Shown: positions 1 through 64,000 of the stretch, one piece after another
Position numbering within the stretch: position 1 is the stretch's first letter
Layout of the letters: every line of letters starts with the position of its first letter
From: Sinotaia quadrata
Lineage: Eukaryota > Mollusca > Gastropoda > Architaenioglossa > Viviparidae
Direction of reading: 5' to 3'
Length of the DNA: 64,000 nt
Assembly: GCA_028829895.1 (NCBI GenBank)
Contig: CM054179.1
Location: forward strand, 38,439,117-38,503,116
Program-made: the position numbers and the translations under genes
Notes under the pieces: generated by a model
The model's input: only the letters and a program-made list of their open reading frames with translations
Told to the model about the DNA's origin: nothing
Databases searched by the model: none

Positions 1-440
1 TATACGTCATATTCATAAAATAGTATTCAAGATTTATGCATAAAATAATGACATTTGTTATTAAGGGTGCTTATCAAAATGAATGCAATAACATAATTAG
101 TATGCATACGACAAACTGACTAAAATAATTACATTGTTTAAGCTGTATGCGTTACAACGAATAAATAATATAATTAGTTATATGCATATATTAGATTGAA
201 TTAAATAGTCTTATTAGTTATTACGTACGATTTATAGATAAAACTGAATAAAATAATGCCACTAGTCGAGATATACATTACATTGAATACTGTATTAGTT
301 AATGTTTACGCCAAACTGGACAAATAAAATATCACATTGAATGTAATATCATCATTTAAAATGTGTACCTCACTTCTAACCAGCCGTTTTGTCATAAGTA
401 CGCGTCGGTGTTGATGTTATTTTTTCCCGCAAATGATGTC

Positions 441-442
<2 letters not shown>
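1..442. repeat. AT-rich degenerate tandem repeat, about 60-70 bp
   Basis: The first 360 bases repeat a loose theme of 'attagttatatgcatacga' followed by 'aaactgaataaaataat' about every 60-70 bases (near 98, 172, 213 and 292). Copies are strongly diverged. No coding signal is visible; the stretch to 442 is otherwise featureless. Confidence 0.5.

Positions 443-507
<65 letters not shown>
443..507. repeat. (GT)n microsatellite
   Basis: Uninterrupted GT dinucleotides for about 65 bases. Confidence 0.98.
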
Positions 508-509
<2 letters not shown>

Positions 510-510
510 C

Positions 511-895
511 GAGGTTATGTTGTATAAGGTATCACGATATATGTTGTATTAGATGTCACGTGGAATTTATATCAATATATGTTGTATAGGATGTCACGGG
601 ATATGTATATCGAGGAATGTTGTGTTAGACATCACGGAGAATTTACATCAATATATTTTGTAGGATGTCACGGGGTATGTATATCGAGGTTTTGTTGTAT
701 TAAATGTCACGATATATATCGAGGTGTTTGTATAAGATATAATGGAGTGTGCATATTGAGGTGTGTTGTATAAGATATCATGGAGTGTGTATATCGAGGT
801 GTGTTGTATAAGATATCATGGAGTATGCATATTGAGGTGTGTTGTATAAGATATCATAGAGTATGCATATTGAGGTGTGTTGTATAGGAAATAAT
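511..895. repeat. 38-bp minisatellite, about 10 copies
   Basis: The unit contains 'gtgtgttgtataagatatca' followed by 'tggagt' and 'atatcgag'. The last four copies are nearly identical and the earlier ones are diverged. It starts directly after the GT tract. Small open frames inside it are repeat artefacts. Confidence 0.85.
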
Positions 896-1220
896 GAAAT
901 GCACGCGTGTTCAATGGTATGGAAAGTAGATTTTAAAGATGGACTTGGTTCTAAACAATTTTCGAAGTTTGGAGAATATGAAAAATCATTAAGTCGTATA
1001 ATTTCCAGACTTGTTAAAGTTTTAAAAATAAATGTTTGTATTTAAGGTTTGAAAGAATATACGAAACTTTGAAAGTTTGAAGAATAAATGTTTAGCAGTT
1101 AAGGTTTGAAATAATGTATTGAACTTTGAAACTACTTCATTGGCTCTCCAATTTTATTTTTGTCCGAGAGGTTAGGAGTTTGTTTTGTTCTCGTGGCTTC
1201 TTCTCAGTCTATCACTTCGG

Positions 1221-1240
1221 TGTTTGTGTGCGTGCACGCG

Positions 1241-1287
<47 letters not shown>

Positions 1288-1310
1288 ATGCGTGTTTGTG
1301 TGTGTGTGTG
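1221..1310. repeat. (GT)n microsatellite, interrupted
   Basis: GT tract with a few C substitutions (tgcgtg). The stretch 896-1220 before it holds nothing I recognise. Confidence 0.95.
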
Positions 1311-1429
1311 AAATAAAAAGTCAGTTAAGTTTGCTAGAACCATATGATTGAGTTCAAGCTATGCAAGTATATGTTTATGTTGTAGTCCTACTTTTGCGAA
1401 CATTATAAAGGCGACTCTGTTAGCAAAGA

Positions 1430-1572
1430 TTCAAGGAATTATTGAGGTATAGTACCTGGATATAGCTGATATAAAAATATGGTACTAAGGATGATATAAG
1501 GTATTATTGAGGCATAGTGCCTGGATATACCTGATATTATAAACATACGCTTCTCTGGATGATACAAGGAAT
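1430..1572. repeat. Two-copy direct repeat, about 70 bp
   Basis: 'attattgaggtatagtacc' with 'tggatatagctgatat' is followed about 70 bases later by 'attattgaggcatagtgcc' with 'tggatatacctgatat'. Confidence 0.7.
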
Positions 1573-1574
1573 GT

Positions 1575-1930
1575 AAATAATGATCTTGTCAGCTGTCGCC
1601 CTTTGGAAGGGGTGATGTTATCGTAGTGACACCGATACTGACGGAGTTGGTCGGTGACCTACTAAAGGTAGGTCTGCATGCAGTTATTAGAAGCGCAGAT
1701 AATAAACATCTTTTCGATGCAAGGTAAATAGGCTTCGTAACCTGACAGATGGGCGAGATCTCGATCCAGACACCAGTCGCTTCATCATCAGTGGGTCACC
1801 TAGCGGGTTGTCTAGACAGAACAGTTATTTAGGGCTAGACAGTTGTAACACGGATGACCATACTTGGACGTGATGGTGACGTCACCTGCGACGAGATCGA
1901 TTATCTGTATTAAGGCTGCTGCACTTTTTT
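1575..1930. other. Non-repetitive, GC-richer segment with a CRE palindrome
   Basis: This segment stands out from the AT-rich repeats by higher GC and complexity. It contains a perfect 12-base palindrome, ggtgacgtcacc (1875-1886), with a full cAMP-response-element core TGACGTCA. No open frame of note. It could be a regulatory stretch or an old mobile element; I cannot tell which. Confidence 0.3.
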
Positions 1931-2195
1931 TTTTTTATAGTGCATGCCTTTTATTAAGTGCAGACATTCAATATTCGTCATTGTTAATTATCTATGAATA
2001 TTCTCCATTGGTAGTAATTATATGTTATTAATTACTAGTCTTAAAACTCGGCACTGTAATTTATCATTATTAATATGCTTTGATGAATTTTCTTTGAGTA
2101 ATACTACATGGAAATTAGCTCAAGCAGCAAAAAAACCAACTGACACATATCAACATTATACCTCATATCTAGTTTGAAGTGTATGAAAGCATTAA

Positions 2196-2870
2196 CTTTG
2201 AGAACCTTTAGCAATACATGCCAAACTTGACTAAATTAGAGTAATACTGTAAATGGGTATTTTCTTTTGAACACCTTTAGCAATACTTGCCAAACTTGAC
2301 TAAATTAGAATAATACTGTAAATGGGTATTTTCTTTTGAACACCTTTAGCAATACTTGCCAAACTTGACTAAATTAGAATAATACTATAAATGGGTATTT
2401 TCTTTTGAACACCTTTACTTTAGCAATACTTGCCAAACTTACTAAATTAGAATAATACTGTAAATGGGTATTTTCTTTTGAACACCTTTACTTTAGCAAT
2501 ACTTGCCAAACTTGACTAAAGTAGAATAATACTGTAAATGGGTATTTTCTTTTGAACACCTTTACTTTAGCAATACTTGCCAAACTTACTAAATTAGAAT
2601 AATACTGTAAATGGGTATTTTCTTTTGAACACCTTTACTTTAGCAATACTTGCCAAACTTGACTAAATTAGAATAATACTGTAAATGGGTATTTTCTTTT
2701 GAACACCTTTACTTTAGCAATACTTACCAAACTTACTAAATTAGAATAATACTGTAAATGGGTATTTTCTTTTGAACACCTTTACTTTAGCAATACTTGC
2801 CAAACTTGACTAAAGTAGAATAATACTGTTTTCTTTTGAACACCTTGGCTTAAGCAATATTTGCCAAACC
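2196..2870. repeat. 69-74-bp minisatellite, 9-10 copies
   Basis: The unit contains 'agcaatacttgccaaacttg', 'ataatactgtaaatgggta' and 'ttcttttgaacacc'. The first copies are 69 bp; later ones gain 'ctttac' to give about 74 bp, and a few lose the 'ga' of cttgac. Decayed copies continue to about 2960. Confidence 0.92.
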
Positions 2871-3124
2871 TGCCCACAGTATAATAATGAAGAGGGATTT
2901 TTGTTTTGAACACGTTTACAAATTTGCCCACAGTTGAATAATAGTTAATACTGTAAATATGTATAGCATGTCGAACTTTTGTACCTTTGGAAATGAGGAA
3001 GAGCGATTAGCTTGCAGTAAATAATCAACAACACTCAAAACTCAAAAGGGAAATAATGCTGGCTAACAACAAAGTTTAATACGTGAATACAAGCTGCAAT
3101 CTAATAATGCTAATATTTTTCACT

Positions 3125-3390
3125 TAGGATAACAAACTCGTTCTTCATAACGTTTAGCAAACTGAATTCTTTTTAACATTTAGCAAACTGAATTCTTTTT
3201 AACATTTAACAAATTGCATTTTTCGTAACATGTAACAAGCTCATTCTTCATAACGTTTAGCAAACTGAATTCTTTTTAACATTTAACAAATTGCATTTTT
3301 CGTAACATGTAACAAGCTCATTCTTCATAACATTTAGCAAACTGCATTCTTCATAAAATTTAGTAAATTGCATTCTTCTCAAAATTCTAG
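3125..3390. repeat. Minisatellite with about 27-bp subunits
   Basis: Repeats of 'cataacgtttagcaaactg', 'aattctttttaacattta' and 'cgtaacatgtaacaagctc' alternate, giving a larger unit of about 80 bp made of three related subunits. Confidence 0.8.
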
Positions 3391-3484
3391 GATGTACAAC
3401 GGATCAACTGAATGATCTGACTTCAGTAGATTAATACTGTATATTAAATGTTTCACTTCTACTACAGATTACTCATTGAAGGCT

Positions 3485-3775
3485 CGTGATTGTATTAGTG
3501 CATTGTACACGTACTAAACTACTTCACAATCTTCATTGTCAGTTTTATGATTATGATACTTGTACATTGTACATATACTCAACTACATCATAATGTTCAC
3601 GGACATCTTATGATTATGATACTTGTACATTGTACATATACTCAACTACATCATAATGATACTTGTACATTGTACATATGCCCAACTACATCATAATGTT
3701 CACAGACATCTTATGATTATGATACTTGTACATTGTACATATACTAGACTACTTCATAGTGTTCATGGATAGATT
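3485..3775. repeat. About 60-bp minisatellite, 4-5 copies
   Basis: The unit carries 'gatacttgtacattgtacat' then 'actcaactacatcataatg'. The core TGTACATTGTACATA is an inverted repeat, so transcripts could fold into small hairpins. Confidence 0.85.
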
Positions 3776-4129
3776 ATATTTTAGATTAGTCCAGAATCTG
3801 CAGTGCTAGAGATCAACTCAGATATTTGGATTCTTAGTTTGATTAGAATAGTGTTATTTATTTTGAAAAAGTAGAATCACATATGCGTGTGTAAGTGTGT
3901 ATGAATAAGTGTGCGGTGTCTACGCTTTGTTCTTCTTTTTGTTGTTGCTATTGATATAATGGTTCAGATTAACTTGAATTAATTCCAAGTCTGATGTAAT
4001 CATAATTGATTTATTTCTTTAACCCTTAAGTAGAGTTTTCTCTAAACTGTACAATTTGTTGGTTTTATGGGAAACATATTAAGTCGAAGACATTGTAGAC
4101 TTCATTCAACGACTGCACCAACCGAGAGT

Positions 4130-4260
4130 TGTTTATTTGACAGTCTTTTTTTTTTGTCTGTACTGAAAGTACTGGTATGAAGTCAAAGACTTTTCACCAA
4201 CTGAAAGTAGTTTATTTAACTTTATTTTTTTGTATGTACTCAAAATACTGGTATGTGGAG
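4130..4260. repeat. Two-copy direct repeat, about 90 bp
   Basis: 'aaagtactggtatgaagtca' and 'aaaatactggtatgtggag' follow similar 'gtttattt...tttttttgt' stretches. The flanking stretch 3776-4522 otherwise shows nothing I recognise. Confidence 0.5.
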
Positions 4261-4522
4261 GGCTGCGGAAATACAAAATGGAGATAGAGATAAAACATGT
4301 TTGAAGCTGTACGTATACTTTATTTAAAAAAATGTGAATAGCGTGTGTGAATTTATTTGTGTGTGATAAAGAGTATGCGTGTCTGTTGTGTGTTATTACA
4401 CTGCTACATTACCGACATCTTTAGAAAGTAAATATTTCGCTGTTTTAATAGAATTCATGCCGAAGTTTCATGTTTCTCTCGCAAGAGTTCAGAAAGCTTC
4501 TCCAAAATCTTCCTTCAATCTC

Positions 4523-4720
4523 GACCACGTTCGTTTCCATGTGTCTCATCATAAATTATTGTCTAGTTTACAGCTTTGACCACTATATGTGTGTACTTGT
4601 CGTTTCCATGTGTCTCATCATAAATTATTGTCTAGTTTACAGCTTTGACCACTGTATGTGTACTTGTCGTTTCCATACCTGTCTCATCATATACTTTACA
4701 ATCTTTCCAAATTGTAGTAT
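4523..4720. repeat. About 67-bp minisatellite, 3 copies
   Basis: 'cgtttccatgtgtctcatca' then 'aattattgtctagtttacag' repeats at 4530, 4600 and, diverged, at 4668. Confidence 0.85.
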
Positions 4721-4865
4721 AAATAGGATTTCGTTTCCATGCATATGTCTATTGCTGACTTGGTGTAACATCATAGTATCTTGATGGAAATGAGCTAGAA
4801 AAGATTGATTTCCAAGTAGGCTGAGTATTTTGTTGTTGTTGTTTGTAGACATCATTGTACTTTGA

Positions 4866-5125
4866 GATGAATGAACTATACAAAATAGTGGTAAATGGGC
4901 TGAATATTTGCTGCAGGCATCATTGAGATGAATGAACTACAGAAAATAGTGCTAAATGGGCTGAATATTTGCTGTAGAATGTAGATGGAATTGGACTCGC
5001 GATCGTTGGAGGTGAACTTGGCTTGGCTGAGTTTACGTCTTGTCACTGTACGTCTTGCCACTGTACACTTGCCACTTTACGTCTTGTCACTGTATGTCTT
5101 GCCACTTTACGTCTTGTCACTGACA
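4866..5125. repeat. Two adjacent short tandem arrays
   Basis: 4866-4975 holds two copies of a unit with 'gatgaatgaactacagaaaa' and 'gggctgaatatttgctg'. 5034-5125 holds five copies of a 16-18-bp unit like 'tacgtcttgtcactg'. Confidence 0.8.
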
Positions 5126-6530
5126 GGAAGTACGTGTAGTTAGCAGCATACAATGCGAGAAAGGTAGGGGCGTGTCTCTAATTCAGTCAGTAAAATTCAT
5201 TAAATAAATTATCAAATGGGTGGGTGTTAGATGAGGTCCTGATTACATTCTGCTTTAGGTATAGTGGCAGAATGAGGCAGTCCACTCATTACGGCAAACG
5301 ATCCACTCATGATTACAGGCATGTCTGTTGCCCAACCCCACCCCACCCCTTTTTTTTGTGTTTGGTTTTGTTGTTGTTGAATTCTTTCTTAAATCTCTGT
5401 GCGCTCTTATCGAAGGCTTATATTTATCGAACTCTTCATGAACTCTTAGCGTGCGTTACCAACGTTTCCAAGTGTTTTACATTTGTCAAACTTTTTCTTA
5501 AATCTCCCTTTGCATTTATCGAAGTCATCAGCCGAATATTTCGAGAAAAATATATGCTAGGGTTTATTTTGTTGAGAAATTTGATCATTTCACCATTTCA
5601 TTGAAATTTTAAAAATCACGCTTTACTTGATAACTATTCTCATTTAATTGTAGAAAGGACCAAATCAGGTTTCGTACCGAAAAGTCTGCTTTTCTAAAGT
5701 TCTCTTTTAGCCAGATAAAACAGTCCAGTTTTAACCAAACCAAAACCAAAACGTATGTCATTATCCCCAGGTTCAATAACTTTAGCCTTGCCTAACTCTG
5801 GCAGAGGAACAGTCTTTTTGCTGAACTTTACGAGTGACAGTATTATTACTATTATACACAAAATACATTGGTGAGGATATAGTATAAGCTGACGAAATAA
5901 TGGCTTACAGATTTCAACAAATTTAGATACCTTAGGATCAGTAAATTCACATATAGCAAAATGATTATGACGTCACTGGAATGTAAGTAATTTTGATTCC
6001 ATAACCAAGTCGGGTTTGATGGAAGGAGAAATAGCTTGCTTCCCACGAAAGCATCCCGTACGTAGGAAAGAGACGTCGTTAAGAAACAAAGTGGGCAGTC
6101 AGTAGTCCCACCAGTGGCATTGCAAAGTTTTATTCTAGTCAAGACCTTGAAAATCTCTCTCGATACATTAACATTGCAGTTTTTCTCTTCCAGATCTTGT
6201 AGACCTCTCTTGACATCTGACTGTTGCAGAGCCTGTTCTCTCGCTCTATGCTGATTTCGATTCTTGTTGCATTTTTCTATTGTCCGGACTTGTCGGTAAG
6301 CCGGACAAGTGCTGCATGGTCACGAACTTGCTGTGTGATATTCAGCATGCGCAAGCGTTGCCTTGCGTCTGTTAATTAGCTGCATGCCTGTGCTTTGTGT
6401 GCGAGATGCTGGTGCACGTGCGTTGAGGTTCATGCTGACAGTTACAACGTTATTTAATTTGCGTTATTTAATTAATCTTTATTTAATTAATCATTTTCGT
6501 TTGAAGATGTGCTGCTTTGTTCCAGCACCG
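5126..6530. other. No gene or array recognised
   Basis: Complex sequence with short open frames only (the longest, 5224-5604 +, 126 codons, is low-complexity and matches nothing I know). It lies upstream of BMPR2 exon 2 and may be intron 1 or 5' flank. Confidence 0.4.
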
Positions 6531-6534
6531 TGAA

Positions 6535-6860
6535 GCATGACAGCGTAACCACGTGCACAAATGCATAGAATGAACAATGTAACACAAATGCACAATCAGC
6601 ACATACAAATGCGCACAGTTGACCTTAAATACATAGGACAAACATAACATACACAATAGATACATGATTGCACACAATAAGCATGCATATATATATACAC
6701 ACACACAATAGACACATAATAAATGGAATAATACACACAGCAGGCATATAAATACGCACAGCAAACGCATATAAATACACACAGCAACTACACGTTAAAG
6801 CCCCCAGTAAGCACCTACAATAAACGACATGAATGCGCACAATAAATGTACGCATATAGA
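6535..6860. repeat. Degenerate A/C-rich tandem array, about 20-30-bp period
   Basis: Repeats of 'cacacagcaggcatataaat' and 'acgcacagcaaacgcatata'. The open frames on the minus strand here (Tyr/Cys/Val-rich) come from the repeat. Confidence 0.65.
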
Positions 6861-7249
6861 CGAAGTAGACATATAAACATACATAATTTTTAAAAATACA
6901 GGCCTGTAATGAATGTCTTCACCACACACTTGCATTCAGAGAAAAACCTTGCACAAACATTAAAACTACCAAACACTAAAATCACCAGCCACGAGGTTCA
7001 GCGAGTGCAAGAAGCACAGCTTTTGGACTTTACACTGTGACATTACGTTGACCCACAGCTGTGTAGATCGAGACCGCAAAGTCAATACTTTGGAAGATAA
7101 CCTAGAGAACAAAAGCGAGATAAAAGGGTGTATAAATTTGGCCCTCTATGTGCAGCAACAGCGTTTGTCGTCATCTTGTTTTGTTTGCAAATTTAACACC
7201 TTTACAAATTTAGCATGTTTGTTTGTAGTCTTATAACTTCTGTCAGGAC

Positions 7250-7440
7250 AAGCGCCTTTTTGCATAGCAATTTTATTTGGGGACAAGCGTCTTGTTATGG
7301 TCGTATAGCATCTTTATTGGGACAGTAGTCTTGTTTTGGTCGTATAGCATCTTTATTGGGACAGTAGTCTTGCTATGGTCCTATAGCATCTTTACTGGGA
7401 TAAGTCTTGCTATGGTCGTGTAATACTTTGTCCAGGTTTA
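7250..7440. repeat. Short array, about 45-bp period, 4 copies
   Basis: 'gtcgtatagcatctttattg' followed by 'ggacagtagtcttg' recurs with small changes. It shares its core with the next two arrays. Confidence 0.8.
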
Positions 7441-7518
7441 CCCTTTTATGTAATCGTTTTGCATTATTATGGGACGTTTTATAATCTTATCATATTTTTC
7501 TAGGACTGTACTCACGAC

Positions 7519-7720
7519 TCTTTGTGGTCGTATAACATCTTTATCAAGACCTGCACCTCGTTGTTGTGGTCGTATAACATCTTTATCAAGACCTGCACCT
7601 CGTTGTTGTGGTCGTATAACATCTTTATCAAGACCTGCACCTCGTTGTTGTGGTCGTATAACATCTTTATCGAGACCTGCACCTCGTTGTTGTGGTGGTA
7701 TAACATTTTTGCCGGCTCTC
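7519..7720. repeat. 42-bp minisatellite, 5 copies
   Basis: The unit contains 'ggtcgtataacatctttatc' followed by 'aagacctgcacctcgttgt'. The period is a multiple of three, which opens false reading frames on both strands. Confidence 0.95.
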
Positions 7721-7789
7721 GCGTCTAATATATACACATTTGTAGTCGCATAACGTCTTTGTCGAAACTTGCGCCATTTTCTGGTGGTT

Positions 7790-8060
7790 TTACATCTCCA
7801 CCTGGACTTGTGCTTTTTGTGGCCTGACAAGTATACTCGTGTACATCTCTATCGGGACTTGTGCTTTTTGTGGCCTGACAAGTATACTCGTGTACATCTC
7901 TATCGGGACTTGTGCTTTTTGTGGCCTGACAAGTATACTCGTGTACATCTCTATCGGGACGTGCTTTTTGTGGCCTGACAAGTATACTCGTGTACATCTC
8001 TATCGGGACGTGCTTTTTGTGGCCTGACATTGACAAGTATACTCGTGTACTATCGGGACT
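7790..8060. repeat. About 51-bp minisatellite, 5-6 copies
   Basis: The unit carries 'gtgctttttgtggcctgaca', 'agtatactcgtgtacatctc' and 'tatcgggactt'. The last copies are 48 bp. The open frames here on both strands are repeat artefacts. Confidence 0.95.
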
Positions 8061-8389
8061 TTGCGGTTGCATAACTCTTGGTGGTGTTGGTTAATGGCTT
8101 GAGGTTGTGGTGCATATGGGTGGTTCTTTTTACAAAAAGTCTAGCATGATGCTGGATTATTGATCACTCACTTAGCTGTAACGCAGCACTTGAGTGGTAA
8201 GACGTGATGTGCACCGTAAACAATAGCAATTCAAAACCAAAAATATCTTGTCTTCGATGTAAGAGAGTGAATATTTTGGAGATATATTTAGAAACACACG
8301 CTGTTTTCGATAAGGAAATGAACACTCTAGGAGTCATTTAATTTGAAGTAGATGGGTTGATGTTACATACAAAGAAATATACACATTGT

Positions 8390-8720
8390 CGGTAACGTGT
8401 TAAAGTAAATATGTTGGTATTAAGTAAAAAAATTTACATCGTCGGTGATGTGTTGAAGTAGATATGTTGCTGTTAAGTAAGAAAATTTACAATATCGGTG
8501 ATGTGTTAAAGTTGGTGATATAAGTAAGAAAATGTACCTTTCGTTGATGTGTTGAAATATATCATTTATGTCGGTTTGTGACGCTAACGCCACCTAGTTA
8601 ATGATTATGATTATTATTTACATTTACTTGTGTGTTTATATATTATTAATTTATGTCAGAGTATTTACATTTACTATGTGAGTTTGTATATTATTAATTT
8701 ATGTCAGAATATGTACATTT
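8390..8720. repeat. Two small arrays (about 63 bp and about 65 bp)
   Basis: 8390-8560: three copies of 'ggtgatgtgttgaagtagat' followed by 'gttaagtaagaaaatttac'. 8630-8720: two copies of 'tatattattaatttatgtca'. The stretch 8721-9458 shows nothing recognisable. Confidence 0.75.
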
Positions 8721-9458
8721 AGCTGGGTAAAGTGAATTATTTTAGATTTGTTTGTGCTTTCAGAATATGTTTTATTATATATTTTTTCCATCTGAATATT
8801 CAAGTTTAGCTTGCCTAGCAGGAATGTACGTTAGGTTTGTCTTTCAAATATTTTTTGTATATCACTAATTTATATCTCAATTCAGCTTGCCTAGGTTGAA
8901 TGTGCTTGCATGATATACATGAAAACTTTGTATTTAATCTGTTAAAGTTTATGTAGAGTTCTTTGAAAGGCATATTATTGAGAAAAAAACATTAATCTCT
9001 GAGAGAACAGGTAGAGTACATTTTCTGTGCGAGACTACGATCCTGGATCCTTGAGCAATTAGCTTTGAACTGTAGAACACTATGCAAGGTGTTTTGTATT
9101 TAAAGAGGCTAAAGTGGTAGAATTCTTTGTGTTAGAGACTTGTTAAAATTGAATTAGCAATGTGTTCAATATTTGTAATTCTTTATACTTTAAAAATAAT
9201 ACATACTCGTTGATGTCACGCATAAGATATAGTACATTTCATTATGAAATTATTTTTTAGATAGATAGATTTTTAATAATAATTAATTAGTGCCTCCATA
9301 TTCTACAATCTGGAAATTAGAAAGTTTTATGTACATTTTTAACTATGATCACTCAACGTTTGTGTGCACTTTCACGCATTGTCGTAATGCAAGCATTGAG
9401 GCAGTGCTAAGTACACACTACGAGTTCACAAGTCGTGCAGGCAATATATATATGTTTA

Positions 9459-9471
9459 GTGTGTGTGTGTG

Positions 9472-9510
<39 letters not shown>

Positions 9511-9511
9511 A
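9459..9511. repeat. (GT)n microsatellite
   Basis: GT tract with two C interruptions. Confidence 0.97.
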
Positions 9512-9649
9512 TTGTTTGACTGGATTGGTGGTGCAAACAGATTGTAACTGCATCCTCGCTTTATTTGGCGAGTTCTCAGTAGTACTCAAGCTGTTGTATG
9601 CCGAATGCTTAATGCTTCTTATACCTGAAATTAAATGCTTTTAAAAAAA

Positions 9650-9960
9650 AAGTAAAGAAAGAAAAACAGCCGTCGCTTTTGTAAATGTTTGGCGCCTGAA
9701 TTTTATTTAATATTGCGAACGGTTTTCAGAGGATTACATGTAACCTTAGATACCTTTCGGCCTGTCTTGGGTATGCATGCTATCGGGTTCCCGTTAAGAC
9801 TGGCTGTGAACGACAAATAAACACAGACATGAGCAGTCTCCCTTTATGACCTTGGCGAGGGACGCTGTATAATAAAGTGCATTTAGCGTCTGGGTTTCTT
9901 GTCATCATAATGCGCTCGCTCTAAATAATCAAAGTCGAGACTAGATCTCGCTTCTAAACT
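9650..9960. other. Complex non-repetitive segment, function unknown
   Basis: Richer in GC and CpG than the surrounding arrays, with no open frame. It could hold regulatory sequence; I see no specific motif that decides. Confidence 0.2.
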
Positions 9961-10019
9961 CATCCAGTGTATTCATTTTAAATCGCTTATTAAGCAGATT
10001 TGCATTGAAAATAAAAGTT

Positions 10020-10230
10020 AAGACTAGCTTGAGGAGTGGACAACTGCCCTAGTGTTAGTCTTGAAGTGGGGCACTCCCCTAGTCTTTTGGAGGGGGGGGG
10101 CACTACTGCCTTAGCGTTTTTGTTTTGTTTTGTTTTGAAATGGGGCTCTGCCCTAATGTGCCTCTTGAAGTGGGGCACTGCCCTAGTGTTTCTCTTGAAA
10201 GGGGCAGTGCCCTAGAATTTCCCTTGAAGT
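10020..10230. repeat. About 28-bp minisatellite, 6-7 diverged copies
   Basis: 'cttgaagtggggcactgccc' followed by 'tagtgttt' recurs, with insertions of G and T runs in the middle copies. Confidence 0.85.
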
Positions 10231-10496
10231 ATGTCGGGCCAACATTATTTCATCTGTCTCATTAGTCCAGAGCTTATAAGAAACCACGAGTCGCTTGTAG
10301 AGAGAATCTTTAATAAGACGATTTGGAGTACTTGCAGATACATTCTTAAAATATATACCATTCCAGTCTCAAGAAGCAAAAAATACAGAAACCTGGAGTT
10401 ATGGTTCGTAAAGCTGGCAGATCAGTGGGGTACCTGTATTTGACGCGTCGAGTTCACGACGGCCCTAACTCCGCGTATTTATATATAGAGAAAAGG

Positions 10497-10612
10497 CGCA
10501 TGAGAGTAAATTTGTTAGTCTGCAAGGACTAGTCATGAGAGTAAATTTGTTAGTCTGCAAGGACTAGTCATGAGAGTAAATTTGTTAGTCTGCAATTATT
10601 AGTCATGAGAGT
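10497..10612. repeat. 35-bp minisatellite, 3 copies
   Basis: 'catgagagtaaatttgttag' followed by 'tctgcaaggactagt', the third copy diverging at its end. The stretch 10231-10496 before it has one small open frame (70 codons, 10231-10443) that I do not recognise. Confidence 0.9.
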
Positions 10613-10984
10613 GCAGGCAGTAAGTATGTACAGAACACTTATTAACAAACATCTTATCAGCATGATATTCCTATAAACTAATATGGCTCACTTGAAGTCA
10701 TACAGCTAAAAAATGAAACCATATTTATATTATTTTCTGACATTTAAGATTTTAAAGATTGATAAAATATTCAATACACCTTCACTAAAAAATTCAATAC
10801 ACCTTTGCTTAAAAATAATTTATAAATACTGTACGACGCTGTTGTTATTTTTAGTATCAAACATTGGAAATACGTTTCACGACTTATAAGACTGAGCGAA
10901 CATATGTATTGGTTATAACGTGTATGTATTGGTTATAACGTGTATGCTTTCCATTATTTACATACCATTGACAGTACCTGTTTG

Positions 10985-11660
10985 TACGCCATACCTAACG
11001 TAATACCGCTACATAACGACATACCTAACTTAATACCGCTACTTCACATGTACATAACGTCATACCTAACTTAATATCGCTACTTCACATGTACATAACG
11101 TCATACCTAACTTAATACCGCTACTTCACATGTACATAACGTCATACCTAACTTAATACCGCTACTTCACATGTACATAACGTCATACCTAACTTAATAC
11201 CGCTACTTCACATGTACATGACGCCATACCTAACTTAATACCGCTACTTCACATGTACATAACGTCATACCTAACTTAATACCGCTACTTCACATGTACA
11301 TGACGCCATACCTAACTTAATACCGCTACTTCACATGTACATAACGTCATACCTAACTTAATACCGCTACTTCACATGTACATAGAGCTATACCAAACTT
11401 AATACCGCTATATTGTATTTACTTAACGCTGTACCAAACTTAATACCGTTATATTGCAAGTATTTAACGCTGTACGCATTAATATTGCATGTTATAACTT
11501 TATACTAAACTAATACCGCTACATTGCATATACTTAACTCTATACCAAATTTAATACCGCTATATTATATGTACACACCTCTATACCAAACATAATACCA
11601 CCATATTGCATGTGCATAACTATACCAAACTTAATATCGCTATATTACTTGTACATAGCT
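10985..11660. repeat. 41-bp minisatellite upstream of BMPR2 exon 2
   Basis: About nine well-kept copies of a unit with 'cataacgtcatacctaactt' and 'aataccgctacttcacatgt', then about seven decayed copies up to 11660. The array ends about 75 bases before the exon 2 acceptor. Each unit carries CTAAC, the metazoan branch-point core. Confidence 0.95.
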
Positions 11661-11733
11661 ATGGCTGGCTTCATTTAAAATTAAGATATCAGTGAAGGGT
11701 CCAGTCACTGTATACCCTGTTTTCATGTTTCAG

Positions 11734-11967
11734 GTGTCAGTGAAGGGGACAGTATACTATGTGTACAACGGAATGTTCTTCCCGCCATTGATGTTGGCTC
11801 GTCGTCTTCGGAATCCTCCAAAAATGAGGTGGACAAACCGTTCTTCAACTGGGGTGGGGAACTGCTGGATGACAACTACACCATTCGTTGTCATAGTAAC
11901 ATCTATTGCTTTACTCTATGGACGTCGGATGGTCACAACAAATCCAAGGTTACTGTTTTGAAACAAG
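11734..11967 (+). CDS. BMPR2: BMPR2 exon 2: first half of the extracellular ligand-binding domain
   Basis: Acceptor 'tttcatgtttcag', donor g|GTAGGT, phase 1 in and phase 1 out, 78 codons. Read in the frame starting GTC at 11736, it gives a stop-free stretch with the first three cysteines of the ten-cysteine three-finger fold, in the contexts SILCVQRN, TIRCHSN and IYCFTLW, and ends in VTVLKQ before the split Gly codon. Human BMPR2 has the same pattern (TILC, STCYGLW, LVKQG). NYT and NKS are possible N-glycosylation sites. The exon is longer than human exon 2 (171 nt), with a Ser-rich insertion (GSSSSESS) before the conserved part. The competing open frame at 11692-11961 is a shadow. Confidence 0.93.
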
Positions 11968-12129
11968 GTAGGTTGATAGTATTGTAAAACTCACACACCA
12001 TTCTTTGGCCACCGCATTATAGCATTACATCACTGTGAGTTTTTTGCAGGGGACTTGCACTTTGTAGGAGTGCGAAAACTATCTCATTATCATTCCGTTC
12101 TATAATTGCATTTATAACCGTCACTCTTC

Positions 12130-12430
12130 TCTCTAGGTACTCTTATGAAGCTAATTCACTTTTACTTATGTCTCTAGTATTCTTATTAAGCTAATTCACT
12201 TTTACTCATGTCTCTAGTATTCTTATTAAGCTAATTCACTTTTACTCATGTCTCTAGTATTCTTATTAAGCTAACTCACTCTTATTCATGTCTTTATGTA
12301 CTCTTATAAAACTGAGTCATTCTTACTCATGTTTCTAGGTACTCTTAATAAAGCTAATTCACTCTTATTCATGTCTTTAGTTACTCATATAAAGCTGATT
12401 TACTTTCACTCCTGTCTTTATGCACTCTTG
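12130..12430. repeat. 40-bp minisatellite in intron 2, about 7-8 copies
   Basis: The unit has 'attcttattaagctaattca' followed by 'cttttactcatgtctctagt'. It begins about 160 bases after the exon 2 donor. Each copy contains a pyrimidine-rich stretch ending in TAG, which resembles a weak 3' splice site. Confidence 0.9.
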
Positions 12431-12634
12431 TGCTAACATCTCTGCCATTCCTGTCATATTATTATTATTAATAATAATTAATCGTACATAACTAGTTACA
12501 GGTGAGGAGAAATCTTAATTTATGTTATTAATAATTCTCTAGCAGACATCACTCGTCTCTCTTATTTGAGGGATATGCGGGCACTGTAAACATTTTCTAC
12601 TCCACAATATTAAAGACAATATTTACCATTACAC

Positions 12635-14000
12635 ACTATTTCCATAGATGAAAATCTTCAAAGAAGAAGACAGATCTGTCTTTAATCTATATTTAGCGAG
12701 CCCCCATTCATCCACTTTCTTCTCCAACAAAAAATTATCAAATCGTGTAAGAAGGTCAATAAATTTATTAAATCAACAATCAAATATACATATAATACAT
12801 ACAATGAAAAAGATTACTTGACATTGGTATTTCCTTGAAACCACATTTGAATAAATTTTGTACTACACAATCTTATATCCAAAAGAATACAGTTCAGCAG
12901 TTCACAACACAAATTACAGGATAGTTCTATCAGAGAACAGAAATGGAGTTATGAGATAAGTGATAATAGTTTCTAAGTAACTTGATTTAGTCACAATAGT
13001 CTTTTGTGTGCTGTTGTAACAAAGGCACAAGTCTATTAGGTCAGTTCCTCATGTTTCTCTTGCACATTTGTAGGACACTGATTCACTGCTATTCTCTTGA
13101 GGTTAACTTGGCTGCCTTCACCATATTTGGCTCACTCAATCAGAACAGCAACTGTAGCAATTTCCAGTACCAGTAATTGCTCGATGTAGTCAGCATACTT
13201 TGCCACATACATCAATGGGGTGTAGTGTATTCTCCACATTTACATACCTCTCCCCACCTCTACCACGGTGGGTCATAGTGGTTTATAATCAGTAAACCAG
13301 GAGTTTCAGATCATACACAGAAGAAAGGCTGCCTTACCCTGAAAGATATAATCAGGGAGCAAACGCTAAGTTTCCAGTTTATCGCTTTTTTAAAACTCCA
13401 TTCTTTCTTACATTCAAATCTCAACTTTCAATTTCCTGTATTTATTAGCCCAGTACATGCGTACATATAATAAATACAGCATATCTGTTTATGAACAGGT
13501 TCACTAGAAAAATGTCAAGTGTTTAGCATACTATATACAAGCATCCTAGATCAAACATTTGTAGAAATAATACTCACGTAATACATTTCTACATAAAACT
13601 CAAGTATAACACATCAATAGCAAAAATGCACGATATATTTCAAAGTCCATTCTCTCTCAATCAGTCAGTTAACTCACTATTAAGTTAACGACCACCTTTC
13701 AAGACTGGACTTTTTGCCATACCAAATTCAAGTGATTAGACAATAGAATTTTCTACAGCAAGTAAACTTTTTGATCTCAGCCCATTGGCTGGTCTCGTTC
13801 TCATAATCTTAACCATTGGATAATAAAATCTACTCATCCAGTTGGAACTAGTTTTCATTACATCAGCAATTTCTAGGCATATTCTCAACTAGAGTGTTAC
13901 TCCAACTCAGACACTTAGTAAACTACCATCATAAGGAGTGCCCAAGGTCGGTCACTTCGACAATTTATATAACAATTAAGTTTAGAAACATGAATAGGCA
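12635..14000. mobile_element. LTR-like dispersed repeat, copy 1
   Basis: About 1.3 kb alignable by eye, in the same orientation, with 22170-23145 (shared pieces include 'tctttaatctatatttag', then 'gagccccc', 'gagaacagaaatggagttat' and 'cactattaagtt'/'cacattaagcta'). A further 100-base block near 13885-13990, starting 'ccatcataaggagtgcccaa', matches 22038-22140. In copy 2 the same sequence flanks a decayed gypsy pol region, so this is probably a solo LTR or a rearranged piece of the same element. No open frame is kept. Confidence 0.65.
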
Positions 14001-14186
14001 AATTTACTAAGCCACACTTTCTGTTCTGTCTTCCATAATTCTCGGGATGACAATTCACTAGTCACGATGGACCATGAGGCGTCGTTCACTGATGGTATCT
14101 CTTGGTTTCTTGGCATTTAGTCATCATTCACTCGCTCAGGCTCACTGTCCTCTGCCGAATGGATAGTTCTGATAGTTACAAGCCAT

Positions 14187-14290
14187 TACATGGATATTCG
14201 CTTAGCAAGCCATTACATGGATATTCGCTTAGCAAGCCATTACATGGATATTCGCTTAACAAGCCATTATGTGCGTGTTAGCTTAACAAG
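14187..14290. repeat. 27-bp minisatellite, 4 copies
   Basis: 'aagccattacatggatattc' followed by 'gcttagc', with the last copy diverged. The stretch 14291-14830 shows nothing I recognise. Confidence 0.9.
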
Positions 14291-14829
14291 CGATTAGCCC
14301 ATTTTCCTCTACAGCACGCAGGAACATTAGTGTCTAGCAGACCTTGTTAAATCAAGTATTGAATTGCATTAATGTTTCGCTATCATGAAAAGAATTCATG
14401 TACTTTGGAAGGAGCCACTTTTCCTAGACACCCACGGGGAGGCGTTGGCTTTCTAGTCTTCGTGTTATAGTTTCAAGTACTTGTTTTTATTTTAATTTTT
14501 TTATAGGTACTTTGTTTAAATGTCTTCACCTGATCTCCCCACCTGTTGAAAAGAAAATGCATGCATAAATATCTACTGTGACGTCACTGACACCTAGTCG
14601 ATCTCACTCGACTAGTCGTGCTGAACAACGTGTTCCCCTCACACATTCATGTACATGTATTTACTGTGACAACAAATCACTTACGCTTACAGTTTAATGC
14701 ATATGTAGGCCTTTTAGTTTGGTTTTGTTTGGTTTGGGTTTTTTTGTGTATACAGGACTGTTTAGTTTGGCTTTTAAAAATTTTTCTTCCATGCATGCAT
14801 ATGTACAATTGTTTAGTTTGTTTTCCTTA

Positions 14830-15190
14830 TGTTTTCTTTTAGGTACATGAACATGCAGGTCTGCCTAGTTTGTTTAGACACATGCATATGTAGGTCTGTT
14901 TAATTATTTCTTAGATACAGACATTAAGTAGGTTTGTTTTTGTTTTTAGATATGTGCATGCGTAGATCTGTTTATTTTAGTTCAGTGCTTTTATCACAGA
15001 TAAAGGTCTATTTATTTTATTTGTTTATTTTTTAGGCGCCTGTACACAACTACAGTTCTTTTAATGGATTTGATGACTGTGCATTTAGGTCTGTGGTAAA
15101 TTTGTAGATATGTAATAGGCATAATGTGTGTAGACCTGCTTTAGATAAATTTATGTATAGGCATATTATGTGTAAACCTGTTTTACTTTT
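14830..15190. repeat. Degenerate array, about 55-60-bp period
   Basis: 'catgcatatgtaggtctgtt' followed by 'taatt'/'tattttag' recurs about six times with heavy divergence. Confidence 0.6.
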
Positions 15191-15323
15191 TATTCTTTAA
15201 GATACAAAAATATACGTAAGAAATATTCATTCAGTCAGTAACTTTTTGAAAAAGTCATGCTTAAATATAGTCTCGTGTTACACGCCGATAAGCCTAGTCA
15301 CCCCAACCCACTTTTTTTTAATG

Positions 15324-15505
15324 TGTAAAGATGTGTGTGATTTCTTTGAAGCTAAGTGGATGTAAAGATGTGTGTTATTTCTTTTAGGCTAAGTAGATGT
15401 AAAGATGTGTGTTATTTCTTTGAGGCTAAGTAGATGTAAAAATGTGTGTTATTTCTTTGGGGTTAAGTCGATGTACAGATGTGTGTTATTTCTTTGAGGC
15501 CGACT
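15324..15505. repeat. 37-bp minisatellite, 5 copies
   Basis: 'gatgtaaagatgtgtgttat' followed by 'ttctttgaggctaagta'. Confidence 0.92.
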
Positions 15506-15712
15506 TGATGTAACTAAAATCACATCCAATTCCTCGGAGAGTTCAAGTACATTGATGAAAATTTGATTAATTAATTCGTTCTGCTTCACATCCGTTTCTG
15601 CAATTTGTTGATATAGCGTACTGTTAGAAAATCTTGCGCGTTAGTCATCATATTTGTTGATGTTCGATGGTGCGGTGCAGGCAATAAGAAACGCAAACTC
15701 GTGCGGAACTCG

Positions 15713-15893
15713 CTCCTAAACAGGCAGAGTAACACGTCATAGACTCTACAGTCCACAGTCTAAACCTTACCACCTAAACAGGCAGAGTAACACGTCATAG
15801 ACTCTACAGTCTACAGTCTAAACCTTACCACCTAAACAGGCAGAGTAACACGTCATAGACTCTACAGTCTACAGTCTAAACCTTACCACCAGC
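15713..15893. repeat. About 59-bp tandem repeat, 3 nearly perfect copies
   Basis: 'cctaaacaggcagagtaaca' followed by 'cgtcatagactctacagtc' and 'taaaccttacca'. The near identity suggests recent expansion. Confidence 0.95.
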
Positions 15894-16129
15894 CTTAACG
15901 TAGACAAAAGTATTCGACCAATGAAGGTACATTCATTGACATTAATTGTGCGGTTGGGTTTGTGGATATACAGCAGAAACACTGTTTTGTTTGCTGTATA
16001 TATAGTGATTTCGTCTATCAATCACTTATAATCTGCATATTTATTTTCGACAACAGAATGGATTAAGGTTACAGAGAGGATTAGTTTTATTATGTTTAAA
16101 CTTATAATTAAAGAAATTAAATTGAAACA

Positions 16130-16530
16130 TCGCCTCGACGTCAGTCTTGTTTGAGAGGGCTTCTTGGTTCTAAGTTTGGTACACATTTGATTGGTTAAAG
16201 AATGGGCTTACATTAGTCTTATCTGGTGCAAACTTTGATTGGTCAGGAAAAAGGGTCTACTGTTAATCTTCTCTTATTGGCAGTAAAACAGCACTGGTTG
16301 CACCCTCAGGAGATGCGCTTGTTAGTCGTTCGGGTTCATCAGCGCCCAAACAGGGAGAGATGTGCAAGGCCGTTGGTCGGGTTGAGCTCAAGCGGGGAGT
16401 GGAAAATTATTGCGTGAAGTAGCATGGAAGCAACAGTTTGCTTGACAGTGCTGAAACAAAAGACATAAAAAACGTTGCTTCCGTTTGCCAGAGAAATTCA
16501 TGTCGAAGAAGAGGCGGGGGGCGACAAACG
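16130..16530. promoter_or_regulatory. Promoter-like cluster: three inverted CCAAT boxes and a GC box
   Basis: ATTGG (reverse of CCAAT) occurs at 16190, 16238 and 16276, spaced 48 and 38 bases, the first two inside TTTGATTGG or TTTGATTGGTC. A GC box, ggcggggggcg, lies at 16513-16523. The stretch is GC-richer than its surroundings and inside BMPR2 intron 2. This arrangement is typical of NF-Y/Sp1 promoters, but no transcript start or coding exon can be assigned from sequence alone; it could also be the remains of an LTR. Confidence 0.35.
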
Positions 16531-16870
16531 TAGACTTGAAGTGGTGTCAACCGTAAGCTTTACTTCTAAACCGGAACACGAAAACTGCACAACACTAGAA
16601 CTTATTTAGAAGAAGGGAGAGCACTCGAAAAATAACTAGTGTATTATTTGGCTTGGGCTAACTATTCGATTTAACAAAATAGTGTATTGTGAGTTAAGCA
16701 TATTTAAACTCTGATTTATTGGTTGATTGACTGTGATCACGTGTTTTGATGATTATGATCGTGGAGGTAGAAAGAAGGGAGCTATTATTTTCAAATTGTT
16801 ATAAAGAGTTGTGAAGTCAGGAACTTTGGTTTACTTGATATCAGGACACAAAGACTTTCTTTCTCTCGCT

Positions 16871-16880
16871 CAAGCGCGCG

Positions 16881-16911
<31 letters not shown>
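16871..16911. repeat. (CG)n(CA)n microsatellite
   Basis: Alternating CG then CA dinucleotides, all purine-pyrimidine alternation that could adopt Z-DNA. The following 16912-18440 shows no array and no recognisable gene; its open frames are short and low-complexity. Confidence 0.95.
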
Positions 16912-18439
16912 GCTAAAATACATAATTCTTATATATCTGTATTTATTTATTTTAAAACTTTTATCCGGACTGACAAGAACATATTGTAATTTTCTGTCAG
17001 TACATCTCATTATTGTGTTGATATGTTCATTTACACTTACTGTACAAAAGCACAAGGACATGACGTCTGAAATACACGTTTGTTAGCACTCTTTGTACGC
17101 AGGATTTTCATATATTTTGATAAACTCTGAACGCCGAAAGACAGAAAACACTTGCGTGTTGAAAGAGAATGTAAACAGTCGCCTGTATCAGTTTCCCATT
17201 TCTTTCGCTTAGTGACTTGCTTGCCGTTGTAGATAAACAAATTTTCATTGAACAATCTGTCCACTCATTATTGTAAACTGTATATTGACCTTTAAATTTA
17301 AATGTTTGCTTTGAATGCTCCTGGTGAGTGTGTATGTGAGAGAGAGTGAGAGTTTATTTGCGAACAACTGTGTTCGGAAGCATGCATGATTTTTGTTGTT
17401 TGTGGTTTTTTTTTTATTGCAGCATGTAAAGGTAAAAATATCTTGTGTGAAAATTTCCACATCTATTAGTTTAGAAAGCATTTTATTTTAATTTCCAAGA
17501 TCATGTGTTTCTGGAGCCAGACAAAGCGACGCCTGGCATGCACCGTAACAAAAACTGAGATCTCTCAGCATGATATGCAACCTTTTCTCCCCTCCTCCCT
17601 TCACACACGCACACACAGTCTTTATACTCTGTGTGTGGGGGAGGGGGTGTCCCGTATACTTGCGTACATTGATGTGTGTGTGTCCTTTAAACAAAATTCG
17701 GATTGGAAGTACCGGATCCTTGGTGTTCACGCATGCGTGCAAACTGTGTTTTCTTTCTGTCCCCAGTAATCGGCGCAATCTTCAGTCTCCATCGGGGTGG
17801 TGGTGTGGGGGTGTTTCTCGCTTTCTATTACAATACCCGCTTTCTTTCACACGTGTTTTTCTAACTCCTCTGCTGGAGATTGAAAGGAAAGGAGATAAAC
17901 AAAAATCTTGTTGAGTTGTAGCTAGCTGCCAGTGGGTCTCAATGCAGTCACTGTTTAAGAGAGAGATTATTTCTTTCTTGTTTTTTTTTCTTTTGAATGC
18001 TGTGACGAGGGAAACGCTCTCCACCCTCACCCCCAAACAATCTAATCCTCTTCTCGGAGCTCTCCTAGCCCTGTTTCTGAAGTGTGAGAAAAGTGTTTTG
18101 CATTTTAATTACTAGCATGCCTTTCCTCCCATGTAATTTTTCGCCAACAATTGCGGCAATAGGAAGAATTTTCCTGTGTGAATTTCACTTTCACTTGGCG
18201 ATGATTGTGGCACAAAGAGTTACACTCCCCTGACTCACTGAAACCCGCCAACATCAACAAGCAGTCAGTGACCAGACCGCTTTGACAAGAATATACTACT
18301 AAAAAATATATATAAATCATGCACTGAAAGTTGTTCAGTAGTTCCTTGATTATAATTTTTAATGCCAGAATGGACCAATTTAATATCTTGAATGTAATTG
18401 TGTTTTTTAAAATTTTGTTTGTTAGTCTACACCATACTT

Positions 18440-18880
18440 GTCTCAGGAGTAACGAACGACATAGTTCTGTATCGAAATACATCATCTGTTCTGAAAAGCC
18501 ATCATTTCTGTAACGGAAGCAATAATTTCTTAAATGAAGGCAATCAGTTCTATAACGATAATCATCAGATCTATAATGACACTTATAAGTTCTGTGACGA
18601 AAGCTATCAGTTCTGCAATAAAATCCAATTCTGTTCTGTAACGAAAACATTCATTTCTGTAATGAACACCATCAGTTGCATTTAAAATCCCATCAGATCT
18701 ATAAAAGTAAAGATCAGTTCTTTAACGAAAGTCATCAAATCAATAACGAAAGCGATCAAATCTATAACAAAATCTATCAGTTCTGTAACCGTGTAACGAA
18801 AGTCATCAGATCTGTAACAAACGCGATCCGTTCTGGTACGAACGTGACGAGTTCTGTGAGACCATTTTCATTTTCTAATG
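18440..18880. repeat. 21-bp minisatellite, about 18-20 diverged copies
   Basis: The theme 'agttctgtaacgaaagtcat' plus one base recurs every 21 bases. Seven codons per unit keeps frames open on both strands, giving 74-181-codon artefacts on each. Confidence 0.88.
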
Positions 18881-19127
18881 AAAGTCTTGTAAAGAGGTAA
18901 AGGAAATTGTTTGAGTGAAAATCGGACCTGAATGTTTTGTCATTGCTAATACTAGCGGGATGTGTTGGAATTCATGAACTGAATAATCCAGATGTGGCAC
19001 TAATAGTTGGTCTGGTGAGATGTGCAGCTGGCCTTGAGGTTTTCTCAGTGCTGTGACCAATGTGCAATGGACATTTGCATCTTAAGTCTGTCATAATTTT
19101 CTGCTTCACTTTTTATTTTACCATCTT

Positions 19128-19163
19128 CCACTCTCTCTCTCTCTCTTTCTCTCCCCTCTCTAA

Positions 19164-19211
<48 letters not shown>
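19128..19211. repeat. (CT)n followed by (CA)n
   Basis: A CT run with interruptions, then 'cacatacacacacaca' for about 45 bases. Confidence 0.95.
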
Positions 19212-19214
<3 letters not shown>

Positions 19215-19330
19215 AAGGATATCGACACACTGTCTAGCTGTGACATTTATTTATTTTGTGTGCGCAAGGCAAGCACTGATAGACTTTTGTTGAAATCGAG
19301 CCAACAGATTATGTAATCATAACTTTGTAG

Positions 19331-19338
19331 CTCTCTAG

Positions 19339-19381
<43 letters not shown>
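19331..19381. repeat. (CT)n(CA)n microsatellite
   Basis: A second CT-to-CA tract of the same layout about 150 bases after the first, perhaps a duplication. The stretch 19382-20889 has a GT-rich run at 20060-20108 and a two-copy motif 'gaaaagtggcaatggtc' (20716 and 20784), but no gene. Confidence 0.95.
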
Positions 19382-19384
<3 letters not shown>

Positions 19385-21159
19385 ATTTGGGCTATCATTT
19401 ACAGTCTGAAGACTGTGACGAGACCCCATAATAAGGTTTCCTAGTTAATAACGAGCGCCTGCCTCCGGTCAGAGAGTTGTGACGATCATTCAACATAAAA
19501 TAACATGTTAATGTGACGACATAAAATAGCAAGCAACTGTGACACATGTCTTTATCGTGCATCAGAAAAAAAAGTCTGTGTGTATAAATAAGTACATGTG
19601 ATATTTTGACCCTTCATCATTGAAACATATACAGTCACGAGTTATCGTAAGGAAACTGACAGTTATGGTAGCCGAACAACAGGAAACATCATGTGGCTTA
19701 TCATTTTCTAAGAGTTCATAGAAACCTATATAATTAGTAATTACAGACTTGCACATCTTTTTCTTCCTTACTTCCAAGTTGCCTTTGAGTCGATGACTGG
19801 TCCATTCCACTTTTCCCTTGTCATCTTCTGGCTAAGAACAGTACACGTCTGACATGGGCAGTGGAATAGATTATTTTTTTAAAAGCATATACATATCGTA
19901 ATTTTGTTATTGTCTTGATAGGATGTTGTTGGAGGGGGTGGGGCATTTAAGCATTCTTTCTTTTCTATATTCCGATAATGGATGTTTTACTGGAAGTTAT
20001 TAATAACCTCCAAGGAGTCTGATATGAGAAAACAAATATTGTCTTCATTAAAATGCGCGCGCACGTGTGTGTGTGTATGGGTGTGTGTGCGTGCGTGCGT
20101 GCATGTACGTGAAAGAGAGGCACAGAGAACGCATGTTATAGTTGCTTACAGTATGTTTTGGTAACAGTTTGCCAGCAGGCGAAGTTATAGGCGCCTGGGG
20201 TGTTTCTTTGGGCGAAAAAGGCAGATGTATTGATCAGTCTGCTACTAGCAATGCTTTTTATTGTAAAGTCCAACCCGCAAGTTTTCTCTCCTTCATGACT
20301 CACTCGGCGTTTCAGTGCATTCCAACGCAAGACTACCCAGAGAATAGTGGTCTCATTCAGCCGATACACTATTGATTATTTTTTTTTTCCTTTTTACCCC
20401 GGGATGATGGATGTACCTGACTCTCTTAAGCCAACGATTAATTTTGTTATAACATCCACTGCCACCTTTAGTTGATTTTGCAGACGGAGTTGTTGGAATA
20501 GGTAGCCTTTGATGTTGCTTTAATCACTTTAGGTGCTTATTGGAATGATTGGAATTTCACAACCGCTTCCATATTTTCGCTATTTCGCGCATAAGAAGAG
20601 ATTTTTATTTGGAAAGTAGAGATTACTCACACGGACAAAAAGGGATAGTTGCATAGTCTGGGGTTTAATTTTATGGTTGCTTTATGTTTTTTGTTTGGTT
20701 GGTTAGATTTTCCACGAAAAGTGGCAATGGTCAGTTATTTCTGTTTTTAATTATGACGGTAAGGAACACGCAGAAGAACGCGAAAAGTGGCAATGGTCCA
20801 AATATCCATGAGATTTTCACTGGTGGTTAACGTTATATTAGCGCTGGCGGTTATCTATTATGTTAGTGCTGGTGGTTATCAGTTGTTAATATTGGTATGA
20901 GAAGATTATTTGACATCAATATTTCCATTAACCACATTTGAATAGTTTCAATGTTTGTATAGTCTTATATCCTAACACGTAATTCATAGATTAGTGTCAA
21001 TATAAATCACAGGATAATTCTTATCAGAACAGAAATGGAGTTATAGAGATACTAGTTTGTACATAACCTTGTCAAGATGCTGCTGCAATAGTCTTTCGTG
21101 TGCATTCATACCAAAGTCACAAGTTTATTGTCACAATAGAATTGTCAGTTTCAAATGTC

Positions 21160-21930
21160 CTTGTTGCCTTTGATGTCATCCACAGTATACCTGTACTGTT
21201 GTAATAGTAATGACCACATAATCAAACATAAATTTGCCTTAGTGAAGTGAGCTAGGCAAGAGGTTAATGATCTCTCCGAATAACAAAATACTTGCCATAT
21301 AGTTAGACTTGGAATTTCTGGACTGCCCAGACAATACTAAGACAATCTTTCTCCGAAGTCGAATAATTCTGTTCAGCCACATTTAACATATGACTGGATA
21401 CAGAATATTGCTGTGTTTCTGCATCAGTACAGCACCTAGCCCTGCAATGCTAGCATCTGTTCTGAGTATGAATTCTTTATTGAAATCAGGCAAATGGAGG
21501 ACAGAAGCTCATGATAGGCAGTCTTTCAAACTAGCAAAGATGGCTTCACACTCCGCTCTCCAAATCACTATCTCAGATCTGCCTCTCCTTGTCAAATCAG
21601 TGAGTTATTTGGCAATGGCACTGAACTAAGGAATGCATATTTCTATAGTAACTGGCCAGCCCCAGAAAGGATTTAACATTTGTTTTGGTGTTGGGTCTCT
21701 CCATCTCTTCAAGTTTTCTTAATTTTAATGCTTATGGCCACAGGAAACCTTGTCCCACTGTGTGTCCCAAATATTCAAGTTTAAAATGTCCAAAGGAACA
21801 TTTTGTTGGCCGAGAAGTAAGGTTAGTAGGTTACATTCCTTCAAACACTGTGTGACTTCCTGGTGATATTGCCCACCAACAACTGCTTCAGCCAAAATCA
21901 TCAATGCATCAACCTTCACACTTGCCACAG
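21160..21930 (-). pseudogene. Ty3/gypsy reverse transcriptase-RNase H remnant
   Basis: Minus-strand frames carry FLGLASYYR, the hallmark after the RT palm (about 21642-21672), then LTDLTRRG, then the RNase H start FILRTDASIAGLGAVL (about 21430-21477), AEQNYSTSEKDCLSIVW (about 21320-21385) and, near the break, SLLLQQYRY. These follow the normal family order but sit in different frames separated by several stops and frameshifts, so it cannot make a working enzyme. The region ends abruptly at about 21150 in LTR-like sequence where the rest of RNase H and integrase should follow. Confidence 0.85.
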
Positions 21931-22544
21931 ACTATTCTTGGTTCACCTTACATACTTTCACACATACCGTAGCTCCAGCTTCCTGTGCTGCAGCTTGTCT
22001 GCATGTGATTATGCACACATTGTCTGACACAAAAATACCATCATAAGGAGTGCCCAAGGTTAGATTACTTTGACAATTTAACAATTTATATAACAGTTAA
22101 GTCTAGAAATAGGGATAGGCAAATTTACTCCACCACAACATTAAATACAAATATTCATTGTCACACAATAATTCAATAGGTGGTAAACTTCTTTCCAAAG
22201 TAGAAGATAAATCTATCTTTAATCTATATTTAGTGAGCCCCCACCCACCCACTATCCATCATATGGTTAACAATATTTGTAAGAAGGTGAATAAATTTAA
22301 CAATAAATTTATTAAATCATAATTCATAATACATAATTCAGTAGATGTCAATATAAATCACAGGATAATTCTTGTCAGAGAACAGAAATTGAGTTATAGA
22401 GATAATAGTTTGTACGTAATCTTGTCAAGATTATGCTGCAGTAGTCTTTCATGCGCTTTCATAACAAAATCACAAGTTTATTGTCACAATAAAAATTGTC
22501 AGTTTTGTGTGTTCTCTAGCATGATGTAGAAAGTTCCATCAGCT

Positions 22545-22840
22545 GCAGTTCTCTCAAGACTAATCTGACCGCTCTTTCACTATATTAGTTCTCTCAAGAC
22601 TAATCTGACCGCTCTTTCACTATATTAGTTCTCTCAAGACTAATCTGACCGCTCTTTCACTATATTAGTTCTCTCAAGACTAATCTGACCGCTCTTTCAC
22701 TATATTAGTTCTCTCAAGACTAATCTGAGCGCTCTTTCACTATATTAGTTCTCTCAAGACTAATCTTGAGCGCTCTTTCACTATATTAGTTCTCTCAAGA
22801 CTAATCTGACCGCTCTTTCACTATATTAGTTCTCTCAAGC
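22545..22840. repeat. 40-bp minisatellite inside the LTR-like repeat, 7 copies
   Basis: 'ttctctcaagactaatctga' followed by 'ccgctctttcactatattag', nearly identical copies with one T insertion. The matching position in copy 1 (about 13075-13110) has no array, so it expanded after the copies separated. Confidence 0.97.
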
Positions 22841-23671
22841 AGAAGAACAATGCAGTGATTTCCAGTTATTTCCTTGTACCAGAAATTCCACGATGTTGTG
22901 TATACTTTGCCGCCATATATCAACAGAGTGCAGTGTGTCCTTACACTTACACACTTGGGGTAGAGACTTCTCAAATCTATCGTAATTTTAGCAGTTTATA
23001 AATCAATAAACAGGGAAATTCTTTTGAAAAAAAGCTTCTTCACATTAAGCTAATGGCTGCCTTTCATTACTGGACTTCTTCCACACTAAATTCAAATCAA
23101 TTAGAAAATAAAGTGAGATCTGCTTGTAGGACCAGGACATGTAAAAAAAAGAATGATTCCTTACAGTGATTACTGAGCCATGTCGATGAAGAATTTCTTT
23201 TGAAAGATGAGGGTTTACATGTAGGTTTAAGATTTGACAAAATTTGTTTAAGACTTAAATGGAGGAATAAGATTTGACAATAAAGGATACAAGACCTTCA
23301 TTGAGAGATGAAATTTTAGAAAGAAAATGAGATCTTACATTGAGGAATGAAATTTGGCAATGCAGATTGAGTCAGAGTATAATGGTTTTATCTCAAATAG
23401 ATTGTGGGACTTGTGAGTAATGGTTAAAACAAAGTCAAGGCATTCTAGACCGTTTGAGTAAGGGCTTTAATAGAAGGAGGTTAAGAGGTGTATGGTTAAT
23501 GAGTGAAAAAAATCATGAAGTAATAGGTTTTCAAGTATTGATAACAAGTATAACAAAAATTGACAGGAGGCTTTTTAGTAATTGCTGCTGAACTAATATA
23601 TTATATGTAAAAATAATTGTAATATGAAAACGTGTAAAAATGAAGTACTGGTTTTTCTTTAATTTTCTCTC

Positions 23672-23838
23672 TCTATATATATATATGTTGGGAGAGGGGG
23701 GTAATTTTCTATATATATGTTGGGAGAGGGGGGTAATTTTCTCTATATATATGTTGGGAGAGGGGGGGTAATTTTCTATATATATGTTGGGAGAGGGGGG
23801 TAATTTTCTATATGTATATGTTGGGAGAGGGGGTTAAG
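23672..23838. repeat. About 34-bp minisatellite, 5 copies
   Basis: 'tatatatatgttgggagagg' followed by 'ggggtaattttct'. The stretch 23146-23671 shows nothing recognisable. Confidence 0.92.
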
Positions 23839-24084
23839 AAAAGAGAAGAGAGAGAGGAAATACAGGAATGTTGTATAATTCCTTCTGTTGTTAGAAAGTA
23901 TGTGAGGTTTATTTCAGCCATAAATTTTTCTAACAATTGCTTGCTTTGTCTTCTCTCTTTTTTTCCTCTTGGGCTTCCTTGTGAATTCTTGCATTCTGAG
24001 TCAGATGCTTACAGAGATGCTGTTGCATATGTTGATTGTTATTATTATTATTATTTAATGATATCTGTCTCAGTTTAATGTAAA

Positions 24085-24335
24085 CACATTTGCCTGTTAC
24101 CTTTCTGTCCAGAATTTGTACACCTATTCACAGATGTTTTGCCTGTTAATTTTTCAGTCCAGATATACAACATCTGTTTACAGGTGTTTTGCCTGTTAAC
24201 ATTTCTGTCCAGATCTAGTACAGCTATTCACAGGTGTTTTGCCTGTTAACTTCTCTGTCCACATCTAGTACATCTATTCACAGGTGTTTTGCCTGTTGAC
24301 CTTTTTTTTCCAGAATCAGTACATCCATTTATATG
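24085..24335. repeat. About 55-bp minisatellite, 5 copies
   Basis: 'tttgcctgttaacttttctg' followed by 'tccagatctagtacatctat' and 'tcacaggtgt'. Confidence 0.88.
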
Positions 24336-24474
24336 CATTATTTTTGTCCATTACCTGCATCATTTTTTGTATTTTGTATTCATATGGGTTTTGCCCATTG
24401 CCTTTCTAACCATAGGTATGATTGAGTTGCAAGACACTCCTTTTTTGATATGAAGCATCCTTGTTCAAGGTTTG

Positions 24475-24765
24475 CTTAATAGTCTATGAGACGGTTATCT
24501 GAGTCATGACTAGCTTTAATATGGTTTCTTGTTTGTTTAATAATCTGTGAGGCAGGATTATCTAATTCATACTAGCTTAAGTCTGGCTCCTTGTTTGTTT
24601 AATAATCTGTGAGGCAGGATTATCCAATTCATGACTAGTGTAGTTTGGCTTTATGCTTGAAATGTGTCATGCAGTATCTGGTTGTCTAGTTCATGATTAG
24701 TTTTATTTTGGCATCATATTTGCAGTACGCAATTGTCTAGTTCATGACTTGCTTTAGTCTGGTGT
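24475..24765. repeat. About 65-bp degenerate array, 4-5 copies
   Basis: 'gtttgtttaataatctgtga' followed by 'ggcaggattatct' and 'ttcatgactagctt'. Confidence 0.75.
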
Positions 24766-24766
24766 A

Positions 24767-25108
24767 TTAAGTACATGTACACATATGGCAGTATTGTACA
24801 TGCATATATATGATAATATTGTCCTGGTCAGTAGATGCAATCCATGTGTTAAGTACATGCATATGTATAACAATATTGTCCTGGTCAGTAGATGCAATCC
24901 GTGTGTTAAGTATATACATATGTATGACAATATTGTCCTGGTGAGTAGATGCAATCCGTGGGTTAAGTACGTACATATGTATGACAATATTGTCCTGGTG
25001 AGTAGATGCAATCCGTGTGTTAAGTACGTACATATGTATGACAATATTGTCCTGGTGAGTAGATGCAATCCGTGTGTTAAGTACGTACATATGTATGACA
25101 ATATCTGT
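24767..25108. repeat. 57-bp minisatellite, 6 copies
   Basis: 'acatatgtatgacaatattg' followed by 'tcctggtgagtagatgcaat' and 'ccgtgtgttaagtacgt'. The period of 19 codons opens false frames of 107-147 codons on both strands. 'CTGGTGAGTAG' in several copies resembles a 5' splice site. Confidence 0.95.
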
Positions 25109-25363
25109 CTTTCTTTTCTAGTTATAGGGATTGGCATGGTTGTGCTTTCGATGATATCTGAAACTAATGAGAATAATCGATATTTACTTCAGTTTTTGTG
25201 GCTGAATGAACATTTTATTCTTTCTTAAAATAAATGTATTTGTCTGTCTGTTTTTGGTCCATGTATCTATATTTAGTATTGATAAGGTTCGTGAGCGATT
25301 TTGTATTTTATTTGGTGATCTATTTTAACACTTAACTGCTTATTGTGCATATAAAACCACACA

Positions 25364-25390
25364 AACACACACACACACACACACACACAT
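25364..25390. repeat. (CA)n microsatellite
   Basis: Short CA tract. Confidence 0.9.
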
Positions 25391-25449
25391 GGATGAAGTA
25401 ATGGTAGCTGAATTATATCTGTGGAAACAGATCTCTAAAATTATCTCAT

Positions 25450-26135
25450 CCATTTATTGACAGATACAAAGTAGCAAATCTACAACAATGTGTATACAAA
25501 AAAAGTGGCACATCTATAATACTGGGTTTGCATAGACACAGATGTAACTCATGTATAATACTTTTTTTTTACACTGACACACAGTAGCACATGTACTCAT
25601 GTATAATACTGTGTTTGCATTGACACACAATAGCACCTGTATTCATTTATTACACTGTTTACAACAACACAACGTAGCTCATGTATACATGTATAATACT
25701 ATATTTACATTAACACAAAGGAGCTCATGTATTGACATAGACACAAAATAACTTATGTATATTACTGTATTTACTTAGACACAAAATAACTCATATGTAT
25801 TACGTATTTACTTAGACACAAAGTAGCTCATTTATAATACTGTATTTATATAGAATCAAAGTGTACTTCTGTATTTGCATAGACATAAATGAATCTTAAA
25901 TTCTTATAATATAATACTGTATTTACATAGATACAAATGTATCTTATATTATGTATAATATAATACTGTATTTACATAGACACAAATATATCTTATATTA
26001 TGTATAATATAATACTGTATTTACATAGATACAAATGTATCTTATATTATGTATAATATAATACTGTATTTACAAAGGCACAAATGTATCTTATATTATA
26101 TTTAATATAATACTGTATTTACATAAACACAAGGT
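25450..26135. repeat. Degenerate A/T-rich array, best copies 49 bp
   Basis: 'aatactgtatttacatagac' with 'acaaatgtatcttatattat' recurs. The 25890-26135 part has five good 49-bp copies, and the earlier part is diverged. Confidence 0.8.
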
Positions 26136-26439
26136 TTGATTGACACATGAAAAGACTTTACATAATATTAATTTATAGTAAATTATAATTTTTTCAATAA
26201 CTGATTTTAAATTCCTATTATATTAAGTAATTTACTAGAAAAATTGAAAGAAAGAAATGTTTAAGGATTTTAAATTAATCTGATTATGTAGATTATATTT
26301 ACCACATTTTAATTAGTATTATTTTGTTATATTTGTTTGATTTTGAAAACAGTTTTTTATTAAAAAATTAAAGTTTAGCATTGATTAACTTCATTGAAAC
26401 TTATCTTGATAGTATTTGCATTAATCTGCTTTATTTATG

Positions 26440-27035
26440 TATAATTTTTGGTATGTATGTCAATATGTGCATGTCAGTGTTATGGCTATCATTATGTGTA
26501 CATGTGTGCTTGCCAATACACATCTGGGTCATTATGTGTATGTATGTGCTTGCCAGTATGCATCTCTATCATTATGTGTATACATGTACACATGTCTATC
26601 ATTATGTGTATGTGCTTGCCAGTACACATCTCTATCATCATGTGTATGCATGTACACATGTCTATCATTATGTGTATGGATGTGCTTGCAAGTACACAGG
26701 TCTTTCATTATGCATATATATGTGTTTGCCATTACACATATCTATCATTATGTATATATATATATGCTTGCCTGTACACATCTATTAGTATGTGTATGTA
26801 TGTGTTTGCCAGTACATATGTCTATCATATATGTGTATATGTGTGCATGTCTTTCTTTGCTTCCTGGTGTGTATGTGTATAATTATATGTTCACACGTCT
26901 TTGTGTGCTTGCAAGTGTTTATGTCATCATTATGCATATGTATATTCATGTCTTTGTTTGCTTGTATGTGTATCTTGTGTGTGTTTGTATGTCTTTGTGT
27001 GCTTGCAAGTGTTTATGTATATCATTATAGCACTT
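26440..27035. repeat. Minisatellite of about 30-40 bp, about 15 copies
   Basis: 'ctatcattatgtgtatgtat' followed by 'gtgcttgccagtacacat', with shorter copies lacking part of the unit. It leaves open frames of up to 197 codons (Cys/Val/Tyr-rich) that are not genes. Confidence 0.88.
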
Positions 27036-27059
27036 TATTACTTCCATGATTGTGTTTAA

Positions 27060-27340
27060 ACTTTAACCATATATTGTTACTCATGTTTTAGTTGTAACTT
27101 TTACAGCACATTGTTACTGATATGTTTTTGCTGTAACTTTTACAGCACATTGCTACTGATATGTTTTTGCTGTATCTTTCATAATACCTTGTTACTTATC
27201 ATATTTTTATTTTTGCTTTGACAGACACTTTGTTACTCATGTTTTTGCTTGCTTGCATAGTACCTTGTTATTCATCATGTTTTGTTGTAGTTTTCATAGT
27301 ACCTTGTTACTCATCAAGTTTTTGTTGTAGCTTTGACACA
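27060..27340. repeat. About 41-bp minisatellite, 6-7 diverged copies
   Basis: 'cattgttactgatatgtttt' followed by 'tgctgtaacttttacag'. The stretch 27341-27875 shows nothing recognisable. Confidence 0.8.
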
Positions 27341-27878
27341 TTGATGTCAGTGCATGTCTAGTCTCATAAATCCAGGTGTATACTACCTGCCACTGAATAA
27401 CAGTCAATGCCAGAACTGTGGTACATGCAGTAGTGGGCCCTTAAAGTCAACTGGGTTATCTAGAGCTCTCCATCAATTCATTTCAATCTGCTCTCCTTAA
27501 AGATTAGTTACTTTTATCTGCCAGACAAGTGGTACTTGTAGCAGTGAGCCCTTGCATTGATTTACATTTTCTGTTTTGGATTCAGTCAAATCTCAGTCCT
27601 TGTGATGCATTAATTATAAGTTTCTGCATTTTGTTGCTGTTTGTTTCAATTTTATGCCTAAACAATGCAGACATTTCAAAGTACAAGAAAAGTTTGCATG
27701 TGTTTTGAAAAGTGACAGTTGTAAGTAGGAGAAATGTCTACCACATTGGATTTGAATACTACCAAATGACTCCAGTACTTCCACACCCAATAGTTCATGC
27801 AACTACACAATTAGTTTATGAAAAAATATGCTTTCGTGCTAAATATAACGTTAAAGACGCCACAGTTATTTATTTTAA

Positions 27879-28050
27879 GTGTGTGTGTGTGTGTGTGTAC
27901 ACTCGGCCGCGCGCACACTAATTTCCTTGTAATCGTTATATCCATGTCCCATCACTATGACGTATTTACTGTATTTCGGGGTTTCTGAGAAAATTAAATC
28001 GGCGCTTGCTCGCATTCTCCCCCAGCTCCCCTTCTTGCTATACAAACAAA

Positions 28051-28081
<31 letters not shown>

Positions 28082-28085
28082 GCGC

Positions 28086-28126
<41 letters not shown>

Positions 28127-28142
28127 CACGCACACACACACA
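27879..28142. repeat. (GT)n at 27879-27898 and (CA)n at 28050-28142
   Basis: Dinucleotide tracts of opposite sense about 150 bases apart, able to pair with each other in a transcript. Confidence 0.95.
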
Positions 28143-28774
28143 TTCGATAGTCATTGTACACACTCTCTCACATGTGCACATTATACACACGTGGTGTCAA
28201 TAATCGAGGTGAGTACATTAGTGGTTTTTCCGCCATTTACAAAATTGCCGTCTTTCGGACAGTACAGAGACAGGAATAAATAAACACAATATGCAAGAGC
28301 GGTAGAGTTGGAATGAAAAGCATATGTCACTTTTTAAAACGTCACAATACCTTGTGTGGTCTCAAACAAGACTCCAGTAAACAAACAGGACAACAAATAA
28401 CGTCGCCAATAAAAACATTTGGGAATGTATAGAAATTTGTATATGAACTTATTTCTTTGAAAACTGATATTATACATACGTTTCTTGGGCATTATATACT
28501 AGATTCAGATTTGGGGCATTAAATTCACAGCAACTTGGGGACATTTAAGAGCAGATTCGTGCAAAACATAAATTAAATCGAATTACACGAGAGAGAGAGC
28601 AGTGTCAACATCAACTCTGCATCTATTAGATTTACATGTATATTGTTAATTAGCAAGATTCCGTTTTAAAATTGTCAAATATAGATAATTAATTTGGTTC
28701 CGAAACTTTGGTTTGAGTGATTTCTAAAATTCGATTATGAGTTAGTCAGTAAGAGATCACGAGTTTAATCGTAT

Positions 28775-29290
28775 GGTTGTAACCAGAGATCGTGTGGTTA
28801 TCCATCAGAGATCGTGTGGTTATCCATCAGAGATAATGTGGTTATTAGAGACAATATGGTCATGTGTGATTCATATACCGTGTGGTTATCAATCAGGGAT
28901 AGTGTGGTTATCAGAGATCGTGTGGTGGGAAGTCAGATATTGTGTGGCTCTCAACCAGAGATCGTGTGGTGGGAAGTCAGATATTGTGTGGCTCTCAACC
29001 AGAGATCGTGTGGTGGGAAGTCAGATATTGTGTGGCTCTCAACCAGAGATCGTGTGGTGGGAAGTCAGATATTGTGTGGCTCTCAACCAGAGATCGTGTG
29101 GTGGGAAGTCAGATAGTGTGTGGCTCTCAACCAGAGATCGTGTGGTGGGAAGTCAGATAGTGTGTGGCTCTCAACCAGAGATCGTGTGGTGGAAAGTCAG
29201 ATAGTGTGTGGCTCTCAACCAGAGATCGTGTGGTGGGAAGTCAGATATTGTGTGGCTCTCAACCAGAGATCGTGTGGTGGAAAGTCAGAA
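28775..29290. repeat. 22-bp minisatellite with 44-bp higher-order units
   Basis: The first third is single 22-bp units like 'gatcgtgtggttatccatca' plus two bases. From about 28917 two unit types alternate ('gatcgtgtggtgggaagtca' and 'tattgtgtggctctcaacca'), giving nine nearly identical 44-bp dimers. Open frames here are repeat artefacts. Confidence 0.95.
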
Positions 29291-29539
29291 ATAATGTATT
29301 TGTCAATTGCAGTAAATTATTACTCATACTCGTACACGGTACACACAACTCTATGCAGTCTCCTTCTGTTTCGATTTTTTTTTTTTAATAGACCTAAATG
29401 AAAGTGTTTGTTGAGCTTTGGATGATGAAGAATATAACCTAGGTCTTGTAGACTTCAGAAAACGACTAAAGATGCTAACTGGATATTCATACCGACAGCG
29501 ATACAAGTGTGCTTGGTTTTCTTAAAGTGTTGACATATG

Positions 29540-29543
29540 ATGT

Positions 29544-29631
<88 letters not shown>
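29540..29631. repeat. (GT)n microsatellite, about 90 bp
   Basis: Nearly perfect GT tract, one of the longest in the window. Confidence 0.98.
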
Positions 29632-29632
<1 letters not shown>

Positions 29633-29759
29633 AAATGTAATTTGGAGGTTATTATCATGCAATTACCTTATCCTCACCCTCCTTCATTTCTAACCTTGCT
29701 ACTAGTGTATCTGTCTCAGGCCATGTACCGTGCAGCCGACAGACCTGTCTACTAGTGTC

Positions 29760-30260
29760 TGAAACGATAACTCTTTGCGTCAATAGCGGCCCTTGTTCCC
29801 CATCGAAAAAACATTTTTACCTCCGATGAGCCGATAAAGCGGAGAAGGGGTTTTAAAGAAAATATTATTCGCGTCTTCTACTCTCTCCTGAAATGACTTC
29901 TTTCTAATAGCACCGCCCGATGCGATGTCAGGCAGTGTGACAGCTTCGCCGAAAGATGCGATGCATTCTACGTTATCTCCCGTTGCATGATGTTTTATCT
30001 CCCTTTAACCACTATGCTGCACAATGAACCTACAGTTTAAAGTTGGCTTTGAGAGAGGGGAGAGATTTGTTGGTTAATAGAGCATTTTGGTTTGGACTTT
30101 CTCCCTCCACCCGATAGAGTGATATCAACACGGATGTGTTTACACAGATAGGACTATCTCTTGCAAAGAGAATAAACCCGGGTTTGTGGGAAATCTACGG
30201 CACATAAGGAAATGCTTACGTCAGTCAGGGTCCCATAATGACGTATAATTTCAAATGGGT
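29760..30260. other. GC-richer, CpG-containing non-repetitive segment in intron 2
   Basis: It stands out from the AT-rich surroundings and has a GC-box-like 'caccgcccg' near 29911 and a palindromic 'ggttatataacc' near 30259. It could be an intronic regulatory element. No open frame or splice-flanked exon was found. Confidence 0.25.
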
Positions 30261-30599
30261 TATATAACCTTATGGTATAATTGTTTTTAATTTGTTATTA
30301 TTTTATTATTAATAATTTATTTTTCCTCTAATACTTATAAATTAAATTCTATAACAATAGATAGATAAACAGATAGGCAGGCAGACAGAAAAAACACACC
30401 AATTTTGCTGTGGGTTAATCTTTCTTTATTGAGTGTGAGGCTTACTGATATTATTTAGAGTGGGATTGACTGGTATACAAACATTTCCAACACACGTTTT
30501 ATCACTTGAGCTTCTACTCACTGAGGTGAAGGCCAAAGAACTGAAAACACATTTAAAGTCAGAATGTGGCCAATTTCTCATGTACTAAATACATCTCGG

Positions 30600-30600
<1 letters not shown>

Positions 30601-30662
<62 letters not shown>
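30601..30662. repeat. (CA)n microsatellite
   Basis: Perfect CA tract of about 60 bases. Confidence 0.98.
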
Positions 30663-30667
<5 letters not shown>

Positions 30668-31069
30668 GATGTCTTATTAAAACATAAAGCAGATTTCATA
30701 CTAGCACATTAGAAAAGTAACCCTTCCTGCAAGATTAATGACTTGACACTTTTTTAAAATATATTTATTCCACTTTAACTAACAGCTTAAGACATTTATG
30801 GATATTTTTTAATAATGTGACAACTTTGAATCTGCCCAATACAGAATACTTTAAAATGTTGATATTTTTTATAAATGTGACAACTTAAACTGTTGCAGAC
30901 AAGAAAGATGGTAAAAACAGTATATAGCATCTTCTATTGAACTGAACAGACTGGGCAAATATTAACTCATCATTATACAGAACTGACTTTCTCAGTCCAC
31001 TTGGTCCATTACTCAGAGTGCATACAGCTTATTTGGTTGTTGCAAAATCCACTGACTGTTTAATTGGCA

Positions 31070-31345
31070 TTGATGTTAGTGTCAGTCCAATGTTGTTGAA
31101 AAAAGAGAATATTTAATAAAAATGCATACAGCTCTCTTGAGATTATACACTTCCAGTCAAAACATATTATAGCCATTGATGACAGATCAGTACAATCCTT
31201 GATAGTTAACCTGCATGTGTTAGTGTCAGTCCAATACTGTAAATAAAAGAAAAATTAATAAAACTACATTTAACTGTCTTGAGATTGCACACTTCCAGTC
31301 AAAACAAGTTATAGTCATTGATTTACAAATCAGTACAATCTTTGG
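31070..31345. repeat. Two-copy direct repeat, about 140 bp
   Basis: 'acttccagtcaaaacaagtt' and 'cagtacaatctttg' occur in both halves, each after 'tagtgtcagtccaat'. It lies about 450 bases upstream of exon 3. Confidence 0.8.
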
Positions 31346-31792
31346 GTTCAGGTTACTTTGCACTCAACTTTTATATTTTTTCATGGAGAAAAATTAACTT
31401 ATTTGTGGTCAAATTTTAAAGACATTTTTAAAACTGGTGGCATTTGTTATATTTGAAATCACTTCCCTTTTTAAAATTGTCCTGAATTTTTTTGTTCTTG
31501 TTCTAGAATGTCCTTAAATATTTCGGTCTGATGTCTGATGTAGCCATATGATTTTGTTACTAGTAATCTTTATTGCTGCACATTAATAAAATATAGATAG
31601 ATAGATAGATATTTGTATGTAAAATATTTATTTTATAACTCAAATTGATAATTTGTATATACATTTGTTGTCTTATATTTCTCCACCAGTTCTGTAATTC
31701 CCTTTCATATCTGATTTCATTTTGTGCAATGAAGGTGGAAAGCTTATTTTAAAGGAATATTTAATGGTTTGTGTTTTTTAACCTTTGTTTAG

Positions 31793-31957
31793 GATGTTGG
31801 ATAGGGGAACCCAATGTATGCATACAAGATCAATGTGTATCTAGCATGGCACCCAAAAACAACTCACATTTCTGCTGCTGTTCTGGTGACATGTGCAATG
31901 AGAATTTTACAGATGGCTATAATCCTGCTGCTCATACCACAACACCCATTACACCAA
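31793..31957 (+). CDS. BMPR2: BMPR2 exon 3: second half of the extracellular domain
   Basis: Acceptor 'acctttgtttag', donor a|GTGAGT, phase 1 in and out, 165 nt. With the split Gly it starts G-CWIGEPNVC and continues to DQC, the CCC triplet in HFCCCSGDMC and NENFTDG, the signature end of the type II receptor finger domain (human ...FCCCSTDLCNVNFTE). It supplies seven cysteines, completing the ten-cysteine set. NNS and NFT are possible N-glycosylation sites. The Thr/Pro-rich end (TTTPITP) is the stalk before the membrane. If the donor is not used, the frame runs two codons on to a TGA at 31963. Confidence 0.96.
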
Positions 31958-32470
31958 GTGAGTGATATTTATAACTTGTGGTCCATTATATCAAGTAGGT
32001 GACATTTATAACTCGTCCAATACATCAAGTAAGTGACATTTATAACTTGTAGTCCAATACACCAAGTAAGTGACATTTATAACTTGTAGTCCAATACACC
32101 AAGTAAGTGACATTTATAACTTGTAGTCCAATACACCAAGTAAGTGACATTTATAACTTGTAGTCCAATACACCAAGTAAGTGACATTTATAACTTGTAG
32201 TCCAATACACCAAGTAAGTGACATTTATAACTTGTAGTCCAATACACCAAGTAAGTGACATTTATAACTTGTAGTCCAATACACCAAGTAAGTGACATTT
32301 ATAACTTGTAGTCCATTACACCAAGTGAGTGATATTTACAAGTCAAGGCCCAGTATGATATTTATAACTCGTATTGTCATAACTCAATAGACTGAATGAA
32401 ATTTATAACTCATGGTCCAAAACACCAAGTGCCTAATATTTATCACTCCTATCAACTTGTGTTGCTTTGA
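31951..32470. repeat. 37-bp minisatellite built from the exon 3/intron boundary
   Basis: The unit 'acaccaagtaagtgacattt' followed by 'ataacttgtagtccaat' begins with the last seven bases of exon 3 and its donor. Donor-like sites: the true one at 31958 (GTGAGT), 31995 (GTAGGT), eight GTAAGT at 32029, 32066, 32103, 32140, 32177, 32214, 32251 and 32288, and GTGAGT again at 32325. Decayed copies reach about 32470. The middle copies are nearly identical, pointing to recent expansion. Confidence 0.97.
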
Positions 32471-32613
32471 AATGTTGAGTAATTTTAAAGATTATTGATA
32501 TATAGAGTTCTGGCAAACATTTTCTTTGTAACTGTAATTATTTGTAATCTTCTTTCATTGTTTGCTGATTTAGTGTTCTTGACAATTTTTTTCTGGTATT
32601 TTTTTTTCTGCAG

Positions 32614-32849
32614 GTCATCCACTCCAAGATAATAGCTACAAAACCAAAACCATCATCATATCTCTTTTGTCCGTTTTTTCAGTCGCTTTTTTTGTTATCA
32701 TTGCTTACATTGGTTTTCGCATGTGTATTCAACCCAAACAGCCATCAGTAGAATCAATCCTTACTACAGAGATTCCTGCATTGCCAGCAGAATTTGACAT
32801 GGATGACCTAAAGTTGTGCCACATAATCAGCAAGGGCCGCTACTCTGAG
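32614..32849 (+). CDS. BMPR2: BMPR2 exon 4: transmembrane helix, juxtamembrane and kinase start
   Basis: Acceptor 'tttttttctgcag', donor GAG|GTTAGT, phase 1 in, phase 0 out, 236 nt. After SHPLQDNSYKTK comes a hydrophobic helix of about 22 residues (IIISLLSVFSVAFFVIIAYI), then basic/polar RMCIQPKQ. The kinase begins with DDLKLCHIISKGRYSE, the glycine-rich loop. In this loop human BMPR2 has G-R-G-R-Y-G; here it is S-K-G-R-Y-S, so only the middle Gly remains. There is no GS box, as expected for a type II receptor. The exon equals human exons 4 and 5 together, with no intron between. Confidence 0.95.
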
Positions 32850-34561
32850 GTTAGTGTACATGATTATTGCATAATTAATGATTATTTAGATTGCAAAGAT
32901 TATTAAAAGAAACTATTCTATCTACTGATTTGTCTTTGTAGGAATGTTGTACACTTCCTTGGTATCATAGAGGTGATGAAATGCATCAAAGCAGCATATA
33001 ATCTCTTCCCCAATGTATCAGTTGACCAGAAACTGATATGTCTTTACAGTTTTATAAACTTAACATTTATCCTACTAATTGTATGCCAAAGTTTTGCATG
33101 AAGAACATGGAGATAAGTGATTTTTCTATTGTGACATTTGAACATATTTGTGTATTTTAATTACAGCTGATGCTATATTTCTGTATGAGTAGGAAAATTT
33201 ATATTTCTGTAAATGATGTTTTTGTCTGTCTTAAACAAAACAAACAAGAATTATACTTAAAATGCAAATTGAAATAAAAATAAATGTGTCCTACCTGTAA
33301 TAGGATAAGTCACTTAAATATTTCTTAATACTGCTCTTTGGTTGTTTCTATGACATTTTCTGAAAATGACCCATCATTTCAGGTGTATTACTTTTATAGT
33401 AACTATTCATTTCTGTATATTATAGGACTTACAGATTTCTGTGAATATCACTATAACTTGTCCTTTGTGAAGAGGACACCTCACTTCAGAAGTATTTGTC
33501 TGTTTCTGTATATTATAGGATTCATATAGTTCTGTGAAAAGCATGATATGTATAGCTCTTGTTGTCTTTTGTGTATTTAAAGTCAGTTATTTTCATTTGT
33601 CTACTGACTGAAATAATTTTCTGAGTAATTATCACCATCTATACTGCCACTTGAAAAATAATTATCTCAAACAACAACAGAAAAGCCTTCATTACCTTAT
33701 GTCGGAAGTGTGAGATTTAAAAAAAACTTTGTATCTATATTTGTAATCACTGAGAATCTTTGTATCAGCATAATTTTAGAAGAATTTGACAGGAAAAAAA
33801 TAAAAGGGAAATAGTTTAAGATGTGTTAATAATTTGTGCATGAAAATTGTCATTTTCTACCTTTTAATGCAAGCAATGATGCTTTTAAGAATAACATTTG
33901 GCCTTGTGCATATGCAACACCACCTAGTTCAAGGCCAAAGGCAATAAAGAGGCTAAAATTTAATTTTTAAAAAAATCAGGTTTGACTGACTGAACTTGGT
34001 GAAGCGCTTCCGGACTAGGCTGATTTCATGATAATCAGGCCCTTCTATATTTGTTCATTATACTAGATATTTCAATGTATCTGTACACCTATTTCTATCT
34101 ATGTATGTGTATGATTCCAAAGTGTAAGATTTCAAAGGTAAAGGGAAATAACCTTCTCCAAGCAAAGTCAACGTACTATTGCACAGTTAAAGGGAAATAA
34201 CCCTCCCCACATTCAGTAGCCTAAATTTGATTTAATTGTGTGCTTTGAGCACTTTAATAAAAAAAGTTATATTTAATTGGGTTTTTTTTATTCAGATTGC
34301 GATCCATTAATTAAATATTACTCTGAAATCCAAATGATTGGAAGGATTAACAAATTGAGTTGAAAGGTTGTACTTTTTAAAATAACTTAAACCTGTAATA
34401 ATGCTGACAGGGATGTCCTTGTTGTGACACTCTGTGAATTCATTCCATCTGTAAAACCTAACATAATGAATAGAAGCCATTGTGTGAAATTATTTAACAG
34501 GATGCTGTGAAGAATGAGAGTGGATATGATATGATGATAGGCTGGATTTCTTTCTTTCCAG
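32850..34561. other. BMPR2 intron 4 (1.7 kb)
   Basis: AT-rich. It contains a two-copy repeat of about 110 bp (33360-33530, sharing 'tttctgtatattataggact'/'attc') and two copies of 'aaagggaaataacc' (34142 and 34190). No exon recognised. Confidence 0.7.
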
Positions 34562-34880
34562 GTTTGGAAAGGCAAGCTAGGAGAGGAAGATGCAGCAGTG
34601 AAAATTTACACCCAACATTATCGTGAATACTACAACAATGAACGCACCCTCTATCGTCTACCATTCATGGACCATGATGGAATTGTCAAATTTTATGGTG
34701 CTGATGAACGGATCACTCAAGATGGATCTCCGCAACTAATGATTGTTATGTCGTATGTACCACTTGGGTCGTTGTGTGGCTATTTGAAGAACAATATATT
34801 GGACTGGCCCTCCATGGTACGAATGGCCCTCTCAGTTGCAAGAGGTTTGTCACACCTGCACACAGATATACAGAAGGGTG
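34562..34880 (+). CDS. BMPR2: BMPR2 exon 5: kinase N-lobe to start of the catalytic loop
   Basis: Acceptor 'tttctttccag', donor g|GTAAGC, phase 0 in, phase 1 out, 319 nt. It reads VWKGKLGEEDAAVKIYT, where AVK holds the ATP-binding lysine, then NNERTLYRLPFMDHDGIVKF (human NEKNIYRVPLMEHDNIARF), DERITQDG, the hinge VMSYVPLGSL and ARGLSHLHTDIQKG, matching human type II kinases closely. It corresponds to human exons 6 and 7 fused. Running past the donor gives an unrelated 20-residue extension, so the splice is needed. Confidence 0.96.
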
Positions 34881-37432
34881 GTAAGCATTTTAAAAAAAAT
34901 TTGTTATATAAATTCTGTTGCAGTTACATATTAATTGTGTATGACTGAATTCTGCTGCTTCTCAACTCTTAATTAACACCCTAAAATAGAAATTGGATTT
35001 TTCAGAATGCCATAAAACATACTGTATATTTTAGACTTCTTGCAGGAAAAGGTTTAGTAAAAAAAATCAGATTGTTGGTAGGTATATTGATTCACCACAA
35101 GACTTTATGGTCTTTAACTCTTCATAATGAATATTTTATTATGGATACCAGTTAATCATACTTTATTAGCTTCTTTTAATTGTTTTCTTTTACCCATTTG
35201 TTATTTAATATTGCTGTTCTGGTAAAGACTTTTTTAAAATGTCAATATTTAAATTTGTTTCTGACTTTAATATATGTATAAAATGTTTTAAAATTTCGTG
35301 TTAGATTTGTTAAAATATTGGCTCCAGAGGAAATATGGTCAAGACTTATAATTTGTTAAAACATTGGCTCCAGATGGAATAATCTAGATTTAGTTTGGGG
35401 TGGGTGGGGTTTGTTTCTTTTGCAGTTAAGATCTGTAGTATAGGGAGATTACTTAGGTAGACATTTGCATTGTTTGCATTATACCTGTAGCAAATTGCTG
35501 GCAAGCATGCAGTGGCTATGCTAAGAAATACTGATTTTATCAGCTTCTGCACTCTGCAGCAACTGTACATAACTCATTACATACAGAAGACAGAGTTATA
35601 ACACAAGTATGAAAATGAATTAAGTAGAAATAGATGAAGAAATATCCTTGGTGCCCCAAGAACTCTTAACTAGAAGACATTTACTATTAAAGAACCCATG
35701 AACATTGCAGGATGCATTAAATTAATCTAAAATACAAAACTAAGGAATAAATAACAAGTAAAGTTATACTATTATTGGTTTGCTAGTTATGGGTTTCTTA
35801 GTACAGTGTATATTGGTCTTTTTCTCCTCACTAAAATCTCTGTTATAATTATATTGAAATTGTACCACTGAATTGTAATTTTTTATGCACTTTGACCTCT
35901 AACTTAGCATTTGCAGATTATTGATACTAGCAACTTCTGGCTTGTGACTCACTTATCTGTAAATGTAGGTCCTTAGCGGCCTGATATGTTGGAACTCAGT
36001 ATGTTCTATGACAAGGAGTCAAAAAAGTGTAACAAATCTGGAAATAGAGATTGAGCCAATTTAACCTATGCTCTATCTACACTTTTAATAATAAACTCCT
36101 ATCTTCCTGACAAATTTCTACCTGAAAGAGAATGTTACATATATTTAGTTGAAATAGAACATTAATCTTTTAATAGTAAACTTGTATACTTTTTGGGCAA
36201 AGACAACATATATCCCTGACAAATATCTAGCTGAAAGAGAATGTTGTTAATGTAGAATATTTTTCTCAGGTAACACAGTAGACACAATACATCAGTTGTT
36301 CATTCTAACAAACTTGACATAACATACATGCCACTACCTCAAATAACACCTAATGCAGATCTATGCATCAGATAACTGTTCTGTTCAGACAATATTCATC
36401 TTTAAGACTACTGATATATACACTCTTGAATAATTTGACTAGATGGGAATATAATCAGATTTGGACCAGTTACTGTCTTAGTCAGTAGATTAAAATTAAA
36501 TTCCACACTGACTCCTTGTGGAACTTCCACCATTTGGAATCATGATAGCAATTTGACTGTTATATACATCTGTTATCAATGCTTGGGAGCCATGTCATAG
36601 TAGATCAGATTTGAGTAAAGAGGACTAAAGTTTCTGTGTCATTTGTTTGCATTGACTGATTTGAACCTTGTAGCCCATTTGGTCACTTGATTTCATTTAT
36701 GCCCAAGGAAGGGATTGTTAGTGCCAGGTGTAACTCTAGCCAGCAGATACATTTTGGATGCATGTTACCCTATGTATTAAAAGACATCGAGTGCCAGATA
36801 TTAACTCTAGCCAAGAAATGTGTTTTCTATGCACTTAACCCAAGTACAAAAATATATTCCTCAGGCAAGGAGAGTTAACTCCAATGCCTCAGCACAATGC
36901 TCACTGGCAATTATCCCATGATCACATGAAGTCTGCACCAGAAGAACACCTATGATAAATATAGAAGCATAAATTTCTTTCCACTAGAACAGTAGAAGAA
37001 GATAAGAAATACTGTTAATGAATTTATTTTGTTGTAATGTTAAAATAATTATAAATTATATAAGCTTGCCTAGCAGATCTGAAATATGACAATACCTTCA
37101 GTAAATATTGATGTGAGGCTTTTCTCTTGTCATTCTCTCACATCTCTGTATTGATAAAAATTGAAGTTCTTTCAGAATCACACTCATTCCATCAGGGAGT
37201 ATGCCTTAAATTTTCTGTACACAATAATAAACGGTTAATATCTATATAAGTGACTAAAACTATCATATTTATGTTGTTCGTTAATCATTTCTCACATGCC
37301 TTGTACATGAAAGCTTGATAGTACATGTATATTTATAATGTTGGGTTGGATTTTTTCAAAATTTTACTCTATGATATTATATTTTATTTTCCTATGTTCT
37401 GAAATTATTTTATATTGTCTTTGCATGGACAG
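34881..37432. other. BMPR2 intron 5 (2.55 kb)
   Basis: AT-rich, mostly unique sequence. It has a two-copy stretch near 36100-36245 ('tgacaaatttctacctgaaa' and 'tgacaaatatctagctgaaa'). No coding exon is seen; the small frame at 36687-36878 shows no kinase similarity. Confidence 0.7.
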
Positions 37433-37602
37433 ATCAGTTCAAACCAGTTTTGGCTCACAGAGACATCAATACACGCAATATTTTGGTTCGTTCAGACTTG
37501 AACTGTGTTATCACAGACCTGGGGTTTGCTGTAGCAACTATGGGGTCCAAACTTATTAAGAAAGGACACCCAGAAATTGCTGAACAGACATCACTGACTG
37601 AC
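37433..37602 (+). CDS. BMPR2: BMPR2 exon 6: catalytic and activation loops
   Basis: Acceptor 'tttgcatggacag', donor GAC|GTGAGT, phase 1 in, phase 0 out, 170 nt. With the split Asp it reads D-QFKPVLAHRDINTRNILV (human DHYKPAISHRDLNSRNVLV). HRD and the Asn five residues later are intact, so the catalytic base and Mg-binding Asn are present. The metal-binding motif is DLG (VITDLGFAV) where human BMPR2 has DFG; DLG is usual in type I TGF-beta family receptors. It ends in the activation segment IAEQTSLTD. Confidence 0.96.
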
Positions 37603-38052
37603 GTGAGTTTTGGTCATGCTTTCAGACAAAATTTAAAAAAGATTAATAGAATCAGCATTATTATTCTTTGAATCACAAGAGAGGATATTTTAATTTATAA
37701 GTGATTGTACAGAGGTGGTTGTTTTTGATCTTTTACTGACTGGCATGCTGCCCATATAAGAATTGATTATTAAATATACAAAAACTTACTTTACAGGAAA
37801 GAGTGGTAGTTTTGAATTGATTATATTCTTTACAGGTTGTTTTTTTTGCATGAAAAATACTGACACTTAAAGAAAAATACACTCTAAACCACACAAACTC
37901 AACATTTTGTTATCTTCTCCTTAGCATTTGGTTGATATAGGACTTTTGTGTAGCAAGTACATTTATTACTACTGTATAATATGCACTTTAGATATGTACT
38001 ATTTTCAGTTAAGAGTAATATTAATTTATGAAGTATAAACATTGTCATGCAG
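37603..38052. other. BMPR2 intron 6 (450 bp)
   Basis: Short AT-rich intron between the activation loop and APE exons; no other feature. Confidence 0.8.
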
Positions 38053-38200
38053 GTTGGTACACTACGCTATATGGCACCTGAACTTCTGGATGGAGCTGTT
38101 AATCTTCGAGACTGTGAAGCGTCCCTCAAACAGATAGATGTCTATGCCATGGGTCTTGTTTTGTGGGAAATAGCTTCTCGCTGTGTAGATCTTTATCAGG
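38053..38200 (+). CDS. BMPR2: BMPR2 exon 7: APE motif and kinase C-lobe helices
   Basis: Acceptor 'attgtcatgcag', donor g|GTATAA, phase 0 in, phase 1 out, 148 nt, the same length as human exon 9. It reads [40 protein letters not shown] and ASRCVDLYQ, nearly the same as human ([20 protein letters not shown]). The donor is weaker than the others in the gene (T at +3 of the consensus GTRAGT context: GTATAA). Confidence 0.97.
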
Positions 38201-38212
38201 GTATAACTATAT

Positions 38213-38570
38213 ATGTATTTCAAATACTTTCTCACTCATGTAGATCTTTATATGATGTGTGAGTGTGTGTGCGTGCGTGCGTGCACGTGTGTGTGTTGTA
38301 AAGATAGATGTTTGAAATAACTTCTACTGCATAGATCTTTATCCTGCACACACACACACTATAGATAGATGTTAGATAGAGATGTTAGATAGATAGATAG
38401 AGATGTTAGATAGATAGATAGAGATGTTAGATAGATAGATAGATAGGTAGATAGATAGATAGATAGGTAGGTAGGTAGGTAGGTAGGTAGATGTTTAATT
38501 ATATTTTAAATATCAAGGAACATATATAATTGAAATAACTCCTCTCTCCGGATCTTTATGAGGATGGTTA
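38213..38570. repeat. GATA/GTAG microsatellites with decayed copies of the exon 7 3' end
   Basis: Within intron 7, (GT)n at 38246-38296 and (TAGA)n/(GTAG)n at 38362-38490 are mixed with three stretches resembling the end of exon 7. All keep a 'gaaataacttct'-like block, 10-15 bases, then 'gatctttat': 38217-38251, 38311-38343 and 38530-38560. In exon 7 the same blocks read 'gggaaatagcttctc' and 'gatctttat' (38165-38196). Two weaker copies lie at 39701-39728 and 39745-39758. Confidence 0.7.
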
Positions 38571-39104
38571 GATAATCAGACAGACAGACAATCATAGATT
38601 TGTTTGTGGATAGATAGTCTTTAGTGGATAATCTGCAGTGAATTAATCTGCCTATAGTAGATGAATTCTTCATGTAAGAAATATTCTGATGCTACTGCAG
38701 ATAAATATATAACAATACACAACAGTCTGAGAACAATTCATTGATTCATTGCTTTCACATATGTGATACTAAGATACGTATCTTTTACAAAATCAGTCTG
38801 TATAATCATATATGCATCTGGTTACCTGCATCATCAAGACTAACAAGTTAACATAATTTGAAGATGAACTATTAGATGTAAAGTGATTGAAACTAAGATG
38901 GGAAATGATTGGAAAACAACATAGCAGATAGTTTCATAGACATCAGTCATCATGTCCTATATGATTTTTAATAATGGCAATGTCGCTTTTCTTTTCCTGG
39001 CTGATATAACTTGTGAACTACCACTACTTTATATTACAAATAAACTTCAAAATTACTTTAGGATTTGTGTTTGAATAATTAAATAATGATGTAACTCTTT
39101 AGCA

Positions 39105-39690
39105 CGCACAGATTACCATGTACTTTTCTTATTTTTGGTGTTTACATATGTAAAACAATGATATAAATCATAACACATACAGATTACTGTCCACATTTTT
39201 CATTTATTGATTATCTTTACTTATTTTTGGTGTTTACATATGTAAAACAATGATATAACTTACCACATACAGATTACTGTCCACATTTTTCATTTATTGA
39301 TTATCTTTACTTATTTATGGTGTTTACATATGTAAAACAATGATATAAATCTTAACACATACAGATTACTGTCCACATTTTTCATTTATTGATTATCTTT
39401 ATTTATTTTTTATGTTTACATATGTAAAATAATGATATAAATCTTAACACATACAGATTACTGTCCACATTTTTCATTTATTGATTATCTTTACTTATTT
39501 TTGGTGTTTACATATGTAAAACAATGATATAAATCTTAACACATACAGATTACTGTCCACATTTTTCATTTATTGATTATCTTTACTTATTTTTTATGTT
39601 TACATATGTAAAACAATGATATAAATCTTATACAGATTAATGTCCACATTTTTCATTTATTGATTATCTTTACTGCTCTTCTCTTTAATT
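39105..39690. repeat. 92-bp minisatellite in intron 7, 6 copies
   Basis: 'tacagattactgtccacatt' followed by 'tttcatttattgattatctt', 'ggtgtttacatatgtaaaac' and 'aatgatataaatctta'. Confidence 0.95.
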
Positions 39691-40224
39691 ATCTCATATA
39701 TTTGAAATAGCTTTTCACTTTGTATCCCTCTAAGGATAAACAAATTTGAAATAGCTCATAAGGTTTGTGAATTTTATCAGAGTACACAGTGTAATTTTGT
39801 TAATCTTAATGATTCTGGGTTGTACAGATCAGTGCAAGGTTCATAAAACTGTATTTAAAACTTTATATTAATACATTTTCAACTATTATGTTAATGTTTT
39901 TTCTAAATATATTATTTAACACTGCATACATAATCTACATCTTATTTGAAAAACCATGCATAAATAAAGCTGTATATCACAAGCACAGTCCTATACACAC
40001 CTAATACCTTACTGTTCACAACACTTATACATGTATAGGTATTTGCTTTCATGTTTTTATAGGTTCATTGATGTAACAGTGTATATATAATTAGCCACTT
40101 ATTTTGTGAAAAACTACTACTACCACTACTACTACAATAATAATAGGATGCTAAAGTGAACATTTTATTGAAAAGGTCATGCATAAATAAATTACCTGAA
40201 TTGACAAAAACAGATACAACCTCA

Positions 40225-40530
40225 TGACACAGTGAACATTTCACTGATTACAGTGTACATGCATTGTGCAGTCCTACTACTTTGTGCTCAGTGAACAACA
40301 CTCTACTGGCAGTATTTATGCAATGTGCAGTCATACAACTTTGTGCTACAGTGAACAACACATACTGGCATCTGGGCACAGTATTCATACACTGTGCCCA
40401 GATGTACAACTTTGTGCTACAGTGAACAACCTACTGTTGGCATTATTCATGCACTGTGCAGTCATACAACTTTGTGCCACAGTTAACTGGCAGTATTCAT
40501 GCACTATGCAACATAAAAGCAAAACTACTA
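40225..40530. repeat. About 60-bp degenerate array in intron 7, 5-6 copies
   Basis: 'catgcactgtgcagtcatac' followed by 'aactttgtgctacagtgaac' and 'aacacatactggcagtatt', with deletions in the later copies. The small open frames on both strands are repeat-derived. Confidence 0.85.
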
Positions 40531-40669
40531 ATATATGCATGTGTGTAGAAAATGTGACTGGTTTGTAAATGATAAAAATCAAAATCTTGTTGTTAACTGT
40601 CACGTGTCCAGTTATGTTTAATGACCCTGTCAATATGTCAGTATATCATACTCCCAAGTATCAGTTTTA

Positions 40670-42154
40670 GGTTATCATTTCACTTCTAATATTAGCAACA
40701 GCTGGATGGCCTGACCTATCTTTCCGCTAATATGCCAGAGATTCGGGCTATTACTCAAATGACATACTGACAGATAAATCAGCTGATGTGCCCAAGCTGG
40801 TAACGTTATCTCCCCCTTTTTATTAGTTATGATTATTATTCCACCAGCTCAGCCCCCATACCAGCTTTAGTTGACGATTACAACAAATTATGCAACGAGT
40901 GAAGATAACAAAGTAAAATTTAATAACAATAATAGTAAAGAAAAGAATCAGTTTTCAATTGCAGAATACATGAGAGTTTGTCTATCCTGCCCCACCCAAT
41001 TATTCGTATAAAGTTTGTATTTGACCTATCAGTTTATTTGGAGCGAGCACACTTAACTAGAGTCTCATGAAGACTTGCAACAGCTCACAGCATCCTTGAC
41101 AGAAATGACATCACGTTGCGGTTCTCTTCCAGGTATGACCAACTCAGTGTCGAGTAGGTGTGCTAGACATTCTCATCAGAGGATCCAGGGACCAGTATAC
41201 CTTGACCTGAAACCAGCTGTAATAAACAATATTCTTCTATAGCAACCTATTAGCATGAATAATCATTTGGGCTTCATGGAGACAGCGATAGACTGCTCTT
41301 TACAAGTTCATCACAACCCGTTAGCTACATGCTAACTTACAATTCATAAATTCATTGAAATATTTATATGTGAATAATAATGATTCTACTCCTACAATTG
41401 CATATATTCATAGATACAATACAACCAACAATTGGTTTACAGCAATATTCATTACACAATGACAATCACTTTCTCTCTAATTCGCTTTACCAGCTACAAA
41501 TAGTTTAACAATGTGTGAGCATGTGTACACAATGTGTGACTTATGCACGTGTTTATGCAGTCTCAACATTCCTACATAAACACAAATCATCGCTAATGCC
41601 ACACTTAGCTTCTGTGAGATGAAATACATTAGTTCACACAATCATTTAGCAAAGCACATGAATATTTTACACAACATTCTATCAATAATATATACAATAA
41701 TTTAGGAAAGTCAATTATATTTACCACTCTTGTAATTCGTGCTTGGTATCAACATATGCAAGAAATTGACCCCTGGACATTGGGTGTAGTGAATGTGCAT
41801 CTGCAAACATGGGTCATTGATATGTATAAATGAATGGTCTCTAGGTCAGCTAGCAGATTCTACCATGTCACGACAGAACACAAATGACTAAATATGGGCA
41901 TCTCGTTTCCAGCTAGTGGTTCCCCCATCCTGTCATCCCCTTTACCCCTCCACATCCTTCACCCTTTTGAGTGACCTACATCTTAATAGGTTGTAAACAC
42001 CTATTGCACCACAGGTACACAATCTAGCTAATGGTACCATACTTATCATAAAACAGTAGAAAACATTAATTAGAAAAAATGTTTAGTTAATCAGCATACT
42101 TTGTCTAGAACTCCTCTGACATTATTGTATATTCAACTGTATTACTTGTGACAG
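40670..42154. other. 3' part of BMPR2 intron 7, no gene recognised
   Basis: Mostly unique. 40830-41230 is GC-richer and ends in 'ctgtaataaacaatattctt', which could be the end of an old solo LTR; only weak grounds for this. Confidence 0.3.
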
Positions 42155-42291
42155 GTGCACCTGTGCCAGAGTATGCATCCCCATATCAGATGGAGGCTGG
42201 TTCAAATCCTACATTTGAAGAAATGCAGATGCTGGTAGTAAGGGCCAAGTGTCGACCAAAATTTCCTGAAGTTTGGAAGGAAACCAACCAT
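42155..42291 (+). CDS. BMPR2: BMPR2 exon 8: kinase C-lobe, substrate-side helices
   Basis: Acceptor 'attacttgtgacag', donor CAT|GTAAGG, phase 1 in, phase 0 out, 137 nt, the same length as human exon 10. After the split Gly it reads APVPEYASPYQMEAGSNPTF, then EEMQMLVVRAKCRPKFPEVW and KETNH (human [40 protein letters not shown], KENSL). Confidence 0.97.
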
Positions 42292-42474
42292 GTAAGGATT
42301 TTTGTTTGGTTGGGTTTTTCTTTGGTTTTCTTTTTTTAGGAGAGATTTTTTTTTCTCACCTCTTAGTCTCATTTAACCTTATAGGAGTAGTACCCAAGAT
42401 TTCTTTTTCAAGACCCTGAATTGACACTGCCTTAATTTTATATTGCATTTATTTTTATATTGTTATTGTTTAGC

Positions 42475-42740
42475 TTAGATCCTATATTGGCTGCTACTTG
42501 GGTATCCAATCCTCAAGCTAACAATATATTTTTATTTTGTTGGTAAAGCTCCTAATTGGCCACTACAAGAATATCCAACCCTCAAGCTAACTGTACATTT
42601 TTATTTTGTCACTAAAACTCCAAATTGGCCACTACTAAAATATCCAATTCTCAAGCTAACTATACATTTTTATTTGTTGCTAAAATTCCCACTTTGGTCA
42701 TTAATTAGGAGTGCTGACCTCCAAGTTTATTATACATTTC
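42475..42740. repeat. About 68-bp minisatellite in intron 8, 4 copies
   Basis: 'aattggccactactaaaata' then 'tccaatcctcaagctaac' and 'tatacatttttattttgt', diverged at both ends. The rest of intron 8 (42741-44008) is AT-rich with no feature I recognise. Confidence 0.85.
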
Positions 42741-44008
42741 TTATTGTTTTGCTAAATATACTTTTACGCTTCACCCTGCCTGCAGCCCTTTTGAAACCAT
42801 TAGGGAATCTAATTTTCATGACAAACAAAAGTTTGAAACCTTTGTTTGTTTCATCTGATTTATTTTTAAACAAAGAATATATTTTTAATTAACTAGTAAC
42901 TTCAGTATAAATTTCTCAATTTGGATCCCCAAATCTATCTGTTGCTTAGACCAGTCTAAATTTATTTGTCCTAACTCATCTGTTTACATCATAAATTGTC
43001 CCAATCAACTGTTAAGTTGTGTTGTTGATTTTTTTAAAAATATTTTATATGTCTATAGATTACATAATGCAAAATAATATGTGTTATACTAAAATACTCA
43101 AATTTTTGTGTGGCTTATTTAAAAATTTATAAAACATATTGATGCAATTGAATGGTGCAATCTAATTAAATTTTAAAAATACTTCTTATAGCATTGGCTC
43201 CTCTTAGAGAGTTTAATTTTCCACAATAATGATGGCTATGTGATAATAATTTAAATTCTCTCTAGTTAAAAAAACAAGTAGTAGAGATGCCGCCTAGGTC
43301 ACAAGAGTGTTACAGAAATTTTGCATTATAACTATTGTTCGAAGTAAATAATATACGTAGAGTTTCTGGAGCTCCTTTCTTGTGAGTAATTTCCACCTGT
43401 TCCACATTGCCTCCAACCACCATAGTAAGCTTTCAGACTTAACATCCTGCATTCAATTATTTCATTTTTTAGTTTTGCATTAAGAAAGGAAAGCAGCAAT
43501 TATTTCAGAAAAAAAAAATAAATGCATTTTTCTTTTAAAATGTATCTCTTAATAAATTCCTACCTGGGTCTCAAACTGTATTCTGAAGTACCTTCCCATG
43601 CACCACAAGAAAGATTCAGTTGCACTGCTTTCATTGATATAGTCATTATCAACACATAGGATAACTAATTATTTATGACAACATTGAGTCATTGTCTTAC
43701 ATTAAAATAATGAGTTTAAAACTAAACACACAAGCTTAAGGAACCCATGAAATTTATTGTTCTGTTAATTTATCTTATTTGGCCATTCACTATTGTGCTT
43801 TGTTGTGAAAATCTGTATTTCTTTGTGATTACAAGGTTTATATATTTCAGTTTAGTTAAAACCTAAATTATTAATATTCGTTGCCAGTGTTCATATTTTA
43901 GTAGGTATTATGCTTACTTATTCATTTTGTGTTTGGGGGGATTTTGCATATCTTTTCTATCTCTTATGCAAGCATTGCGACTTAACTCATTTCAATTTTC
44001 CAAATCAG

Positions 44009-44141
44009 GCTGTTCGATCATTGAAGGAGACAATAGAGGAATGTTGGGATGCAGATGCTGAAGCCAGATTGACAGCTCTTTGTGTTGAAGAGCGGATATC
44101 TGACTTACCAAATTTATGGGCACATGAGGCAAAGCACAGAG
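44009..44141 (+). CDS. BMPR2: BMPR2 exon 9: kinase end and start of the cytoplasmic tail
   Basis: Acceptor 'ttttccaaatcag', phase 0 in. It reads [20 protein letters not shown], then [20 protein letters not shown] and AKHR, the conserved end of BMPR2/ACVR2-type kinases. The donor is taken as g|GTTGGT at 44142: it gives the phase 1 required by the last exon and yields ISTVNSMS right after the join, matching human SPTVNPMS. The alternative GTAAAA at 44183 is out of phase. The chosen donor is weak; read-through keeps the frame open for 53 codons to a stop at 44300. Confidence 0.9.
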
Positions 44142-45061
44142 GTTGGTTTGCAGATTTGTTCAAAAGATTGTTAGTTACTGTGGTAAAACTTAAAATTACT
44201 AAAAATTTCCATTTAATTAAAGTTTGCAGTAAATGGAACAAACTTTTTGTCTTCAAAGTTCAGGCAGTTGTAAATTTAGAGGAAAAAAATCATTATGATT
44301 AATATACATACATTCTTTATTTTAAAGTCCATATGGCAATTAGGTAAAAGCAATAATTATTTTTTATCTGTAAAATAATGATGACTATAGGACTTTTATT
44401 ACAATATGAATTTTTGAAAAATTGTTGGTTCATTTTTTACAGACATATGCACATGCAGTGCAGCCAGACACTGAGCTGGAAGGTTAAAGTTGAGTCATCA
44501 CACACAAAACAAAACTATTTAAATTTATTAGGGATAAACATATACACAAAGGCAAATGTAACTCATGAAATGTATCTCACATTTCACTTCAAAATAAACA
44601 CCCACATCATGAATTATGAGAATCTGATAATTAATGAGACAGCAATCAAACTTGAAAAAAAGAACTCTCACACTGTTTACAATTATTTTAAATATTTAAT
44701 TTATTGTTCTATCTAATCAGATCTATCTAATTTAATTATTGTCCTACCTGGTGTTGATGGATTTCAATAGTTGATATTGCTAACTCTGGTGAAAACTGGT
44801 CTATGGCTATAGTGACTTTGGCAAACAAAATGATGGATGAACAGAATTTGTCAAACTAATTCTAGTCAAGCAATGCTGCAACATGGCATACAGGCTCATT
44901 GGTGTCCAGAATTTTAACCTAGTTTGCTTGTACAACTTTAAGGGCTTTTTTAATTTAAAATTTAAAATTGTAATGTACTATACTGAATTCAGAGTTTGAT
45001 AAAAGATTTAAATTTGTAACAAGTCTGAGACTTCTTTTATGCAAACAAATTTTATTTGCAG
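44142..45061. other. BMPR2 intron 9 (0.9 kb)
   Basis: AT-rich. The first 160 bases are open in the BMPR2 frame. An AATAAA lies at 44593, which could serve a transcript that fails to splice here. Confidence 0.6.
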
Positions 45062-47031
45062 GTATGATTTCAACTGTAAACTCCATGAGTAGCAGTGGGG
45101 ATAAGAGCGATTCAGATAACACTCACAACATTGACACTGTAGTTGATGCATCTACAGCTCATCTCACTCTGGAAACTGATGCCTTTGCTGGAACCTGTGT
45201 TCGACCTCTATCTCAGTTCAGCCTCCATTCTGGCATAACAACCCAAAATGATAACACTTCAGGTGTTATGTTATATAGCAATGGACACATCCCCATTGGA
45301 GATATATTGAGATCACCTTCTGTGTCACTGACCCAGCTGCATAAGAGCTGGATTCAAGACAGGAGTGTTTCTGCATCTACAACAGACACAATTATTCCTC
45401 TGACTCCTGCAGAGAGTTCCGCTCCTGCTCCAAAAGCCAGTAATCTCTTACAGGAAAGGAACAATGCAGTTCTTCGACCTCATCAAGGAAGAAACCCAAC
45501 AGTGGAGAGAAACACTCACAAGTGCAGCGATGAAGAATTGCGAGTGTCAGGAAATACCCTGATATCTAACAACCGCAGGGATTCTCTAAGCACACAGAGT
45601 GCCCCTATTGACCACCCCTCCGCAGAAAGCCCTCCTGATTTTGTGGGTGATGGACTAGAAGCATCTTTAGTTCAAAATGATGCCTTAAGTCATAGAAATC
45701 CACCAATTCCTTATCTTCAGAATCATGTGCATGGAAATGTACCTGTTGGTAGGCCTAAAGTGGCTAACACATCCAGCCTGCGAAGTTACCAGCGAGGGGA
45801 ACGCTCACTGCGAGAAAAACTTTCCAAGCTTATTCGACCGAAAGAGCTTGGACTACGCTTGAGTGGTTTGAGTATCTTTGGCCATGGAAGGCGGCATGTT
45901 TACTCTCGTGCTGAAGATTTAGAAGTAGATGACCTACAGCATGAACAGACAACTCTGGAAAGCAGTCGACAAGGTAACTCAGATCAGCAACCTGGCACTG
46001 TGTTAGATACTCAAACTGCAAACATATCTCAGGTACAGACTGAAGTCTGTTTGCAGAATGGCATAGCAATCATTAGACCAGTTAACATTTCTGTCCAGAA
46101 TACATTAAATAGTGATCAACAAACTCATTCTACAGGAGTTGTCTCCAATGGTCACCAAGAAAACAGTGTGGATAGTCACACACAGTATGGTGGTTTGGAT
46201 ATTAGTTCTGCTGAATCAAATCATTTGCAAAGTAAGCACAGCGTCTTGCAGCAAAGATATCCAGAAAACAGACTGCGATTTGCTGAAGTTGGTATCGCTA
46301 AGCTCCACATTCCAGCTGTCTGTCAGCAGCCTGTGAGACGCTTGCAAGGAACCACCCACTCTAAGAGTACATCAGAGTTACTACAGCTTCAGCATCATAA
46401 TGGCTCTCCCTCCTGCTGGCAGGAGACAGAGCTGTCAACAGCAGTAGACAGTTACGATGCAAAACGACGACGGCCCAACTCACTTTCTCTCAAGGGCCAT
46501 AACTACAGCACTATTTTCAAACCATCCATTGCCATAAAGTCTTTATCAAAGCCTGAACTAACTTCTAAATTTGGTCTGAAAAAACAAGAGGATTTATTGA
46601 AAACTTCACATAATTTGGGCAATTCTGGCTCTGATGTTTCGGTTAGTGTAGTCCATTGTACTGATGAGCTTATTTCTAATGCTCCTCATGCATCACTGGA
46701 CCATGATAGTTCAGATGAAAGTGAAAAGATTCGCAGGCGTGTAAAAACTCCCATCAGACCATCCAAGAAACCAGCACGATTGTCACTTTATGATGACAGA
46801 CTGATGTCATCTGAACTTGATGTCATGATGGGGAAAGATTCTTCGGAATCAGCTTTAAGAAAAAGCTACACAAGCTCAAAGTTGTCAAATCATAATAATA
46901 ACAATATCAATCATACTTTCAATGATAGGACTGGAAACCTGCCAAAACAGCCAGCTCTCTCAAATGGTTATCATTCTGTGCCATTAAAAGGTGGTACAGA
47001 AGTGACTTTTAGTGATACTATTGTTATTTAA
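45062..47031 (+). CDS. BMPR2: BMPR2 exon 10: long cytoplasmic tail, stop TAA at 47029
   Basis: Acceptor 'tttttatttgcag' style (tttatttgcag), phase 1 in; one 1970-nt exon coding about 655 residues. In vertebrates this tail binds cytoskeletal and kinase partners (LIMK1, Tctex-1, Src). Most of it is Ser/Asn/His/Gln-rich and unalignable by eye, but two islands match the human tail: KRRRPNSLSLKG at 46462-46497 (human QRPNSLDL) and EKIRRRVKTP at 46723-46752 (human EKIKKRVKTP). Near the start, TVNSMS matches human TVNPMS. In human the tail is split over two exons; here it is one. The ATG at 45064 is internal and not a start. Confidence 0.95.
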
Positions 47032-47500
47032 AAGGAGTGTGGATTTATAGATCTTTTTATTGAGTCACTGTCAACATATAACATGAATATTTTTATATTG
47101 CATTCTGATCTGAAATATAATTTAATGGGGTTTATGATTGATTTTAATGTTTAGAATTGATTTGTGTTGACATTTTGTCACTGTTATTTTTCTGTTATGA
47201 ATTATTAAACATTAATGATTTGTAAGTTAGATATAAAGAACATGATGGCAGTGGGTGTGAGTGAATAAATTTTCTTTTAAAGATTCTAAATCTGATGTAA
47301 ACAGAATCATGAATTTACATCTTATATATGCCTTTTTCCACATTTAATTTTACTGTCCTATTTTTATGTTGTTTTCAAATGAATTTTGAGCATATCGTAA
47401 AATGAAAGAGTGTGTAATGATATTAAATGATTATAATTTTTTACTTTCTTAACCTTAGGATGTGCAATATTAAAAATATAAAATAAATAAATGTTGCACT
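47032..47500 (+). terminator. BMPR2 3' UTR start and candidate poly(A) signals
   Basis: AT-rich sequence after the stop. AATAAA occurs at 47264 and twice overlapping at 47482 and 47486, followed by T/G-rich 'tgttgcactttgtattctt', a fair downstream element. Vertebrate BMPR2 has a very long 3' UTR, so later sites (for example AATAAA near 53587) cannot be excluded. Confidence 0.45.
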
Positions 47501-47574
47501 TTGTATTCTTAGCCTTGCCATTAGTAAATCATTGCTACGTTCACAGCCATTGGATATCTGTTGTTATATACAAC

Positions 47575-47755
47575 TTGTAATAAACATGTCTCTGATGTCC
47601 ATTGTAATAAACATGTCTCTGATGTCCTTTGTAATATACATGTCTCTCTGCTGTCCATTGTAATATACATGTCTCTCTGATGTCCATTGTAATATACATG
47701 TCTCTCTGATGTCCATTGTAATATATATGTCTCTCTGATGGCTATTGTTATATTA
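47575..47755. repeat. 27-31-bp minisatellite, 6 copies
   Basis: 'taatatacatgtctctctga' followed by 'tgtccattg', the first copies lacking one 'ct'. Decayed relatives run to about 48040, including a CA tract at 47975-47994. Confidence 0.92.
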
Positions 47756-48049
47756 AAAATATACCTGTCTGGTTACATTGTTTCACATACATTACTGTCC
47801 ATTGTTCCATTTACAAATATATATGTTCCCTGCCCATTGCTGCATACACATATATTTCTGTCATTGATCTGTATACAGATATCTCTGCTCATTCTCCATT
47901 TATGTGTGCATGCACACACACTTCTGTCCATTGATTGACATATAGATATCTCTGTTCATTTCTCCATTTCTACACACACACACACACACACACATGCAAG
48001 CAACACACACACACATGTCCATTGATCAATATACCGATATCTTTACCTA

Positions 48050-50165
48050 ATGTCGTGTCAACAGTACTCTGGGCACATCTGTCAGTTGCCCAAGTTTGCA
48101 TATACAACTGAGCTAAGTATGTTTAAAATTATTATATGTTGCATTTCTCTCTGGTTAATTTATTTTATGTGTTATTTTAAGGGATAAACTGTTAAGATGA
48201 TTTATAACAGTAATGATTTTTTTTGTAATTACAAGTCATGCATTGTAATGATTTTTTTAAAGTACAACTACAAGTCATGCATTGTATAAACTAATCCAGT
48301 TTTTATAACATAATTTTTGGTGAATTTAATTTTCTTCTTTTCACATAAATTATTTCTATTTATTCTTCTTTATTATGCATATAGTATTGCCCCCTGAGTG
48401 ATTTATTTAGATTTATTTGTATGGTGCATGCAAAAATGTGCTAAGATTTCAGAGAGAGAATGATTAATATGTCAAAGAAAATGTATGAGACTTGTTGACA
48501 GTTTGTGAAACCTGTTAAAGATCAGCATAAATACAACATTAAAATAATGAAAACAACATTAATACCATGTATATTATCATTTCAGAATATTTTATAGAAA
48601 TGTTGACTTATAAAAAGCACAACAAACAAAACATTAAGATAGTTTAAGAGTAATGTAAATATTTTGTATTGTATATATTTTTATTCATTGCTTATCATTC
48701 TCAGTCATAATATTCATATAAAGAAATTTATATTAATTGCAATAGTAGTAGGGTATATACTTAATATTTCTTATAATAGTAAATGCCCATATTCTGACTG
48801 AATCTAACAGCAAATACCCATTTAACTTTCAATAGAATTAATGCAAAGAATTCTGAATAGAGGCACTGTAAATCATTTATGTGAAACTGGTCATTGTTTT
48901 AAGAGTGTATGGATACAGTTTATATTCCTAATTATTACTTCTCTTTTCATATCTTGAAACTGAGAATTAAACATAAATTTAGCAAAAATAGTGTGCTTTA
49001 ACAAGAACAGGTCGATTCCTGCATGATTTTAAGGGTTAAACTTATGTATGATGGTTTCTTTGGTTGTTCATAAGCTTTTGGGACAATCAATGGTCATGAA
49101 GTAAATGCAGTTGAGTGTGATCAGTCATGTTAAGCTTAATCATAATACAAATTAAAAGTCACTCATTCAAGCTGAAAGCTATAATGGACCTTTGTGCCTT
49201 TTTTGAATTTAAGACAATCCATTTACTGATGTAGCACTAAACATCTCCCATCATAGCATGTACAGATGTACCAGGTGAGTGATTTACCTTCATCTCCAGG
49301 CAACCATGTTTTGATATTTTGAAGTATGCTTTTAAAAAGATATATGGGGGGGGGGGGGTTTGCAGTTTTTGTAAACTTTTATGTTGGATAGAAATGTTCA
49401 AGATACCTTGAAAAGTGTGCTCATGGTGAAAGCTGTTCACCATGTCATGAATTTAAGTTGTTTGTTGTTTGGTTAGTTTACCACTGATATCCAAAATATC
49501 CGTTGTCATGATTAGATCAGTTTAAAAATAATTGAATATTGGATTATATTATTTTGAAAATACATGTACATCCCTTATCAAATATATTGTTAACAACAAC
49601 ATTTTTAAATAAACATTTTGTAAAAATATTTTATTGTATTCAGGTAATTCAGTCATGGAAAAGATACTTTGATAATTAATAGACCCGAAGAAAGATATTT
49701 CTGGTAAAATGCCATTCAGTTTTTACAAAATAACTTAGACTGCAAGACATTCTGAGCAGATTTATTTTTAAATTTGTGGAAAAGATGACCTCTTAGATTA
49801 TTCTTTCAAAAATACAGTTTTGGGTAACATAATTATCTTTTGTATGACTATTTTTATTTTAACTTCAACACAACACTTGTAGGTTTGGAATGATTGGATA
49901 AGATGCATATCACTATTGTTAAAGACAGTTGATAATTCTTCAGAATGGACCTACCTGCTCTAATTCAGCCACACATGAAAAGTCAGAGCATTCCAGATGG
50001 AATGGCCTGCAACAATTTTTTTTAAAGCTCAGATAATATATTCCTTTGACGTCTAAATAATCCCATCAGGCTAACAACCACCTTATAAATAAAATTTCTA
50101 AAAACAAGATTAGTTCTGTTGTGATTAAGTAATAAAGCATCTGTAATTTTTCTTAATTCTCTTGA
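48050..50165. other. No gene recognised
   Basis: AT-rich and largely unique; a two-copy 'acaagtcatgcattgta' near 48232 and 48271 and a G run at 49346-49357. It may be BMPR2 3' UTR or intergenic. Confidence 0.5.
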
Positions 50166-50169
50166 ACAT

Positions 50170-50770
50170 GTAGGTTAGTTTTCATTGTTAGCTTTTGTTT
50201 ATCTTGATTTCATTGTTAGCTTGTGTTAACTTTGATTTCATTGGTCATGGGTTTTGGGTGATGACTGTTTATCATGATGTCTTTGTTAGCTTGTGTTAAC
50301 TTTGATTTCATTGGTCATGGGTTTTGGGTGATGACTGTTTATCTTGATGTCTTTGTTAGCTTGTGTTAACTTTGATTTCATTGGTCATGGGTTTTGGGTG
50401 ATGAATGCTTGTCTTGATGTCTTTGTTAGCTTGTGTTAACCTAGATTTCATTGGTCATGGGTTTGGGGTGATGAATGCTTGTCTTGATGTCTTTATAAGC
50501 TTTTGTTAACCTTGATTTCATTGGTCATGGGTTTGGGGTGATGAATGCTTGTCTTGATGTCTTTATTAGCATGTGTTAACCTTGATTTCATTGGTCATGG
50601 GTTTGGGGTGATTAATGCTTGTCTTGATATCTTTGTTAGCTTGTGTTAATCTTTATTTCATTGGTCATGGGTTTGGGGTGATGAATGCTTGTCTTGATGT
50701 CTTTGTTAGCTTGTGTTAATCTTGATTTCATTGGTCATGGGTTTTGTGTGATGAATGCTTGTCTTGATGA
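50170..50770. repeat. 70-bp minisatellite, 8-9 copies
   Basis: 'tttcattggtcatgggtttt' followed by 'gggtgatgaatgcttgtctt', 'gatgtctttgttagcttgtg' and 'ttaactttga'. Copies fall into two groups (gactgttta and gaatgcttg), with the first group at the left. Confidence 0.95.
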
Positions 50771-53700
50771 ATAAATCAAGAGAAGATGAAACCAGTGACA
50801 GGAAAAAAAAAAGAGTTAAATGAAAAGAGAATTTAAAATAATACCTACAACTTTTGGTTAGTTTTCTGTTTTACTGATTTGTTTTCTATTTTGAATTTTC
50901 ATATTGCACACTGAATTGCAATTAATAAAATAATACAAGAAAACATTTGCTCATGGTACCTATCATGGACAAGAAAACATTTGCTCAAGGTACCTATCAT
51001 GGTAATGAGTGTTGGATGGTTAGATATTGACATTTTTAATGAAAGCCATCATTATTTATATATGGTGTTCTTTCAAGAAATCATTTCACAATACTTTTTC
51101 TTCCTGCAAAATATAGTTTTCAGAGTCCTTTCAAGAAACAACAGTAGAAATTTGTTAAAAATTAGTTTTCACTCCATATGAAATATGTTGGTTATATGAT
51201 ATGTGGTTGTCAGAATTCTTTTTAAAACTTTAATGCACTGAAAAATCTTTCGATAGATTTTTTTTAAAATCTTGTATTTGAGCAGTTTATCTTTGATGAG
51301 TCATTTTCTCTTTTTCTTTATTATTTTGCTAATATATGGATATTACAAGGTTCATTTAGCTTCTTAATATGTTTTGTGATGTTTGGAGATGAGAAAGTTC
51401 ATATTCTGTCTTTTTTGTGTTGCTGACATCTGAAGATAAGGTTTATTTGACTTACAAAGCTGCTAACATGAGATAAAGTTAATTTGTTATCTTATTATGT
51501 TGCTTATAAATGTAGTTGGATAAATTTGTTGTCTCATTACGTTGCTAAAGCACGAGATACAAGTTTATTGTTGATTATATTGCTGCCATTGGGAAATGGT
51601 GAGGTTCATGCAATTAGTGTCTGATTAAGCTTTTATTAAAATGATAATTATTAATTTGTGGTCTTATTATGTTAATGACCTGTGGAAATCAAAATATCTT
51701 GCAACATTTGGCTTACTAGTGTTTGTTTTTTTCTTACAGCATTAGAACAGTATCTATAACAATTGTACTATGGATAAAATGCATCAGACAGACAAATTTA
51801 TCCATCAGGTCTCAGACTTGTCAATGGAATCTTGAGCAGTACTCACATGGTATCCAACCAAACATCTAATTTAAACACACTCATTCTTGACTTTATTTAG
51901 ACTTGTTTTCAAATATACCAGGCTCCACATTTATAGGGAATATGTTGATGCAGACAGAAAGTTACTAATCTTGTACCCAGTTATAAAATTGTTTCTTGCT
52001 GATCCTAGTGTTAATCTTCTATAGATTTAAAAGAAATATCAGAGTTGTGAGAAATGTCTTGCTAACATTTGGTAGTTTTATATTGAGTTATGAGAATTGT
52101 GTGTCTTGCTGATACTTGGTAGTTAATCTTATACTGAGTTATGAGAAAATGTGACCTTTTAGCAAACTAGTGACTACTCTTATAATAAGAAAAATGTGTC
52201 TTGATGACATCTATTTGTGCTGAAGCAAGAGGATCATCTTAAACTGAACTTAAGAATGTGTGTGTCATGCTACTTTATCTATAGGCCCTATTGCTGTATT
52301 TAAATATCACATTCCATGGCAGTGTAAATATTGCTGCATTCATCTCCTATGTCCTCACACTACTTTTCTCTTCCTTATTTCTTAATACATTTCTTCCAGT
52401 TTGTCCACTTTTCACATATTTTTAAAATTAAAATTCATTTGTTATTATTTTGATCACCATTATTATAATTGAGAGCAAAAATAAACATGATTAGTGTGCA
52501 GATTATGTTTACAAGTTTTAGCTGTTGCATTGTGGTTTTTTTAGGTGGGTGGGTGGTAAAATACTTTTTGAGAAATTATTTCCTGACCAGTGAAGCATTA
52601 ATCGTGAACAGATGTGTTGCAGAATTTGAAGAAATTTAGTCATGCTTATGAATATTAACTTCTGCAAGAATGCAGGGGTTAACAAAAGATGGGGGACCTG
52701 TTCAAAGGAGTTTTTATTTAAATATTTTATGTGCAAATAATTTTTTTTAATACATGTATTCTAGAACAGTAGAAGTATTTATTAAAAATTGGGAATCAAA
52801 ATAGCTGGGTTGTGTTTCTTTGGCAGACATTTATCTGTAGGCATTTTTTCACATGCAAAGACAAATCAGTATTACATATTTGTTTGTGTGTGTGTCTATT
52901 ATATAAATGTATACTGAAATTTCCTTTTAGTTTGCTTTTCACTTTACAAGTGGATCTGAATTTTTAAAAGTGAAGCTGAATAATGCATCAGTTGTTATTT
53001 TTGATGAAATGTATATAGTTTGGATGTATACTTTTTTTTAATTTTTAAAGTATATAATTATTTTATTAATGCTTATTTCAACTGAGAACCACATTATTTG
53101 TATATAAATAAGAGTTTCTGTGTTGAACAGAAAGGGGGAAAAAAACCACATAACCTTGTGCATGTGATCAGTTTTTTGTTGTATAAATTGTAACGTTATT
53201 AACCACATCAGTCATGCATGTGATCAACTTTTACAGTTTAATTTTATTCAGTCACTTGCTCACTGCTCCCATGAATGACTAAATCCAAAACCTTTTGATG
53301 TGTATAATCAGTTCATTCTCTTGCTGCTATCTGTATACTGGACTGACAGAAATGCATGTACTTCTAAATGATTTTGTTTTGTAGAGTAAAATGAATGTGG
53401 CTGTGCTTACATACACTTGTTTTAAAGTTATATGATGAAACAAACCCACTGATGCAGGGTGCTTGGAGCTAATATAGGTAAGTGTAGGATGAGCTCAAAG
53501 GTCAAGCATTGGTGGAAAGAAAATGCTGGTTAGCAGTAGCATGGAACCTGTACTACGTATTACTTGTCTATTTATGTGTGAGAAAAAATAAAGAGATGTT
53601 GCTGCAGCTCAGAAATTAACAATCCTATAAAGAAAATTGAATATGTGTTTGTGTGTATTAAAATTTGTCTGAATAAGTGAATGAGTTGATCTTTTCTCAG

Positions 53701-53990
53701 TTTTTATTGTTTTGCTTTACACATTATGATACATTGTGTATAAAGATGTCACATACTTTTTTTCACCTATACATATATATATGTATGTATATACAGTTGT
53801 GAATTGAATATTTTAGTCATGCCACTTTTCACCACAGATTTTATCTATTAATTTATTTTGTATCTAAACACATTGCTGCAATTATGAAAGAATGTGAAAA
53901 ATTTGTACTAATACATTTGTTGTTATGTTTTTCAGACAGCAGTGCTGTTGTTTGGTTTAAAAGAGATTGCTTGTTGTATATGCATTATGC
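50771..53990. other. No gene recognised
   Basis: AT-rich, mostly unique. A two-copy 'acaagaaaacatttgctca' lies at 50935 and 50969. Short open frames only, without similarity I can name. Confidence 0.5.
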
Positions 53991-53994
53991 ATAA

Positions 53995-54325
53995 ATACTA
54001 ATCAAAGTTTGCTATTTGATAGCCAGATGGTTAATTTTAAATCTGTTTCACATGCATTGTACTGACCTAAGTTTGCTATTTGATAGCCAGTGAGTTAATT
54101 TTAAGTCTATTTTACTTGCATTGTGTTGATCTAAGTTTGCTATTTGATAGCCAGTGAGTTAATTTTAAGTCTATTTTACTTGCATTGTGTTGATCTAAGT
54201 TTGCTATTTGATAGCCAGTAATTTAAAGTCTGTTCTACAAGTATTATGTTAACCTAAGTTTGTTATTTGATAGCCAGTGAGTTAATTTTAAGGCTGTTTT
54301 ACATACATTGCACCAGCATAGGTTT
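53995..54325. repeat. About 63-bp minisatellite, 5 copies
   Basis: 'aagtttgctatttgatagcc' followed by 'agtgagttaattttaagtct' and 'attttacttgcattgtgttg'. Confidence 0.93.
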
Positions 54326-55299
54326 TCTTTTGATAGCAAAAGAATTAATTAAAATCAGTGAAAAGCACATTTGTAAAATCTGTATGAACAATTTTGATTG
54401 GCTGGTTTATCACAGACATGGGTGTTCTTTGTTTATGTATGCCATTAAAGAACATTGATGTTTTCATGGGTATTCATGTACAGATGGGTACTTGTTTACC
54501 TTTAGACATTGAAATATTTATGGTGAAACTGTTCAGTATACCTTAAAAAAACTATGGGACATGACACATCATAGTTATTGTATAGCTTCTAAGAAACATT
54601 GATACATTATTGGGAGTTCACTGAGTTTTCCTCTATTTTATGGGACGTTGACAGTTCAGAAATGTTTATTGATTATCTTCAGTGGTCATTGACCTATTCA
54701 CTGATGAATTCATGGACAAATTTGCATATGGAAATATGAGTGGGCAGATATGTTTTGAAATTTTTGTATTTTGCTTCTTTAAGCACTTGTAACAAATAAA
54801 TTAGCTTGAATGCACATTACATGACTGCTTAAAGCTATTTCTTGTAATTATTTTTAATTGCTGAAACAATTTAGAAGGACATTTCAGTTTTTAGTATCCC
54901 ACCTAATAACTATGTTTATGATCTAAAAAATGTCTGCCTTCAATTCTTGCAAAAATGTAGATTTCTTTTGTCATGCTTTATATCATTGGCATTGTCTGCT
55001 CTATATGTTTTGCTTATAAAGTGCAGTATACTTTTCTTTTATAGTATTCATTGCTGTGTATGTGTGATTGTGTGTTAAGAGGTTGAGAATAGATATTAAT
55101 CAGCGTGTCAAATGAAGGAAAGAAAGCATCATCATACAGTCCACAAAATTAAAGTCACCATGGAGTGTATATTTTATTTAATTATAGAAACCAAAACATT
55201 TAACAGCTAAAACATAGTGATTTCAAAATACAACTAAGATGTTAGGAAACTATTACAGGGATTTCCAAAATATAGTTCAGATGTTTGCATTAAACTATT

Positions 55300-55935
55300 A
55301 CAAGTACACTCTCTAATGCAGAAGATATTGGTACAAGTTGTATCGAGGGCATGTTGTGAGCATTCTATTTATGACTATGATAAAAATCAGACTAAGTTCA
55401 CAAGAGTAAGAAGCAGTATGATTAGTCTGAGCCAAAACAAATGTAATTTTATGATAGTGAGAAGCAATGTGGTTTGGTTCAGCCAAAAGATCTCAACAAA
55501 ACAATTATAAGTTTATGATTCTGAAAGAAATATGATTTATTGAGACAAACTCTTACAAGACCGAAGTCATGATGTTATGATATGAAGCAATGCATCTGGT
55601 TGAACCAAACGCCCACAAAGTAAACCAGTATAGTAATTGTGTAAACTGTAAAGTAGCTTGATTTGGTTAAACCAAACATCCACAAAGTATAGTTAATAAT
55701 TGTAATAAAAAAAAGTAGTGGTTAAACCAAAAGCCACAAAGTAAAATCAATATATGTTCATGATAGTGAGAAGCAGTTTGGTGAAAGCAAAAGCCCTCTC
55801 AACAAAGCAGATCTAAGTTCATAAGAGTAAGAAGTGGTGTCAGGTTGAACCAAAAGCCTTCACAATACAGCAAATCTAAGTTCATACAAGCAAGAAGCAG
55901 TGATCAGGTTGAACCAAAAGTGTGGTCATAGGTAA
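55300..55935. repeat. Degenerate array, about 65-75-bp period, 8-9 copies
   Basis: The theme is 'gttcatgatagtgagaagca' followed by 'gtttggttgaaccaaaagcc' and 'cacaaagta', variable in length. The part 'ttggttgaaccaaa' is an imperfect inverted repeat. The stretch 54326-55299 shows nothing else. Confidence 0.75.
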
Positions 55936-56449
55936 AGAAAATGAGTTAAGAAGCTTTTTATTTATCAAATACACTGAATGATTAATTAAGAAATATTTTT
56001 AATTGCATGTGTTCAGTCAACTTACTAATACTATACTTATCCACTGATAATCACACCTGCATAATTAACCACACTGCTAACATTCACTAAACAAAATAAA
56101 ATATATGTGAACTCAAATAAAACTAGATTTTAGTGTATGTATTAAATGAAAACAATATTTTGAAGTTATCACATACACTGTTGCTCATCATCGTACGCAA
56201 ACACACATATATATATGTATTTATATCTATATGCAAAGCAATGAACTAAAGTATATATATTAGCTATTTATTAAATGCAATATAATGAGGTGTGAACCTA
56301 AAAATCTATAAAAATTGAGAGAAAATATGCCCTCAAAGCTCTTTTGTCATTCAGTTCCATCATACACTCATTCACAACTTTAGCAGTAAACATAGAATAC
56401 TCTAATAACATACCATAACAGTCTTTATATCACAACACATCAATAAAAA

Positions 56450-56775
56450 TCAGGGTTTTGTCTTAGCATACCACCAACATTAAGTACATGTATTTATATC
56501 ACAACACACCACTAACAATCAATCAGTCTGCATGTCACAACACACCACTAAGTATTTATATCACAAGACACCACTAACAATCAGTCTGCATGTCACAACA
56601 CACCACTAACAATAAGTATTTATATCACAAGACACCACTAACAATCAGTCTGCATGTCATAACACACCACTAACAATCAATTGCATGTCACACCATTAAC
56701 ATTCATCTACATGTCACAAAACACTACCAAGAGTCAATCTGCATATTACAACACACTACTACTTTTACTAGCAAT
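56450..56775. repeat. About 35-40-bp minisatellite, 8 copies
   Basis: 'atcacaacacaccactaaca' followed by 'atcagtctgcatgt' or 'ataagtatttat', alternating in the middle part. Confidence 0.88.
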
Positions 56776-57420
56776 CAAATGTATACACTATAATGTATAT
56801 ATGGTAGTTTGCATACAATTCAGACGTGAATGACACAAAAAGTAAAAGTAATATCTGACAGAATTAAACTTTGCAGGTAGTTACTAGTAGTACACCCTAA
56901 AATTCTGTGTATATACTCCTGGAATAGTTTTAATTAAAGGTCAGCATCTTGAAATAAGGAATTCCATGAATAGTTCCCACACTGATAAAGAAGACTGATT
57001 AAGTTCATCTGATAATCTTAGAGCCTATATAGTATATTATAATTAAAAGCAGTTTTGCATATCAACAGTAGGCTTAGTTCTCTATAGCAGTATAAGAAAT
57101 TTATCACTTTTTACTCCATAAATTTCTCATTGCACCCAACTCAGTGAATATCATAAATATTAGCAGTGTACAGCTAAGACTACAAATTACACACACACAC
57201 GTTTCCTTGTCTTCTAGGTAAACGTATATTCTCACTAGACAGCAATAAATAATATTAATAATAATACACCACTACATTTGGCATCAATTTAATGTCGACG
57301 TGACGAGAGTAAAACATGAACACACATTAAAAAATAATTTTTAAGTATCTTCTTTACTAAAGTATAAGAGAACTTAAATACCATTCGTCCTGAGTGTAAA
57401 GAAAATAAAATCTGATATAG

Positions 57421-57446
57421 GCAACCTCGGTGTGAACCAGGTTGCT
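57421..57446. other. Short inverted repeat
   Basis: 'gcaacct' and 'aggttgc' face each other across 11 bases. It lies about 630 bases before the Tigger-like gene. No paired copy is seen after that gene. Confidence 0.4.
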
Positions 57447-58075
57447 TCGTGTAAAAACGTGCATTTTAATCGAAAAATGGAGATGTTTTTAAGGATGAGT
57501 CAGAAATATAAAAGCTATGTTCGAAAATAATCACTTTAAAGTTCAGACAATTATAATTTACTACCTTGAGTATAAATTATTTACTTCTACATATATAATA
57601 ATATTTTAAAATACTTGAAATTTGCGTTACTAATTTGAGAAGATAACAAAGAGCAAGATACATAGCCTTGACATTGAATACTAAACGTTCTATTATTACT
57701 CTCGAACCAAGTAAAACTCTCAATTTTTGCATGTTTTTAGTTTAGTTTTACAATGAGATTCATTTACCTAACTATATATGTAATCGAGTTCATAAATATA
57801 AATATCGCAAACTCGTTGTTGGGCGAATAAATTGAGTTTTAGTGTATGCAAAAGAAATATACTTAAACGGACAGTCCTCACTCTACGTTGTTGTAGATTA
57901 CGTTATACTAAACGTGTACCAAAAAAAAAAAAAACGTTTGAAAATAACTCCATTAAAATAAAATATAGTAAACTGAAACACGGACAAGTGTGAGATTTGG
58001 TAGGTTAATGAATAGTAATATTTTGAGGCAGTTATACGGTCGCTGAGGGGGGAAACGAAAACAAAAAACAGGACG

Positions 58076-59860
58076 ATGAATAGAAAACACGTTAGAAGCG
58101 ATAGGCCTGCTGTCGCAAATAGTCAAAAAAAATCAAGGAAAAGCATCAATCTAGGCATCAAATTGGACGTTTTAAGGCGTTTTGATGCGGGTGAAAGGGC
58201 AGTTGATATCGCCAGAGAGCTTAACCTTCCGCCTACAACAGTAAGAACAATTCGTTTTAATGGTGAAAAAATTCGCGAATGTGCTCAAAGTGTGGCTCCA
58301 CAAGCGGCCACCAAAATAACTCGTACAAGAGGTGGAATTATGTTTACCATGGAAAGACTTTTAAATGCTTGGATACAAGACCAGAACAATCACAGTGTGC
58401 CTATTAGTATGATGGTCATTCAGGAAAAAGCTAAAAGTTTGTATGAAGATTTAAAGAAAGATTATGGCGAAAATTCACTCAGGGAAACGTTTGGTGCTAG
58501 CCGTGGCTGGTTTGAACGATTTAAGAGGCGCAGCAGTTTGCACCATTTTAAAGTTGCAGATGAAGCTGCAGCTTGCATGAATGTTGACACAGAAACTGAC
58601 AGAAATTATGCTGCTGTCATAAAAGAGATTATTGAAGATGGTGGCTACACACCTCAACAGGTTTTTCTTGGGGAAAAAACTGGCCTGTACTGGAAACGTT
58701 TGCCAGCAAAAACGTTTATTTTTACAGAGATTATTGCACCGGGATTTAAAGCAGACAAAGATCGCTTGACACTTCTACTCTGTGCAAATGCTTCAGGGGA
58801 TTTTAAACTCAAACCATTACTTGTTTACCACACGGAAACTCCAAGGGCTTTAAGAGGGTATTCAAAACAACACCTCCCTGTTGTTTGGCAGTCAGACAAA
58901 AAGACTAGGGTGACATCAGAAATTTTTCAAGAATGGTTTCATTTGCATTTTTGCCCATCTGTGAAGGAGTATTGTGTCAGAAACAATCTGGCACACAAAG
59001 CAATACTCATCATGGACAGTGCCCCAGGCCATCCAGTCAATCTTGAAGATTTATCTGAGCATGTTCAAGTAGTTTTTCTTCCACCTAATGCTACTTCTTA
59101 TTTGCAGGACAAGGATCAAGGCATTGTGCCCTTGTTTAAGGCTTATTATTTACGTCACATTTTCTCTCAGCTCCTTGCAGAAACTGGTGATGAAAATAAA
59201 CCATCAATAAGGGAGTTTTGGCATGGCTATAACATCATGAAAGCCATTGACAATATTGGAGAATCCTGGCAGCAAGTTACAAGGTCAAATATGAATAGTG
59301 TGTGGCAGAACATATGGCCTGAGTATGTTACTTACTTTCAAAGCTTTGGGGGAACAGTGCCAGAAATTCAACGTAACATAGTTGGACTGGCAAAAGAAAT
59401 TGGATTCAATGATGTAGAGGAATTGGATGTATTGGAGTTGCTTGAATCCCATGAAGAAAACTTGTCAGATGAAGATGTGATGCTGCTGGAACAACAAGCA
59501 GAAGAAGAGGCTTATGACACAGCACTACCCCCTCGAATATTAACTTCTAAAAGGTTGTCAGAGGCTTTTCATCATTTGGAAGTAGCAATGTCCATCTTCA
59601 GAGAGGATGATCCAAACCGAGAACGTAGCTCTACAGTTAATAAAGCAATAACAAACAGTATTAACTGCTACAAGGAATTGTACCAGCAAAAGAAAAAGAA
59701 AGATGCACATTTGTCCTTTGAGCGTTTTTATAGATCTACAGTGAAGACTGAAAGCTCAAAGAAAAGTTCATCAAAGGTCCATCAATTTTCAGTGGCTACA
59801 GTTTCATTTTCAGAGTCAGAATATGAAGAGAGAGATAATTCAGTCTCTTTGTCTGAATAA
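58076..59860 (+). CDS. Tigger/pogo-type transposase, TIGD1-like, intact
   Basis: 594 codons, no interruption, about the length of human TIGD1. Residues 19-70 form a CENP-B/psq-type helix-turn-helix (IKLDVLRRFDAGERAVDIAR). Residues 88-165 are the second CENP-B-type DNA-binding domain (GWFERFKRRSSLHHFKV). Residues 195-415 are the DDE_1 nuclease (YWKRLPAKTF, DRLTLLLCANASGDFKLKPL, LIMDSAPGHP, QDKDQGI). By alignment to Tigger (DETxxYWK) the first catalytic Asp is Glu200; Asp314 and Asp347 are kept. The tail STVNKAITNSINCYKELYQQ is also typical of the family. The start ATG has A at -3. I found no clear terminal inverted repeats. It may be a recent, defective copy or a domesticated host gene. Confidence 0.95.
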   Translation: MNRKHVRSDRPAVANSQKKSRKSINLGIKLDVLRRFDAGERAVDIARELNLPPTTVRTIRFNGEKIRECAQSVAPQAATKITRTRGGIMFTMERLLNAWIQDQNNHSVPISMMVIQEKAKSLYEDLKKDYGENSLRETFGASRGWFERFKRRSSLHHFKVADEAAACMNVDTETDRNYAAVIKEIIEDGGYTPQQVFLGEKTGLYWKRLPAKTFIFTEIIAPGFKADKDRLTLLLCANASGDFKLKPLLVYHTETPRALRGYSKQHLPVVWQSDKKTRVTSEIFQEWFHLHFCPSVKEYCVRNNLAHKAILIMDSAPGHPVNLEDLSEHVQVVFLPPNATSYLQDKDQGIVPLFKAYYLRHIFSQLLAETGDENKPSIREFWHGYNIMKAIDNIGESWQQVTRSNMNSVWQNIWPEYVTYFQSFGGTVPEIQRNIVGLAKEIGFNDVEELDVLELLESHEENLSDEDVMLLEQQAEEEAYDTALPPRILTSKRLSEAFHHLEVAMSIFREDDPNRERSSTVNKAITNSINCYKELYQQKKKKDAHLSFERFYRSTVKTESSKKSSSKVHQFSVATVSFSESEYEERDNSVSLSE

Positions 59861-61195
59861 CCCTGCCTCTCTATAATCTCAATACTTCAATGGATCTTTA
59901 TCAGCAAGTTCTTCAGTCATTTCAGATTATTCACACAAAGTGGCACAGTTTGATATTTAATATCAATACCTTATTATTATTAATTAATTAAACATCAGTA
60001 TATAATACTTTAATAGCTATTATAATTGTGTATATCAGTCATTATTCGAGTGTCAAAGATATTCAGATATGTCTTGTTCTAAAGAAAACCTTGAAGCTGA
60101 ATAATTTGAATTTCTTCTAGCTAAAATGAAAAGTAAAAATTTTTTCTTTCTTTAACAAAAAGAAAGTATTAAGAGGAAAAATATGAAAATAAAATTAACA
60201 TACTACCAACAGGAAAGAATATACAATTTTTTTTAAAATCTACCTGTAAACTATAAGTATAAAGTGAAAAAAGTACACATACAACCCTTAATAAATAAAT
60301 TCAGTAAAAGTGAAACTAGTGCAATTAAATCTGATCATTTAACTTTAAAAAATAAAAGAAATTGGAAATTAAAATTACAGTTTACCAATTGCTAACTATG
60401 GTTACACATTATATCTTTCATCATGGTTGATATGGACATTTAAATATATATATATATATATCGATGGTTAGATAATGATACAGAATTGTACAGATATGAT
60501 TGCTTGTTTTTTTACTTTATGGTCAAATAATTACTTAAATCATGGCTCTGTAGAACACACTGGAAACGTGGTTGGCCATAAAATAAAACTGGTCAACTGC
60601 AAGAGTATCAAAAGTGAGGAAGGATTTTTCTTACATGGCCTGAGCCCAGATGGGGCTTATTTCTTGTTGGGATGTTGCTGGCAAACTTTTTCTTTTCCTA
60701 GTGAAATTTATGACATTCCTTCTGAATGAACTACTTTACTCTTGCTCATGTTGTATCCCTTTATTTTGCAGACAAGTCTGCAGTTTACCTGGGTACTCTG
60801 AGTTCTGAGGAGTGTGGTCACTGTGTTTCAGTATGAAAGAGTTTAGTTTGATTAATGAAAAGACTAAGTAAAAGTATTACAAGAAGACTGTTTTTTTTTC
60901 TCATGTTGTCTTTCCTTTAGAAAAGATGCATTGAATAATGTGTATGTTGTAGATTTGATCTGGAGCTCTTCGACTATAAATGACCACTGACAGTGTTCTT
61001 GGCTCCCCTTAAGTGATTGAATGAATGTTATCTATTTAGTATTTATATTTATGCTGTGCTTCTATAACATTTTTGTTTGTTATGAGCACCAATGTTCATG
61101 ACATTTAAAAAAAAAAATTAATTCATGCATAATTTTTATAAGATGAAAAGTAATGATGCTACTGTATACTATCCTTTTTTATTTTTCAGAACACA
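59861..61195. other. 3' flank of the Tigger-like gene, no further gene recognised
   Basis: AT-rich with many A/T runs and (TA)n at 60444-60461. An open frame at 60475-60729 (84 codons) has no motif I recognise. AATAAA is present near 60292. Confidence 0.4.
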
Positions 61196-61199
61196 CTAC

Positions 61200-61410
61200 T
61201 AATGGAAAGGATGTAGCTTGTTTTTTTTCAAAAGTTAATATTTTTTTTCAATCTTCAGACAAATAGAAAACTTACGTAAAATAAATAAACTTTGTTAGTA
61301 AATGGAGCACAGCAAACTAATGTTGACTAGGATGTAGCTTGCTCTTTCTCAAGAGTGAATGTTTCATTCAATTTATAGTCAAATAGGCTGCTAGTTTGTG
61401 GAGCATTTAT
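61200..61410. repeat. Two-copy direct repeat, about 125 bp
   Basis: 'aggatgtagcttg' followed by 'tctcaagagt' and, later, 'agtcaaatag' occurs at 61207-61270 and again at 61329-61390, diverged. Confidence 0.7.
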
Positions 61411-64000
61411 GAGTTTATTGACTAATTTATCCCTAGATGCATTAAATAAATATTTAAAATGTTTTATTTTTAAATATAAGATGGAATGTCATTAATGTTA
61501 AAAACATAATTCACCTAAAAGTTAGCCAGCTATACACTTCAAAAATCAAAACCTAGGTTGGATGTTTTCTTCAGAGTAAGTGTAAATGTGAATGGAAATG
61601 TTTAAAGTTGATTGCGTGTGCATGAGAATAAACCCCTAACCATATGTAGATAGTGACACTTAAGAATTAACAATATAAAGTTAGAAGTTGCATTGCTGCT
61701 GGCAGATAGGAGCAATATCATCTAAATGGGGGTGTACACTCACACCCACTTAAAACTTCATATATGAATGAAGGGTTAATGTATGGCATGCAAGGTAAGT
61801 GGCAGAAGTCAAAATCATGAATCAAAAACGAATTAAGAATAACTTTTTCTTCCACCATCCTGGCGAAAGGTCCAGAAGAGAAATAGTCCGATTGTTACTG
61901 TTACTTGTGTTAGTATTAAAAAAAGTTAGCATCATAGTGTTTGAAGTTGTACTGACTTATAGTTATAAAAAAAAGAGTGAATGATTAAGATGGATTCATA
62001 ATCTTCACAGGATACAATGTTTTTATATACATGTACCTCCATCCCAGGAAAAAAGTTATGAATATTTGCTATTTACATGTGTGCAAGAGTATGGTTTAAG
62101 AAGATGTAATGTTTATTCTAATTTGTAATTCTTTTCAGGGATAGAGTAGCGAAAGTGTAATCCAGGAATTAGTCCTGTGGGCATGTTCATAATTATATTA
62201 TTTTTACTTGATATTTAATATTGCAACCATTGGATTGCAGAGTTTTCCTGTTTAGGTTGGTTCCCAGTACTTCATGGATTCTTCGTGGTTCATTTGTCAA
62301 AGATCTCAGCTAGAAACTTCAGTTTAGTTCAGGTCTAGCTTCACAGGTGAGTGCATCACCAGGGAGGGAGCAGACAACACATTCATTGAAAACTGTATGA
62401 TGATAATACTGTAACAAGATGGTGCTTATCAAGATATCTTTCTTAGTTAGCATTGGAAGTGTGATCCTTTGTGGAACATTTCATAACAGTATAGTGATGG
62501 ACATTCACATTTGAAACTGTATGGTGAAAAGGTAAAAGGTGACCCCTCATAGTGAACAATAAATCATTTAATTTAGTGTATTGGACATAGTAGGGAGTAG
62601 TGAATCTTCCAGGATAGCTTAATATCTATTATTGAAAATGTTATATTTTGATTAACCTTTTATTATCCCTTTCATAAATCTTTTTTCTTAATTTTTCATC
62701 CACCTTTTTCTCTTTCTTTGTAAGCTTCAGATATGTAAATTCCATATTTGTATGTGTATTGTCTTTGTCCTTGTTATATGTTGGCAGATGGCCTTTTCTG
62801 CCTGGGGACTCATATTATGAGTCACAAAAATAGTTCCATTGTCCTATATTTTAGTTAATTAGGATCAGTGAGCAACACTGATAGCCTAGATACATATTGT
62901 GCTGTGGAAGAAGGTTCTGTATCAATGTCATTTTCATTTAAAAAATTAAGTAAAACATTTTAATGTTTTTTTATATTTAGTTGTAGCAAGAGATTATACA
63001 GTAATATTGTTTTTCATATAAATGATCACATTCTAGATCTGTTTAATTATCTATGCATACATTTACTCATAATAAAGATACCAAATGTAGTAAACAGTTT
63101 TTACAGCCTTGCTGTCTATTATTTCTTAATTTTCTAGAATCAAAAAGATGAGCATGCCTTGCTAATTTTTTCTTCTTCTTGCTAGTGATAGCATAAAGCA
63201 AAATAAATGTCACACAGTTTACTATAACATGACATCTTGCACAAATTTCATTTATTTATCTCTTAGAGATAGTGTGTTTGAATATTGTTTCACTCTTTCT
63301 CTCATTACTGTGAAAGATATGTTACATTTTTTTAAATTTTCAATTGATTTGTTTAGCTATATATAGTAATATTGAAAACTAAAAATGTATGTATACTTTG
63401 TTAAATTAATTTACTAGTTTTTGCCTGTGGCTTTGCTTGCATAAATCATTAAATGTCAGTTTTCAGAACATGTTGCTTAAAGAAAAATTATGTTAAACAG
63501 TTATACTGGCATGTTTTTTTCTTTTTTGCAAGGTAAGAACCATAATACTGCATGCCGAAATATGGATTTTATATATATCTGAAAGTTATGGAAATCTTAA
63601 ATTTTAAAAGCTGGAGTATGGTTCCTGCCTGTGGTCCACAGCACTTATCCTTGCAATTTATTAACCCTTTAAGGTGCACATGTTTTTCCTTTTTCTAACT
63701 CTGAAGGGGCAAGATTTTTCAGGTTTCAGTGAGATTTAGGGTTATGTTAGTAAAAACATCAAATCTTAGGTATTAGTGCATATATTTCAATGAAATAAAA
63801 TGCAAAATGAAAGCAGCTTTATTAATATCCTTAATTGAAGTATACTTTCAGGTGTTAAATTTGAATCCTTGCATGAAAATATATATTTACACAAAAAAAA
63901 TGTTGTCCAGTTATTGTCTGCTACAAACACTATGTACACACACTTTGTTGACGCCAGGAACACTAATCTGTCATCAGACGACCAATACATCTCTTTTCTC
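61411..64000. other. No gene or array recognised
   Basis: AT-rich, mostly unique sequence with only short open frames (61799-61984 + and 63787-63990 -) that show no known motif. Confidence 0.5.

Follow-up and report, generated by a model that had tools for sequence, protein, structure and literature searches.

In the 64-kb stretch of Sinotaia quadrata DNA analysed here (hereafter the window), the splice donor that ends exon 3 of BMPR2 lies in the first unit of a 37-bp minisatellite, and ten donor copies follow it into intron 3. Why does this gene carry one of its donors eleven times in a row, and do the copies serve the transcript or are they a by-product of the growth of the repeat?

The exon 3 donor of BMPR2

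Exons 2-10 were placed by their AG/GT borders and by comparison with relatives (exon 6 starting at 37433), and they join into a single open frame of 1169 amino acids plus stop. The product follows the order of BMPR2, with an ectodomain, a membrane segment (recognised by eye), a serine/threonine kinase and a long C-terminal tail; in Pfam, one of the two kinase pieces exceeds the cut-off and the exon 3 piece matches Activin_recp weakly, under the cut-off. A search with the tail exon found 47 proteins among 7989 candidates scored, those named including the BMPR2 of Haliotis asinina and Octopus bimaculoides, and its closest named match was in Littorina saxatilis (45% identity). That of an exon 2-5 query was in Batillaria attramentaria (74% identity over 75% of the query), and both species belong to the Caenogastropoda. 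The exon 2-10 frame, the domain order and the homologues named BMPR2 thus bear out the identity given to the gene in the initial annotation. Splicing from the GTGAGT at 31958 across the 656-nt intron 3 joins exon 3 to exon 4 in the in-frame reading TPITPSHPLQDNSYKTKTIIISL, and since this is the only one of the 11 donors to keep the frame into exon 4 without a stop, its designation as the true donor also stands. The features referred to below are as follows.

31793..31957, + strand: BMPR2 exon 3 (165 nt), encoding the last part of the ectodomain, its last 12 bases also belonging to repeat copy 1 (AG/GT borders, open joint, weak Activin_recp match)
31946..32349, + strand: 37-bp minisatellite of 11 copies, each with a GTRRGT motif (TRF, copy comparison)
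31958..31963, + strand: true donor GTGAGT (joins exon 4 in frame)
31963..31965, + strand: TGA in frame, reached whenever a transcript continues beyond the true donor (frame reading)
31995..32000, + strand: donor copy GTAGGT, the weakest (donor scoring)
32029..32034, + strand: donor copy GTAAGT (donor scoring)
32066..32293, + strand: seven identical GTAAGT donor copies, starting at 32066, 32103, 32140, 32177, 32214, 32251 and 32288 (scoring, copy comparison)
32325..32330, + strand: last donor copy, GTGAGT (scoring, copy comparison)
32350..32447, + strand: older degenerate repeat copies without GTRRGT (alignment against shuffles)
32614..32849, + strand: BMPR2 exon 4, encoding the membrane segment and the first part of the kinase region (exon placement, frame)

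Anatomy of the 37-bp array

Read copy by copy, the array at 31946-32349 (+) consists of 11 head-to-tail copies, the second of which is 34 bp long; TRF calls it at 31946-32338 with period 37, 10.7 copies, 94% matches and a score of 674. Copy 1 contains the last 12 bases of exon 3 (31946-31957), so that the overlap of exon end and minisatellite claimed in the initial annotation is real, but extends over 12 exon bases and not seven. A GTRRGT follows CAA in 11 of 11 copies, the donor hexamers advancing in steps of 37, 34 and then 37 bases to the end, each preceded by ACCAA (ATCAA in copies 2 and 3). Re-reading therefore reproduces exactly the earlier list of donors (GTGAGT at 31958, GTAGGT, eight GTAAGT and one GTGAGT), together with their 34-37-base spacing and shared exon-end context. 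The motif CAAGTRAGT occurs ten times on the + strand of the 64-kb window, each time inside the array, and never on the - strand, where base composition predicts 0.58 occurrences per strand; its clustering in the array is not due to chance.

The copies differ in an ordered way. Copies 4-10, seven in a row, are identical, the GTAAGTGACATTTA form is present in copies 3-10, and copies 1 and 11 have their first 26 bases in common; variation among copies 1-11 touches two donor positions. Beyond copy 11, degenerate copies extend the array to about 32447: the segment 32350-32450 aligns to the unit with a score of 86, which none of 1000 shuffles reached (maximum 49), while no unit signal was found in 32451-32600, where 421 of 1000 shuffles scored as high. 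No GTRRGT is left in the degenerate copies at 32350-32447. Judged by this order, the array appears to have old edges and a recently expanded middle. Apart from its own degenerate tail, the unit has no match elsewhere in the 64-kb window, and the window gave no Rfam matches at gathering thresholds.

Strength of the donor copies

The initial annotation held that the decoys are closer to the U1 consensus than the true donor. By letter count this is so for eight of the ten copies, as GTAAGT matches 8 of 9 consensus letters and the true site 7 of 9, but by the other two measures the copies are equal or lower. Using a donor PWM (scored against the AT-rich background of the window) and a U1 5' end sequence, we obtained PWM scores of 8.90 for GTAAGT, 7.22 for GTAGGT and 9.28 for the true site and the last copy, and U1 duplex energies of -6.4, -6.1 and -6.5, respectively. 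Nine of the ten copies are thus about equal to the true donor in predicted strength, one is weaker and none is clearly stronger; as near equals of the true site, they lend little weight to the claim that the copies are better. The exon 3 donor is itself ordinary among the eight placed BMPR2 donors, the remaining seven of which span PWM scores of 2.07 to 10.17 and U1 pairing of -4.9 to -10.3. GT sites with a PWM score of at least 8.90 number 35 of 4160 on the + strand of the window (ten of these 35 falling in the array) and 23 of 3684 on the - strand.

Predicted outcome of using a copy

Splicing from any of the ten copies would leave the frame reading ...TPITPSE and then the TGA at 31963-31965, a stop that lies ahead of the membrane segment of exon 4. 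Because every copy leads to the same Ser-Glu-stop, longer transcripts would give no variable proteins, and the length-variable transcripts earlier proposed as a possible outcome find no support as a source of diversity: all lengths would encode one identical truncated protein. Nonsense-mediated decay is the expected fate of transcripts with exon junctions downstream of a stop, and since further exon junctions follow this one, it is to be expected for copy-spliced mRNA. Any such mRNA that survived would give rise to a secreted ectodomain, provided that exon 1 supplies a signal peptide.

These features invite the reading that the copies compete with the true donor as a working splice switch, setting the share of unproductive or soluble-ectodomain BMPR2, possibly by way of their number. 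The near-equal strength of nine of the ten copies and the single stop that all ten reach ahead of the membrane segment are consistent with it, as is human IFI6 (see below), which shows repeat-unit donors to be usable (PMC4526556). We nevertheless consider such a switch unlikely, because the degenerate copies lack the donor motif, an overlap of array and exon end is expected by chance in this window (see below), and a truncated BMPR2 ectodomain, sought in a protein collection of other species, yielded two candidates, neither at E <= 0.001. Among the literature matches listed, titles and abstract openings mention no soluble BMPR2 made through splicing. More doubtful still is a length-variable splicing dial, in which each 37-bp copy adds a donor of similar strength leading to the same stop; if true, the copy number of an individual would set the unproductive or soluble-ectodomain share of BMPR2 with the protein sequence unchanged.

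Minisatellite background of the window

The window (1-64000) carries a high minisatellite load: 86 TRF rows with a period of at least 10 merge into 53 arrays that cover 17.7% of its 64 kb. One of the 17 placed exon boundaries lies inside an array, versus 3.0 expected, and one of the eight donors, for which random rotation predicts 1.4; the rotations placed one or more of the eight donors in an array with a probability of 0.81, and a total of one or none was obtained in 18% of them. Exon bases within arrays amount to 12 of 3510, all of them at the end of exon 3. Given this coverage, and about three of 17 boundaries expected versus the one seen, the overlap with exon 3 needs no special cause, the background control being this one 64-kb window.

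Donor-like sites in arrays are not confined to the 37-bp repeat, as seven of the 53 arrays, counting the 37-bp array, contain one or more sites no worse than CAA/GTAAGT, three of them on the + strand. A 57-bp minisatellite in intron 2, at 24771-25109 (+), carries CTG/GTGAGTAG at 24941, 24998 and 25055 and CTG/GTCAGTAG at 24827 and 24884; its three CTG/GTGAGT sites have a U1 pairing of -10.8, better than that of the copies in the 37-bp array. Like the latter, it is tandemly repeated and bears donor-like motifs on the BMPR2 sense strand, but it touches no exon, whereas the 37-bp array overlaps exon 3. Elsewhere in the window, 58019-59857 (+) holds an uninterrupted 613-codon frame with DDE_1, HTH_Tnp_Tc5 and CENP-B_N domains, which we take to be a pogo/Tigger-like transposase.

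The end of exon 3 in other gastropods

The residues at the exon end read TTTPITP in the window, TTTPFVP in Littorina, TTTAFLP in the relative P0001 and TTTPYVP in Batillaria. The alignment comprised the window and four gastropods out of eight relatives fetched, and the final proline is invariant in all five rows; Batillaria, compared separately, reads TTTPYVPS at this point, and the relatives left out (P0014, P0016, P0022 and P0029) diverge more in the stalk as judged by eye. The stalk encoded by the exon 3 end is poorly conserved, and two relatives are 2-3 residues longer at the joint. P0001 and P0048 have PSE where exons 3 and 4 join (31950-31965 in the window), the place where the window splices after P-S and the start of its intron reads PSE-stop. 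The exon 3 donor may have shifted among caenogastropods.

Since the codons of the exon end align with those of other gastropods, this end is most likely old coding sequence from which the repeat was copied. The opposite order, in which the repeat first arose in the intron and then took over the exon end, so that the exon 3 donor would be repeat-derived, would sit well with an overlap of just 12 bases and with a stalk that is poorly conserved and variable in length. We judge it very improbable, however, given that the last codons align with relatives up to the invariant proline and that the unit is found nowhere else in the window. With an exon end shared with other gastropods and a unit unmatched in the window outside its degenerate tail, the view of the initial annotation that the donor was multiplied in place is sustained.

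RNA structure and U1 binding

The UAAGUGACAUUUA in 31946-32349 is self-complementary when G-U pairs are counted, so array units can pair across their own donors in RNA, and pairing between units is indeed predicted in the fold. A fold that hides the decoys was considered and rejected: the array is barely more stable than its shuffles (z -1.68, 5 of 100 reaching its stability), and the copies are no more hidden than the true donor, whose unpaired value of 0.004 compares with 0.003-0.013 in the copies. In 32054-32312 each unit also contains a 24-nt GT...AG stretch with TATAAC ahead of the AG, that is, a donor and acceptor-like pair. An intron of 24 nt is below spliceable length, and a micro-intron in each unit was rejected as too short for splicing.

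The copies might alternatively recruit U1, as had been suggested, and thereby guard against early polyadenylation or reinforce the definition of exon 3. Ten U1-matching sites do stand within about 370 bases, but the 656 nt of intron 3 contain neither AATAAA nor ATTAAA (0 of each), on which ground the shielding of poly(A) signals there was rejected. Moreover, the copies pair with U1 at moderate strength (-6.1 to -6.5), and the stronger donor array sits in intron 2, far from exons. With the motif also missing from the degenerate copies, we found no positive support for a U1-recruiting platform and hold this role to be highly improbable. An assembly origin of the number of identical copies, as seven consecutive identical 37-bp copies in a single assembly might suggest, seems hardly credible: copies 1, 2, 3 and 11 and the degenerate tail vary, in an order like that of natural arrays, and the multiplication of the donor does not depend on the exact copy number.

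Probable passive multiplication of a native donor

The anatomy of the array, the order of its copies, their reading-frame outcome and the background rate of arrays in the window are probably best explained by a native donor that was passively multiplied as the minisatellite grew, the functional mRNA being made from the first copy. As to the mutational origin, the use of the first donor and the fate of the other transcripts, we infer the following course. The minisatellite would have started on the native boundary between exon 3 and intron 3 of a caenogastropod-like BMPR2 gene, and slippage or unequal exchange would have copied a 37-bp piece, made up of 12 coding bases, the donor and the start of the intron, head to tail into the intron, a recent round of expansion giving rise to the seven identical copies (which the assembly may in part have made identical). 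Every copy would carry a donor because the seed contained one; when a minisatellite forms on a donor, donor copies arise automatically. The first donor, as the source of the sole in-frame mRNA, must then carry essentially all receptor production, and the other ten would be tolerated cryptic sites, any use of which would run into the Ser-Glu-stop and end in nonsense-mediated decay or a secreted ectodomain, no matter which of the ten was used.

Nothing in the sequence points to selection for the decoys: donors do not persist beyond the homogenised part of the array, as the degenerate copies have no GTRRGT, and this loss of the motif appears to be as expected without selection. Since nine of the ten decoys have about the predicted strength of the true donor, some rule in favour of the first copy is needed for them to be tolerated. 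The locus may be regarded as a natural experiment in splice-site choice, in which one true donor stands beside ten copies in the same context and a functional receptor comes from the first donor alone. Should splicing be accurate, the choice must rest on position or on the exon context; should it be inaccurate, receptor dose would follow directly from the copy number of the repeat.

Comparison with IFI6 and other competing donors

To our knowledge, donor-bearing minisatellites at exon ends are known from one human gene, and a second donor-supplying minisatellite was not found among the titles and abstract openings listed from an open-licence library. The array described here suggests that in a molluscan genome rich in repeats such exon-end minisatellites can arise at background rate. 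Competing or cryptic sites close to a true donor are a familiar feature of genes, and the BMPR2 copies resemble these in lying a few dozen bases from each other with similar strengths; what sets the BMPR2 copies apart is that repeat growth has produced ten of them, almost identical and almost evenly spaced.

The human gene is IFI6 (6-16, G1P3), in which the repeat unit is 12 bp long and the array starts near the end of exon 2. Its minisatellite is reportedly the subject of Turri, Cuin and Porter 1995, Nucleic Acids Res 23:1854. Two downstream repeat units of IFI6 act as splice donors and give rise to three mRNA species (PMC4526556). Both genes thus have a minisatellite that offers several splice donors to the transcript of its own gene, and because downstream units serve as donors in IFI6, the silence of the BMPR2 copies is not guaranteed. 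In both, the array spans the exon end and the true donor, copy 1 in BMPR2 comprising 12 coding bases and the donor at 31958. The two differ in gene and phylum and in the consequence of adding units: the 12-bp IFI6 unit keeps the frame in extra units, whereas the 37-bp unit of BMPR2 breaks it, and because the stop lies two codons past the true junction, the longer BMPR2 forms would all encode one truncated protein. By its sequence, the BMPR2 array appears to be a donor-supplying minisatellite of the IFI6 type in another phylum, its copies being putative donors.
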